From NCBI GenBank assembly GCA_011772205.1, contig WVZY01000076.1:69092-114566 (forward strand): a DNA stretch of 45,475 bases. Direction: 5' to 3'. Source of the DNA: Candidatus Latescibacterota bacterium. GTDB lineage: Bacteria; Krumholzibacteriota; Krumholzibacteriia; WVZY01. Position numbers and translations under genes: made by a program. The stretch's first letter is position 1. Every line of letters begins with the position of its first letter. The notes beneath the pieces are model-generated. The model searched no databases. It was given only the letters and a program-made list of their open reading frames with translations, and had not been told where the DNA came from. Shown piece after piece: positions 1 through 45,475 of this stretch.

Positions 1-570
1 GAAATCATCCAGAGAAAAAAACCAGATGTGCCACCGGAAGAGTTTTTACCCTATAAGCACACAGAATCCTGTGTACCCCCTATGGTGAGCTTCGGCGAAG
101 GCTACCGCTATCATGTGACGGGTCTCTGCCACGATGAAACGGGTTTCCCCACGAACGATCCGGTCGAGATCGACCGTCTCCTGCGGCGACTGAACGGCAA
201 AATCGAGGTCCATCGTGATGAGATCATCGATGTGAAAGAAGACTTTCTGGACGATGCGAAGATAGGGATTTTCGCCTACGGCTCTACCGCCCGATCCGCC
301 CGGCGGGCAATGCTGCTGGCGCGGGAAAAGGGAATCAAAGTTGGTATGCTTCGTCCGACCGTGCTGTGGCCCTTCCCGGAGAAGTTCGTTCGTCCCATGG
401 GCGAAACATGCAGCCATGTCATCGTTCCGGAAATGAACCTCGGCCAGATGGCTCACGAAGTGGAATGGGCCACCTGCCGGAATGCTGAGGTAGTGAAGAT
501 AAACAGGGTTGACGGCGAGCCGATCAGCCCCCAGCAAATATTGGATAAGATCTTGGAGGTCGCATCGTAG
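1..570 (+). CDS. korA: 2-oxoacid:ferredoxin oxidoreductase, alpha subunit (C-terminal part)
   Basis: The reading frame is open from base 1, so the gene starts outside the window; 189 residues are visible. It matches the C-terminal part of the alpha subunit of 2-oxoglutarate or branched-chain 2-oxoacid:ferredoxin oxidoreductases. This includes the transketolase C-terminal-like domain (GIFAYGSTARSARRAM, then LRPTVLWPFP) and the end segment VPEMNLGQMAHEVEW. The enzyme oxidatively decarboxylates a 2-oxoacid with CoA and reduces ferredoxin in the cytoplasm. The beta and gamma subunits follow directly, giving an alpha-beta-gamma order; a ferredoxin-like delta subunit, if present, would lie upstream. 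Which 2-oxoacid is used cannot be told from this fragment, so the symbol is provisional (vorB is the alternative). Confidence 0.9.
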   Translation, partial: EIIQRKKPDVPPEEFLPYKHTESCVPPMVSFGEGYRYHVTGLCHDETGFPTNDPVEIDRLLRRLNGKIEVHRDEIIDVKEDFLDDAKIGIFAYGSTARSARRAMLLAREKGIKVGMLRPTVLWPFPEKFVRPMGETCSHVIVPEMNLGQMAHEVEWATCRNAEVVKINRVDGEPISPQQILDKILEVAS

Positions 571-600
571 GTTCGTCGCTGCGAACCCAAGGAGGACAGA

Positions 601-1425
601 ATGTTCGAGTATGCCAAATATCTTCGTTTGAATAAATTCCCATTGATCTGGTGCGCTGGGTGTGGTGACGGGATCGTACTGAAAGCGATGCTTCGGGCAA
701 TAGATAAAATTGGCTTGTCGAACGATGAGATCACCATGGTGTCCGGTATTGGGTGTTCCAGCCGCCTCCCAGGCTATGTGGATTTCAACACCCTGCACAC
801 AACGCACGGCCGGGCCATCGCATTCGCAACCGGCGTGAAAATCGCCAAACCTGAAATGACCGTTATCGTCGTCACAGGCGATGGAGATGCCACGGCGATC
901 GGTGGCAACCACTACATTCACGCGGCCAGGCGTAACCTGGATCTGACCGTGATTCTTTTCAATAACAATATTTATGGGATGACCGGAGGGCAGGTTTCTC
1001 CGACTACGCCTGTTGGAAAGAAAGCCAGCACTTCTCCGTATGGCAACCTGGAGCCTTCGTTCAATATTAGTGGATTGGCTCAAGCCGCCGGCGCAAGTTT
1101 TGTTGCGCGGGGTACGGTGCATGGCGCCCACATGTTGGAGAAGTTCATCGAAAAAGCGATCAGGAAAAAGGGTTTTTCTGTTGTGGAAGTTATCACGCCT
1201 TGTCCGACGGCTTATGGGCGCAGGAATAGAATGGGAACGGCAGTGAATATGATCCAGGATCTGAAGGAAAATGCGGTGACGCTCAAGAAGGCGGCCAAGA
1301 TGTCACCCGAAGAACTCGAGGGAAAAGTCGTAACCGGCGTATTGGTCGATATAGACAAACCCGAATACACCGAAGAATATGCGAAGCTCAGTGAGCAGCT
1401 GAAAAATAAAGTTGGTGTGGATTGA
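601..1425 (+). CDS. korB: 2-oxoacid:ferredoxin oxidoreductase, beta subunit (thiamine pyrophosphate binding)
   Basis: A 274-residue protein that binds TPP and carries out the decarboxylation step. The TPP/Mg site is clear: GDGD at residues 93-96, NNN at 121-123 and the YGMTGGQ segment at 125-131. The N-terminal CAGCGDG (C18, C21), C52 and a late cysteine near residue 200 (TPCPTAYG) are the usual iron-sulfur-cluster ligands of this subunit. Length is normal for the family. AAGGAGGA ends just before the ATG. It lies 30 bases after the alpha subunit and 35 before gamma, so the three are one operon. Confidence 0.95.
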   Translation: MFEYAKYLRLNKFPLIWCAGCGDGIVLKAMLRAIDKIGLSNDEITMVSGIGCSSRLPGYVDFNTLHTTHGRAIAFATGVKIAKPEMTVIVVTGDGDATAIGGNHYIHAARRNLDLTVILFNNNIYGMTGGQVSPTTPVGKKASTSPYGNLEPSFNISGLAQAAGASFVARGTVHGAHMLEKFIEKAIRKKGFSVVEVITPCPTAYGRRNRMGTAVNMIQDLKENAVTLKKAAKMSPEELEGKVVTGVLVDIDKPEYTEEYAKLSEQLKNKVGVD

Positions 1426-1460
1426 GCAACATTACAGGGGATAAATAAAAGGAGGCTTCA

Positions 1461-2009
1461 ATGGGAATGCGATATGAAGTACGCCTTAGTGGAGAAGGAG
1501 GGCAGGGTTTGGTTCTGGCGGGGAAGATCCTAGCTGAAGCCGCGGCCATCTACGACGGGAAAAACGCCACCCAAAGCCAATCCTACGGTCCCGAAGCTCG
1601 AGGCGGCGCTAGCAGATCGGAAGTCATCATATCCGACGAGGATATCGATTATCCGAAAGCCACGAATATCGACTTGTTGCTCGCATTGACTCAGGAATCC
1701 TCTGACAAGTACTCCAAGGATCTCAAGGAAAACGGCATCTTACTGGTGGATTCGGAAGCTGTGACCAAGCTCCCCGAAGGCAATTTCAATGTTTACAAGG
1801 TGCCCATTAGTGAAATTGCTCGGAGCAAAATCGGCAAAGTGGTCGTGGCGAACATCGTGGCGCTGGGCATTATCGCAGAGCTGTCCACCATCGTATCGAT
1901 CGACTCTTTGGAATCTGCAGTGCTGGCCAGAGTGCCAAAAGGGACTGAGGAACTCAATTTGAAAGCATTCAGAACGGGCATGGAGGTGGCCCAGGAATTA
2001 CTCAAATAG
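1461..2009 (+). CDS. korC: 2-oxoacid:ferredoxin oxidoreductase, gamma subunit
   Basis: A 182-residue protein of the pyruvate/ketoisovalerate oxidoreductase gamma domain, which helps bind CoA. The family's N-terminal signature GEGGQG sits at residues 11-16, followed by the typical QSQSYGPEARGGASRSEV segment. AAAAGGAGG lies about 7 bases before the ATG. It completes the alpha-beta-gamma set. Only 12 bases separate it from the next, very large gene, which therefore appears to be in the same transcript. Confidence 0.94.
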   Translation: MGMRYEVRLSGEGGQGLVLAGKILAEAAAIYDGKNATQSQSYGPEARGGASRSEVIISDEDIDYPKATNIDLLLALTQESSDKYSKDLKENGILLVDSEAVTKLPEGNFNVYKVPISEIARSKIGKVVVANIVALGIIAELSTIVSIDSLESAVLARVPKGTEELNLKAFRTGMEVAQELLK

Positions 2010-2021
2010 GGGCCTTCCGAT

Positions 2022-4988
2022 ATGCAAATCCAATTCGACAGATTGGTCGAAAACGTTCGTCTCCTTGGTAATCACCACCTCAAGTATCTCCGCAACATCG
2101 AAGCGAACAAGGACCATTTGATCGAGAGCCTGGAAGCGAAGGGCAAGATCGACCAGGTCCATTTGTGGAAGTCCGCCCAGGACATTTCGGGTGAAATGGA
2201 TGTCATCCTGGAGGTGGGGGATTCATTGCAGGAAAAGCTCTATTTCCTCGGGTGTTATTTCGCTCTGCAGTTCTTGCATATGAACTTGATGGTCAAAGAC
2301 GTCCTGGTCCTGGATCTTACGTCGAGTGTCAACCGGAACCGAGCATATAGGGATTTCATGTTTCAATCCGGGTTAAAGTTTCGCAGTCTCAGCACCTGTT
2401 ATATGAAACGGCTTCTCGACCTCTTCATTCCTGATGAAGAGAGACCGGAGTTCGTGATGTGCGCCGTTGGAACCCGCGCCGATCAGGACGATATTGATAT
2501 CGGCATCGTGGATGACGGCTCGGAGAAGAGGGGGAACTTCACTAAAGCTATAGGCAAACTGAGAGCAGAAATGCTGAAGTATGCCAGCTGCTTGCATTTC
2601 TACCTTTCCGAGCATGTGGGCACGCAAGGTTATTCCGCTTCTATTTACGAATACCGCCAGCTCCTCGATAAGGAAATCCATGACTTCATCATTATCACCG
2701 AAATGCTCGGCGCCGCGCCTGTGCTAGGCAGCGAGGCGCTGTTCGATCAATTCAAGAGGGAGATTACCTGGCGCTACCATTACGACAGGAAGCAAGACAA
2801 CAAATATCACGAAGGATATCTTCGCGGTATTCTCGGGGAAATTCGTTCACTTCTCATACGCCAGGTGAAACCCGACAGCCTGCATCTCAAAGACGACGGT
2901 CTCCGCATGCTGAAAAGCATGATTTATGTCGAGAAGACGATTTTTCAAATAGACAAGGTGAATTTCTGGGAAATCATTAATGAATTGAGAATGAAGGACC
3001 CCATCCGCAGGGAAACCTACGATCGCATGGAAAGAGCGTTGACATTCTTGGAGATTTTCAGGCACCTGACGCAGCTTTTCGTCATCCAGGAGGAAGAGAT
3101 AATCCTGGGTGAAACGGCCACGGCCGATAATATGGCACCGGTCGCAGAGTGCATGGGCTATAAGGATGTTGGGGGTATAAAGGCCTGGGATCATTTGCTG
3201 ATCCATTACTATGAGCATGTTCAGTTGGCCAAGGATATCGTTGGCACACTCCTCAAGTTCGCAACGGAACATCTTGAATCCATCAGCGTGTTTTCCATCC
3301 TCGCTCGATACAGCAAAGACAGCGAGGAGTGGGCATCGGAGAAGCGTAACCTCGCTGTTGATTTTAGCAACACATCGCGTTTCTTCCGCGGCACGAAGTT
3401 TTGGGATGATATCCTCGAAGCTCTCGAAGCTGATGACGGAGAGCTTTTGGAAAGGTTCGTTACCGATTTCAATTCTCTCGAGGAGCGATATCGCAAAAAT
3501 CTGGTCGAGAGGTATGGAGCCTGCAGCACTTATACCTTCTACGCTTTTATTTCGTTTTTGGTCATTTTGTCGGAAAACCAGCGAAGACTCAAATGCCAGG
3601 GGCTCTGTGAGGACCTCAACATGGCCTTTTTGAATACCGCCGAAAAGACCGAAGACAGGATCTCCAAACTGGCCAAGCTTTTCTATCAATACCCGAAGCT
3701 GATCAACGAGTATTTGATGACGCTGGACGATGAAAAGTTGATAAGAGTCGAAAAAATACTCGAACAGGATGTGTGGGAAACAGAAATCGCAGTTTCCAAA
3801 GAGAAGCTAAAAAGACTATGTCAGCTGCATTACCGCAACAGCCGCTACTTTAAGCGATTCTTCATTCGCGTGGTTCGAAAATACCCCAAATACGTGCAAT
3901 ACCTGGATCAAACAGAGAAATTGCGGCAGATTGCAAAGGGGCTCCTGGGCATGGTGGATAATTTGAATGATTGTGACGAAAAGATCAAAGCTTTGGGAGA
4001 CTATTATGATCTTGAGTTTCTTAGGGTGGGACTGGAGACCTTGCAAGGCGTCCCCATTGGCGTGACCAATACAGAATTTACAGAGTTTTCGGACACGTAC
4101 CTTCAAGTGTTGTTCGATGTCTGCAAACAGTGCGTTGATGAAGAGATTGGAGAAAAGGTAGCTACCCGGGATCTCCTTGCCGTTTTTGCTGCAGGAGGCC
4201 ATGCCAGGGAGCAAGCCTACGATGATGATTACGATATCATTATATTGTTGAACTCCCGAGACGAAGACATGCGGAAATACTGTAATCGCATCGTTACACG
4301 AATGAACTCGGAGATCATCAAGCGCGGTACGCTCCCTCATTATCGCTTCGCAGATCACTTCGGGCACTTCGTGACGCTAATAGATGACCTCGATGTTCTG
4401 CTATCGCAGGATCATGCCGAAGCTTTTATCGATAAATCTCAGATACTTGGTTCGCGAATGGTCATTGGTAGCCGAAAATTCGAGAAGGATTTCATAGAGA
4501 GGATTATTCATCCTCACATTTTCAGCAAGAGCCGCGAGTACATTTCGCAAATGATCGCTGAGATCGAGTCCCGCCACCGCGACAGACGGAATATGATCGT
4601 TCGGGATATCAACGTCAAAGAGGGTATCGGCGGATTGCGGGACATCGAAATGATCCTTTTAATATACAAGGCCAAATTCGGTCTCCGGGAGCCGATAAAT
4701 CGCAAGCTGATGGCGACCCTGGCCGAAATCGATATGCGTCGCGGAGAGGATTTCAGGATTTTGGCAGACGCTTTCGATTTTCTCAAGAATGTGAGGGATA
4801 TTTACCGGTTAACGGTGTCTGCCGGGGATGTGCTGCGTCCGGAATATCTCGGGCGGGCGGCTGAGATCCTGGGATTCAAGCATAAGAACAAGAGCACGCC
4901 GATAGAACAGCTCCTTGCTGATTATCATAAATGCTCCACTCAAGTGGCCCGAATCGTGGACAGGATGCTCATGTATTGGGAAAAGTAA
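2022..4988 (+). CDS. Large protein with two GlnD/GlnE-type nucleotidyltransferase domains
   Basis: A 988-residue cytoplasmic protein with no signal peptide or membrane segment. Two polymerase-beta-type nucleotidyltransferase cores are visible. The first, around residues 148-160, reads AVGTRADQDDIDIGIVDD. The second, around 720-740, reads AAGGHAREQAYDDDYDIII and keeps the G-G-x-x-R and clustered aspartates expected for metal binding. Each is followed by a version of the GlnD/GlnE 'GGLRDIE' motif: a degenerate one near residue 290 (DDGLRMLKSM) and an intact one near 870 (GIGGLRDIEMI). The length and two-core plan are like GlnE, the glutamine synthetase adenylyltransferase/removase. However, I see neither GlnE's own signatures nor the HD and ACT domains of GlnD. 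The target is unknown. Position directly after korABC suggests co-expression, possibly control of 2-oxoacid or nitrogen metabolism (inference). Confidence 0.75.
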   Translation: MQIQFDRLVENVRLLGNHHLKYLRNIEANKDHLIESLEAKGKIDQVHLWKSAQDISGEMDVILEVGDSLQEKLYFLGCYFALQFLHMNLMVKDVLVLDLTSSVNRNRAYRDFMFQSGLKFRSLSTCYMKRLLDLFIPDEERPEFVMCAVGTRADQDDIDIGIVDDGSEKRGNFTKAIGKLRAEMLKYASCLHFYLSEHVGTQGYSASIYEYRQLLDKEIHDFIIITEMLGAAPVLGSEALFDQFKREITWRYHYDRKQDNKYHEGYLRGILGEIRSLLIRQVKPDSLHLKDDGLRMLKSMIYVEKTIFQIDKVNFWEIINELRMKDPIRRETYDRMERALTFLEIFRHLTQLFVIQEEEIILGETATADNMAPVAECMGYKDVGGIKAWDHLLIHYYEHVQLAKDIVGTLLKFATEHLESISVFSILARYSKDSEEWASEKRNLAVDFSNTSRFFRGTKFWDDILEALEADDGELLERFVTDFNSLEERYRKNLVERYGACSTYTFYAFISFLVILSENQRRLKCQGLCEDLNMAFLNTAEKTEDRISKLAKLFYQYPKLINEYLMTLDDEKLIRVEKILEQDVWETEIAVSKEKLKRLCQLHYRNSRYFKRFFIRVVRKYPKYVQYLDQTEKLRQIAKGLLGMVDNLNDCDEKIKALGDYYDLEFLRVGLETLQGVPIGVTNTEFTEFSDTYLQVLFDVCKQCVDEEIGEKVATRDLLAVFAAGGHAREQAYDDDYDIIILLNSRDEDMRKYCNRIVTRMNSEIIKRGTLPHYRFADHFGHFVTLIDDLDVLLSQDHAEAFIDKSQILGSRMVIGSRKFEKDFIERIIHPHIFSKSREYISQMIAEIESRHRDRRNMIVRDINVKEGIGGLRDIEMILLIYKAKFGLREPINRKLMATLAEIDMRRGEDFRILADAFDFLKNVRDIYRLTVSAGDVLRPEYLGRAAEILGFKHKNKSTPIEQLLADYHKCSTQVARIVDRMLMYWEK

Positions 4989-5069
4989 ATTCGAGCCGCC
5001 GGGAGGCCGCCTAAGGGGCGCCGGATGGGTATTGCCCGCCATCTCTTGCCAGAACCCTAGGTAAGGCTC

Positions 5070-5098
5070 TTGACATCCTTCACTTATATCTTTATCAT
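5070..5098 (+). promoter_or_regulatory. Sigma-70-type promoter for the propeller lipoprotein gene
   Basis: A perfect TTGACA at 5070-5075 and TATCAT at 5093-5098 (5 of 6 to the consensus) are separated by exactly 17 bases. Transcription would start near 5105 and leave a leader of about 150 bases before the TTG start at 5258. No other gene lies between. Confidence 0.65.
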
Positions 5099-5257
5099 GC
5101 CCTTGGTAACGGAAGAATGCTCTGTCCTCGGGAAGGGGCCTTCCGTATCTACCTCCCCACCAAAGTCACGTGAAGGCATCTCTGTGACTGGATCCAGAAA
5201 GATCCGGGTAGTCAGTTTTTGATGAAAGTATACATTCCATCCTGCAGGAGGTCTGTC

Positions 5258-6277
5258 TTGAAAGCCTTGAAACATATTGGGATTTTTACTCTATTGCTCC
5301 TCCCGGTGGCATTGATTGGGTGTGGGGACGAAGATGGAGTCGCTCCGCCACCACCTCCTCCGCAATTGGAACTTGTGACTTTTAGCGTTCCGGATTTGCC
5401 TGATAATGATGTTTACGACATCCTGGTGGACAGCCAAGACCGAATATGGGTCTGCACGCAGAACGGGGTAGGCTTGCGAATCGGAAACCAGTGGTACAAA
5501 ATCGATCAAGGCGATGGGCTGCCGAATCCGAGAACCCGCAGAGCTGTAGAGTTCAACGGGAAAATATGGATAGCCACCTGGGGAGGTGGCATTGGAATCT
5601 TCAAGAATAACGCATGGATCACGATCACCGAAGCCCATGGTCTGCCGGATGGAGCAGTATTCGACATCGCAGTCGATGATACATCTATTTGGTTTGGCAC
5701 AGTAAATGGTGTCGTCCAATATCGTGATAATGATGCGATCCCAATGGCAAATCGGTGGATCGATCACACTAGCAAAGCAACTGGTCCTGAGGTGGCGGAT
5801 ATCGAAATCGCCGAGGCGACGTCGCGTGGTTCGGAGGTTTGGTTCGGATCCAAATTCGATTGGGTGGGTGTGTGGCGCCCCGTTTCCTTGGAGCGGGTGA
5901 CATACACTCGAAACAATTCAGGCATTCCGGGAACCGGCGTAAACACCATTGCATATAATCCGCTGGATGGTATTTTCTGGGTTGGATTCTTTTCGGAAGG
6001 TCTGGCTTCGGTTGATGTGGACATCAGCACCTGGAGGCATTATACAACTATGGACGGGCTTCCGAGCATGGTCATCCACTCCGTGGCTGTCGACGATGAT
6101 GGAGTTGTTTGGGTTGGGACGCAAGGTGGTCTTGGAAAGCTGAAGGGGGACAGGTTCATTGCATTTACGAAGGGAAGCGGCATTCCTGCAGAGCGCGTTC
6201 GGAGAGTATACGTTGATGAGCAGAACCGCGTCTGGCTTGCCTTCATAGACGGTGGAGTGGGCCGCATCACCAGGTAG
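5258..6277 (+). CDS. Secreted lipoprotein with a beta-propeller of two-component-regulator type
   Basis: A 339-residue lipoprotein. I prefer the TTG at 5258 because AGGAGG (5246-5251) lies 6 bases upstream. The protein then begins directly with a lipoprotein signal peptide (KHIGIFTLLLLPVALIGC, lipobox cysteine). Upstream in-frame TTG/ATG codons at 5219 and 5222 would add a charged, unlikely extension. A proline run follows the lipidated cysteine. The rest consists of 40-60-residue repeats with the pattern 'VYDI-V-D-x-D-x-x-x-WVGTxxGV', for example at DVYDILVDSQDRIWVCTQNG and at HSVAVDDDGVVWVGTQGGLG. These are the Reg_prop repeats found in the sensor halves of hybrid two-component proteins. 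Here there is no membrane helix, kinase or output domain, so it is a stand-alone propeller on the cell envelope. Function unknown. Confidence 0.85.
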   Translation: MKALKHIGIFTLLLLPVALIGCGDEDGVAPPPPPPQLELVTFSVPDLPDNDVYDILVDSQDRIWVCTQNGVGLRIGNQWYKIDQGDGLPNPRTRRAVEFNGKIWIATWGGGIGIFKNNAWITITEAHGLPDGAVFDIAVDDTSIWFGTVNGVVQYRDNDAIPMANRWIDHTSKATGPEVADIEIAEATSRGSEVWFGSKFDWVGVWRPVSLERVTYTRNNSGIPGTGVNTIAYNPLDGIFWVGFFSEGLASVDVDISTWRHYTTMDGLPSMVIHSVAVDDDGVVWVGTQGGLGKLKGDRFIAFTKGSGIPAERVRRVYVDEQNRVWLAFIDGGVGRITR

Positions 6278-6283
6278 GTCGGA

Positions 6284-7441
6284 TTAAGCGATCTCGAGAT
6301 ATTTGGGAAACCGGGTCAGGTTTTTGATGCCCGTCTTCGTGACCAGCACGGTATCTTCTATCCGCACGCCACCCGTAGGATAATAATACAAGCCGGGTTC
6401 CACCGTTACCACCATCCCCTTTAGCAGCACGATTTCGTTTATTGCGATCCTTGGTGGCTCGTGGATCTCCAATCCAAGTCCGTGTCCCGTGCCGTGGAAG
6501 AATCCCTGCATCCGCCCTTCGATCTCACCCGTAGGGAATCCTCGCTTATCGAAGAGGTCCAGAATCGTTCGATGAATCTCTTTCGCTTTCGCTCCATGTC
6601 GAATTGACTGAAGCGCCCATTTTTGCCCTTCGAAAACGGCGCGGAACATTTTCTTAACCCTATCGGAAGCCTTTCCTTTGACGAATGTGCGAGTGATGTC
6701 GCCGTAGTATCCGCTCTTATCCGAACGGGGAAAGATATCGACGATGATCGGTGAATGAGCTGGGATCGGGCCGCATCCTTCATCATGAGGGTCGCAGCCG
6801 TGCTTGCCGGCGGCCACTATCGTGCGGCTCGGCAGATAGCCTAGGTCGAAAACGATGGAGTTGATCTGTCGTTTCAGCAGTTCGGCCGTCAGGCGTTTCC
6901 CTTGAAATTCGACAAGGCCTTTTCGGATTTTGCTTTTCCTTAGTATGTCGACGGCCGATTGCATTCCGGCCTCACAGGCGCGCATGGCTTTTCGTATCTC
7001 CTGGATTTCCATTGCGGTTTTGAAAAGCCGTTCGGGAAAGAACGGATCCGGCTGGGATGAGACGCGGATGCGATGTTTCCGCAGCCGATCGGCAACGCTC
7101 AAGGGGAAAGACTCAGGGACCGTTACGCTCCGAATCCCCAAGTCGCGACATACCTCAGAGATCACGTCGGAGATGTGTGTTGATTTGCGTCCCAAGCGCT
7201 TCTTGGCAAGCTCTGTATAGCGGGTCAGCGAGAGGACACTGTGGGCATTTGAAGTTGCTTTCGCACGGTCTATTTCTAGATCACTCATAACGAGCACTCG
7301 TTTCCCTTGAGCCGTTTTGATGAAGATGAAGGGATCGGGCGCATGGAAGTTCGTCGCATAGAGCATGTTCGCGTCGATTTCGCTGGCGGCGTAGAGAAGT
7401 ATCGTGCGCTTTTTCTTTTTTCTCTTATCACTGAAAGTCAT
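6284..7441 (-). CDS. M24-family metallopeptidase (Xaa-Pro aminopeptidase/dipeptidase type)
   Basis: A 385-residue cytoplasmic peptidase with the creatinase/aminopeptidase 'pita-bread' fold. The dinuclear metal ligands are recognisable: aspartates in IIVDIFPRSD and GDITRTFV, histidine in HGTGHGLGLEIHEPP, and glutamates in VTVEPGLYY and GVRIEDTVLV. A smaller N-terminal creatinase-like domain precedes them. I choose the ATG at 7441 (MTFSDKRKKKK), not the GTG 15 bases upstream, because it overlaps the stop of a small upstream reading frame as ATGA, a typical coupled start. It would remove N-terminal residues ahead of proline from peptides. Exact substrate unknown. Confidence 0.9.
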   Translation of the reverse strand: MTFSDKRKKKKRTILLYAASEIDANMLYATNFHAPDPFIFIKTAQGKRVLVMSDLEIDRAKATSNAHSVLSLTRYTELAKKRLGRKSTHISDVISEVCRDLGIRSVTVPESFPLSVADRLRKHRIRVSSQPDPFFPERLFKTAMEIQEIRKAMRACEAGMQSAVDILRKSKIRKGLVEFQGKRLTAELLKRQINSIVFDLGYLPSRTIVAAGKHGCDPHDEGCGPIPAHSPIIVDIFPRSDKSGYYGDITRTFVKGKASDRVKKMFRAVFEGQKWALQSIRHGAKAKEIHRTILDLFDKRGFPTGEIEGRMQGFFHGTGHGLGLEIHEPPRIAINEIVLLKGMVVTVEPGLYYYPTGGVRIEDTVLVTKTGIKNLTRFPKYLEIA

Positions 7442-7602
7442 CGGACGGCCTCCCATTTCCCGGACCGAAGGTCGATCTCTTGGGCTGTGACGAAGTTTTC
7501 GTATTGGAGAAGAGTTTCACTAAAGGAATAATGGCCCATGATGACAAGTTTCTCTTCGCTTGTAAAGCTAAAACAAACCTTGTGTAGGCTGGGAGACGGC
7601 AT
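7438..7602 (-). CDS. Small unknown protein translationally coupled to the M24 peptidase
   Basis: A minus-strand frame ends at 7438 with TGA overlapping the ATG of the peptidase gene (ATGA). Read from the ATG at 7602 it gives 54 residues, with ordered-looking sequence such as HKVCFSFTSEEKLVIMGHYS and AQEIDLRSGKWEAVR. The frame stays open further upstream to a stop near 7711 but has no good start codon there and no clear ribosome site, so the true start is uncertain. I do not recognise the family. The exact stop/start overlap and protein-like composition are the reasons to list it. It could also be the end of a decayed longer gene. Confidence 0.4.
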   Translation of the reverse strand: MPSPSLHKVCFSFTSEEKLVIMGHYSFSETLLQYENFVTAQEIDLRSGKWEAVR

Positions 7603-7735
7603 TCCAGCGGGCAATGATGTTTGGTTGGAAGAGCCGCGTCCCGGATGCGGCGCCGAGAAACCACTCCACCATAGACGAAGGACTTGCGAAACTGCGGGAA
7701 GGCGCTTATTCTAATAGGCTAAGGAGAACGATCGG

Positions 7736-7834
7736 ATGATAGCCGATGAGCACTTCGCTCATCCCATTCTGAAGTATCTACCTTCGTGCGAGAGAGACTC
7801 TTCACGCCAAAAAGAAGACCGTCACGACGATTAA
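7736..7834 (+). CDS. Possible 32-residue leader peptide or small ORF
   Basis: ATG at 7736 has AAGGAG (7721-7726) 9 bases upstream and opens a 32-codon frame ending 18 bases before the PHP gene. A weak promoter-like pair (TTGCGA at 7684, TATTCT at 7707, 17-base spacing) precedes it. The product (MIADEHFAHPILKYLP at the start, charged tail) resembles nothing I know. It may be a leader peptide or chance. Confidence 0.25.
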   Translation: MIADEHFAHPILKYLPSCERDSSRQKEDRHDD

Positions 7835-7852
7835 CCAGCGCCAAGGAGCCAG

Positions 7853-8668
7853 ATGAAAATAGACCTGCACGTTCATTCGACCTATTCCGACGGCATCCAC
7901 CCACCCAGGAAGCTGGTTGAAATGGCTATTGGGCTCGGCCTTGCCGCTATCAGCATCACCGACCATGACTGCCTCGATGGCACCGAGGAGTGCGCAACAG
8001 CTGCATATCAAAATGGCCTGGAAGTTATTTCAGGTGTGGAATTGAGCTGCGAATTCAAAGAAAGGGATCTCCATGTCCTTGGCTACGGGGTGGATCCGGA
8101 TGATCAGCGCCTTCAGGGAATGCTCAAGCGTTTCAGGGACACGCGACTGGAAAGAGGATTCAAAATCATCGAAAAGTTGAGGAGCCTTGGGGTGCATCTC
8201 GATACCGAGGAGGTGCTGGCGAAGAGCCGGGACGGCGCTCTGGGCCGCCCCCATATCGCCAAAGCACTTTTGGAAAATGGCTACGTTGATAACTACTCAG
8301 AGGCGTTCGAGAGATACATCGGCGAAGACGGACCCGCTTATATAAAAAAATACAAGCTGCATCCAAGAGAAGCTGTCTCGTACATCCGTTCGGCGGGCGG
8401 ACTCGCTTTTATCGCTCACCCCACCAACTCCCTCAAGGATGCAAATGAGCTTCTCGAATTGATTGCGATTGGCTTCGATGGGCTTGAAGTGGCTCATCCG
8501 AACCAAACCGAAGGCGAGCGTGCCGAGCTCGAAGCAATAGCCAAAGACTACGACTTGCTTGCCTCCGGCGGATCCGATTATCACGGGTTCGCAGGCAAGG
8601 ATATCCCAATGGGCGTGCCTGAAATACCGTATGAATTCTTGGAAAGAATCAAACAGCGCCTTGGATAA
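7853..8668 (+). CDS. PHP-domain phosphoesterase (RNase AM / nucleoside 3',5'-bisphosphate phosphatase type)
   Basis: A 271-residue member of the PHP family related to E. coli YciV/RNase AM. The metal-binding residues are in place: HVH at 6-8 (DLHVHSTYSDG), D37-H38 in ITDHD, E63 in SGVELSCE, a histidine near 189 (FIAHP) and the terminal GSDYHG motif near 240. Family members hydrolyse 3',5'-bisphosphonucleotides or trim RNA 5' ends using three metal ions. AAGGAG is 5 bases before the ATG. It is followed 91 bases later by nadA on the same strand; no functional link is evident. Confidence 0.88.
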   Translation: MKIDLHVHSTYSDGIHPPRKLVEMAIGLGLAAISITDHDCLDGTEECATAAYQNGLEVISGVELSCEFKERDLHVLGYGVDPDDQRLQGMLKRFRDTRLERGFKIIEKLRSLGVHLDTEEVLAKSRDGALGRPHIAKALLENGYVDNYSEAFERYIGEDGPAYIKKYKLHPREAVSYIRSAGGLAFIAHPTNSLKDANELLELIAIGFDGLEVAHPNQTEGERAELEAIAKDYDLLASGGSDYHGFAGKDIPMGVPEIPYEFLERIKQRLG

Positions 8669-8759
8669 GTAAATGATCGAAAGCTAACGATCCAAAATGA
8701 TCAGTCAAGGGATGCATCGGCAGGTTGGCCGTATAAAAAGAATATGAAGGGAACATGAA

Positions 8760-9866
8760 ATGAGCGTCATTTCAACACGGCCGTTTCCGCCAATTCTTCC
8801 GGATAGGATCCTCGGCATGACCGAGGAGGAGCAAATCGACCGGATCCGAGGACACAAGGCGAGGCTGGGGAAAAAGTTAGTCATACTGGGGCATCACTAC
8901 CAGCGAGAATCGATCATAGGAGTATCGGACTTCGTTGGGGACAGCTTTGGGCTCTCAGCGAGTGCCGCATCCCAGAAGAATGCGAAGCACATTATTTTTT
9001 GTGGAGTTCACTTCATGGCAGAGAGCGCGCGGGTGCTCGCATCGCCAAGCCAACGTGTTTTTCAACCGAATTTGACAGCCGGTTGCCCCATGGCGGATAT
9101 GGCGGATATCGATGACGTGGAGGTTGCATGGGAATCGATACAGCAAGTGCTAGGATCCGATGCGGTGATTCCCATTACATATATGAATTCATCAGCCGAT
9201 ATAAAGGCTTTTTGCGGGCGTAATGGCGGGGCTGTTTGTACCTCATCGAACGCAGGTCGGGTTTTCGAGTGGGCGCTGGATAAGGGCAGGAAAATCATTT
9301 TCTTCCCCGATGAACATCTAGGTCGAAACACAGCCAACGCGCTCGGCATACCCAAGCGCCAGCAAATCTTATGGAATCCTAACTTGCCAAATGGCGGAAA
9401 CTCGATTGAAGATATTCGGAACGCCGTCGTCACTTTGTGGAAAGGATTTTGCCACGTCCATACTCACTACACTGTCGAGCATATCCGAGAAGCGAGGAAG
9501 CGATATCCGAATTGTAAAATCGTCGTTCATCCCGAATGCAAAGATGACGTCGTTGCCGAAGCCGATGAGGCAGGATCGACCAGTTTCATATGCAGCTACG
9601 TGGAACAAGCCGCCTCTGGAGCGACGATCCTGATCGCCACGGAGGTTAATCTGACAACGAGACTGGCCCATGAGTATCCGGATAAGACGATCCTGCCGGT
9701 ATCCCGATCCCTCTGTCACAATATGTACAGGATCAATCCTGGCAATCTTCTCTACACACTGGACAATCTTGGAAAAGTCAACGAAGTGTTCGTCGATCCT
9801 GAAGTTTTGGAAGGAGCCAGGCTGGCTCTGCAGAAGATGCTGGAGCTTGCTCAACCCATCGATTAA
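8760..9866 (+). CDS. nadA: Quinolinate synthase
   Basis: A 368-residue NadA, which condenses iminoaspartate with dihydroxyacetone phosphate to quinolinate for NAD synthesis in the cytoplasm. Recognisable segments are GHHYQRESIIGVSDFVGDS, GVHFMAESARVL, ITYMNSSADIKAFCG, FFPDEHLGRNTA, VVHPEC and ATEVNLTTRLA. Three cysteines fit the [4Fe-4S] ligands: C109 (GCPMADM), C231 (GFCHVH) and C319 (SLCHNMYRI). It is slightly longer than the roughly 300-350-residue average because of extra residues between the first two ligands. AAGGGA precedes the ATG. nadB and nadC are not in the window. Confidence 0.95.
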   Translation: MSVISTRPFPPILPDRILGMTEEEQIDRIRGHKARLGKKLVILGHHYQRESIIGVSDFVGDSFGLSASAASQKNAKHIIFCGVHFMAESARVLASPSQRVFQPNLTAGCPMADMADIDDVEVAWESIQQVLGSDAVIPITYMNSSADIKAFCGRNGGAVCTSSNAGRVFEWALDKGRKIIFFPDEHLGRNTANALGIPKRQQILWNPNLPNGGNSIEDIRNAVVTLWKGFCHVHTHYTVEHIREARKRYPNCKIVVHPECKDDVVAEADEAGSTSFICSYVEQAASGATILIATEVNLTTRLAHEYPDKTILPVSRSLCHNMYRINPGNLLYTLDNLGKVNEVFVDPEVLEGARLALQKMLELAQPID

Positions 9867-9927
9867 CCTTCAAAATAAACCGGATCACTCTTTGCAGGCA
9901 ACGGCACAGGGCGACTGCAGTTGGCCG

Positions 9928-10620
9928 TTAGTTGTTCCTGACCCGGTATCTCAGAAAGACCTCCTGGCCGACCTTTTTTGCGGAGATAAGCGCAAGTGTC
10001 GGATGAAATGCCTTGAGAAATCCTGCCCCATCAACCACGGTAGGTGCATGAGCACCTCCAATGATCCGGGGAGTTACCGTTAGGTAGATTTCGTTCACGT
10101 ACCCCCCCTTGAAAAATGAAAAGTTCAGTGCACCTCCGCCCTCCACGAGAATGCGCTCGAAACCCCGTCCATGCAAATCTTCGAGTACCCTTCCGAGAAA
10201 AGACCCGCGGCGGGGAAGCACTATTACCTCCGCGTATTTGGCAAAACGCTTCCTTTCGTTCTCCCTCGCTGTCTTCGTGGTGTAAAGTATCTTTTGCGTG
10301 TCGGGATGCTTGAAGAAGGGGCGCCGTATTGGAATTCCCAGGGACCTGCTGAGCAGCACGTTGACAGGATGCAGGGTGAGCCTTCTTTTTTCCCGAAGTC
10401 TTCTAATTTTGGGATCTCTGATGATGAGCGGGTGTCCGTCCACCCGGAGCGTCCCGGCACCGATAATCACAGCGTCCACGCGTGATCTCAACACATCCAT
10501 CATATAACGGTCGTTCTTGGAGCCAAGGGTGATCTGCTCCCTCCGGTGGGTGGAGATCTTTCCATCGGCGCTCATGGCCATGTTCATGATGACGTAAGGC
10601 CTCAAAGCTGATTTCAACAT
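9928..10620 (-). CDS. Stand-alone RibD C-terminal-type pyrimidine reductase
   Basis: A 230-residue protein of the RibD C-terminal/dihydrofolate-reductase-like fold. It shows the typical N-terminus (YVIMNMAMSADGKIST), the middle segment AVIIGAGTLRVDGHPLIIR and the substrate-side motif ERILVEGGGALNFSFF. In most bacteria this domain is fused to the RibD deaminase; here it stands alone, as in archaeal and fungal RIB7-type reductases. Likely role: NADPH-dependent reduction of the ribosylamino-pyrimidine phosphate in riboflavin synthesis. A related reductase acting on another substrate cannot be excluded. I start at the ATG at 10620 because AAAAGGA lies about 8 bases upstream; the GTG at 10626 is too close to it. 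It is convergent with nadA. Confidence 0.82.
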   Translation of the reverse strand: MLKSALRPYVIMNMAMSADGKISTHRREQITLGSKNDRYMMDVLRSRVDAVIIGAGTLRVDGHPLIIRDPKIRRLREKRRLTLHPVNVLLSRSLGIPIRRPFFKHPDTQKILYTTKTARENERKRFAKYAEVIVLPRRGSFLGRVLEDLHGRGFERILVEGGGALNFSFFKGGYVNEIYLTVTPRIIGGAHAPTVVDGAGFLKAFHPTLALISAKKVGQEVFLRYRVRNN

Positions 10621-10808
10621 ATTCACATCCTTTTCAACAGCAACTTCGCGCTGATTATATCAATGTTAGCGTGCCATCGAAACCGTTTCATCCATTGGAA
10701 ATTTTGTCAAAGCACCTTTTGCCGGCTTCACGATGATTTCGCTGGAGTCCAGCCTATTAATTGGGTATCCGATTGCAAAATAATAAATAAGCTAAATAGC
10801 TCGTTCGC

Positions 10809-10883
10809 ATGCCAGTTGGAATAATCTATGCGAGTTGCAGAGAAGAGATGATCGATGAAGTGATAAGGGGTTTGCGTTCGTGA
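10809..10883 (+). CDS. Possible 24-residue leader ORF overlapping the hydrogenase protease start
   Basis: An ATG at 10809, directly after an in-frame TAG 9 bases upstream, opens 24 codons (MPVGIIYASCREEM then IDEVIRGLRS). Its TGA overlaps the GTG start of the next gene as GTGA. There is no clear ribosome site. The stop/start overlap suggests translational coupling, but a frame this short can arise by chance. Confidence 0.22.
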   Translation: MPVGIIYASCREEMIDEVIRGLRS

Positions 10884-11359
10884 AAGTGCTCATCCTTGGT
10901 TTGGGAAACACCCACTTGTCTGATGATGGAGTCGGAGTTCACATCGCCCGGCGCCTCAAGACCCTCCTCGGTAATTCCGATATTTCCATTGAAGACTCAG
11001 ACCTTTCGGGAGCCGGTCTATTGCAAATTATCGGAGGCTATGATTGTGTCTTTTTGATCGATGCGATCGAAACGATGGACGGAGTTCCCGGCCACATCTA
11101 CCGCTTCAATCTATCCGACGAAGCGGTTCTTCAAGATCCTCCACCGGCCGCGCATGTGGATTTCGGCGAGTTCTCGAACGGTTCAACCGCACATCTCCTT
11201 ATGCCAAAAGATGTTATCCTTTACGCGGTTGAAACGAAAGATCGAGTAACGTTTTCCAAAGGTTGCACTCCTGAAGTCCGCGAGTCTATCACCCGGGTCA
11301 CTGAGTTGGTTCTGGACGAGCTGCAGCGGGAACTTTTTACCGGCCGGCGATTACAATGA
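10880..11359 (+). CDS. Hydrogenase maturation protease
   Basis: A 159-residue peptidase of the HyaD/HupD/HycI family (M52). It clips the C-terminal tail of the large subunit of a [NiFe] hydrogenase after nickel is inserted. The diagnostic start LILGLGNTHLSDDGVGVH is present, with the nickel-sensing aspartate in SDDGVG, and DCVFLIDAIE follows with the second ligand. The gene begins with GTG at 10880, with AAGGGG 9 bases upstream. No hydrogenase structural or hyp genes lie in this window, so the protease is an orphan here. In some lineages the substrate is a group 3 or 4 hydrogenase encoded elsewhere. Confidence 0.88.
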   Translation: MKVLILGLGNTHLSDDGVGVHIARRLKTLLGNSDISIEDSDLSGAGLLQIIGGYDCVFLIDAIETMDGVPGHIYRFNLSDEAVLQDPPPAAHVDFGEFSNGSTAHLLMPKDVILYAVETKDRVTFSKGCTPEVRESITRVTELVLDELQRELFTGRRLQ

Positions 11360-11850
11360 GTTGAATACGCGAAGACAGCCAGTGTCCTGAAATCTGGTGA
11401 CTCTCATCCGGCGTACTCCAACACCGGACTCATTTGGGGCTCAGAGCACTTCGGGGTTGTAAACGTAGCACCCCCCTACCTGTCCCAAACGCTCTGGGCC
11501 CTTATGATTTTTATGTAAAGCGGATTGTCATCTTGTCCATCGGTCTGCAGGTCGATTTGATATTTTGGCAAAACTCTTCTGGAGGTGGCAGGATGAGCTA
11601 ATATGGATTGCATCGCGATCTCGCTAACGTATCTTACATCAAGAAGTTATCTTGCGGCAGGAGGTTCAGTCGACCCGAAATCAAGTGGTACAGAATTTGC
11701 CCTTTGGTCGGTCGGCAGGAGTGGTATCAAGCACGGGGGTTGAGCGGCGACGGAAGGTCGTCTGCTCCAATCGCCTTGTTCCGCGGCGCCCGAAGGTCGG
11801 CATCGCATTATTGCTCCTCCTGCAACGCATCCAGGCCCGCGAGGGCCGAA

Positions 11851-12103
11851 AAAAAGCCCGGAACTTGCTGGTGGACGAGCCCATAGCCGTGAGTGGGTTC
11901 GCCGTATCGAGAATCACTGGGTTTCATTGACCTGCGGGGAAAAGCAAAGAGCGGTTTCTGGGCCGTGATGGTTTGGGTGGATGGCCTCTTAAGCCGCAGC
12001 AAAAGCCCGAGAGGGATGGGGCTCAACTCCCGGAAACCGTCTGCTTTTGGTCAAAGGGAAGCCGAAGGGTGGGATTCTTTAGAAGCTCGTTGCCGGGCTT
12101 TTT
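11851..12103. ncRNA. Candidate structured RNA, about 253 nt, closed by an 11-bp long-range helix
   Basis: Helices seen by eye: 11851-11861 with 12093-12103 (AAAAAGCCCGG/CCGGGCTTTTT, 11 bp); 11875-11880 with 12085-12090 (6 bp); 11932-11937 with 11994-11999 (CTGCGG/CCGCAG) enclosing 11947-11951 with 11986-11990; and 12000-12006 with 12043-12049 (CAAAAGC/GCTTTTG). They are mutually compatible and form a multibranched fold. On the plus strand the closing helix ends in a T-rich tract like a terminator. A competing partner, AAAAGCCCG at 12001-12009, could also pair with the 3' arm. Strand is undecided because the minus strand also ends in a T-run. It lacks the landmarks of tmRNA, RNase P and SRP RNA. 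A non-autonomous mobile element with inverted ends is the alternative. Confidence 0.35.
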
Positions 12104-12191
12104 CTTTTTGCGTAGCAACGCCGCTTTGTGATCGTCTCTCTCTCGATCCACAACACGTTTTGAAACTGATAATCATTTGTAATTTTTGAAC

Positions 12192-12220
12192 TTGACGATT
12201 CTTTGGTCCTTATCTATCTT
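12192..12220 (+). promoter_or_regulatory. Promoter for the dsrE-like / methyltransferase / DUF1858 group
   Basis: TTGACG at 12192-12197 (5 of 6) and TATCTT at 12215-12220 (4 of 6) with a 17-base spacer, in an AT-rich stretch after the T-rich end of the structured element. Predicted leader is about 100 bases before the ATG at 12325. Confidence 0.45.
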
Positions 12221-12324
12221 TGAATATGAAGTTTCGGATTTAAAGGGGTTTATTTCCATTATTAGGATACTTTTTACATCGGGCGAATTCCAATGGAATG
12301 GGGAAAGCCCGAAGATGTGTTTAG

Positions 12325-12783
12325 ATGAGGCTAGTTGTTTTTCTTCACGGTTCCCGGTACGACCGACTCTATCAGGCGGTGAATCTCATTGTGACGGCCG
12401 CAGCAATGGGGTGGAAATGTCACCTCTTTCTGTTTTTTGGGGCGCTCGCCTCGTTTATGAGCGGGAGTTGGGACGACGTTAATGTATCAGCTGCGGGGGA
12501 AGGGGACCGACCTGATGTGAAGCGCTCCGGCCCGTCGGCAGAAGATCCTTGTGGAGCCGAGGAGCTCCAGCGTGGATTCGAGCGCGCTAATATTCCATCG
12601 CTCTACGGGTTGCTGGAGAAAGCCCGCCGGGAGTCGGGAGGCGTGACGGTTTGCGCGTGCAGTACGTCGGTAAGGCTCCTGAATCTCGATCCCGCCTCCG
12701 TCAAAGCGCGCGTTGATGAAATCGTCGGTCTTTCCACGATGCTTCAGATCGCATCCGAAGCGGAACACGCAATCTATATATAA
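12325..12783 (+). CDS. DsrE/DsrF-like family protein
   Basis: A 152-residue protein resembling the DsrE/DsrF/TusD fold. It begins with a strand (LVVFLHGSRYDRLYQAVN), then helix and strand TAAAMGWKCHLFLFFGAL, and ends with the family-typical VKARVDEIVGLSTMLQIA. A CxC pair (C110, C112 in TVCACSTSVRLL) sits where DsrE/TusD proteins carry their reactive cysteine, so a sulfur-transfer or redox role is plausible. The middle segment (residues 50-85) is polar and probably a loop. No clear ribosome site is visible. It is the first gene of a three-gene plus-strand group with a methyltransferase and an oxidase-like/DUF1858 fusion. Confidence 0.7.
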   Translation: MRLVVFLHGSRYDRLYQAVNLIVTAAAMGWKCHLFLFFGALASFMSGSWDDVNVSAAGEGDRPDVKRSGPSAEDPCGAEELQRGFERANIPSLYGLLEKARRESGGVTVCACSTSVRLLNLDPASVKARVDEIVGLSTMLQIASEAEHAIYI

Positions 12784-12797
12784 ATTACCTAACTCAA

Positions 12798-13568
12798 ATG
12801 CTGAACGCCTCAATGAATTTCTATATGGAAATCGCTCCCTTCTACGATGACCTGTTCCCCCTCGACGAGCGCAAGAACAAGTTTTTCCGCGATCTATTCG
12901 TCGCGAACAATGCGCAGACTGTTCTGGATCTTGGATGCGGCACTGGGAGCCTCGCCAACGCGTTGGCGAACGAGGGATTTTCAGTTATCGGAATCGACAG
13001 CAGCGAGGGGCTCGTCGCAGTAGGCATGGCAAACGCCACCGGGAACGCCCAAATATCTTTTATCGTTTCGGAGATGAATGCGCTATCTCTTCGTGAATCG
13101 CATGCATTCGATGCGATCATTTGCATCGGAAACTCGCTCCCTCATTTAAGAAGTAAGGAAGAAGTCAGAAAAGCTCTGGATGCGTGGACAAAGCTGATTC
13201 GGGAAAAAGGGTTGCTCGTCATTCAAATGCTGAATTTCAAACGGCTGCATGAGATAGGGTGTGTCGAGTTGCCGGAGCTCACAGCTCCTCCTCGGGACGG
13301 TAATGCCGGCTTGAGCTTGAGACGCGTTTACCAATGGAGCGATGGTTACGCGATTTTCAAGCCGGAGGTGGTCAGACGTGCATCTGCACGCGGATTCGCG
13401 ATCCCCATGACAGCCGTTTCTCATGATGAACTTTGGAGCATTCTCGAGGAATGCGGAATTGCAAGCTGTGGCACATATGAGAACTTCAGCATGAAGGAGT
13501 GGAGCGAATCTTCGACTTCATTTGTCACGGTTGGGCGAAAAATGCGCGAACCCTTGGCTAATAGATAG
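12798..13568 (+). CDS. Class I SAM-dependent methyltransferase
   Basis: A 256-residue soluble methyltransferase. Motif I is VLDLGCGTGSLANALANEG, the acidic ribose-binding loop is VIGIDSSEGLV, and motif IV is FDAIICIGNSLPHL. The beginning MEIAPFYDDLFPLDE is typical of small-molecule methyltransferases of this type. The start is uncertain: ATG at 12798 or the one at 12813, neither with a good ribosome site. It is 14 bases after the DsrE-like gene, so co-transcribed. The substrate is unknown. Confidence 0.85.
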   Translation: MLNASMNFYMEIAPFYDDLFPLDERKNKFFRDLFVANNAQTVLDLGCGTGSLANALANEGFSVIGIDSSEGLVAVGMANATGNAQISFIVSEMNALSLRESHAFDAIICIGNSLPHLRSKEEVRKALDAWTKLIREKGLLVIQMLNFKRLHEIGCVELPELTAPPRDGNAGLSLRRVYQWSDGYAIFKPEVVRRASARGFAIPMTAVSHDELWSILEECGIASCGTYENFSMKEWSESSTSFVTVGRKMREPLANR

Positions 13569-13624
13569 TCTGGTGTTTCTTAAATCGTTGGGCTACAAAA
13601 TGGAATTCGAACGAAAGGCAGCTC

Positions 13625-14671
13625 ATGGATCGTTATATGAAAGGTTTCATCGTTTCGTCACTTATTTATTTTCTGCTTGGAGCGATAATAGGGCTCCTGA
13701 TGGGAATTAGCCCGCAGTTCTTCCATCTGCAGTTCACACATGTGCATTTCAATCTTCTTGGCTTTATGGCGATGATGATCTATGGGGTGGGCTATTTCAT
13801 ATTGCCGAGATTCAATGCAAAGCCCCTCAAGTGGCCTAGATTGGTACCGCTCCATTTCTACCTGGCGAATACGGGGCTTATCGGCATGTGCTTGTTCCAC
13901 TATCTAAATCTGTTCTCCAGCAGTGAGGTAATGGCCTCCCTCTTTGTTTTTTTTGCTGTCGTCGAAGCATTCTCCGTGTTTCTCTTTGTGGTCAATGTGA
14001 TAACGGTCCTGACTGGAAGAGTGGCAGCGGCTACTGCAACTGAGGGCAGGTCGAGCGGGGCGGGGGCGGTATCTGTTGCGCAGGGGAGCCGTGCAAAGGG
14101 CCAAACCAAACCTGCGGGCGGCGTGAGGCCACCGGCTTCGCAAAATATGCATTTGGAAGGTCGGAAGACCATCTCGCCGAACACGCGGGTGGGAGAAATC
14201 CTGGAACGTTACCCAGGATCGGAACGTGTATTGGGAGAAGCTGGCATCCGCGCGCTTCTAAACCCAGCGCACGCGGAGCAGGTGAAAAAGCTTCCTGTGA
14301 CTCTGCGAGCCGCCTGCGAGAGGCATGGCGTTGATCTCGACGCGCTGATCAATGAGCTGGAAGCTTTTGTCACAGCCGGGGAACCGGAGGCGGCAGAATC
14401 AGTGAGGAAGACAGCTGGAACCGCCCATGATGAAGGTGGTTACTCTGATTCGGAGGGGAGCGCCTCGGGGCCGATAACGGCCGGGATGCTGATCGGGGAA
14501 ACTCTCCAGCATTTTCCACAAACGGAGGCCGTCTTCAAGAAGTACTTCGGGAATGGGTGTTTTGACTGTCCGGGGCAGGTAACGGAAAGTATCGCCCAGG
14601 GAGCGCTGTTGCACAACGTCGATCCGGACGCGTTGGTCCGGGAGCTCAACGATGTGATGCGTCGGGGATAA
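13625..14671 (+). CDS. Fusion: short heme-copper-oxidase subunit I-like membrane domain plus two DUF1858 domains
   Basis: 348 residues. The first 135 form four membrane helices (about 8-27, 42-60, 77-97, 104-130). Helix 2 begins THVHFNLLGF and ends GVGYFILPRF, the pattern of heme-b-binding helix 2 in cbb3/NO-reductase-type subunits (H39 or H41 as candidate ligand). The other catalytic helices are absent, so it is not an oxidase by itself. A Gly/Ala/Lys-rich linker leads to two DUF1858-like domains. The first is about 182-255 (PNTRVGEILERYPGSERVL) and lacks cysteines. The second is about 282-348 and contains GNGCFDCPGQVTES, a CxxC pair (C312, C315) like the redox-disulfide domain associated with hybrid cluster protein and ScdA/Ric. 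Likely a membrane-bound heme/thiol sensor or repair protein (inference). Confidence 0.75.
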   Translation: MDRYMKGFIVSSLIYFLLGAIIGLLMGISPQFFHLQFTHVHFNLLGFMAMMIYGVGYFILPRFNAKPLKWPRLVPLHFYLANTGLIGMCLFHYLNLFSSSEVMASLFVFFAVVEAFSVFLFVVNVITVLTGRVAAATATEGRSSGAGAVSVAQGSRAKGQTKPAGGVRPPASQNMHLEGRKTISPNTRVGEILERYPGSERVLGEAGIRALLNPAHAEQVKKLPVTLRAACERHGVDLDALINELEAFVTAGEPEAAESVRKTAGTAHDEGGYSDSEGSASGPITAGMLIGETLQHFPQTEAVFKKYFGNGCFDCPGQVTESIAQGALLHNVDPDALVRELNDVMRRG

Positions 14672-14685
14672 AAACGGGCGAAAGA

Positions 14686-15015
14686 TCATGCACGTCTCAA
14701 GGCATCTTTGATCGCTTTCCGGAGATGCCTCTTGACATGGTGGATTCTCCTGCGGTATAGCGCCGCTTCTTTGTATTCCTTGCGAGCGAGCGCATCGCCG
14801 CGCTTCGTCTTGAGTTCTCGGATTTTCTTCTTTAAAGCTTCTCTGTCAGCTGGAATTTTCTCCAGCCTTACATGGGTATCAATGCCTAATTTCTCGCAAA
14901 GGAGCTCTATGAGTTGCTCCTTTTTCATTCCGGAGACGCCCTTGACGTCGGGGAATTTCTGTGCTTCTTCGCGGAGCTTTACAACAGTCATTTTACGAAG
15001 CTGATCATAATCCAT
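14686..15015 (-). CDS. Small Rho-N/SAP-like domain protein with a basic helical tail
   Basis: 109 residues. The N-terminal 45 match the Rho N-terminal/SAP-like fold (MTVVKLREEAQKFP, then KEQLIELLCEKL), which binds nucleic acid. The remainder (about 55-109) is a strongly basic helix pair (REALKKKIRELKTKRGDALA, then YRRRIHHVKRHLRKA) that resembles the UvrB/UvrC coiled-coil motif. Probably a nucleic-acid-binding protein; no partner is suggested by neighbours. GGAGG precedes the ATG on its strand. It ends 14 bases from the convergent DUF1858 fusion gene. Confidence 0.75.
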   Translation of the reverse strand: MDYDQLRKMTVVKLREEAQKFPDVKGVSGMKKEQLIELLCEKLGIDTHVRLEKIPADREALKKKIRELKTKRGDALARKEYKEAALYRRRIHHVKRHLRKAIKDALRRA

Positions 15016-15143
15016 CTCCGGGCCTCCTTTCAGTCCGCCGGAAGTTTCTGATGATCACCATGTTACGAGAGTTTCTCTCATTCTGCAAGGGCTGATAAGT
15101 GTTTTCAGCCTGTTTTGCGCATCATCGCCTCGTTGAATGTGCA

Positions 15144-18014
15144 TCAGTCATTCCAGTGGAGGATGGCGTTATACACAAAGGCGAAATTTGCATGGGTCAT
15201 GTAGCGGTGAAGAGGATTGAAACTGAAGAGAATCACCCGCCCGTTGCCCGTGGGTATGTCGAGGATCGCCGGCTGCCCGTCGAGGTGTTTTTCTCCTTTC
15301 ACGATTCCGCTCACACAAAGCGGCTCTTCTGGCTTTACTTTTTTCTCTCGATTCTCTTCTTCTCCTTCATCCGCACCCCCCATGTCTTCCTCTTCGGATG
15401 TGTCTTCGTCCTCTTTCTGAATCTTTGTTCCATATTGGAGTGCCGTTAAGTGTTTGTATTTTTTGGAGACGGTCAGCAGTGGACTCGAACCGCGGAACAC
15501 AGTGGTGACGGTATCGTAACCGCACACGATGTGGCTCTTTGGATTTGTCACTCGAACTCGTATCAGCGATCCTGGATTCATGAAATCCTTTGGTGACACT
15601 CTATCCACGTGGCGGACGAGACCCATTTCAACCGGGATCAGGCTGCCATAGCCCAATGTCACCAGCGTTCCGCCGGAATGGATGAACTTTTCGAGATTGA
15701 CGAGCCCAACGAATCCCATGCCCCCCGTCATATCAGGCGTCTGATCGATCTCCCCGATGTTGCCGAACTTCGCCGAGGATTCATAAGGAAGCGGGCTCCA
15801 TTTGGTATCGACGCCGTGGACAAGCCGTTTCGGTTTGAAAAATCCTCCCAAATTTGGGATGAGAATCACCTCATAGAGTGCCCGCAGGTTTCCTTCTCTG
15901 AGATCGTCCTTGTCGATCAGTGTATAGGGGATGCCCGCCCTATCGAGGGTGTATCGAACCCATCCGGAATCCTGCGTATAGGTCCAAGTGTGAAAAACGG
16001 CGATTCTGGGAATATCTAAAGAATGCATGGGGACATCCGGGACACGGCGGGATGAGTAAACATCGAGCGATAGGGAATCGGCGACTCGCCCCACCGCCTC
16101 GTGGAGATCATCTTCTCGAGCTTCGGCGGTGATGATCCAGCTGCCCCTCGGGAAGAAACGCTTATCTACCGAAAAACTCGTTTCCGCCGCGAAGACGTCG
16201 AATCCCCTCAGGAGCAACCTCGCTTCCAGGAATTTCTGCGAGCGGGACGCTGGGATGAGATAGCAGGCGCTTTTTTTACCCGGTCGAGTGCCGGGGATAC
16301 GAATGGCTTCTTCTACGGGAGACATCGGCGCATCGAGGATTTGCTTTGTGTCGATTCTGCGCGCTTCGACACCGTAGAGAATCGGTAGCGTCCATGCGAC
16401 GTCGTCGTATGGTCTGTATTGTGCGTCTTCTGGGAAACGCTGTATTTCGAACAGGCTCTTGGCAAAATCCCGGTATGGCTGGTCCATTCGGACGACAAAG
16501 GAGCCTTTCGGGAATCTCTCGCCCTCGATAGTGACAGACGCTTCGAGCGCTTGCACCTCGATGCGCTGCATCAAGAAGTTGTTGATGAAGTAGGAAAGTT
16601 CGAATTTGTTCTGATTCTCTCTGGGGATTATCCAAGCGTAAGGTGCTTCGTTTAGACCGCGTTCGACCGCGTTGTTACCCTTTTTCCAGAAATTGAAAAG
16701 AAGGGTTTTGGCATTCTGAGCCGCGAAGTTCAAGGCGATGAGAATTCCCGTTTCCATGTAATTCGTGTTGTTCCTGAAGGCCCACTTGATCTTTTTTTCG
16801 GGAGGCAGAGGTCGGTACCACTCCCTCCGGGTTACCTTCCTCTCGGCGAAAGACTGCTCGAGTTTGCGCTCGAACGTGGAGGCGCCGGCGTTCCCGAATG
16901 TCTCGTAGAAGCGCCCAATGCTGTTATGGTTGTTTGCAAACCATAAAAGATAGCCGGGATACCATCCAGTATAGAAACCCCAGGTCCAAACACCGGGCAT
17001 TCCAAACTTCGTGAGCTCCGTTACTTCATAGATGGAGATCCACTGCCACTCGCTCGTAACGATCGGGTCCAGCGCTTCGTTGTAAGGACCTGTCCCAGAG
17101 GAGACATATAGAAGTGGAAGCGATTCATGAAGGTCGTGCATCACTTGAGGATGGTATTTGAAGAATGTGCGTACGAGGTTCCTCGATAGCGGTTGGGACA
17201 GCTGGATCCCATCCCGGTTGTTGTCATGGAAGATGTATTTCCCCCAATAGGGAGGGCCTTTCGGAGGCATATCTTCCCAATCGGTGTGGTCGACGGTGTA
17301 TTTGTAATACCAATCCACCACCCTCTCGCGCCCGTCCGTTTCGAGAACGGGAGTAATCATCGTAATCACATTCTCCCGGATTCGCTTTATAAGTGGACTC
17401 TCACCAGTGGCAAGTCGGTAGGCGAGTTCCATTAACATGTCCGGACTCCCCGTCTCGGTGGAATGCAAGCCGCCGGTCACGTAATAAAACGGCTTTGCCA
17501 GCTGAATGATGTCCTGGGCTTCCAGTTCATTCGTCGCCCTCGGATCGGCGAGCTGAGCCGTATAAGCAGCGTAGCGGTCCAGGTCGTTCAGCGTCCGCTC
17601 GTCCGCAACGAACACGACGATCATTTCTCTTCCCTCGTTGCTGCGGCCGATAGATGTTGTCGTTACTCGGGGCGATGAATTATCGAGCGCTTCCATATAG
17701 GCTTTGATGTCCCGGTAGTAAGTGAGCTTTTTGGGGGCTCCCACGATGTAGCCGAGAAACTCCCTGGGAGAGGGAACAGTAGGGTGATCGGGGAGCTGGG
17801 CGACGAGGGGTGATAGATACCGGGCGTCCGATGTGTATTGTCGGACCAGAGTGGAATACAGCGTGTCGACCCTCGGCTCGACGTAGTCCGGTGGAACCGT
17901 TCCGGCCTCGAGAAGGTGGGTGGATCCCACCATGAACACGCCTGCAACGAGTACCAGGGAGGTAATCCGGATGAAGATTTTGCTAGGATTCGTGGAGATA
18001 GGGAAGCGCTTCAT
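15144..18014 (-). CDS. Secreted M14-family zinc carboxypeptidase-like protein
   Basis: A 956-residue exported protein. Residues 14-38 form a signal peptide (hydrophobic core ITSLVLVAGVFMVGSTHLL, cleavage near LEAG). The M14 domain spans about 85-340: zinc ligands H184 and E187 in GGLHSTETGSP, and a third histidine at H293 or H296 in VMHDLHES. Long downstream regions are of beta-rich, unassigned character. A glutamate-rich low-complexity stretch around 880-915 precedes a final 'HLDGQPAILDIPTGNGRVIL' segment resembling a glutamine-amidotransferase-like end domain found in large M14 peptidases. It probably degrades peptides in the periplasm or outside the cell. GGAG lies before the ATG. It stands alone, with no operon partner. 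Confidence 0.88.
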   Translation of the reverse strand: MKRFPISTNPSKIFIRITSLVLVAGVFMVGSTHLLEAGTVPPDYVEPRVDTLYSTLVRQYTSDARYLSPLVAQLPDHPTVPSPREFLGYIVGAPKKLTYYRDIKAYMEALDNSSPRVTTTSIGRSNEGREMIVVFVADERTLNDLDRYAAYTAQLADPRATNELEAQDIIQLAKPFYYVTGGLHSTETGSPDMLMELAYRLATGESPLIKRIRENVITMITPVLETDGRERVVDWYYKYTVDHTDWEDMPPKGPPYWGKYIFHDNNRDGIQLSQPLSRNLVRTFFKYHPQVMHDLHESLPLLYVSSGTGPYNEALDPIVTSEWQWISIYEVTELTKFGMPGVWTWGFYTGWYPGYLLWFANNHNSIGRFYETFGNAGASTFERKLEQSFAERKVTRREWYRPLPPEKKIKWAFRNNTNYMETGILIALNFAAQNAKTLLFNFWKKGNNAVERGLNEAPYAWIIPRENQNKFELSYFINNFLMQRIEVQALEASVTIEGERFPKGSFVVRMDQPYRDFAKSLFEIQRFPEDAQYRPYDDVAWTLPILYGVEARRIDTKQILDAPMSPVEEAIRIPGTRPGKKSACYLIPASRSQKFLEARLLLRGFDVFAAETSFSVDKRFFPRGSWIITAEAREDDLHEAVGRVADSLSLDVYSSRRVPDVPMHSLDIPRIAVFHTWTYTQDSGWVRYTLDRAGIPYTLIDKDDLREGNLRALYEVILIPNLGGFFKPKRLVHGVDTKWSPLPYESSAKFGNIGEIDQTPDMTGGMGFVGLVNLEKFIHSGGTLVTLGYGSLIPVEMGLVRHVDRVSPKDFMNPGSLIRVRVTNPKSHIVCGYDTVTTVFRGSSPLLTVSKKYKHLTALQYGTKIQKEDEDTSEEEDMGGADEGEEENREKKVKPEEPLCVSGIVKGEKHLDGQPAILDIPTGNGRVILFSFNPLHRYMTHANFAFVYNAILHWND

Positions 18015-18263
18015 TCACGCTCCTTTCGTTGGATGTGCTTTCGGACAGTCGGAAATCAGCCAATGACGCCTTTTTGAGAAGGTCCAAGGAGGCTGGTCGA
18101 TTCAACGCACAAGTATATGAAAAATATAAGATTTAATCAATGCTGGTGGTGCTGATTCCAGCCGCTGGCTGCGGAATTTTCGGGGGAAAACAAAAAAACG
18201 CTTTTTGCATAAAAAGTACTGGACATTTAGGGCCATGAATAGTAATTTAATGTCGACAGCCAC

Positions 18264-18454
18264 AGAAAGCGCCGGTATCGTGGATACCTCCCTTCCTGGA
18301 ATGAGTAGTTAATTCTACTCTTCTCCACTTCGTGCCCATGTGCCGAGTTACCTCCCTGGTTGGATGCGATGCCGGCGCGCTCCTTTATCGTCCCTTTCGA
18401 GAGGGATTTTTTTTGCTGAGAAATCGCTGGTATTGCGGATACTTTCCCTCCTGG
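18264..18454. repeat. Two copies of a diverged 36-base direct repeat
   Basis: 18264-18299 and 18419-18454 share the pattern AGAAA-CGC-GGTAT-G-GGATA--T-CC--CCTGG, with most differences being C/T or G/A changes. Starts are 155 bases apart with a terminator between them. The function is unknown. They may be remnants of a family of extragenic repeats or of a duplicated regulatory site. Confidence 0.5.
18391..18414 (+). terminator. Rho-independent terminator in the gap
   Basis: TCCCTT-TCGA-GAGGGA: a 6-bp stem with a 4-base loop, followed by eight T (18407-18414). It is oriented to end plus-strand transcription, yet no annotated plus-strand gene precedes it. The upstream transcript, if any, would be a small RNA beginning inside 18015-18390. 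Confidence 0.6.
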
Positions 18455-18601
18455 CGCGGTTCTTTTTGGGCATTGTGAAATCTCCTTATCCGTATCTCCT
18501 CTCATGCTCGATGTCCAAGGATCTATCCGTTCATCCGGGAGATGATCGTATCGATCAATGCGCATAAGGGTACGATTGCATAGGAACGTGCGAAAATGGC
18601 G

Positions 18602-18629
18602 TTGATTTCGGTTTGGATTGTGCTAAGAT
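18602..18629 (+). promoter_or_regulatory. Promoter-like element with extended -10
   Basis: TTGATT at 18602-18607 and TAAGAT at 18624-18629 with a 16-base spacer; TGC directly before the -10 makes an extended -10. Transcription from here would give a leader of about 350 bases, including the hairpin at 18819-18921, before the PEBP-family lipoprotein gene. Confidence 0.4.
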
Positions 18630-18818
18630 AGATACAAGGAAGGACGACCCTCGGTGGCGTTGCATAGAGTGATTGGAGCGGATGAAGGTCCGCCATTGTT
18701 CAATCGTCATATTTTCAGAGAAAGTCCTCGGGCAGATGGCTTGCGGGGCTTTCCAAGAGATTAATATCAGCATCGGTTGAAAGCTAACAGCAGATTCTCC
18801 GCAACCGACGCTTGTGAT

Positions 18819-18921
18819 TGAAAGCCCTTCTTGGGTGTTCGCCGTTTAGTAGCCACTGCATCTTGGATCGCTGTCTCTCCCCGCAGCATCCATTTGCTCG
18901 GCGATGCCTGAAGGGCTTTCA
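18819..18921. promoter_or_regulatory. Nested 103-nt hairpin upstream of the PEBP-family lipoprotein gene
   Basis: Coaxial helices read directly: TGAAAGCCCTTC (18819-18830) with GAAGGGCTTTCA (18910-18921), 12 bp perfect; TCGCCG (18839-18844) with CGGCGA (18899-18904); GCA (18858-18860) with TGC (18895-18897); and TGGAT-c-GCTG (18864-18873) with CAGCATCCA (18884-18892), 9 bp with one bulge. This makes about 30 pairs around a pyrimidine-rich loop. TTTT follows on the plus strand. On that strand it would be part of the leader of the gene at 18988, about 67 bases before its start. It may be an RNA regulator, an RNA gene on either strand, or a DNA palindrome. Confidence 0.45.
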
Positions 18922-18987
18922 TTTTGCTGATCCTCAAGAGATCCATCCGAGGGAAGAACATCAAAGAAGGGTCCAGGAGGAAGAGAG

Positions 18988-19539
18988 ATGAAAATGGTTC
19001 TCCTTTTCTTGACCGTTTTATGCACTGGTATTTCGTGCAAGGACAGCGCTGAAACAGCGCAGAAAGAGGAGGCTCCAACAATGGAGATCAAGCTAGAAAG
19101 TGCCGCATTCGAGCACGGTGGCATGATTCCATCCAAATATACCTGTGATGGTGCGGATGTCTCACCTCCGCTCGTTTGGTCGGGTCTGCCCGAAGGCACG
19201 AAAAGCGTGGCGCTGATATGCGACGATCCGGATGCTCCGATGGGGACCTGGGTGCACTGGGTGATCTATAACATTCCCCCCGACACGACCTCACTCGATG
19301 AAGGGATCCCCAGCAAAGAGAACATCGAGCTCGGCGCGCGCCAGGGGAAGAACGATTTCAGAAAAATCGGGTATGGTGGCCCATGCCCTCCCGGAGGGAC
19401 CCATCGGTATTTCTTCAAGTTGTATGCCCTCGATACGGTCCTCGATCTAGAGCCGGGCGCCACGAAAAGAGAACTGCTGAAGAGCATGGAAGGCCACATC
19501 TCAGCTCAAGGGGAGCTGATGGGCCGGTACAAGCGCTGA
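18988..19539 (+). CDS. YbhB/YbcL (PEBP-like) family lipoprotein
   Basis: 183 residues with a lipoprotein signal peptide (MVLLFLTVLCTGISC; lipidated cysteine at 17), then a complete phosphatidylethanolamine-binding-protein-like domain. Typical segments are IPSKYTCDGADVSPPLVW, CDDPDAPMGTWVHWVIYN, YGGPCPPGGTHRYFFKLYAL and a final HISAQGELMGRYKR. The conserved DPDAP and GxHR motifs that line the anion pocket are intact. The role of the bacterial family is not settled. AGGAGGAAGAGAG lies just before the ATG. It is probably transcribed alone behind a long structured leader. Confidence 0.9.
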   Translation: MKMVLLFLTVLCTGISCKDSAETAQKEEAPTMEIKLESAAFEHGGMIPSKYTCDGADVSPPLVWSGLPEGTKSVALICDDPDAPMGTWVHWVIYNIPPDTTSLDEGIPSKENIELGARQGKNDFRKIGYGGPCPPGGTHRYFFKLYALDTVLDLEPGATKRELLKSMEGHISAQGELMGRYKR

Positions 19540-19772
19540 GCCCCAAATTCGGCGGAATCCCGCGGTTGACCGTCTCCACGACGAGCCGATAACCCAGCTC
19601 GCGCATGATGGGTATTCCATCCTCTGCGCCCCGTCCATAGGTATCGGCTCTGCATGATTTATTGCGAAAGGGGCTTTACTGAAGCGCTTCAAATGTGTAT
19701 CATATTACAAGTTAAAGCGTTCCATCGCACCGGCGATCTTATCTGCAGAAATCAATCACTTTTTTGTCCAAA

Positions 19773-22055
19773 ATGGATAATATCAATGAGCATGCATCAG
19801 CGAAAATGGCATCCCTGCGGCCGGTGTTCCTGAGAGGCATCGGAAGAAAAGTTTTACTTTGGCTCACCTTTTTCTCTCTGGTTCCCCTTCTGGTTTCCAG
19901 CGTTCGGTCTTATCAGCATTATCGAGAGGCGATCAAAGTTGCGGTTCTCGAACATCTCACTTCCGTCGTCAACATGAAAAAGAACGCGGTGCTCAAGTTC
20001 ATCGAGTATAGCAAATTCACTGTGGAATCCATGGCTGAGGGAGATCAGCAGCTTTTCGATACGATAGCCCGAGCTGAAGGATATCCAAGGGATTCCGACG
20101 CTTATTATGAAGCATTCAACAATCTCAGCCCTCATCTTGCCGTGAAGAAGAGAGACAACAAGAACCTTCTGGAACTTTTTGTGATCAATCCTGATGGAAA
20201 GGAAGTCTGTTCATCCGATCCAGGGCATATGGATCATACATTCCTTGAGGGGACTTTCTTGGAAAAAGCGAAAGCTGGGACGACCGTTTTACCTGTGCGG
20301 GAGGAAAAAGATCTTGAGCGGGTGGCATTAATCGTGGCAACTCCGCTCATTGGCGACGAAGGGCGAGTGCTCGGCATTCTCGGCCTGAAGATCAACGTGA
20401 AGGAGCTCCAGAGTATCGTCGGCGATAGGACGGGCATGAGGGAAACTGGACAGTCCTATCTCGTGAACAGCTCTGGTCAAGTCATCGCTGGCGCGCTTGG
20501 CGTGGGTGAGGGAAGTGCAGGTCAATTCCGAAGATCGGATAATGTCGCCCAATGTCTCTCCGGGCTGAATGTGAGCGGGATATACCAGAACCATGAGGGT
20601 GTCGACGTAGTTGGAGCCTGCCGCTGGATCCCGGATTTGGGATGGGGACTCCTGGCAGAAATCGAAGCTGAGGAAGCTTTTGCGCCGGCTGCACTTATGA
20701 GAGATCGAACGATCCTTCTCGCAATGGTTATCTATGCCGCCGCCTTGCTGGCTGCATTCATCATTACGCATGGCATCGTTGGACCGCTCAATGTCCTATT
20801 GCGGGCGGCACGCCGAATGGGGAAGGGTGCGTTCGACGAGGGGATCGATATCCTATTGAAGGATGAGTTCGGGGAGCTTGCCGTAGAGTTCAATGCAATG
20901 GCGAAAAATCTCAAGCGCTCCAGGGAGGAATGCGAAAAATGGAATCTAACGCTCGCCGAAGAAGTTGAAAAACGCACACAAGAACTCAATAGTAGCGAAG
21001 AGCGGTACCTGAACCTTATCGAGTCTTCTGTCGATGCGATCATCGTATCGGATCTTCATGGCGTGGTGACGCTTTTCAACAGGGGTGCTGAGGAGATCCT
21101 GGGATATGAGGCGGAGGAAGTTTTGGGAAAACGCTTCCACGATTACTACGCGGGGGGCGTTGAAGAAGCGGCGAAGTTCACAAAGCTCCTCTACGAAAAG
21201 GAGCGGGTCCAGAACTATGAGGTTCTCCTTAAAACGAAAAATAGGGGCGTGATAACTCTTAGTGTGTCTTCTTCTCTGCTGAAGGATCGGCAGGGCAATT
21301 ACAGTGGAATACTGGGTGTTGGAAAGGACATGACGGCCAGACGGGAGCTGCAAAAACAGCTCATGCAGGCGGAGAGACTCGCAACGATTGGCAGGATGTC
21401 CTCCCAGGTTGCCCACGAAATTCGGAATCCACTTTCGAGCATCAGCCTTCATGTTGAACTACTCGAGGAAGAAATCCTAGAGCGTATGCAGATAAGAGGG
21501 CAGGAGGTAGCAGAAATCCTGAATGCAATCCATCGGGAGATCAAGCGTCTGTATGAGATCACCGAAGATTACCTGCAGTTTGCTCGTCTGCCAAAACCGG
21601 AACTCGAAGTCGGTGATGTGAACGGTGTTTTCGCCGCCTTACTCGATTTCTATTCGGAGGAGCTCGCTTCGAGAAACCTAACGGTCAGGAAAGACTTCGC
21701 TTCGGGGAAGCTTGCCGCTCTCGTGGATGAGAGCCAGCTGAGGCGTGCGATACTGAATCTTCTCAAGAATGCAGCCGATGCCAGCAACCCCGGAGGAGAG
21801 ATCCAGGTGAAAACAGAGAACAACGACGGCCATGTAGAAATTGTTGTTTGCGACTCCGGAGGCGGAATCTCGGAGGCGGATATGGATAAAATCTTCGAGC
21901 CTTTCTATAGCACCAAGGAGATGGGAACTGGCTTGGGACTTCCGCTGACCGAGCAGATCGTACGCGAGCATCACGGCACTATTCATTGTGAAAGCAAGCT
22001 GGGGGAGGGATCACGATTCGTAATCTCGCTTCCGCAATACATAGAACGACAGTAG
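19773..22055 (+). CDS. Membrane sensor histidine kinase with Cache, HAMP and PAS domains
   Basis: About 760 residues from the ATG at 19773; a TTG three codons earlier is also possible, and neither has a good ribosome site. Order of parts: membrane helix about 25-45 (VLLWLTFFSLVPLLVSS); extracytoplasmic double-Cache-like sensor about 46-310, with the typical VSVGxVxATPLxGxxGxVLGIL-like stretch; second membrane helix about 312-335; HAMP; a coiled coil; PAS about 410-530; HisKA with phospho-acceptor H548 in SSQVAHEIRNPLSS; and HATPase with NLLKNAADAS, DSGGGI and GTGLGLPLTEQI. The kinase is of the class that partners NtrC-family regulators, and such a gene follows 45 bases downstream. The ligand of the Cache domain is not evident. 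Confidence 0.93.
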   Translation: MDNINEHASAKMASLRPVFLRGIGRKVLLWLTFFSLVPLLVSSVRSYQHYREAIKVAVLEHLTSVVNMKKNAVLKFIEYSKFTVESMAEGDQQLFDTIARAEGYPRDSDAYYEAFNNLSPHLAVKKRDNKNLLELFVINPDGKEVCSSDPGHMDHTFLEGTFLEKAKAGTTVLPVREEKDLERVALIVATPLIGDEGRVLGILGLKINVKELQSIVGDRTGMRETGQSYLVNSSGQVIAGALGVGEGSAGQFRRSDNVAQCLSGLNVSGIYQNHEGVDVVGACRWIPDLGWGLLAEIEAEEAFAPAALMRDRTILLAMVIYAAALLAAFIITHGIVGPLNVLLRAARRMGKGAFDEGIDILLKDEFGELAVEFNAMAKNLKRSREECEKWNLTLAEEVEKRTQELNSSEERYLNLIESSVDAIIVSDLHGVVTLFNRGAEEILGYEAEEVLGKRFHDYYAGGVEEAAKFTKLLYEKERVQNYEVLLKTKNRGVITLSVSSSLLKDRQGNYSGILGVGKDMTARRELQKQLMQAERLATIGRMSSQVAHEIRNPLSSISLHVELLEEEILERMQIRGQEVAEILNAIHREIKRLYEITEDYLQFARLPKPELEVGDVNGVFAALLDFYSEELASRNLTVRKDFASGKLAALVDESQLRRAILNLLKNAADASNPGGEIQVKTENNDGHVEIVVCDSGGGISEADMDKIFEPFYSTKEMGTGLGLPLTEQIVREHHGTIHCESKLGEGSRFVISLPQYIERQ

Positions 22056-22100
22056 AAGTTTCTTTGCACGTGGCCGGCACCTCCGTGGGCCTGGAGGAGA

Positions 22101-23453
22101 ATGGAATTGCAGCAGAAGTCGATCCTTGTTGTAGACGATGAAAAGGGAATACGGGATACCCTGGAAAAATCCCTGAAAAAAGAGAACTATAATGTCCTTC
22201 TCGCAAAGGATGGTCACGAGGGTCTCGATATTATCAATCATGATTCTGTCGATGTTGTTCTCACCGATCTGAAAATGCCGAGCCTCGATGGCATCACCTT
22301 CCTCAAAGCCGTAAAACAAATCGATCCGGATATCGAGGTCGTCGTAATGACGGGGTATGGCACCATCGATTCCGCGGTCGAGTCCCTGAAGGCCGGCGCA
22401 TACGATTTCATTCAGAAACCTTTCAAAAAAATTACGATCATGCGGGCTGTCAGGAAGGCTGTCGAGAAACAATCGCTCATTACTGAAAACAAGTACTTGA
22501 AGCGCAAATTAGAAGAGCTTTATGGTTTCAAGAATATTATCGGCCAAAGTCAGGGCATCAGGAAAATCATCGAGATAATCCAGCAGGTAGCCCCGTCCCA
22601 TGCTGCTGTTCTTATTCAAGGGGAAAGCGGAACCGGTAAAGAAGTTATCGCGCATGCAATCCATTATTCCGGAGAACGTAGACAGAAACCCTTCATTAAG
22701 GTCAGTTGCGCGGCTATCCCCGAAACGCTTCTCGAAGCAGAAATATTCGGCTATGAAAGAGGAGCTTTTACTGGCGCCGTTGCGCAAAAGCGTGGGCGGT
22801 TCGAACTGGCGCACGGCGGTTCGCTGTTTCTCGATGAAATCGGCGAGGTGAGCCCTTTTATACAAGTAAAGCTGCTTCGAGTACTGCAATCCGGAGAGTT
22901 CGAAAGGCTGGGTGGTACCGAAACATTAAAGTCGAATGTTCGCCTGATCGCAGCGACCAACGCTAATCTTCAGGAGTTGATTGCCCAGAAGAAGTTCCGC
23001 GAAGACCTTTATTACCGGTTGAATGTCATCAACATCAATATTCCACCGCTTCGTGAACGAAAGGAGGATATTCCTCTTCTTGTCGCCCATTTCACCGACT
23101 TTTTTTGCAAGCAGAACAAGAAGCCAATTAAAGGTATTTCCGAGGGTGCAATGGAATTGCTCAAGGCTCATTACTGGCCGGGAAATATCCGCGAGCTGGA
23201 AAATGCAATCGCTCGGGCAGTGGTGCTCACGAAAAATGATGTGCTCCAGCCGGAGGATTTTCCGATTGCAATCACAAAGAAAGAAGATCCCAGGTCGTTC
23301 GTTGAAATTCCTTTCGGAATGGGTATGGAAGACATCGAGAAGCTCGTCATCCGTGAGACCTTGAAGCGCACGAGAGGCGATAAGAATATGGCGGCCAAGT
23401 TGCTGGGGATAGCGTCCAGAACGATCTATCGGAAGCTGAAAAACGATAAGTAA
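22101..23453 (+). CDS. NtrC-family sigma-54-dependent response regulator
   Basis: A 450-residue activator with three standard parts. The receiver domain is residues 5-120 (D12, D13, phosphorylated D56 in LTDLKMPS, K in QKPF). The AAA+ sigma-54 interaction domain is about 140-380 (Walker A GESGTGKE near 173; the sigma-54 loop GAFTGA near 220; Walker B LFLDEIGE). The C-terminal Fis-type helix-turn-helix reads NMAAKLLGIASRTIYRKLK. It should be phosphorylated by the kinase encoded just upstream and activate sigma-54 promoters. A candidate sigma-54 promoter lies about 270 bases downstream of it, ahead of the Rrf2 gene. A ribosome site GGAGGA precedes the ATG. Confidence 0.95.
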   Translation: MELQQKSILVVDDEKGIRDTLEKSLKKENYNVLLAKDGHEGLDIINHDSVDVVLTDLKMPSLDGITFLKAVKQIDPDIEVVVMTGYGTIDSAVESLKAGAYDFIQKPFKKITIMRAVRKAVEKQSLITENKYLKRKLEELYGFKNIIGQSQGIRKIIEIIQQVAPSHAAVLIQGESGTGKEVIAHAIHYSGERRQKPFIKVSCAAIPETLLEAEIFGYERGAFTGAVAQKRGRFELAHGGSLFLDEIGEVSPFIQVKLLRVLQSGEFERLGGTETLKSNVRLIAATNANLQELIAQKKFREDLYYRLNVININIPPLRERKEDIPLLVAHFTDFFCKQNKKPIKGISEGAMELLKAHYWPGNIRELENAIARAVVLTKNDVLQPEDFPIAITKKEDPRSFVEIPFGMGMEDIEKLVIRETLKRTRGDKNMAAKLLGIASRTIYRKLKNDK

Positions 23454-23882
23454 TATTATAATAATTGTGATAAATTAATTGACAATCTGACAAATTCTTT
23501 AAGCCTTTTTATTTAAATTAAATCCATACTTTTGGGGGATTGAGACGCCGATTTCACTCTGTCATGAGTTGAATATTTGTCTAAGAAGATGGATCTCAAA
23601 CCCGCTCAGGCACATCGTAAGCCCGAGGGGACGGGAGTGAAAACAAGATAACTAATTACATTTGAACGTCTTACGAAATCCAGAATCAGCCAATTTTTGC
23701 ATCTGAGAAAACAGTCGTTGGCACGACTCTTTCTGTTGTGTAATTTACAATTAGTCTTCAGCCTTTTCGGCTCTTGATTGCGGGGGAGTGATACACCCCT
23801 TATTTACGCCTTTGCAGGTTTTAAGAGACCGCAAAAAGAGGCACCGAAACGGCCGGACCCGGCGACTGAAAGCGAGGTCACT
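23454..23882 (+). other. Intergenic region with the Rrf2 gene leader
   Basis: 429 bases, strongly AT-rich at the start (to about 23530). A TTGACA at 23479 has no matching -10. The best element is the sigma-54-like site at 23719-23735. A frame in phase with the Rrf2 gene stays open from 23778, but its content does not resemble the family and it is best read as leader. Confidence 0.55.
23719..23735 (+). promoter_or_regulatory. Candidate sigma-54 (-24/-12) promoter upstream of the Rrf2 gene
   Basis: TTGGCACGACTCTTTCT compares with the sigma-54 consensus TTGGCACG-N4-TTGCW. The -24 half is a perfect 8 of 8, spacing is right, and the -12 half is TTTCT instead of TTGCT. Transcription would begin near 23746, about 137 bases before the Rrf2 start. 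The neighbouring NtrC-family activator makes the site more credible, but the missing G at -12 is a real weakness. Confidence 0.45.
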
Positions 23883-24290
23883 ATGATACTGACGAAACGG
23901 GTGAACTACGGTGTCAAGGGGTTGCTCAACTTGGCCAGGAACAACAACCAGTCGTTCCTAAAGAAGATCTCCCAGGAAGAGGAAATTCCTGAGAGCTATC
24001 TTGCCAAGATTTTTCAGGTGTTCGTGCAACGAGGGATACTGGATTCCAAGAAGGGTCCGAATGGAGGATTTTATCTTGCGTCGGAATTGAAGGACATCTC
24101 GATTGGGAAAATAGTCGAATGCCTTGAAGGCGAGCCAAACCTCGATCGGTGTCCATTGAACAGCGTCTATTGTGAGAACAAAGAAACATGCGCTATTTTC
24201 TCTACGTGGCGGAAGCATGAAGAGGCCAAGAACAACATGCTCAAAACAATTACTATCGCTGACATCATGAGCACGTGCACCGAGATCTAA
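23883..24290 (+). CDS. Rrf2/IscR-type iron-sulfur transcription regulator
   Basis: 135 residues. The start at 23883 (MILTKRVNYGVKGLLNLAR) matches the usual family N-terminus; an in-frame upstream extension from 23778 does not. It has a winged helix-turn-helix with ISQEEEIPESYLAKIFQ as recognition part and KGPNGGFYLA as wing. Three cysteines, C90, C97 and C103 (RCPLNSVYCENKETC), have the same spacing as the [2Fe-2S] ligands of IscR. It should sense iron-sulfur status, oxygen or nitric oxide and control transcription. No Fe-S assembly genes are adjacent; a cysteine desulfurase lies 9 kb away. GAGG precedes the ATG. Confidence 0.92.
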   Translation: MILTKRVNYGVKGLLNLARNNNQSFLKKISQEEEIPESYLAKIFQVFVQRGILDSKKGPNGGFYLASELKDISIGKIVECLEGEPNLDRCPLNSVYCENKETCAIFSTWRKHEEAKNNMLKTITIADIMSTCTEI

Positions 24291-24361
24291 TTTTTCCCTC
24301 TCTGTTGATAAGATATTTAGAAAGTTCTCGGAAAGAATATATTCGTTCTCGTATTTGAGAT

Positions 24362-24919
24362 ATGATTCATTACGATATTATTCCTCGAAGTCTTATCGGA
24401 TCGCTACTCCTTGCAGCCACCTCAAAAGGTCTCGCGGCCGTCGTCGTTGGTAAAGGCTCCGAGAGCAGCCGTTTTAGAGATCTTGAACCTCTATTTCCAG
24501 ACCACGAACTCAAACTGGATCGGTCGAAGCTCTCGCCTTATCGGAAAGAGTTCGAGGCGTACCTCGCTGGAAGCAAAGAACAGTTTTCTCTCCCCCTCGA
24601 CTACTCCGCCGTCAGTAGTCCTTTTCATAAAAAGGTTCTCTTGCACTGCCGCAAGATTCCTTTCGGACGCGTTGCGAGCTACGGTGAACTAGCCAAAAGA
24701 GTCGGCTCGCCAAACGGTGCCCGGGCGGTTGGAAATGCGTTGGGAGCAAATCCATTGCCGATCGTCGTTCCATGTCACCGCGTTGTCACTTCCAATGGAG
24801 ATTTGGGGGGGTACTCCGGCGGGCTGCAGATCAAGAAAAAACTTCTCTCGCACGAGGGGATCTCCACCCATCGCTCAAATCTCAGAGCGCTTCTCAAGGA
24901 TTCGACTCGTCGTAGATAG
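24362..24919 (+). CDS. ogt: Methylated-DNA--protein-cysteine methyltransferase
   Basis: A 185-residue O6-alkylguanine-DNA alkyltransferase that moves alkyl groups from guanine to its own cysteine. The active site is C138 in VVPCHRVV. The DNA-binding helix-turn-helix IPFGRVASYGELAKRVG and the asparagine hinge (GNALGANPLP) precede it, and GGYSGGLQIKKKLLSHEG follows. There is no AdaA-type regulatory domain. The last 26 bases overlap the convergent lipoprotein gene on the other strand. Confidence 0.95.
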   Translation: MIHYDIIPRSLIGSLLLAATSKGLAAVVVGKGSESSRFRDLEPLFPDHELKLDRSKLSPYRKEFEAYLAGSKEQFSLPLDYSAVSSPFHKKVLLHCRKIPFGRVASYGELAKRVGSPNGARAVGNALGANPLPIVVPCHRVVTSNGDLGGYSGGLQIKKKLLSHEGISTHRSNLRALLKDSTRRR

Positions 24920-26207
24920 CCATATCGATCCGAGATGGTAGCGCGACAAGGAGCTTCACTACTTTTGTTTCATCCTCTGTAATATCGTCTGGGAGCGGTG
25001 TTCCTCTGTACATGATAAAATCCGAGAAATCGAGGTGGCCGAGACGGATGGTGTGGCCGAGTTCGTGCATGAAGATTTTATATAGCTTGGTTGCAGAAGG
25101 CATATCATTTACCAGATCGATGTCATCCCGGATCGGATGCCCGTCGGCACCATCAGTATGACGTGTAATGCCGATTTGTATGCCCATTTGAGATCTGGAC
25201 TTGTAATGAACCGTAACGCCCGTATCGGGTGGCGAGTCGACGAATGTAAAAAGCTCGAAACCAGCCACATCCATCCATCTTTGGGCAGCGGCGCGTCCCT
25301 CAGCCTCATAATCTATGCCGTTTACATTAACATAAGACGGGATATAGCATTTGACAGGCCGGTGAGTCCATGTAGCGAGCACTGTTGACATATCGACCGA
25401 GCTCGTCCGTGTGAGCGCTTTGAACAACGTCAGAATGTTCCTATATAGCTCTTCATGCAACTGCATCTCTTGAAAGGGAATCATGAGATATTTCTGCTCC
25501 AGGTCATCTACGATATCGAATCTCTTTTTGACGGCGTGATAAAGAACACTCGATGCACCCGTGGAAATCGTTGCAACCGCGGCGCCGGGGGACACGTCTA
25601 TCAAGGAAAACCGGCCGTCCGAGTTTGTTGTCAGGTTGTAAATAGCGCTCGCTGCAATGCGGATGGCCAGTCCCTCGATTGGCGTCCCTGTGAGTACATC
25701 AACGCAGCGCCCAGAGAGGGTGTAGCCGAGAATATGCACCGATGCAACACTGTCGACCGAAGAACGGTTACCAGCTTCGTCGACGCTCCTGATCGCTGCG
25801 TATAAGGTCCTACCTCGGAGGGGATAACGTAAGATATGCCGTTGTCTTTCTCCTGGTGCCAAAGGAACGGGTGGATCTGGAATTACTATGCCAATGTCCC
25901 AAGCTGCTTTGAACGCGTGGGTATAGGAGAACCGCATCTCATAGTGGTGTACGGTCTCCTGGGGGGAGTCGTCCCAGGGAGCGGTCCATTCGATGTACGC
26001 TTCCATCGCTGTGTCCGAGTATGTAAGCACAGGGTCGATGACCGGTTGGGGGGGGAGGCTGTCTTTCGCAGGCCCTCCTATGGTATCGCGGCCTCCGGAA
26101 TCAACGCTGCCAAGGGGACTTTCCTTGCCGCAGCTCATCAGGCCGCTCAGCGAGACCGATAGCGCCAAGGCCGTTACCATTCCGAATATGCGTCGAGAAA
26201 CGATCAT
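24894..26207 (-). CDS. Matrixin-like zinc-protease lipoprotein
   Basis: 437 residues from the ATG at 26207, which begins a proper lipoprotein signal peptide (IFGMVTALALSVSLSGLMSC). The frame is open to 26333, but that extension has no signal character. After a low-complexity stretch there is a fibronectin-type-III-like beta domain (about 55-160, ends RSVDEAGNRSSVDSV), then a carboxypeptidase-regulatory-like domain (LSGRCVDVLTGTPIEG, GRFSLIDVSPG). The C-terminal metzincin-type catalytic part has HELGHTIRLGH with H381, H385, H391 as zinc ligands and a Met-turn candidate M399 (FIMYRG). An extracellular protease anchored by lipid. The catalytic domain is short, so some structural parts may be unusual. 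The 3' end overlaps ogt by 26 bases. Confidence 0.85.
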   Translation of the reverse strand: MIVSRRIFGMVTALALSVSLSGLMSCGKESPLGSVDSGGRDTIGGPAKDSLPPQPVIDPVLTYSDTAMEAYIEWTAPWDDSPQETVHHYEMRFSYTHAFKAAWDIGIVIPDPPVPLAPGERQRHILRYPLRGRTLYAAIRSVDEAGNRSSVDSVASVHILGYTLSGRCVDVLTGTPIEGLAIRIAASAIYNLTTNSDGRFSLIDVSPGAAVATISTGASSVLYHAVKKRFDIVDDLEQKYLMIPFQEMQLHEELYRNILTLFKALTRTSSVDMSTVLATWTHRPVKCYIPSYVNVNGIDYEAEGRAAAQRWMDVAGFELFTFVDSPPDTGVTVHYKSRSQMGIQIGITRHTDGADGHPIRDDIDLVNDMPSATKLYKIFMHELGHTIRLGHLDFSDFIMYRGTPLPDDITEDETKVVKLLVALPSRIDMAIYDESNP

Positions 26208-26459
26208 TTCAGTCTTTGAGGATTTTCGGCGCTTTAAAATACAAATGTGTGGGGGGATATTTGAAATATAGACCTGCTGAGCGGTTGAGACAAGCGGATT
26301 CCACATCTCATCCCGGAACTGAGTGCGGGGCACTACTCGTCCAATTGCGAGGCATCATGAAGTAACTCTATCATGGACAGCTGCATTCTCACGTGGTACG
26401 ATCACTTTTCGCGATTGACGCCACCTGAACTTGAATCTAAGCCTCCACACAGTGGCCAG

Positions 26460-28079
26460 ATGAGCACTTATCGGTATAAGATTCTGTCCCTCATATTGCT
26501 CCTCGCCTGTGGAACGGCGAGCGCGCAGACGGATTACTCGCTCCGGATACGGTCGCTCAGCGAACATCTGGCTGGTTTGGTGGATGATCCGCTGACGGAT
26601 GTATTTTTGAACCCTGCACGATTAGGCGCGTTCGAACGGTTCGAGCTGTATGGGACCCGGCTTCCCGGTAAATCCATCGAGTTTCCCTTCAGGATTCCTT
26701 CATCGGCATATTTCCATGATGAACTCCAAGAGAGTTATTCGCTGTCGACTGGCTATGAACCGATTGTCTTGAGCTCGTTCATCCCCGGAAATGAACGAGC
26801 ATTATCTATCGGAGTAGAGGTGGATTGGGAAGGATATGACCAAGCGGATCGTCAATTCCGCTATAGACCTGAGACTGATCCTGTAGATGGCATCGAGCGA
26901 TCCTCGTATGCCTGGGAGCGTGCCTCGGATACCAAACATGTTCTGCTCGATCTGAGCGGAGCCACATTTGGGAAAGCACACTATGGATTCCGAGTAACCG
27001 CTTCACACGATAGCTACCAGAGGACCGAATTGAACACCGATATCAGTGCGCTGGTTGAAATTGGGCCACAGCTGAACGTATCTTCGAACGTAGCGGCGAT
27101 AATCTATTTCCCGGAAGCGGAGAGAACGAATATCCAAGCTGCCCTCGGAATGGTTCGGCCGGAGAAACGGATTACGGACATTGTAGTTGGCGGTGGGCTA
27201 TGCAGGCAGTTAATTTCGGTTCTCGCAGTTGCCAGCCATGTTAGTGACAATGACGCCGATCGCAATGGGATTGGGTATGGAGGCGAGCCTGTTAGATACT
27301 ATTACAGGGAGTACAGATACGATTCGAATCGTGATTACCTTGGCTATCGCTTGTTCTCGAGGGTGCATTGGCAAATTATGAAGGGGCTCCGAGCCACTCA
27401 TTTTGCATCCTGGGAGCGACTCGAAGGCGATGGGCAGGCTGCTTATACATTCGATAAGAAACAGTACTTGGCGGGGAACTTTAGTGAGATCACCGGAGAA
27501 CGGCTGAGCTATTCATACGATGGTACTGTTTCGTGGCTGCATGCCAACACTTCCTTCGGTTATATGGAAAAGATCCACGAAAATTTCCATGTTATATTTG
27601 GCATCAGGGGCGTTTATGCATGGAGGAGATTCGAAGAAGGAAATGGAGGAGATGCGTCGCTGTTTCTATTCGAGTATCAATCTGGGGGATCGCCGGATTC
27701 TGTGTCGCTTGCATCGGTTTATATGCAGAAACATGATGCTGTTAGAGAAGTATACAAGCTGTTTCTGCCAGTTGCCTGCGAATGGAAGGTTCACAAATTC
27801 GTCACGCTCAGGGCCGGTATCGTCTTTGTAGCGACCCGGGATGATAATAAGGTAAATACACACAGATCCCTCGAAGCCGTCGATATTGAATCCCTATTTC
27901 CCGGGGCAACCTTCGAAATGGACTATGACATCACCCACGAAACCTTCGCTCACTTCAATAACGGTATCGAGGTAAACATAAGCGAAAAGCTCATACTGGA
28001 CCTGTTAGCGACCACATATTACAAAAGCTCTATACATCTCGCTGATTATGCTTATTTATCGGTAAGATATCGTTTTTAG
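26460..28079 (+). CDS. Outer-membrane beta-barrel protein (PorV/UPF0164-like style)
   Basis: 539 residues from the ATG at 26460, which starts a classic signal peptide (YKILSLILLLACGTASAQ). Upstream in-frame codons to 26373 lack signal features. Just after cleavage is GLVDDPLTDVFLNPARLG, the 'D-P-x-x-x-x-x-N-P-A' pattern of outer-membrane barrels in Bacteroidota-like groups. Then come alternating hydrophobic/aromatic strands and a terminal YAYLSVRYRF ending in phenylalanine, the barrel-insertion signature. Ligand or partner unknown. It is divergent from the matrixin-like lipoprotein gene, with a 252-base shared upstream region. Confidence 0.82.
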   Translation: MSTYRYKILSLILLLACGTASAQTDYSLRIRSLSEHLAGLVDDPLTDVFLNPARLGAFERFELYGTRLPGKSIEFPFRIPSSAYFHDELQESYSLSTGYEPIVLSSFIPGNERALSIGVEVDWEGYDQADRQFRYRPETDPVDGIERSSYAWERASDTKHVLLDLSGATFGKAHYGFRVTASHDSYQRTELNTDISALVEIGPQLNVSSNVAAIIYFPEAERTNIQAALGMVRPEKRITDIVVGGGLCRQLISVLAVASHVSDNDADRNGIGYGGEPVRYYYREYRYDSNRDYLGYRLFSRVHWQIMKGLRATHFASWERLEGDGQAAYTFDKKQYLAGNFSEITGERLSYSYDGTVSWLHANTSFGYMEKIHENFHVIFGIRGVYAWRRFEEGNGGDASLFLFEYQSGGSPDSVSLASVYMQKHDAVREVYKLFLPVACEWKVHKFVTLRAGIVFVATRDDNKVNTHRSLEAVDIESLFPGATFEMDYDITHETFAHFNNGIEVNISEKLILDLLATTYYKSSIHLADYAYLSVRYRF

Positions 28080-28140
28080 CCTTCCTCTCTCTTCTTTTCG
28101 GATTGGCCGGTGATTCTTACGATTCCTTCGTGCCCGCCCC

Positions 28141-28168
28141 TTGACAAACGCTTCATTTCTTTTATCCT
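28141..28168 (+). promoter_or_regulatory. Promoter-like element upstream of trxB
   Basis: TTGACA at 28141-28146 and TATCCT at 28163-28168, spacer 16. It would give a leader of about 200 bases to trxB. A second TTGACA at 28185 has no good -10. The rest of 28080-28370 shows nothing else. Confidence 0.35.
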
Positions 28169-28370
28169 TCATGGGTAATCCCCTTTGACAGCGCCTCGAT
28201 TCCATTGCTGTTCTGAAAGGATGCCTCGATATGGAGATGACGAAGGATCGTTTCCAGAAGCGCGGCGCGCTGAATGAAGCTGGGTGTAAAAATCCAAATC
28301 ACAACTTCCCGTCAAACGTCCAGCAGGGAAAACCACTTCCCGCGCTGGCACTGAGAAGGAGAAAAAAGAA

Positions 28371-29300
28371 ATGCCGGAAACGGTCAGAAAAGTGGTCATA
28401 CTGGGCTCGGGTCCCGCGGGTCTCACGGCGGCCATTTATGCAGCCAGAGCCAACCTGGAACCGCTCGTTATCGAAGGAATGCAGCCTGGCGGCCAGCTGA
28501 CGATCACCACTGATGTGGAGAATTACCCCGGGTTTCCGGAAGCGATCATGGGACCGAAACTGATGGAGGACATGAAAAAGCAAGCGGAGCGCTTCGGGAC
28601 CCAGTTCGAGCTAGCAACCGTAGACTGCGTTGATCTCAAAAGCAATCCCAAGCGCCTGTGGGCAGGGAAGAAGGAGTATCAGGCCAGAGCGGTGGTTATC
28701 AGCACTGGTGCCACAGCGAAATGGCTCAACCTTGAAAGCGAGCAAAAGCTCATGGGGCGCGGCGTTTCCGCCTGTGCCACTTGTGATGGATTTTTCTTCA
28801 AAAATAAAGTGATCGCCGTCGTGGGCGGCGGCGACACGGCAATGGAAGAAGCAACCTTTCTCACGAAGTTTGGAAGCAAGGTTTATGTGATCCACCGAAG
28901 GGATGCGCTCCGCGCCTCGAAGGCTATGCAAGAACGGGCGATGCGAAATGAAAAAATCGAGTTTGTCTGGAACTCGATCGTTACCGGAGTATTGGGCGAG
29001 ACGGAGACCGGGCTCAAAGGTGTCCGCCTCGAAAACACGAAGACGGGAGAAGAAAGTACCCTTGAGTGCCAGGGTCTCTTCATCGCAATCGGGCATAAGC
29101 CGAACACCGAAATCTTCAGAGGCCAGTTAGAAATGGATGAGGCGGGATACATCATCACGGAACTCACGAGCACAAAAACGAGCGTTGAGGGTGTTTTCGC
29201 CGCTGGTGATGTCACAGATCATGTTTATCGGCAGGCGGTCACAGCGGCAGGGATGGGTTGCATGGCGGCAATCGATACGGAACGGTACTTGGGAGAGTAA
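28371..29300 (+). CDS. trxB: Thioredoxin reductase
   Basis: A 309-residue low-molecular-weight NADPH-dependent thioredoxin-disulfide reductase. FAD-binding GSGPAGLTAAIYAARA is near the start, the redox pair CATC is at C135/C138, the NADPH-binding GGGDTAMEEA follows, and the final FAD motif FAAGDVTDHVYRQAVTAAG is present. Length is normal. It reduces thioredoxin in the cytoplasm. No thioredoxin gene is adjacent. GGAG occurs before the ATG. Confidence 0.96.
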   Translation: MPETVRKVVILGSGPAGLTAAIYAARANLEPLVIEGMQPGGQLTITTDVENYPGFPEAIMGPKLMEDMKKQAERFGTQFELATVDCVDLKSNPKRLWAGKKEYQARAVVISTGATAKWLNLESEQKLMGRGVSACATCDGFFFKNKVIAVVGGGDTAMEEATFLTKFGSKVYVIHRRDALRASKAMQERAMRNEKIEFVWNSIVTGVLGETETGLKGVRLENTKTGEESTLECQGLFIAIGHKPNTEIFRGQLEMDEAGYIITELTSTKTSVEGVFAAGDVTDHVYRQAVTAAGMGCMAAIDTERYLGE

Positions 29301-29469
29301 ATAGCTTTTGGATCCCGGGCAGAATACGCTCACAACCGAGACTAGAGTGATCGTACTGTAAAAAAGAGAGAGTGAATGCGCCCTCTTTTTCTCTCTGGCA
29401 ATATAGTCGATTATGGATATGGGATAACGTCGTCGGCGGATTTCTGTTCAACGGTCGAAGGAGCACCTC

Positions 29470-30234
29470 ATGACTCTGCAAGGCAAATACGCGGTCATCA
29501 CTGGAGGCGGGACGGGAATCGGCCTCGCCACAGCGCGCCTGCTTGGCAAGAAAGACGCAAGGATTTGCATCATAGGCAGACGCAAGAATGTCCTTGATCA
29601 GGCTGTGGAGTCTTTGAGAGAAGAGGGTATCAATGCAATCAACTATAAGGTTGATGTAACCAATGCTGTGCTAACACAGCAGCTGCAAGATGTATTGAAA
29701 ACCGAGATCGAGTACATCGATATTCTTGTTAACAGTGCAGGCGTCTACAGTGGATCCGCATTTTCGGAGATGGAAGAAGAAATGTGGGATGAAACCTTCG
29801 ATATCAACGTGAAGGGCATCTACTTGATGTCGAAATCGCTTCTCCCGCTGATGCCTCGATCGGGCGCCAGCATCATCAATATTTCTTCCACGCTGGCCTT
29901 TCAGGTGGTTCCTGGCGCTTCCGCTTACTCGGCTTCAAAAGCTGCCGTGGCTTCGCTTACTAAGTCGATGGCGCTCGAGCTTGCGAAGAGAAACATCCGT
30001 GTCAACTGCATTAGTCCCGGTATCATCGACACTCCGATACAAGATCCCTACATGGGCAAAGGAGAACAGCGGGAAAAGAAAGTCAAAGAAGTTGGGCAAA
30101 TGTTCCCCCTCGGAAGGATCGGCACGAGCGAAGACATTGCCAACGCAGTTCTCTTTTTGGCAAGCGACGCCGCTTCCTGGATAACGGGATCGGTTCTAAC
30201 TGTTGATGGAGGCCTCTCGCTTCTGGCGAAGTAA
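29470..30234 (+). CDS. Short-chain dehydrogenase/reductase (FabG-like)
   Basis: A 254-residue classical SDR. It has the cofactor motif TGGGTGIG, NSAGVYSG after strand 4, the catalytic S-Y-K with Y153 and K157 (YSASKAA), and the ending ASDAASWITGSVLTVDGG. The arginine in IGRRKNV after strand 2 points to NADPH. AAGGAG is 7 bases before the ATG. Family members include 3-oxoacyl-ACP reductases and pteridine reductases. The pterin genes 1.3 kb downstream make the latter possible, but nothing in the sequence decides it. Confidence 0.88.
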   Translation: MTLQGKYAVITGGGTGIGLATARLLGKKDARICIIGRRKNVLDQAVESLREEGINAINYKVDVTNAVLTQQLQDVLKTEIEYIDILVNSAGVYSGSAFSEMEEEMWDETFDINVKGIYLMSKSLLPLMPRSGASIINISSTLAFQVVPGASAYSASKAAVASLTKSMALELAKRNIRVNCISPGIIDTPIQDPYMGKGEQREKKVKEVGQMFPLGRIGTSEDIANAVLFLASDAASWITGSVLTVDGGLSLLAK

Positions 30235-30236
30235 TG

Positions 30237-30360
30237 ACAAACCATTGCGAGGATTCGAGCAAGGAGTGCTGCGTGATAGGGATTACGAACCATTGCGCGG
30301 AGCGAGCAGGATGGCTGTGGGGGTGACGAACCGTTACGCGGAGCGAGCAAGGATCCTCAG
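30237..30360. repeat. Cluster of three imperfect extragenic repeat units
   Basis: Units begin at 30237, 30285 and 30326, each with A-CGAACC(A/G)TT(G/A)CGCGGAGCGAGCA as core; the first is more diverged. GCCGGAGGCGG also occurs twice just after (about 30361 and 30433). The pattern is like the 'CATTGCGAGGAGCGAAG' class of extragenic palindromic repeats common in many bacterial genomes. They fill most of the 243-base gap between the SDR gene and the CDP-alcohol transferase gene and probably mark a transcript boundary. Confidence 0.6.
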
Positions 30361-30477
30361 CCGGAGGCGGATATCCGAGCGAACCGGGCGCAGGTGAGGA
30401 ACTCCCATCAAGCAGCAACCAACAGGGATCGCCGCCGGAGGCGGGAGTGACGCCAGCATAATTTATTAAAGAACTCC

Positions 30478-31395
30478 ATGACGTCTGCATCACCCAATCA
30501 GTCCGTGCAGACCGTAGACTTCGAGAAGGCCTACAAGCTGCCGAAGCAGGCGCGGTACTTCAATATGAGCGTCCTTTGGATTTTCTATTATCCACTACTC
30601 CTTCGATTGCTTTACCACATAAAGATCCGACATGAGGTTGTAACCCTCGTCTCTTTCCTTTTCGGTATACTTGCAGGCTTGTTGTTATTGAGGGAAGGAT
30701 ATCTCGCGCTCATCCTTGCGGCCCTTTTTGTCCATCTAAAAGATGTATTCGATGCATGCGACGGGAGTCTTGCGCGTCTAAGAAACCAGACAAATCGAAT
30801 AGCGCGCTTTCTCGATTCGCTCTGCGATTTTCTGGCAATCAACTGGATTGTGGTAGCGCTCGCTATTCGGCTGTATCCGTCATTCGGCAGCGTGGTGATC
30901 GGACTTGCGGTGGGAACGCTGGTATCACTGTTCCTTCAATGTTCGTATTTCAATTACTATCTCATCGCCTATACGAAAATCCACGGAGATACAAACGTGC
31001 GGCATGATGAGCGTTTAACAGAATCGGACAAGAAATTTTATGCTGCATCGTGGAAACGATTTCTGCTAATCTTTCTTCAGAGCATCTACAGGGTAACATA
31101 TGGATGGCAAGACAAATTGGTTGGATTTCTCGACCGAGGCAGCGTTAAAACAGTTTACGGAAAAGCACGCGATAGCTTGGCAGCAGGAGAGTGTAGCGCG
31201 TGGTACGGAGATAAAACCCTCCTCATTCTCAATACACCTCTTTGCTTCGGCACGCATCTTTTTATATTGATCCTTTCCATGCTTCTTTCGCGTCCAGAGT
31301 TCTTTTATTATATTGTGCTGATACCCGGTAACTGTTATCTGCTTTTCAATTACGCATATCGGCAGCGCCGCTTTGCTCGAAGGATTGCACGATAG
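30478..31395 (+). CDS. CDP-alcohol phosphatidyltransferase family membrane protein
   Basis: 305 residues with about six membrane helices. The family motif D-x2-D-G-x2-A-R-x8-G-x3-D-x3-D is present as DACDGSLAR (D92, D95, G96) followed by RFLDSLCD. The usual glycine is alanine here, an odd change in an otherwise intact metal/CDP site. It should transfer a phosphatidyl or similar group from a CDP-linked lipid to an alcohol, or use a soluble CDP-alcohol. The acceptor is unknown. A long loop (about 165-215, NYYLIAYTKIHGDTN onward) is unusual for the small enzymes of the family. The ribosome site is weak. The pterin genes follow downstream on the same strand. Confidence 0.82.
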   Translation: MTSASPNQSVQTVDFEKAYKLPKQARYFNMSVLWIFYYPLLLRLLYHIKIRHEVVTLVSFLFGILAGLLLLREGYLALILAALFVHLKDVFDACDGSLARLRNQTNRIARFLDSLCDFLAINWIVVALAIRLYPSFGSVVIGLAVGTLVSLFLQCSYFNYYLIAYTKIHGDTNVRHDERLTESDKKFYAASWKRFLLIFLQSIYRVTYGWQDKLVGFLDRGSVKTVYGKARDSLAAGECSAWYGDKTLLILNTPLCFGTHLFILILSMLLSRPEFFYYIVLIPGNCYLLFNYAYRQRRFARRIAR

Positions 31396-31502
31396 GGATT
31401 TGCCAGCTAATTTCACTGGCGGTGAAGATCCTGAAAGGGCATTTGTCACTCGACGCCGGGGTGAATGCCCGCATTTCAATTGATTCAAAAAGCAGGAAGA
31501 TC

Positions 31503-31919
31503 ATGGTGTATGTAACAAGGAGAGCGTTCTTCTGTGCCGCTCATCGTTATTATGACCAATCACTATCCAGTGAAAAGAACCGCGAACAGTTTGGCCCTTG
31601 TGTGAACACGCACGGACACAATTATGAACTCGAGGTTACGGTAGTAGGCGAACCTGACGAGAAGACAGGCATGGTCGTGAACCTTACGTCCCTCGACGCG
31701 ATTGTGAAGAAACGTGTGATCGATATCCTAGACCATAAGAATCTCAATGTTGACATCGAGGAGTTCAAGAGCGTGGTACCCACAACAGAGATGATTGCGA
31801 GGTATGCTTGGATGCGTCTTGAAAACTGCATCGAGGGAGCCACCCTTTACCGGGTGCGTCTGTACGAAGACCCGACACTTTTTGTGGACTACTATGGAGA
31901 GGGAGAACACGCCGGATGA
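31503..31919 (+). CDS. 6-pyruvoyl-tetrahydropterin synthase / QueD family protein 1
   Basis: 138 residues from the ATG at 31503, preceded by AGGAAG; the family start (VYVTRRAFFCAAHRYY) fits this and not the ATG at 31422. Zinc ligands are H14, H37 and H39 (NTHGHNY), with catalytic cysteine C33 (GPCVN). A terminal glutamate is present in VRLYEDPTLFVDY. Such enzymes act on dihydroneopterin triphosphate made by GTP cyclohydrolase I, giving 6-pyruvoyl- or 6-carboxy-tetrahydropterin. Its stop overlaps the next gene's start (ATGA), so the two are translated together. Confidence 0.9.
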   Translation: MVYVTRRAFFCAAHRYYDQSLSSEKNREQFGPCVNTHGHNYELEVTVVGEPDEKTGMVVNLTSLDAIVKKRVIDILDHKNLNVDIEEFKSVVPTTEMIARYAWMRLENCIEGATLYRVRLYEDPTLFVDYYGEGEHAG

Positions 31920-32350
31920 CCCATTTGACGTTTGTATCGGAGTTCAACTCTTATCACAGAATGAGGAGCGAAGCTCTCGATGATGCCGAGAACACCCGGA
32001 TCTTCGGCAAATGTGCCAATCCGTCCGGACATGGTCACCGATACCGCATCGAAGTGACGCTGGCCGCGAAAGTTACGGAGAAACGTCCATATGTCCTGCC
32101 GCGAACCGAGATTAGTCGGCTGGTCGAGGAAATCCTTGCGCCAAAGCTTCGGCATCGAAACGTCGATGAAGTTTTTGGCCCGGGATTCGTTTCGAGTGGA
32201 GAAAACCTTGCGAAAGCAATCTGGAACCTCATTGAAACCGAACTTACAACTGAAGTCTCGCTGATCTCGGTAAAAGTGGTCGAGACACGTAAAAACGCAT
32301 TTGTATACAGGGAAGAATCGAAGAACTCATCCCGACAGTTGCTCATATGA
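31916..32350 (+). CDS. 6-pyruvoyl-tetrahydropterin synthase / QueD family protein 2
   Basis: A 144-residue second homologue, clearly diverged from the first. Zinc ligands are H14, H39 and H41 (PSGHGHRYRIEV), with cysteine C33 (GKCANP), and the carboxylate region is VKVVETRKNAFVY. All catalytic residues are kept, so it is an enzyme rather than a dead copy. The start overlaps the previous stop by four bases. Adjacent paralogues could have different products, or could form a mixed oligomer (inference). Confidence 0.9.
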   Translation: MTHLTFVSEFNSYHRMRSEALDDAENTRIFGKCANPSGHGHRYRIEVTLAAKVTEKRPYVLPRTEISRLVEEILAPKLRHRNVDEVFGPGFVSSGENLAKAIWNLIETELTTEVSLISVKVVETRKNAFVYREESKNSSRQLLI

Positions 32351-32444
32351 TGAATCGAAGCCCATTGAAAGCCCGCTGAGCGGGATCATCCACACTTATT
32401 GATTTGAACAGAAAGGGAAAGCGGAGATGAAAGAAGGAGATACT

Positions 32445-33032
32445 ATGGATGATGTTGAATCCAAAGAGGACAAAACCGCCGCGCTGGTCCGCGAAATGCT
32501 GGCGGAATTGGGCGAGAATCCCAACCGGGAAGGGCTTCTCGAAACACCTGGCCGCGTAAGCCGGGCATTCAAGTATTTTACCCGTGGATACCAAATGAGC
32601 GTTGAAGATGTGATTGCAAATGCGGTGTTCAAAGAGCATCAGGAGGAAATGGTGGTGCTCAGGGATGTCGATTTCTACAGCCTCTGCGAACACCATATGG
32701 TGCCTTTCTTCGGGAAATGCCATATAGCGTACCTGCCGAAGGAACACATCATAGGCTTGAGCAAGCTTGCGAGGATCGTGGAGGTGTATGCGCGGCGGCT
32801 TCAGGTGCAGGAGCGGATGACCCGTGAAATCGCATATGCGATCAACGACCATTTGGACCCACATGGCGTCGCGGTGGTGATCGAGGCCCAGCACCTTTGC
32901 ATGATGATGCGCGGCGTGGAGAAACAGAATTCGGTCGCCACCACGAGCACGATGCTCGGGACTTTCAAAGAGAACGAAGCCTCTCGCCTGGAATTCCTGA
33001 GCTTCATTAAAAGGTCGGGCGGATCAATTTAA
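32445..33032 (+). CDS. folE: GTP cyclohydrolase I
   Basis: 195 residues from the ATG at 32445, which has AAGGAG 5 bases upstream; an in-frame ATG at 32427 is the alternative. It converts GTP to 7,8-dihydroneopterin triphosphate. Zinc ligands are C81 and H84 ([10 protein letters not shown]) and C152 (HLCMMMRGV). Other matches are [29 protein letters not shown] and [10 protein letters not shown]. Together with the two PTPS homologues it forms a complete route from GTP to a 6-substituted tetrahydropterin, for queuosine, folate-related or biopterin-type cofactors. Confidence 0.96.
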
Positions 33033-33112
33033 GTTTATTCAAAAAGGTTTTCCCACTTGTTACATTGATGGGCAGATGGACAGGATTCCAGATTCGTAGA
33101 GGTGGCAGCCCG

Positions 33113-34261
33113 ATGGAAGAAATTTACATGGACTACAATTCGACTGCGCCTATTAGGGCTGAAGTCTGCGACGTGGTCGAAAAGACCATCAGGGACTGTC
33201 ATGCGAATCCCAGCAGCCTCCATCTTCCGGGGAGAAGAGCAAAGGCCGTGCTCGATGATGCGAGGGAAAAGGTCGCCGAAGCGCTGGGTGCAAGATCCTC
33301 GGAAATCATTTTCGTCAGCGGGGGCTCGGAAAGCAATAACGCCGCGATCAAAGGCATTGCCTGGGGGCGGCGCGGCGGTCACATCATCACCTCTGCTATC
33401 GAACATCCCGCCGTTTTGGAAACCTGCAGGTTTTTGGAATCTCGAGGTTTTTCGGTCACGTACGTCGGCGTCGGCTCCTCAGGGCGCGTCGACCCTGAAG
33501 CAGTCGCAGAAGCGGTCAGGGACGATACATGTTTGATCACCATCATGTGGGCGAACAACGAAACAGGCGTGATCCAGCCGGTCGATGAAATTGCCCGGAT
33601 CGCTTCCGAGCACGGGATTGTGATTCACACCGATGCAGTCCAGGCATTTGGTAAAGTTCCGGTGGACGTGAGCGGCATACCTGTCGGTCTGCTTTCGATT
33701 TCCGGCCATAAGGTCTACGCGCCCAAGGGCGTCGGAGTCCTCTATGTCCGCAGGGGGATCGTCTGCGAAGCGCTCGTTCACGGGGGGGGCCAGGAACGGG
33801 GGATGAGAAGCGGAACTGAAAACCTGCCGGGCATTGCCGGTATGGGTGAGGCGGCAAGTCTCGCCGTTCGAGAGATCAAGAAGGAGGCTCCGAGGTTGGC
33901 CAAACTCAGGAAAAAGCTGGAGACAGGAATTCTCAAAAAGATATCGGGGTCGCGTATTAACGGCGATCATCCGGAGAGACTTCCCAACACCACCAATGCA
34001 GCGTTTCCCGGAGCCGAAGGGGAAGCTGTTCTCATTAGTCTCGATGAACTCGGAATCGCCGCATCGAGCGCATCCGCTTGCGCGGCCAACCACGCGGATG
34101 CCTCACATGTTCTTCTTGCAATGGGTCTCTCGAGGGAAGATGCCGAGGCATCGATGCGCTTCAGCCTGGGCAAGTTCTCGGAATCCCGCCACATAGAAAA
34201 GCTCCTCGACCTGCTGCCGGGGATCGTTGAGCGGCTCCGCTCGCTGACGCAAGGTGGCTGA
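33113..34261 (+). CDS. Cysteine desulfurase (NifS/IscS type)
   Basis: 382 residues from the ATG at 33113, chosen because AGAGGTGG lies 7 bases upstream and the protein then begins with the family's MEEIYMDYNSTAPI; an upstream ATG at 33065 adds unrelated residues. PLP is bound by K200 in SISGHKVYAPKG. The catalytic cysteine is C323 in SACAANHADASHVL. The Cys loop is close to the NifS pattern but has AANH where SSGS is usual. It removes sulfur from cysteine for Fe-S clusters or thiolation. No scaffold gene is adjacent. It is 80 bases after folE and ends in a terminator. Confidence 0.93.
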   Translation: MEEIYMDYNSTAPIRAEVCDVVEKTIRDCHANPSSLHLPGRRAKAVLDDAREKVAEALGARSSEIIFVSGGSESNNAAIKGIAWGRRGGHIITSAIEHPAVLETCRFLESRGFSVTYVGVGSSGRVDPEAVAEAVRDDTCLITIMWANNETGVIQPVDEIARIASEHGIVIHTDAVQAFGKVPVDVSGIPVGLLSISGHKVYAPKGVGVLYVRRGIVCEALVHGGGQERGMRSGTENLPGIAGMGEAASLAVREIKKEAPRLAKLRKKLETGILKKISGSRINGDHPERLPNTTNAAFPGAEGEAVLISLDELGIAASSASACAANHADASHVLLAMGLSREDAEASMRFSLGKFSESRHIEKLLDLLPGIVERLRSLTQGG

Positions 34262-34350
34262 GAGAATCGTAGCTCGTGCCAACCAGATCATCGGAAGCCC
34301 AACCTGAAGCCGTGAATTCACTGGCAGGTATGACGATCGAACGGTGATGG

Positions 34351-34400
34351 AACGCCGTCCGCTCCAATCGCCGTACACGTCACCGCCGACGGACGGCGTT
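34351..34400 (+). terminator. Terminator of the folE/cysteine desulfurase transcript
   Basis: AACGCCGTCCG (34351-34361) is an exact inverted match to CGGACGGCGTT (34390-34400), an 11-bp stem with a 28-base loop, followed by TCATTGTTTATTT. It is about 90 bases after the cysteine desulfurase stop. It is less typical because of the long loop. Confidence 0.6.
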
Positions 34401-34462
34401 TCATTGTTTATTTGAGGATGCCTGCCGGTTTCACGATCATCTTCATATCCTCCCTTTCGGAA

Positions 34463-35053
34463 TTATTTTCTTAAGAAGCATCTCATTATCGGGCGTGTTT
34501 CCGACCGCCTGGCCACTTCTTCGAAGCCTGCCTTTGAAAATGCGGCCGCCAGACCCGTCCAAGCGAATGCATCGGGCATATGCGATTTCTTTGGGGAGAT
34601 GGGGTACCCTTCGACGATCTTTGCGCCGTGTTTCCTCGCATGCTTGACCGCAGCCTCGAGGAGCTTGGAAGAGACACCTTTTTGGCGAAAAGGCTTGGCG
34701 ATGAAGAAGCAGACAACGGACCAGACCGGCTGGTCGTCCACCTGTTTCAATATTCGGGAGCGCTCGAGGGTGGGGAAGTTTTCTCTAGGGCCTATCGAGC
34801 ACCAGGCGACAGGTTCTCGACCGGCGTAGGCGATGATTCCCGGAATCTCTCCAGATTCAACGATTTTTTTCATAGCCCTTTTGTTTTTCTCGCCCTTTTG
34901 CTTGTCGAATTTCGATCGCGCCAGCCTCCACCACATGCACCAGCATCCGCCGCATGCGCCCCGCTCGCCGAACAGCTTTTCCAAATCCGTCCAGCGCTCG
35001 GACGTAACAGGACGAAATTTGAGGCCGGAAACTTCCAGAGATGCCCTTTTCAA
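34463..35053 (-). CDS. GNAT-family N-acetyltransferase
   Basis: 196 residues. The acetyl-CoA site is visible as FRQKGVSSKLLEAAVKHARKHG (R/Q-x-x-G-x-S/A). A cysteine/tryptophan-rich segment ACGGCWCMWWRLARSKF near residues 33-50 is typical of one branch of small GNATs. The substrate is unknown. It overlaps the upstream methyltransferase gene by four bases (stop/start), so it is the last gene of a minus-strand operon: deacetylase, methyltransferase, GNAT. Confidence 0.85.
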   Translation of the reverse strand: MKRASLEVSGLKFRPVTSERWTDLEKLFGERGACGGCWCMWWRLARSKFDKQKGEKNKRAMKKIVESGEIPGIIAYAGREPVAWCSIGPRENFPTLERSRILKQVDDQPVWSVVCFFIAKPFRQKGVSSKLLEAAVKHARKHGAKIVEGYPISPKKSHMPDAFAWTGLAAAFSKAGFEEVARRSETRPIMRCFLRK

Positions 35054-35709
35054 ATCCGGCCCTCCTTTGCCATCGAGACAGTGACGAAATAATCGCGGTT
35101 TATTTTTTCGAGATGGATCTTCTGATATCCCGTACCCTCGAACAGGTCGTACAGCTGACCCAGATCATACATGAACAGGTCACACCGCTTCCTGTAGCGA
35201 AGCCTTCGCTGCCACGCGAGGAATCCGCTTGCGGAGGGAAAGCTGAAGAATGCCTTGTGACTGGTAAGCGATAATACTCTCTCGATCAATTCTCTTGGAT
35301 CCTCGATGTAATCCATAAAGCCCATAACGATCGCGTAATCGAACTTCTCTTCGGCGGGATAATCCCAGAAATCACCGAGGAAAAAACTACAGCGATCTGC
35401 AACGCCGGACCGCACAGCACGAGATTTCGCCAAATCTATCATGGACTCTGCAAAGTCTATCCCGCAGACCCGGGCGGCGCCTTTTTTCGCAAGCGCAACT
35501 CCGTAATGGCCCGGACCACACCCGATATCGATGACACTGCGACCTTCGATAGGCTCGCATCCCTCAATGGTCCTGATGTATCTGACCCTCATGCTCTTTC
35601 TAAACAGCTTGTTGATCAAGTTATTGAGCAGGGTGTTCCGATTGCCATAGATTGCATTGAAATCGCTTGCGTAAGAATCAAAAAAATCTGAGACGTCTCG
35701 TTTTGGCAT
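35050..35709 (-). CDS. Class I SAM-dependent methyltransferase
   Basis: 219 residues. Motif I is VIDIGCGPGHYGVALAKKG, the acidic loop is VCGIDFAESMIDLAKS, and motif IV is FDYAIVMGFMDYI. The N-terminus (VSDFFDSYASDFNAIYG) is common in methyltransferases of surface-polysaccharide clusters. It overlaps the deacetylase stop by one base and the GNAT start by four, so it is co-translated with both. Possible target: a sugar or lipid of the cell surface (inference from neighbours). Confidence 0.86.
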   Translation of the reverse strand: MPKRDVSDFFDSYASDFNAIYGNRNTLLNNLINKLFRKSMRVRYIRTIEGCEPIEGRSVIDIGCGPGHYGVALAKKGAARVCGIDFAESMIDLAKSRAVRSGVADRCSFFLGDFWDYPAEEKFDYAIVMGFMDYIEDPRELIERVLSLTSHKAFFSFPSASGFLAWQRRLRYRKRCDLFMYDLGQLYDLFEGTGYQKIHLEKINRDYFVTVSMAKEGRI

Positions 35710-36575
35710 TATTCCCCTTGTGTCAGCTCGGGATGGTCGTTGACAAAGCTCTCGAAGGTGGCGAACTCGAAGTCATCTAATATCTGTGAAATCTTTCCTT
35801 TGGTTGTGGATAAGTTCACATACGATTTGAATCGCCTGATAATATTCATCGGTAATCGCGGGTGTGCCGGATCGATTTCTCTCGGGTGGACGTAGAATAC
35901 GGCGGGACGCCCCTCGGATAATACTTTCAAGGTCATGTTCCGGATCAGGAAATAAGGGAAAAGCCTCAGGTAACCGCCACCGAAAAAGCAGAGAGGCTTC
36001 CCGAACAGCTTTGTGACGGTTATCGGGAACTCGATGATTCCTCGTTCGTTACCTTTGACGAAATAAGGGGCGAAGTCATTCGTTTTCAATCCGCCGTGCC
36101 CTCTCGGTGCGGGGAAGACAGAGGAATCATATTGGTATCCCGCTTCGATGAGCTTTTCGAAGAACCACGGTGTGCTTACCGTCGTCGAGAAGCCTGCTGA
36201 GCGATAGCCCGATACGGGCCGGCCCACGATATTCTCTATGATGTGGCGCGATTTAACGGCGTCGTTGAAAAATTCTTCCGCCGTCATCTGATAGACCAGC
36301 TTATGGGAATACCCATGGGAGGCAATCTCGTGCCCCCGGTCGCTCGCCTCCTTCACGAGATCCGGGTATTTTTCAGCGATCCATCCGAGGAAGAAACAGC
36401 TCGCGCTCACCTTTTTTTCGCTGAAAAGATCGAGTAATCTTCTGAAGTTTTTTTCGACGTGCGACGGAAGTGATTCCCATTCGGACAGCTCAGGCGTGGA
36501 TTGGACGTCCAGTATGTGAAACCAGTCTTCAACGTCCACTGAAAATATGCATTTTATGGGTGATTTCTGGGACAT
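35709..36575 (-). CDS. XrtA-type polysaccharide deacetylase
   Basis: A 288-residue NodB-fold deacetylase. The catalytic/metal motif SVDVEDWFH (D14, D17) replaces the usual TFDDG and is the hallmark of the deacetylase found in exosortase-A/PEP-CTERM exopolysaccharide clusters. HEIASHGYSH supplies the metal histidines, and the C-terminal PAVFYVHPREIDPAHPRLP matches the DUF3473-like end. It removes acetyl groups from a surface polysaccharide. There is no signal peptide. It is first in a tight operon with a methyltransferase and a GNAT; no exosortase or EPS genes are in the window. Confidence 0.88.
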   Translation of the reverse strand: MSQKSPIKCIFSVDVEDWFHILDVQSTPELSEWESLPSHVEKNFRRLLDLFSEKKVSASCFFLGWIAEKYPDLVKEASDRGHEIASHGYSHKLVYQMTAEEFFNDAVKSRHIIENIVGRPVSGYRSAGFSTTVSTPWFFEKLIEAGYQYDSSVFPAPRGHGGLKTNDFAPYFVKGNERGIIEFPITVTKLFGKPLCFFGGGYLRLFPYFLIRNMTLKVLSEGRPAVFYVHPREIDPAHPRLPMNIIRRFKSYVNLSTTKGKISQILDDFEFATFESFVNDHPELTQGE

Positions 36576-36612
36576 GCTACATATGGGCCGTCTGGACTCC
36601 TAAAGCGAATTA

Positions 36613-37080
36613 TCAACTCAGATCGAGCTCGAGATACATAGCGCCTTCTATGGGATTCTCCCGGTATGGTGGGATCTCTTTGAATCCCAGCGAAAGGTAA
36701 AGCTGAATGGCTTCCTTCATGACCGGGATAGTGTCCAGCCGCATTCGAGAATAACCGATTTCTCGAGCTCGGTTGATGATGGCAATGGCAAGTGCTCTTC
36801 CGATCCCTTTTCCTCTGAGGCTCGGCCGAACATACAACCTCTTCATTTCACAAATTCCTTCATCGAATTTTCTCAATCCGACGCACCCTGCCACTTCTTC
36901 GTCTTCGATGGCGAGGAGCAGCCGGCCGTTCGGCGGGGCGTATTCCCCGGGGAAGTTTTGAAGCTCCTGCTTGAAATTCTGGAAGCACAGATCAAATCCA
37001 AGCGAGTCTGCGTATTCCAGGAACAGCATGCGAATCTGGTCAAAGTCCTTTTTCGATTTGGCTTGCAAGAGTGATGTCAT
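36613..37080 (-). CDS. GNAT-family N-acetyltransferase
   Basis: 155 residues with the canonical acetyl-CoA binding core: CEMKRLYVRPSLRGKGIGRA then LAIAIINRAREIGYSRMRLD, and the end LYLSLGFKEIPPY. It is close in style to acetyltransferases acting on small molecules. It lies 38 bases upstream of the deacetylase gene on the same strand and may begin that operon. Confidence 0.87.
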   Translation of the reverse strand: MTSLLQAKSKKDFDQIRMLFLEYADSLGFDLCFQNFKQELQNFPGEYAPPNGRLLLAIEDEEVAGCVGLRKFDEGICEMKRLYVRPSLRGKGIGRALAIAIINRAREIGYSRMRLDTIPVMKEAIQLYLSLGFKEIPPYRENPIEGAMYLELDLS

Positions 37081-37109
37081 GTTGAACCAGGATTATCGCG
37101 GATCGATGA

Positions 37110-37793
37110 TTACCATGCGAAGCCAGCGAGAAAGAGAACTGCCTGGGTTTTCCAATCGGTGAGCCATCTGCCTCTTTTCCCGTTTCCAACCAAGCCGAAC
37201 TGGTAGCGTATCTCTCCAATCACCTTATGGATGCCCAGTGCTTGTTCGAAACCCAGCCCGATATTCCCGAAAACATTGGTCGATCTGAGACCATCGGAAA
37301 CGTCTTCATCTTCGGTAACGATGAGTACCGAGTCTGGAGCGATTTCGGTAATGAGAGTCGACTGGCCGTTTGCGGAGATCAAAATGCCGATCTCCGACCC
37401 GACTGTCAGGAAAAGTCCGGTAGATCTTACCGGCTTGACCTTTAACAAGACGGGAATCGTAATGTAATCCTGAGAAAGCTCGGCCTCACCAAAGATGGCA
37501 TATGGATTGATTACTGTTACGGGAAAGGTAATGTCGCGATGATCCGCCAGGCGGAGGTATCCGACTCCCGGGACAATGCTTATTGTCCTCTTTAGCGATA
37601 TTTCCAAGAAAACGCCGCCTGCAAATCCTCCCCTCCATCCTGGATCCCAAAAATCGGGCGTGTCATCGTACCGAAATGAGGAATATACGAACCCACCACT
37701 GATTCCGGGGCGCAGATGGACCTGGGTGAATCCAAGGGTGGCATTGAGGCACACCGTGCAGAAGATACAAAAAAGAATAGTTCTTTTGAACAT
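37110..37793 (-). CDS. Small outer-membrane beta-barrel protein
   Basis: 227 residues with a signal peptide (ILFCIFCTVCLNATLGFTQ) and a PorT/OMP_b-brl_2-like pattern: RPGISGGFVYSSF, GGFAGGVFLEISLKRTISIV, YITIPVLLKVKPVRSTGLFL, VGSEIGILISANG. It ends in alternating strands and a terminal aromatic residue (LFLAGFAW). Probably an eight-stranded porin-like barrel. Ligand unknown. Confidence 0.82.
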   Translation of the reverse strand: MFKRTILFCIFCTVCLNATLGFTQVHLRPGISGGFVYSSFRYDDTPDFWDPGWRGGFAGGVFLEISLKRTISIVPGVGYLRLADHRDITFPVTVINPYAIFGEAELSQDYITIPVLLKVKPVRSTGLFLTVGSEIGILISANGQSTLITEIAPDSVLIVTEDEDVSDGLRSTNVFGNIGLGFEQALGIHKVIGEIRYQFGLVGNGKRGRWLTDWKTQAVLFLAGFAW

Positions 37794-38223
37794 AACGCGT
37801 GCCCTTCATCGGAGCGGGTCAATCCCGCCGCCAAGAAGCCATCGGAAATCGACAACATGTCTTAGACGTGGCTGGATAGAATAGCAGTCAGGACACCCTG
37901 CTCTCAGGGGAACGCTTTGAACGTTCCACTGGAATGCGGTCGAATCGGTTGCAAACCACCAGCGTATCCTAAAACCGAGTGGCTGTCAACTTGGGGCCGT
38001 TGTACTGTACGGCCAATTGTGACGCGTTAAAAATAAACAGCGACGGTGCCTCGATCGCCACTCAGCTCATGGTCCTTGAATGCATCGGGTGATTGAGCGC
38101 CAAAGCTTTTGACAAACGTGCACCGTTGTCGTATTCTGCCCGTTGCGTTTCTGATCCCGGTAAGAAAGCCATTCGATGCGGCGAACAATCTTTCGCATTC
38201 ACGGCCGCCGAGGAGGTGAGGTT
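37794..38223. other. Divergent intergenic region
   Basis: 430 bases between the small barrel gene (minus) and the thiamine-binding-family gene (plus). It holds a 6-bp inverted repeat (GGCCGT at 37995-38000 with ACGGCC at 38009-38014) and the promoter at 38109-38137. No gene is seen. Confidence 0.55.
38109..38137 (+). promoter_or_regulatory. Sigma-70-type promoter for the thiamine-binding-family gene
   Basis: TTGACA at 38109-38114 and TATTCT at 38132-38137 with exactly 17 bases between. The start would be near 38144, about 80 bases before the GTG at 38224. Confidence 0.65.
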
Positions 38224-38526
38224 GTGATAGCATTTTTTTCAGTCGTCCCAATGGGGAAAGAATCCCTCAGCGAAGACGTCTCGAAGGTCATCGATGTCAT
38301 CGACAAGAGCGGCATCGAGTACCGGCTCACATCGATGGGCACCATTGTGGAAGGGTCGCCCGACGACGTGTGGGATCTCATCCGGAAGTGCCACGATAAA
38401 ATGAGGGAGCTCTCCCGCCGGGTGATCACCCATGTTGCCGTCGATGACCGCGAAAGTGCCGTAGATTCCATTCGGACCAAGGTGAACGATATCGAGAAGC
38501 ACCTGTCGAGGAAGCTCAAGACGTAA
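38224..38526 (+). CDS. MTH1187/YkoF-type thiamine-binding family protein
   Basis: 100 residues from GTG at 38224, chosen because AGGAGGTGA (38211-38219) is a near-perfect ribosome site and the product then starts IAFFSVVPMG, the family's N-terminus. GIEYRLTSMGTIVEG is the diagnostic middle part, followed by a long C-terminal helix. Relatives (UPF0045, MTH1187) bind thiamine or hydroxymethylpyrimidine. No thiamine genes are nearby. Confidence 0.9.
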   Translation: MIAFFSVVPMGKESLSEDVSKVIDVIDKSGIEYRLTSMGTIVEGSPDDVWDLIRKCHDKMRELSRRVITHVAVDDRESAVDSIRTKVNDIEKHLSRKLKT

Positions 38527-38664
38527 TCCAGAGATGCTCCCGCGCGGGATCTCATGCCAATGCCCGGAGAAGGCTGGGACGCCGGTTATCGGGATCCTCG
38601 GGAGGCCGGCCGGGGCAATTCAGTCATTGAGATTTCTTCGAGCTGGAAACAGGAAGGGTAAGAC

Positions 38665-39216
38665 ATGATAAAGCCTGACAAATGGATTCGTCGGATGGTG
38701 CAGGAGCATCGCATGATCAGTCCCTTCGTCGATCGGCAGGAAAGGGATGGAAAAATCTCCTACGGGATTTCGTCATACGGTTACGATATCCGCATCTCGG
38801 ATGAGTTCAAGATTTTCACGAACATCAATTCGACCGTCGTGGATCCCAAGACGTTCGATCCAAATGCATTCGAGGATTTCAAGGGGGATGTCTGCATCAT
38901 CCCTCCGAACTCGTTCGCTCTGGGGCGGAGCGTGGAGTACTTCCGCATTCCTCGAAACGTCATGACGATCTGTGTCGGCAAGTCCACTTACGCTCGCTGC
39001 GGAATTATTACGAACGTTACCCCTTTCGAGCCCGAGTGGGAAGGATTCGTTACGCTGGAAATCTCGAACACAACCCCCCTGCCCGCGAAAGTGTACGCGA
39101 ATGAAGGGATTGCGCAGGTTCTGTTCTTCGAAAGCGACGAGGAGTGCCAGTTCTCCTACGAGGATAAGAAAGGCAAATACCAGGCTCAGGACGGCATAAT
39201 CCTGCCCAAGGTGTAG
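38665..39216 (+). CDS. dcd: dCTP deaminase
   Basis: A 183-residue trimeric enzyme that deaminates dCTP to dUTP. Segments are [40 protein letters not shown] and the catalytic [15 protein letters not shown] with its active glutamate, ending in YQAQDGI. Length suits the mono-functional type, although some relatives also hydrolyse dUTP. An AGGAAGGG ribosome site precedes the ATG. It is 138 bases after the thiamine-binding-family gene. Confidence 0.95.
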
Positions 39217-39312
39217 GCGTCCGCGGCCGGCGGCGAGCCGGGCGGCACCGGACCGACACTCCCCAATCGGCCTCCAGACCTCGAAAAAAGGCACCTTGGC
39301 GCTATTTTCCCT

Positions 39313-39341
39313 TTGACAGGATTTGCGAATTAGGGTATTCA
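39313..39341 (+). promoter_or_regulatory. Promoter-like element for the histone gene
   Basis: TTGACA at 39313-39318 with TATTCA at 39336-39341, spacer 17. A short leader of about 55 bases would run to the ATG at 39403. The -10 half is a modest match. Confidence 0.45.
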
Positions 39342-39402
39342 AGTTATGACTTTAATGTTTATGTCGTCTCTTGGTCTTCCTTTTCAAAACAGGAGGGGTT
39401 AC

Positions 39403-39600
39403 ATGGCTAAGATGAAGAAGAAGGCGAAAGCGGCTGATCTCATCATCTCTAAGGCGCGAACAAAAGGCGCCGTGAAGAACGCCAACGTCGCCGGCGAGTT
39501 CTACGGAGCTCTGGACAAGAGGGTTCGCGAGATAATCAAAGGCGCCGAGATACGCGCCAAAGCGAACAAGAGGAAAACCCTGAAGGCGTGTGATCTCTAA
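39403..39600 (+). CDS. Bacterial single-histone-fold protein (Bdellovibrio Bd0055-like)
   Basis: 65 residues, from the ATG with a strong AGGAGGGG ribosome site; the in-frame ATG at 39346 lacks one. The first 12 residues are Lys/Ala-rich (AKMKKKAKAADL), then a short helix, NVAGEFYGALDKRVREIIKG as the long central helix, and RAKANKRKTLKACDL. That last segment corresponds to the histone-fold strand loop 'RAK-N-RKT-----DL', with the R-K-T that touches DNA. The protein stops at the start of helix 3, as in short bacterial histones; archaeal histones continue. Very basic, so DNA binding is expected. It has its own promoter and a strong terminator, fitting a highly expressed stand-alone chromatin protein. 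Confidence 0.75.
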   Translation: MAKMKKKAKAADLIISKARTKGAVKNANVAGEFYGALDKRVREIIKGAEIRAKANKRKTLKACDL

Positions 39601-39644
39601 ACCTCGTGTGATCCCACATGCACTTCACTGAATTCTGAATGTAC

Positions 39645-39685
39645 CGGGGGTTCTGGTGCAAAGCCTGAACCCCCGTTTTGTTTTA
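39645..39685 (+). terminator. Strong Rho-independent terminator after the histone gene
   Basis: CGGGGGTTC (39645-39653) pairs exactly with GAACCCCCG (39667-39675), a 9-bp stem with a 13-base loop, followed by TTTTGTTTT. It lies 45 bases after the stop codon. The minus strand lacks an equally good T-run, so it serves the histone transcript. Confidence 0.85.
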
Positions 39686-39863
39686 CTACGCCCCGCTTCG
39701 CCGGTCTTATGACGAAAACTCGAATCCGAATCCGACGCGCCGCATCCGATGCGGCTCCCAAATCGTCGGATCGTTCACAGGAATGAAACTCCCTTATTCC
39801 GTCATTCACCAGCCGATTGAGCGCAGAGCTCTACCGGCATAATTCACGAAGCGCCTGGAAATT

Positions 39864-41354
39864 TTATCCGAAGAAAAGACTGGCCGAGTGACTGACCCAA
39901 CGGGCGATGGGTCCCCAGAAAATGCCCGATACCGCCGTTCCTACGGCAAGTATGGTGAGAAGCGTGATGGTCGTGGGGGAGGAGACGAATCCGCCGAGAT
40001 CCTCCGCGTCGATTCCGCGGAGGAACATCACCTTGATGATCCTGGCATAGTAGTAGAGCGATATGACGCTGTTCGCGATGGCAACTATGGCCAGCCAGAT
40101 GAAGCGTTCTCCTTGGATGATCGATGCGAACAGATAGACTTTTCCGATGAAACCGCCAAACGGGGGAATGCCGGTGAGAGAGAAGAGAAAGATCGCCATC
40201 GAAACGGCAACAAAAGCGCCAATCGGTGACCGCCATGCAAGACCCGTGTAATCACCAATCTGCTCGCTTCGGGTCTGGCTCCGGAAATTCAGCACCACGA
40301 GGAAGGCACCAAGATTCATGAGTAGGTACACGACGAAATAAAATAGCAGCGCCTGAGTTCCGAGCTGGGACAACGCAACGACTCCCATGAGGAGGTACCC
40401 TGCGTGCGCGATGCTCGAATATGCGAGAAGTCGCTTGATGTTCGATTGATTGATGGCGAGGAGGTTTCCAATTGTCATCGTGGCGGCGGAGATGATGGCG
40501 ACCAGAAACGGCCAGTCCACGCTCGAGATATCTGTGAGATAGGCGGCGGCACCGTCTGATGAGGAGAATGCGACGTGGAGCATACGGACCAGAACGGCGA
40601 ATCCCGCAGCTTTCGGTCCAACGGACAGGAATGCGGTTATCGGTGTCGGCGCGCCTTCGTATACATCCGGGCACCACATGTGGAACGGAAACACGGCGAT
40701 TTTGTAGCCCAAACCCGCAAGGATGAAAATCAAAGAGATGAGCACGATGATCTCTCCAGGATTCCCGGCCGAGAGCGCGTCACGGATGCCTTCGAAGGAA
40801 AGCGAGCCCGTCACCCCGAAGAGCAGCGAAATGCCATAGACCATGAGCCCGCTCGATGCGGCGCCGAATATTACGTACTTGAGACTCGCCTCGCTCGAGC
40901 GCCTGCTGCGGCTGATATAACCGGCCAGCACATAGCATGGAACACTTACCAGCTCGAGGGTCAGGAAAGCCATGAGCATGTGGTTCGAGGATGCGAGCAG
41001 CACGGCACCCAGTGTCGTTGCGGCGATGAATCCCATATACTCCCCGAAGTTTTTTTCTTCCACTTCGTCGGATTCCATCGAGAAAAGCGTCACAAGGACG
41101 GCCGTCACGATAAAAATGACCTTGAAAAACACGGAGAAGGGATCCAGCGATACCATTCCGAGAAACAGGGTCACGCCTTCGGCGCCCGGGGTTTTGAGGA
41201 CGGCGTAGAGGGATACGAGAAGCCCAACGACCATCAAGGTGGCGATCGGGACTTTCTTCCTTTTAAGACCCAGGTCGACGAGGAAGACGGCGAGTACGAG
41301 CGCCGTTAGGAGCAGCTCCGGCAAGAAATATCTAAGACTCTCGACATTGGCCAT
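39864..41354 (-). CDS. nuoN: NADH-quinone oxidoreductase subunit N
   Basis: A 496-residue, about 14-helix proton-pumping membrane subunit of complex I. The antiporter-type signature is intact: the glutamate-bearing helix (FLTLELVSVPCYVLAGY), the lysine helix GLGYKIAVFPFHMWCPDVYE, and SNIKRLLAYSSIAHAGYLLMG. Last gene of the nuoK-L-M-N run, 15 bases after nuoM. No terminator is visible in the 188 bases between it and the histone terminator. Confidence 0.96.
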   Translation of the reverse strand: MANVESLRYFLPELLLTALVLAVFLVDLGLKRKKVPIATLMVVGLLVSLYAVLKTPGAEGVTLFLGMVSLDPFSVFFKVIFIVTAVLVTLFSMESDEVEEKNFGEYMGFIAATTLGAVLLASSNHMLMAFLTLELVSVPCYVLAGYISRSRRSSEASLKYVIFGAASSGLMVYGISLLFGVTGSLSFEGIRDALSAGNPGEIIVLISLIFILAGLGYKIAVFPFHMWCPDVYEGAPTPITAFLSVGPKAAGFAVLVRMLHVAFSSSDGAAAYLTDISSVDWPFLVAIISAATMTIGNLLAINQSNIKRLLAYSSIAHAGYLLMGVVALSQLGTQALLFYFVVYLLMNLGAFLVVLNFRSQTRSEQIGDYTGLAWRSPIGAFVAVSMAIFLFSLTGIPPFGGFIGKVYLFASIIQGERFIWLAIVAIANSVISLYYYARIIKVMFLRGIDAEDLGGFVSSPTTITLLTILAVGTAVSGIFWGPIARWVSHSASLFFG

Positions 41355-41369
41355 CTCAGCAGGTCCTTC

Positions 41370-42869
41370 TTATCCTCCCGTTACGAGCTTGTTGAGGTGG
41401 TCGAGGGAGGTTTTGATGAGGTTCAGCACTGGCATTGGATAAACTCCGACGAAGAAGACGATGACGGCAAGCGGGACGAGCGTGAACAGCTCCCGCCCGT
41501 TGATCTCCGGGAGGGCTTTGTATTTTTCCTTCAGGCTACCGAGGAACATTCGCTGCATCGTCCACAGTATGTAGCCTGCTGTGAGGACTACTCCTATGGC
41601 GGATACTATGGTGAGCATCCGGTAGGTTTGGAAAGCCCCGATGAACACGAGCGCTTCACTGATGAAGCCGCTCAAGCCGGGCAGTCCCAAAGCGGCGAAA
41701 AACGCGATCGCCGTAATCACGCTGTAGCGGGGCATCTGGTGGGCTAGGCCGCCGAATCCCTCGATATCACGATGGTGGGCGCGATCGTAAATCACGCCTA
41801 CGATAAGAAAGAGCATGGCCGTGATCGTTCCGTGGTTGAACATCTGGAGGACGGCGCCGTTGATCCCTTCGCTGGTGAAGCTGGACATCCCCAGGAGCAC
41901 GAAGCCCATGTGGCTGATGCTCGAGTAGGCGACGAGCCTTTTCACATCTTTCTGAGCCATGGCGCAGAGCGCGCCGTAGATGATGTTGATCATCCCCATG
42001 ACGGCGAGGAACAGGGCGAAGTGTCGTGTCGCGTCGGGAAGCAGCGGATAGCTGATCCTCAATATCCCATAGGTCCCCATCTTCAGGAGGATGCCGGCGA
42101 GAATCACGCTGATTGGCGTCGGGGCTTCCACGTGGGCGTCGGGAAGCCATGTATGGAACGGAAATACCGGTACTTTTATCGCGAATCCAATATAAAGGGC
42201 TATCCAGCAGACGTTGCGGAGCGTCATGCTGGTTAGAGGACCAATGTGGACGTTTTGTTGTTGGAGAAGGACCAGGTCGAACGTGTGCTTGCCCGTCAAG
42301 GGGTCCCGGCTGAAGAAGTAGAAAGCGAGCATCACGAGAAGCATCAGTACGGAGCCGAGGAGTGTATAGAGAAAGAACTTGATCGCTGCATATTCTCGCC
42401 TCGGGCCGCCCCAGATCCCGATCAAGAAGTACATGGGAAGGAGCATGACTTCCCAGAAAACGTAGAAAAGGAAAAAGTCGAGGGCGCAAAAAACACCCAT
42501 CATTCCCGTATCGAGGAGCAGGAACAGGACGAAGAAGCCTTTCACTCCCTTGGTGATTCCCCACGAAGCAAAGATGCAGAGGAAACAAAGGAGGGCTGTT
42601 AGAAGAACCATTGTCACGCTGACCCCGTCGATCCCCAAGTAGTAGTGGATGTTGAACGCCCTGATCCACTCGGTTCTCTCGACGAACTGGAAGCCAGATG
42701 TCGTCCTGTCGAACGAGACGAACACCTTGATTGCGAGTGCCAACGGAAGCGCCGTGGCACCCGCTGAGATCCAACGGATAAGGTTGTGCTGATGTCTCGG
42801 CACGATGGCCACGATCGCCGCTCCGATGAGCGGGAAAAATATCAACCACGATAAGATGTGGCTAACCAT
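41370..42869 (-). CDS. nuoM: NADH-quinone oxidoreductase subunit M
   Basis: A 499-residue membrane subunit of the proton-pumping arm. It has YVFWEVMLLPMYFLIGIWGG with the key glutamate, GFAIKVPVFPFHTWLPDAHV with the key lysine, and KDVKRLVAYSSISHMGFVLLG. It begins with the usual ILSWLIFFPLIGAAIVAI. Separated from nuoL by 134 bases, unusually wide for this operon, and followed tightly by nuoN. Confidence 0.96.
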   Translation of the reverse strand: MVSHILSWLIFFPLIGAAIVAIVPRHQHNLIRWISAGATALPLALAIKVFVSFDRTTSGFQFVERTEWIRAFNIHYYLGIDGVSVTMVLLTALLCFLCIFASWGITKGVKGFFVLFLLLDTGMMGVFCALDFFLFYVFWEVMLLPMYFLIGIWGGPRREYAAIKFFLYTLLGSVLMLLVMLAFYFFSRDPLTGKHTFDLVLLQQQNVHIGPLTSMTLRNVCWIALYIGFAIKVPVFPFHTWLPDAHVEAPTPISVILAGILLKMGTYGILRISYPLLPDATRHFALFLAVMGMINIIYGALCAMAQKDVKRLVAYSSISHMGFVLLGMSSFTSEGINGAVLQMFNHGTITAMLFLIVGVIYDRAHHRDIEGFGGLAHQMPRYSVITAIAFFAALGLPGLSGFISEALVFIGAFQTYRMLTIVSAIGVVLTAGYILWTMQRMFLGSLKEKYKALPEINGRELFTLVPLAVIVFFVGVYPMPVLNLIKTSLDHLNKLVTGG

Positions 42870-43003
42870 TTGAGTAAACCCTCCACTGAGTTGAATTCAT
42901 CAAAATCAAATTCCGACCCCTTCCTCTGTGCCCGAAGGGCTGGTGGATGCAGGATATGTATCTCGAAACGAAATCGAATGCGCTGCAGTTAACGGATGAT
43001 TTC

Positions 43004-45196
43004 CTATAACAGCCATTTCAAACAGATGATCAAGACTGTAATGCTGAACACAAAATACAAGTATCCCTGGATTTGGCCGGACTGGATCACGCGGAGTCGT
43101 TGCCCGGTCGCTGTAACAATATTCGCCACGGCATTGACGAGACCGTCTATGAACGAGTTGTCAAATAGGCCGGTAACGAAGGAGAAAATCTTGGTGAAAA
43201 ATGCGGTCCCGTTTACCAGTCCATCGATCACCAGGTTGTCGAATATACCGCATCCCTTCACCGTTCTCAGGAGATTGTCGACGAAAGCTGCCTGATAGAT
43301 CTCGTCCACGTAGTATTTGTTCTCTATGACACGATGAATCAAGCCCCCGGCTATTCCCTTCAAGCGGTTAACGATATCAATTCTCTTGGTGTAGAACCTG
43401 AACCCGAGAAATCCACAGAGAATTACCCAAAGCACGGAAATCACGGCAAAGAAGCGCTCCAAACCGTGATCTTCTGCATCCCCGTTGTGAGCGCCGCCAT
43501 GCTGTGTCTCCAGCTCGGAACTTCCAATCGCCGCACGTGCCTCCTCGACGGGCGCGATCAGGCCGTCCGCCGCGGTATCGTGGGAGGCGTCGGCATCCGG
43601 CAAGGTAGCAACAAACGATTCGCCCGAAGCTGAGAAAGTCGCGTGGAGGTCTTCGCCACCGGGTTCGTGCGAGGCATGCGAAAATACCGGTTCCAGCCAG
43701 TGGTGAAATGCATCATTTCCGCCAAGCCCCTTCGGGATTCCAATCCACCCGCCAACAAAGGAGAGTACGGCCAGTATCACGAGGGGCCAGAGCATGACCT
43801 TGGGGGACTCGTGAATGTGATGCTGCGTTTCGGCATCGGCACGGTTCTTTCCGAAAAACGTGAGGGCGACGAGGCGGAACATATAGAACGCAGTCACTCC
43901 CGCGCCAATGAACCCGATTACCCACAGGCCGTAATGGCCGCTTGCCCACGTTTTCCATAGGATCTCGTCCTTGGAGAAAAATCCTGCAAACGGGAAGATT
44001 CCCACGATGGCAAGAGTTGCCGTCATGAATGTGATATACGTGACACGGAGCGGGCTCCTGAGGCCCCCCATTTCCCGCATGTCCTGCCGGTTGCTCATTG
44101 CATGAATCACCGAGCCGGCACCGAGAAAGAGAAGGCCTTTGAAAAATGCGTGCGTCATCAAGTGAAAGATCCCTGCAGCGTACGCGGCCACGCCCACGCC
44201 GAGAAACATGTACCCCAGCTGGCTGACCGTGGAGTACGCGAGTACTCTTTTGATGTCGTTCTGGGCGAGTCCGATACTTCCCGCATACAGCGCGGTGACG
44301 GCTCCCACGGTGGCGACAACGGCAAGAGCGGCCGGGGATGCGGTGTAAATAAAATTCATCCTCGCGATCATATAAACGCCGGCAGTAACCATTGTAGCGG
44401 CATGAATCAAAGCGCTGACCGGTGTGGGGCCGGCCATCGCATCGGGGAGCCATGTATAGAGCGGGATTTGAGCGGATTTACCGGTTGCTCCGACGAACAG
44501 GCAAAGGGCGATCGCAGTGACGACGCCTCCCCTACCCAGGAGATAAGAGTGTTCGGAGAGCTCCGAAAAGGTCAGCGTCCAGTGACCTTTCAGTCCCAAG
44601 CTCACAAAGAGTAGCAGTATACCTATGAGAAATCCAAAATCGCCGATTCGGTTGACGATGAAGGCTTTCATTCCCGCAACGGCGTTTGGCTTGTGATCGA
44701 ACCAGAAGCCGATCAATAGATAGGAACAGAGCCCGACGCCTTCCCAGCCGACGAACATCAGCAGAAGGTTGTTGCCAAGGACCAGGAGGAGCATCGAGAA
44801 GGTGAAGAGGTTCATGTACGAAAAGTATCTGGAATAACCGGAATCATGTCCCATGTATCCGATCGAATAGACGTGGATGAGGAAGCCAACACCGGTGACG
44901 ACGAGGGCCATTACGCAGCTCAGTTGATCAAAGAGAAAGCCGGCGTCGAGGTGTACGTTACCGACTTCGATCCACGTGTAGACGATGCTTTCGATAGCGC
45001 GATCGGCTGGCGGCAGGGAGCGGAGATAGAACAATCCTCTGATTGAGATGAGGAGAGGGATGAAAACAGCGCCGCATGCGATCCATCCCACCCATCGCTT
45101 GGGCATCCGGTTACCCAGGAATGAATTCAAGCCGTTGATGAACGAGCCGATAAAAGGGATCAGCACGATGAGGTATATATGCTCTTCGAACCACAT
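43004..45196 (-). CDS. nuoL: NADH-quinone oxidoreductase subunit L
   Basis: A 730-residue subunit L, longer than the usual 600-650. The pumping core is standard: GWEGVGLCSYLLIGFW, GKSAQIPLYTWLPDAMAGPT and NDIKRVLAYSTVSQLGYMFLG. Extra length comes from a hydrophilic loop at about residues 500-580, rich in His, Asp, Glu and Ala (HASHEPGGEDLH, ETQHGGAHNGDAEDHG). The final section includes the amphipathic lateral helix region and a last membrane anchor. Seven bases after nuoK. Confidence 0.96.
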   Translation of the reverse strand: MWFEEHIYLIVLIPFIGSFINGLNSFLGNRMPKRWVGWIACGAVFIPLLISIRGLFYLRSLPPADRAIESIVYTWIEVGNVHLDAGFLFDQLSCVMALVVTGVGFLIHVYSIGYMGHDSGYSRYFSYMNLFTFSMLLLVLGNNLLLMFVGWEGVGLCSYLLIGFWFDHKPNAVAGMKAFIVNRIGDFGFLIGILLLFVSLGLKGHWTLTFSELSEHSYLLGRGGVVTAIALCLFVGATGKSAQIPLYTWLPDAMAGPTPVSALIHAATMVTAGVYMIARMNFIYTASPAALAVVATVGAVTALYAGSIGLAQNDIKRVLAYSTVSQLGYMFLGVGVAAYAAGIFHLMTHAFFKGLLFLGAGSVIHAMSNRQDMREMGGLRSPLRVTYITFMTATLAIVGIFPFAGFFSKDEILWKTWASGHYGLWVIGFIGAGVTAFYMFRLVALTFFGKNRADAETQHHIHESPKVMLWPLVILAVLSFVGGWIGIPKGLGGNDAFHHWLEPVFSHASHEPGGEDLHATFSASGESFVATLPDADASHDTAADGLIAPVEEARAAIGSSELETQHGGAHNGDAEDHGLERFFAVISVLWVILCGFLGFRFYTKRIDIVNRLKGIAGGLIHRVIENKYYVDEIYQAAFVDNLLRTVKGCGIFDNLVIDGLVNGTAFFTKIFSFVTGLFDNSFIDGLVNAVANIVTATGQRLRVIQSGQIQGYLYFVFSITVLIICLKWLL

Positions 45197-45202
45197 TTTG
45201 AT

Positions 45203-45475
45203 TTATCGCCTCAACGAGTCTGCTCTGTCCGCATAGACCGAAGCATAGGTCTGGAAATAGGAGAGAATGATTCCCAGCGCCACAGCGGCTTCGCTGGCTG
45301 CGAGGACAATGATGAAAATCGTGAACACCTGACCGTCAATCGAAAGCTCCACGAATCGCGACACGGCGACGAAATTGAGCCCGGCGCTATTGAGTATCAG
45401 CTCCACCCCCATGAGGATTCCCACGGCGTTTCTCCGGCTGACGACGGTGTAAATGCCGAGGACAAGGAGAATCGC
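45203..45475 (-). CDS. nuoK: NADH-quinone oxidoreductase subunit K (N-terminus outside the window)
   Basis: The minus-strand frame is open to the window edge, giving 90 visible residues, nearly a whole NuoK (about 100). The second and third helices are recognisable: NAVGILMGVELILNSAGLNF with the conserved membrane glutamate, and FTIFIIVLAASEAAVALGII with the second glutamate. It acts in proton transfer between the pumping subunits of complex I. Confidence 0.94.
   Translation of the reverse strand, partial: AILLVLGIYTVVSRRNAVGILMGVELILNSAGLNFVAVSRFVELSIDGQVFTIFIIVLAASEAAVALGIILSYFQTYASVYADRADSLRR

Follow-up and report, generated by a model that had tools for sequence, protein, structure and literature searches.

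The alpha3 histones, the superfamily of Schwab et al. (2024), are characterized by an RxTxxxxD motif (PMC11390915; PMC12701072), with an alpha3 of no more than 3-4 residues and an alpha2 that is 4-5 residues shorter. Two of them, HTkC and HLp, are face-to-face (FtF) histones with solved tetramers, and a third, HBb (Bd0055), is a dimer (PMC11390915; PMC12701072; PMC11317129). In the HLp crystal, the tetramer interface is built by R49, N53 and R55, and the homotetramer wraps ~60 bp of DNA (PMC12701072). HBb is a DNA-bending dimer (PMC11317129), and in bacterial dimer histones the R and N conserved at the FtF interface are missing (PMC11390915). Positively charged tails are common, being found in most bacterial FtF histones (PMC11390915).

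The stretch of DNA analysed here (the window, 45,475 nucleotides from a Candidatus Latescibacterota bacterium) contains at 39403-39600 of the forward strand an open reading frame, stop codon TAA included, for the 65-aa protein P0001, MAKMKKKAKAADLIISKARTKGAVKNANVAGEFYGALDKRVREIIKGAEIRAKANKRKTLKACDL. Homologues of 55-78% identity are present in many genomes, both related and more distant, so the reading frame did not arise by chance. The gene is real and its limits are correctly set; most homologues show a strong Shine-Dalgarno sequence ahead of the chosen start. P0001 has a net charge of about +12 and a pI of 10.4. The original prediction of a stand-alone bacterial histone of 65 aa agrees with the translation, the homologues and the profile matches to solved histones. 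Two details of that prediction needed correction: the first ten residues hold five Lys rather than six, and the C-terminal segment, spelled differently there, reads RAKANKRKTLKACDL. The gene and the parts of its product are as follows.

39403-39600, forward strand: FtF alpha3 histone gene P0001 (homologues 55-78% identical, profile matches to HTkC and HLp, FtF residues invariant)
39403-39435, forward strand: basic N-terminal tail MAKMKKKAKAA, residues 1-11, predicted to be unstructured (the first helix of the alignment-based model starts at residue 17)
39451-39480, forward strand: predicted helix alpha1, residues 17-26 (AlphaFold2 model, 60-sequence alignment)
39493-39564, forward strand: predicted helix alpha2, residues 31-54, with the tetramer residue R51 (AlphaFold2 model; R51 in 60/60)
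39565-39597, forward strand: L2 loop and truncated alpha3, with N55, R57, T59 and D64 and a predicted 3-residue alpha3 at 62-64 (alignment and model)

P0001 is a further member of the already described FtF histones. Searches of Pfam and NCBIfam with P0001 alone gave no match, and the single sequence matched HTkC in the PDB at 0.0019. A family profile built from 16 relatives was matched against solved histones and found HTkC (5.6e-12), HLp (4.8e-6), HBb/Bd0055 (0.0024) and the archaeal-type HmvA (0.011). The original prediction had placed the protein in the Bd0055 type. This assignment was not upheld, as HTkC and HLp rank far above HBb, the weakest of the three profile-matched alpha3 histones of solved structure. 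Moreover, all 60 aligned homologues carry, without exception, R51, N55, R57, T59 and D64, which correspond to HLp R49, N53, R55, T57 and D62. R57, T59 and D64 supply the RxTxxxxD motif, and R51 and N55 are the conserved interface R and N of FtF histones (R48 and N52 of the HMM). HBb reads ...VESAKADGRKT..., with S at the R51 position and D at the N55 position. A Bd0055/HBb-type protein would stay dimeric and bend DNA or coat it edge-on. This is unlikely for P0001, even though the truncated alpha3 and short alpha2 are shared, a weak profile similarity to HBb exists, and the conserved Ser-Lys of alpha1 (S16-K17) recalls S9-K10 of bacterial histones (PMC10627809). The interface R and N missing from bacterial dimers are present and invariant in the P0001 family. 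Two further histone classes were rejected: P0001 is a 65-aa singlet and not the doublet fold (~138 positions) of a DUF1931 pseudodimer histone, and its tail has no cysteine or histidine for the N-terminal zinc finger of a ZZ histone.

In the alignment-based AlphaFold2 model, the helices fall at the lengths typical of alpha3 histones, with alpha2 at 31-54 and a 3-residue alpha3 at 62-64, in line with the short helix 3 originally predicted. Confidence in this monomer model is moderate (pLDDT 72.8, pTM 0.47), and a Foldseek search with it gave no significant match; both matches listed were histone-containing complexes. The fold assignment is therefore based on the sequence profile and the motif. 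A model made from the single sequence, consisting of one helix (5-64), was set aside because folding without an alignment is unreliable. Together with the empty Pfam result for P0001 alone and the non-significant Foldseek search, this single helix would suit a protein that is no histone at all, such as a lysine-rich coiled coil or an H1/HU-tail-like peptide. That explanation is extremely improbable, since the alignment-based model splits into alpha1-alpha2-alpha3 and the profile hits on solved histones reach the values given above.

Taken together, P0001 is very probably an FtF alpha3 histone whose handshake dimers would join into a closed, DNA-wrapping tetramer, expressed from its own promoter and acting beside HU. 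The signals around the gene and its upstream neighbour are listed below.

38665-39216, forward strand: dcd-like dCTP deaminase (PF22769, 2.2e-35), upstream neighbour conserved in the family
39312-39341, forward strand: putative sigma-70-like promoter (TTGACA at 39313-39318, 17-nt spacer, TATTCA at 39336-39341), recognized by conservation
39391-39398, forward strand: Shine-Dalgarno sequence AGGAGGGG, recognized by sequence, just 5' of the ATG at 39403
39645-39684, forward strand: predicted intrinsic terminator with 9-bp stem, 13-nt loop and T-rich tail

Judged from these signals, the histone gene is a single-gene transcription unit with a conserved putative promoter, Shine-Dalgarno sequence and predicted terminator. 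A TTTGACA-N17/18-GTATT block (39312-39339) upstream of the gene is kept in all same-family relatives compared. This block and the Shine-Dalgarno sequence are the main conserved stretches between dcd and the histone gene, and the flanking intergenic sequence is unconserved. A sigma-70 consensus scan called no promoter at the histone gene, and the bare TTTGACA-N17-GTATT-type pattern occurs genome-wide at chance frequency, without enrichment; it is thus conservation that carries the promoter assignment. A second such site (TTTGACA-N17-GTATT), one of five genome-wide, lies at 38108-38135, upstream of a thiamine-binding-protein/dcd pair. In the terminator, the stem arms CGGGGGTTC and GAACCCCCG are followed by TTTTGTTTT (39645-39675). 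This hairpin-plus-T element is the sole one in the window under the stem/T-tract test used; a generic terminator scan did not call it because its loop has 13 nt. A hairpin and T tract within ~90 nt past the stop were found after 79/115 homologues, against 1/521 random places and 2/575 shuffles. The own promoter, strong ribosome site and 9-bp stem terminator of the original prediction are consistent with these results. Its suggestion of high expression gains no support from codon usage (CAI 0.759 against an expected 0.736 ± 0.038, a comparison of 65 codons with little power).

All-ORF clustering of the neighbourhoods was dominated by shadow ORFs, and a targeted comparison of loci was used instead. 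The dcd neighbour is 82-84% identical in four same-family loci (L031, L038, L040 and L061), and its adjacency to the histone gene is kept in 4/4 same-family loci whose upstream side was covered. Downstream of the histone gene, the window carries a convergent nuoN/M/L cluster (39864-45196), and three same-family loci (L031, L045 and L061) have in its place a gene judged from sequence to be IMP-dehydrogenase-like. This difference in the downstream gene points to a rearrangement just past the histone terminator. Elsewhere in the window (31422-32347), a tandem pair of divergent 6-pyruvoyl tetrahydropterin synthase genes is followed by GTP cyclohydrolase I, and the synthase pair is also kept in L061 and L040.

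A match was found in 31 of 58 related genomes, weaker paralogues included, and in a profile search 48 of 80 same-phylum genomes had a family member or a paralogue. When 84,980 species genomes were scanned, 239 coding stretches were found, of which 80 were kept. The records of these 80 are titled Latescibacterota, Krumholzibacteria, Myxococcota/Deltaproteobacteria, Planctomycetota, Eisenbacteria, Methylomirabilota and others. A viral contig of 63.9 kb (IMG/VR UViG_3300009506_000024) encodes at L121:2977-3171 a 64-aa stand-alone histone, VERAKANGRKTVRATDL, which has the FtF residues, is 46% identical to P0001 and adjoins a DnaJ-like ORF.

The host genome encodes one histone of the P0001 type and three HU homologues, and was found to contain no match to DUF1931 (PF09123) or to archaeal-type histones. 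Given the HU homologues, packaging need not depend mainly or solely on the histone. These homologues, the lack of codon bias and the lack of this histone in some of the phylum's families would also fit a small basic DNA- or RNA-binding protein of histone-like fold with a local role (regulation, phage or stress) instead of genome-wide packaging. Such a role is very unlikely, as the core is very strongly conserved across several phyla, the single-gene transcription unit is conserved, and the Leptospira relatives are abundant and essential (PMC12701072).

For P0001 as an FtF histone, the following mechanism is proposed by analogy with HLp and HTkC. Two chains would form a histone handshake dimer, and two dimers would then join into a closed tetramer through the alpha2 C-terminus, loop L2 and the short alpha3 (R51, N55 and R57). 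We infer that this tetramer would wrap ~60 bp of DNA irrespective of sequence. In an ungapped register, the HLp DNA contacts S14, K15, K17, G29 and T57 correspond to P0001 S16, K17, R19, G31 and T59, each either identical or a conservative exchange, and the contacts K21 and T27 are lost (A23 and V29). The lysine-rich N-terminal tail, to judge from its charge, probably adds non-specific phosphate contacts. The histone gene would be transcribed singly, from a promoter of its own, and its product would act beside HU-type proteins.

The basic tail had been described as an added feature of this protein. Tails are widespread instead: those longer than 4 residues occur in 71/117 homologues (median 15, maximum 47; overall range 0-47), as is known for bacterial FtF histones. 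Tail presence is strongly clustered on the protein tree, yet requires about five changes; the protein is too short for the tree to give the deep order, and rooting is unsafe because HTkC, HLp and HBb sit on long branches. Within the phylum of the window, the large family f6 and the family f7 carry a tailless core histone. Members of families f1 (that of the window) and f3, of Myxococcota and of Planctomycetota are mostly tailed. Planctomycetota and other relatives (L107:4884-5183, L085:4878-5162 and L104:4893-5159) have 37-47-residue tails of the KKAAKRPA type on the same core. Four family f7 genomes (G019, G011, G023 and G016) encode a second histone (L130-L133) in addition to an FtF histone that belongs to the window's family and has no tail. 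These paralogues are FtF-like, keep the R..N.RKT motif and carry a lysine/alanine-rich, H1-like tail of ~25-45 residues. It is conceivable, but doubtful, that such pairs of tailless and long-tailed FtF histones reflect a bacterial specialization of histone variants, in which the tail would set how tightly tetramers pack. An apparent histone duplication in G003 was rejected: both copies sit close to contig ends, the DNA upstream of them is nearly identical, and they resemble overlapping pieces of the assembly.

What does P0001 add to the known histones? The present analysis documents its gene, histone family, interface residues, helix layout and transcription unit. The corrected class extends the tetramer-forming, DNA-wrapping type of bacterial histone to an uncultured bacterium of a Krumholzibacteriota-like lineage. 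The survey of prokaryotic histones names, in its main text, neither this lineage nor Eisenbacteria nor Methylomirabilota. The natural series of tails on a near-constant core offers matched proteins for probing how a basic tail affects DNA wrapping.

Comparison with the known systems shows likenesses and differences in each case. Bd0055/HBb from Bdellovibrio (PDB 8CMP, 8FVX) shares the alpha3-truncated fold, the RKT motif and the RD clamp, but has no equivalents of R51 and N55 and matches more weakly. HTkC from Thermococcus kodakarensis (PDB 9F2C) is the best profile match and has in common with P0001 the truncated alpha3 and the alpha2 core VSxEFYxALxxxV. However, this FtF histone is archaeal, lacks an N-terminal tail, has E at the N55 position and has a longer alpha1/L1. 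HLp from Leptospira perolatii (PDB 9QT0-9QT2), a bacterial FtF histone, carries the tetramer residues R49, N53 and R55 and the RD clamp at matching positions and, like P0001, is a short stand-alone protein with a disordered N-terminus. Its profile similarity is lower than that of HTkC, and its gene neighbourhood differs from the dcd-linked one of P0001. The tailed FtF histones of Planctomycetota and Myxococcota (loci L032-L107) share both the core and the positively charged tail (PMC11390915), although the P0001 tail, at ~11 residues, is shorter than the median of its tailed relatives. Finally, Leptospira has no HU, whereas in the P0001 genome an FtF histone coexists with HU.
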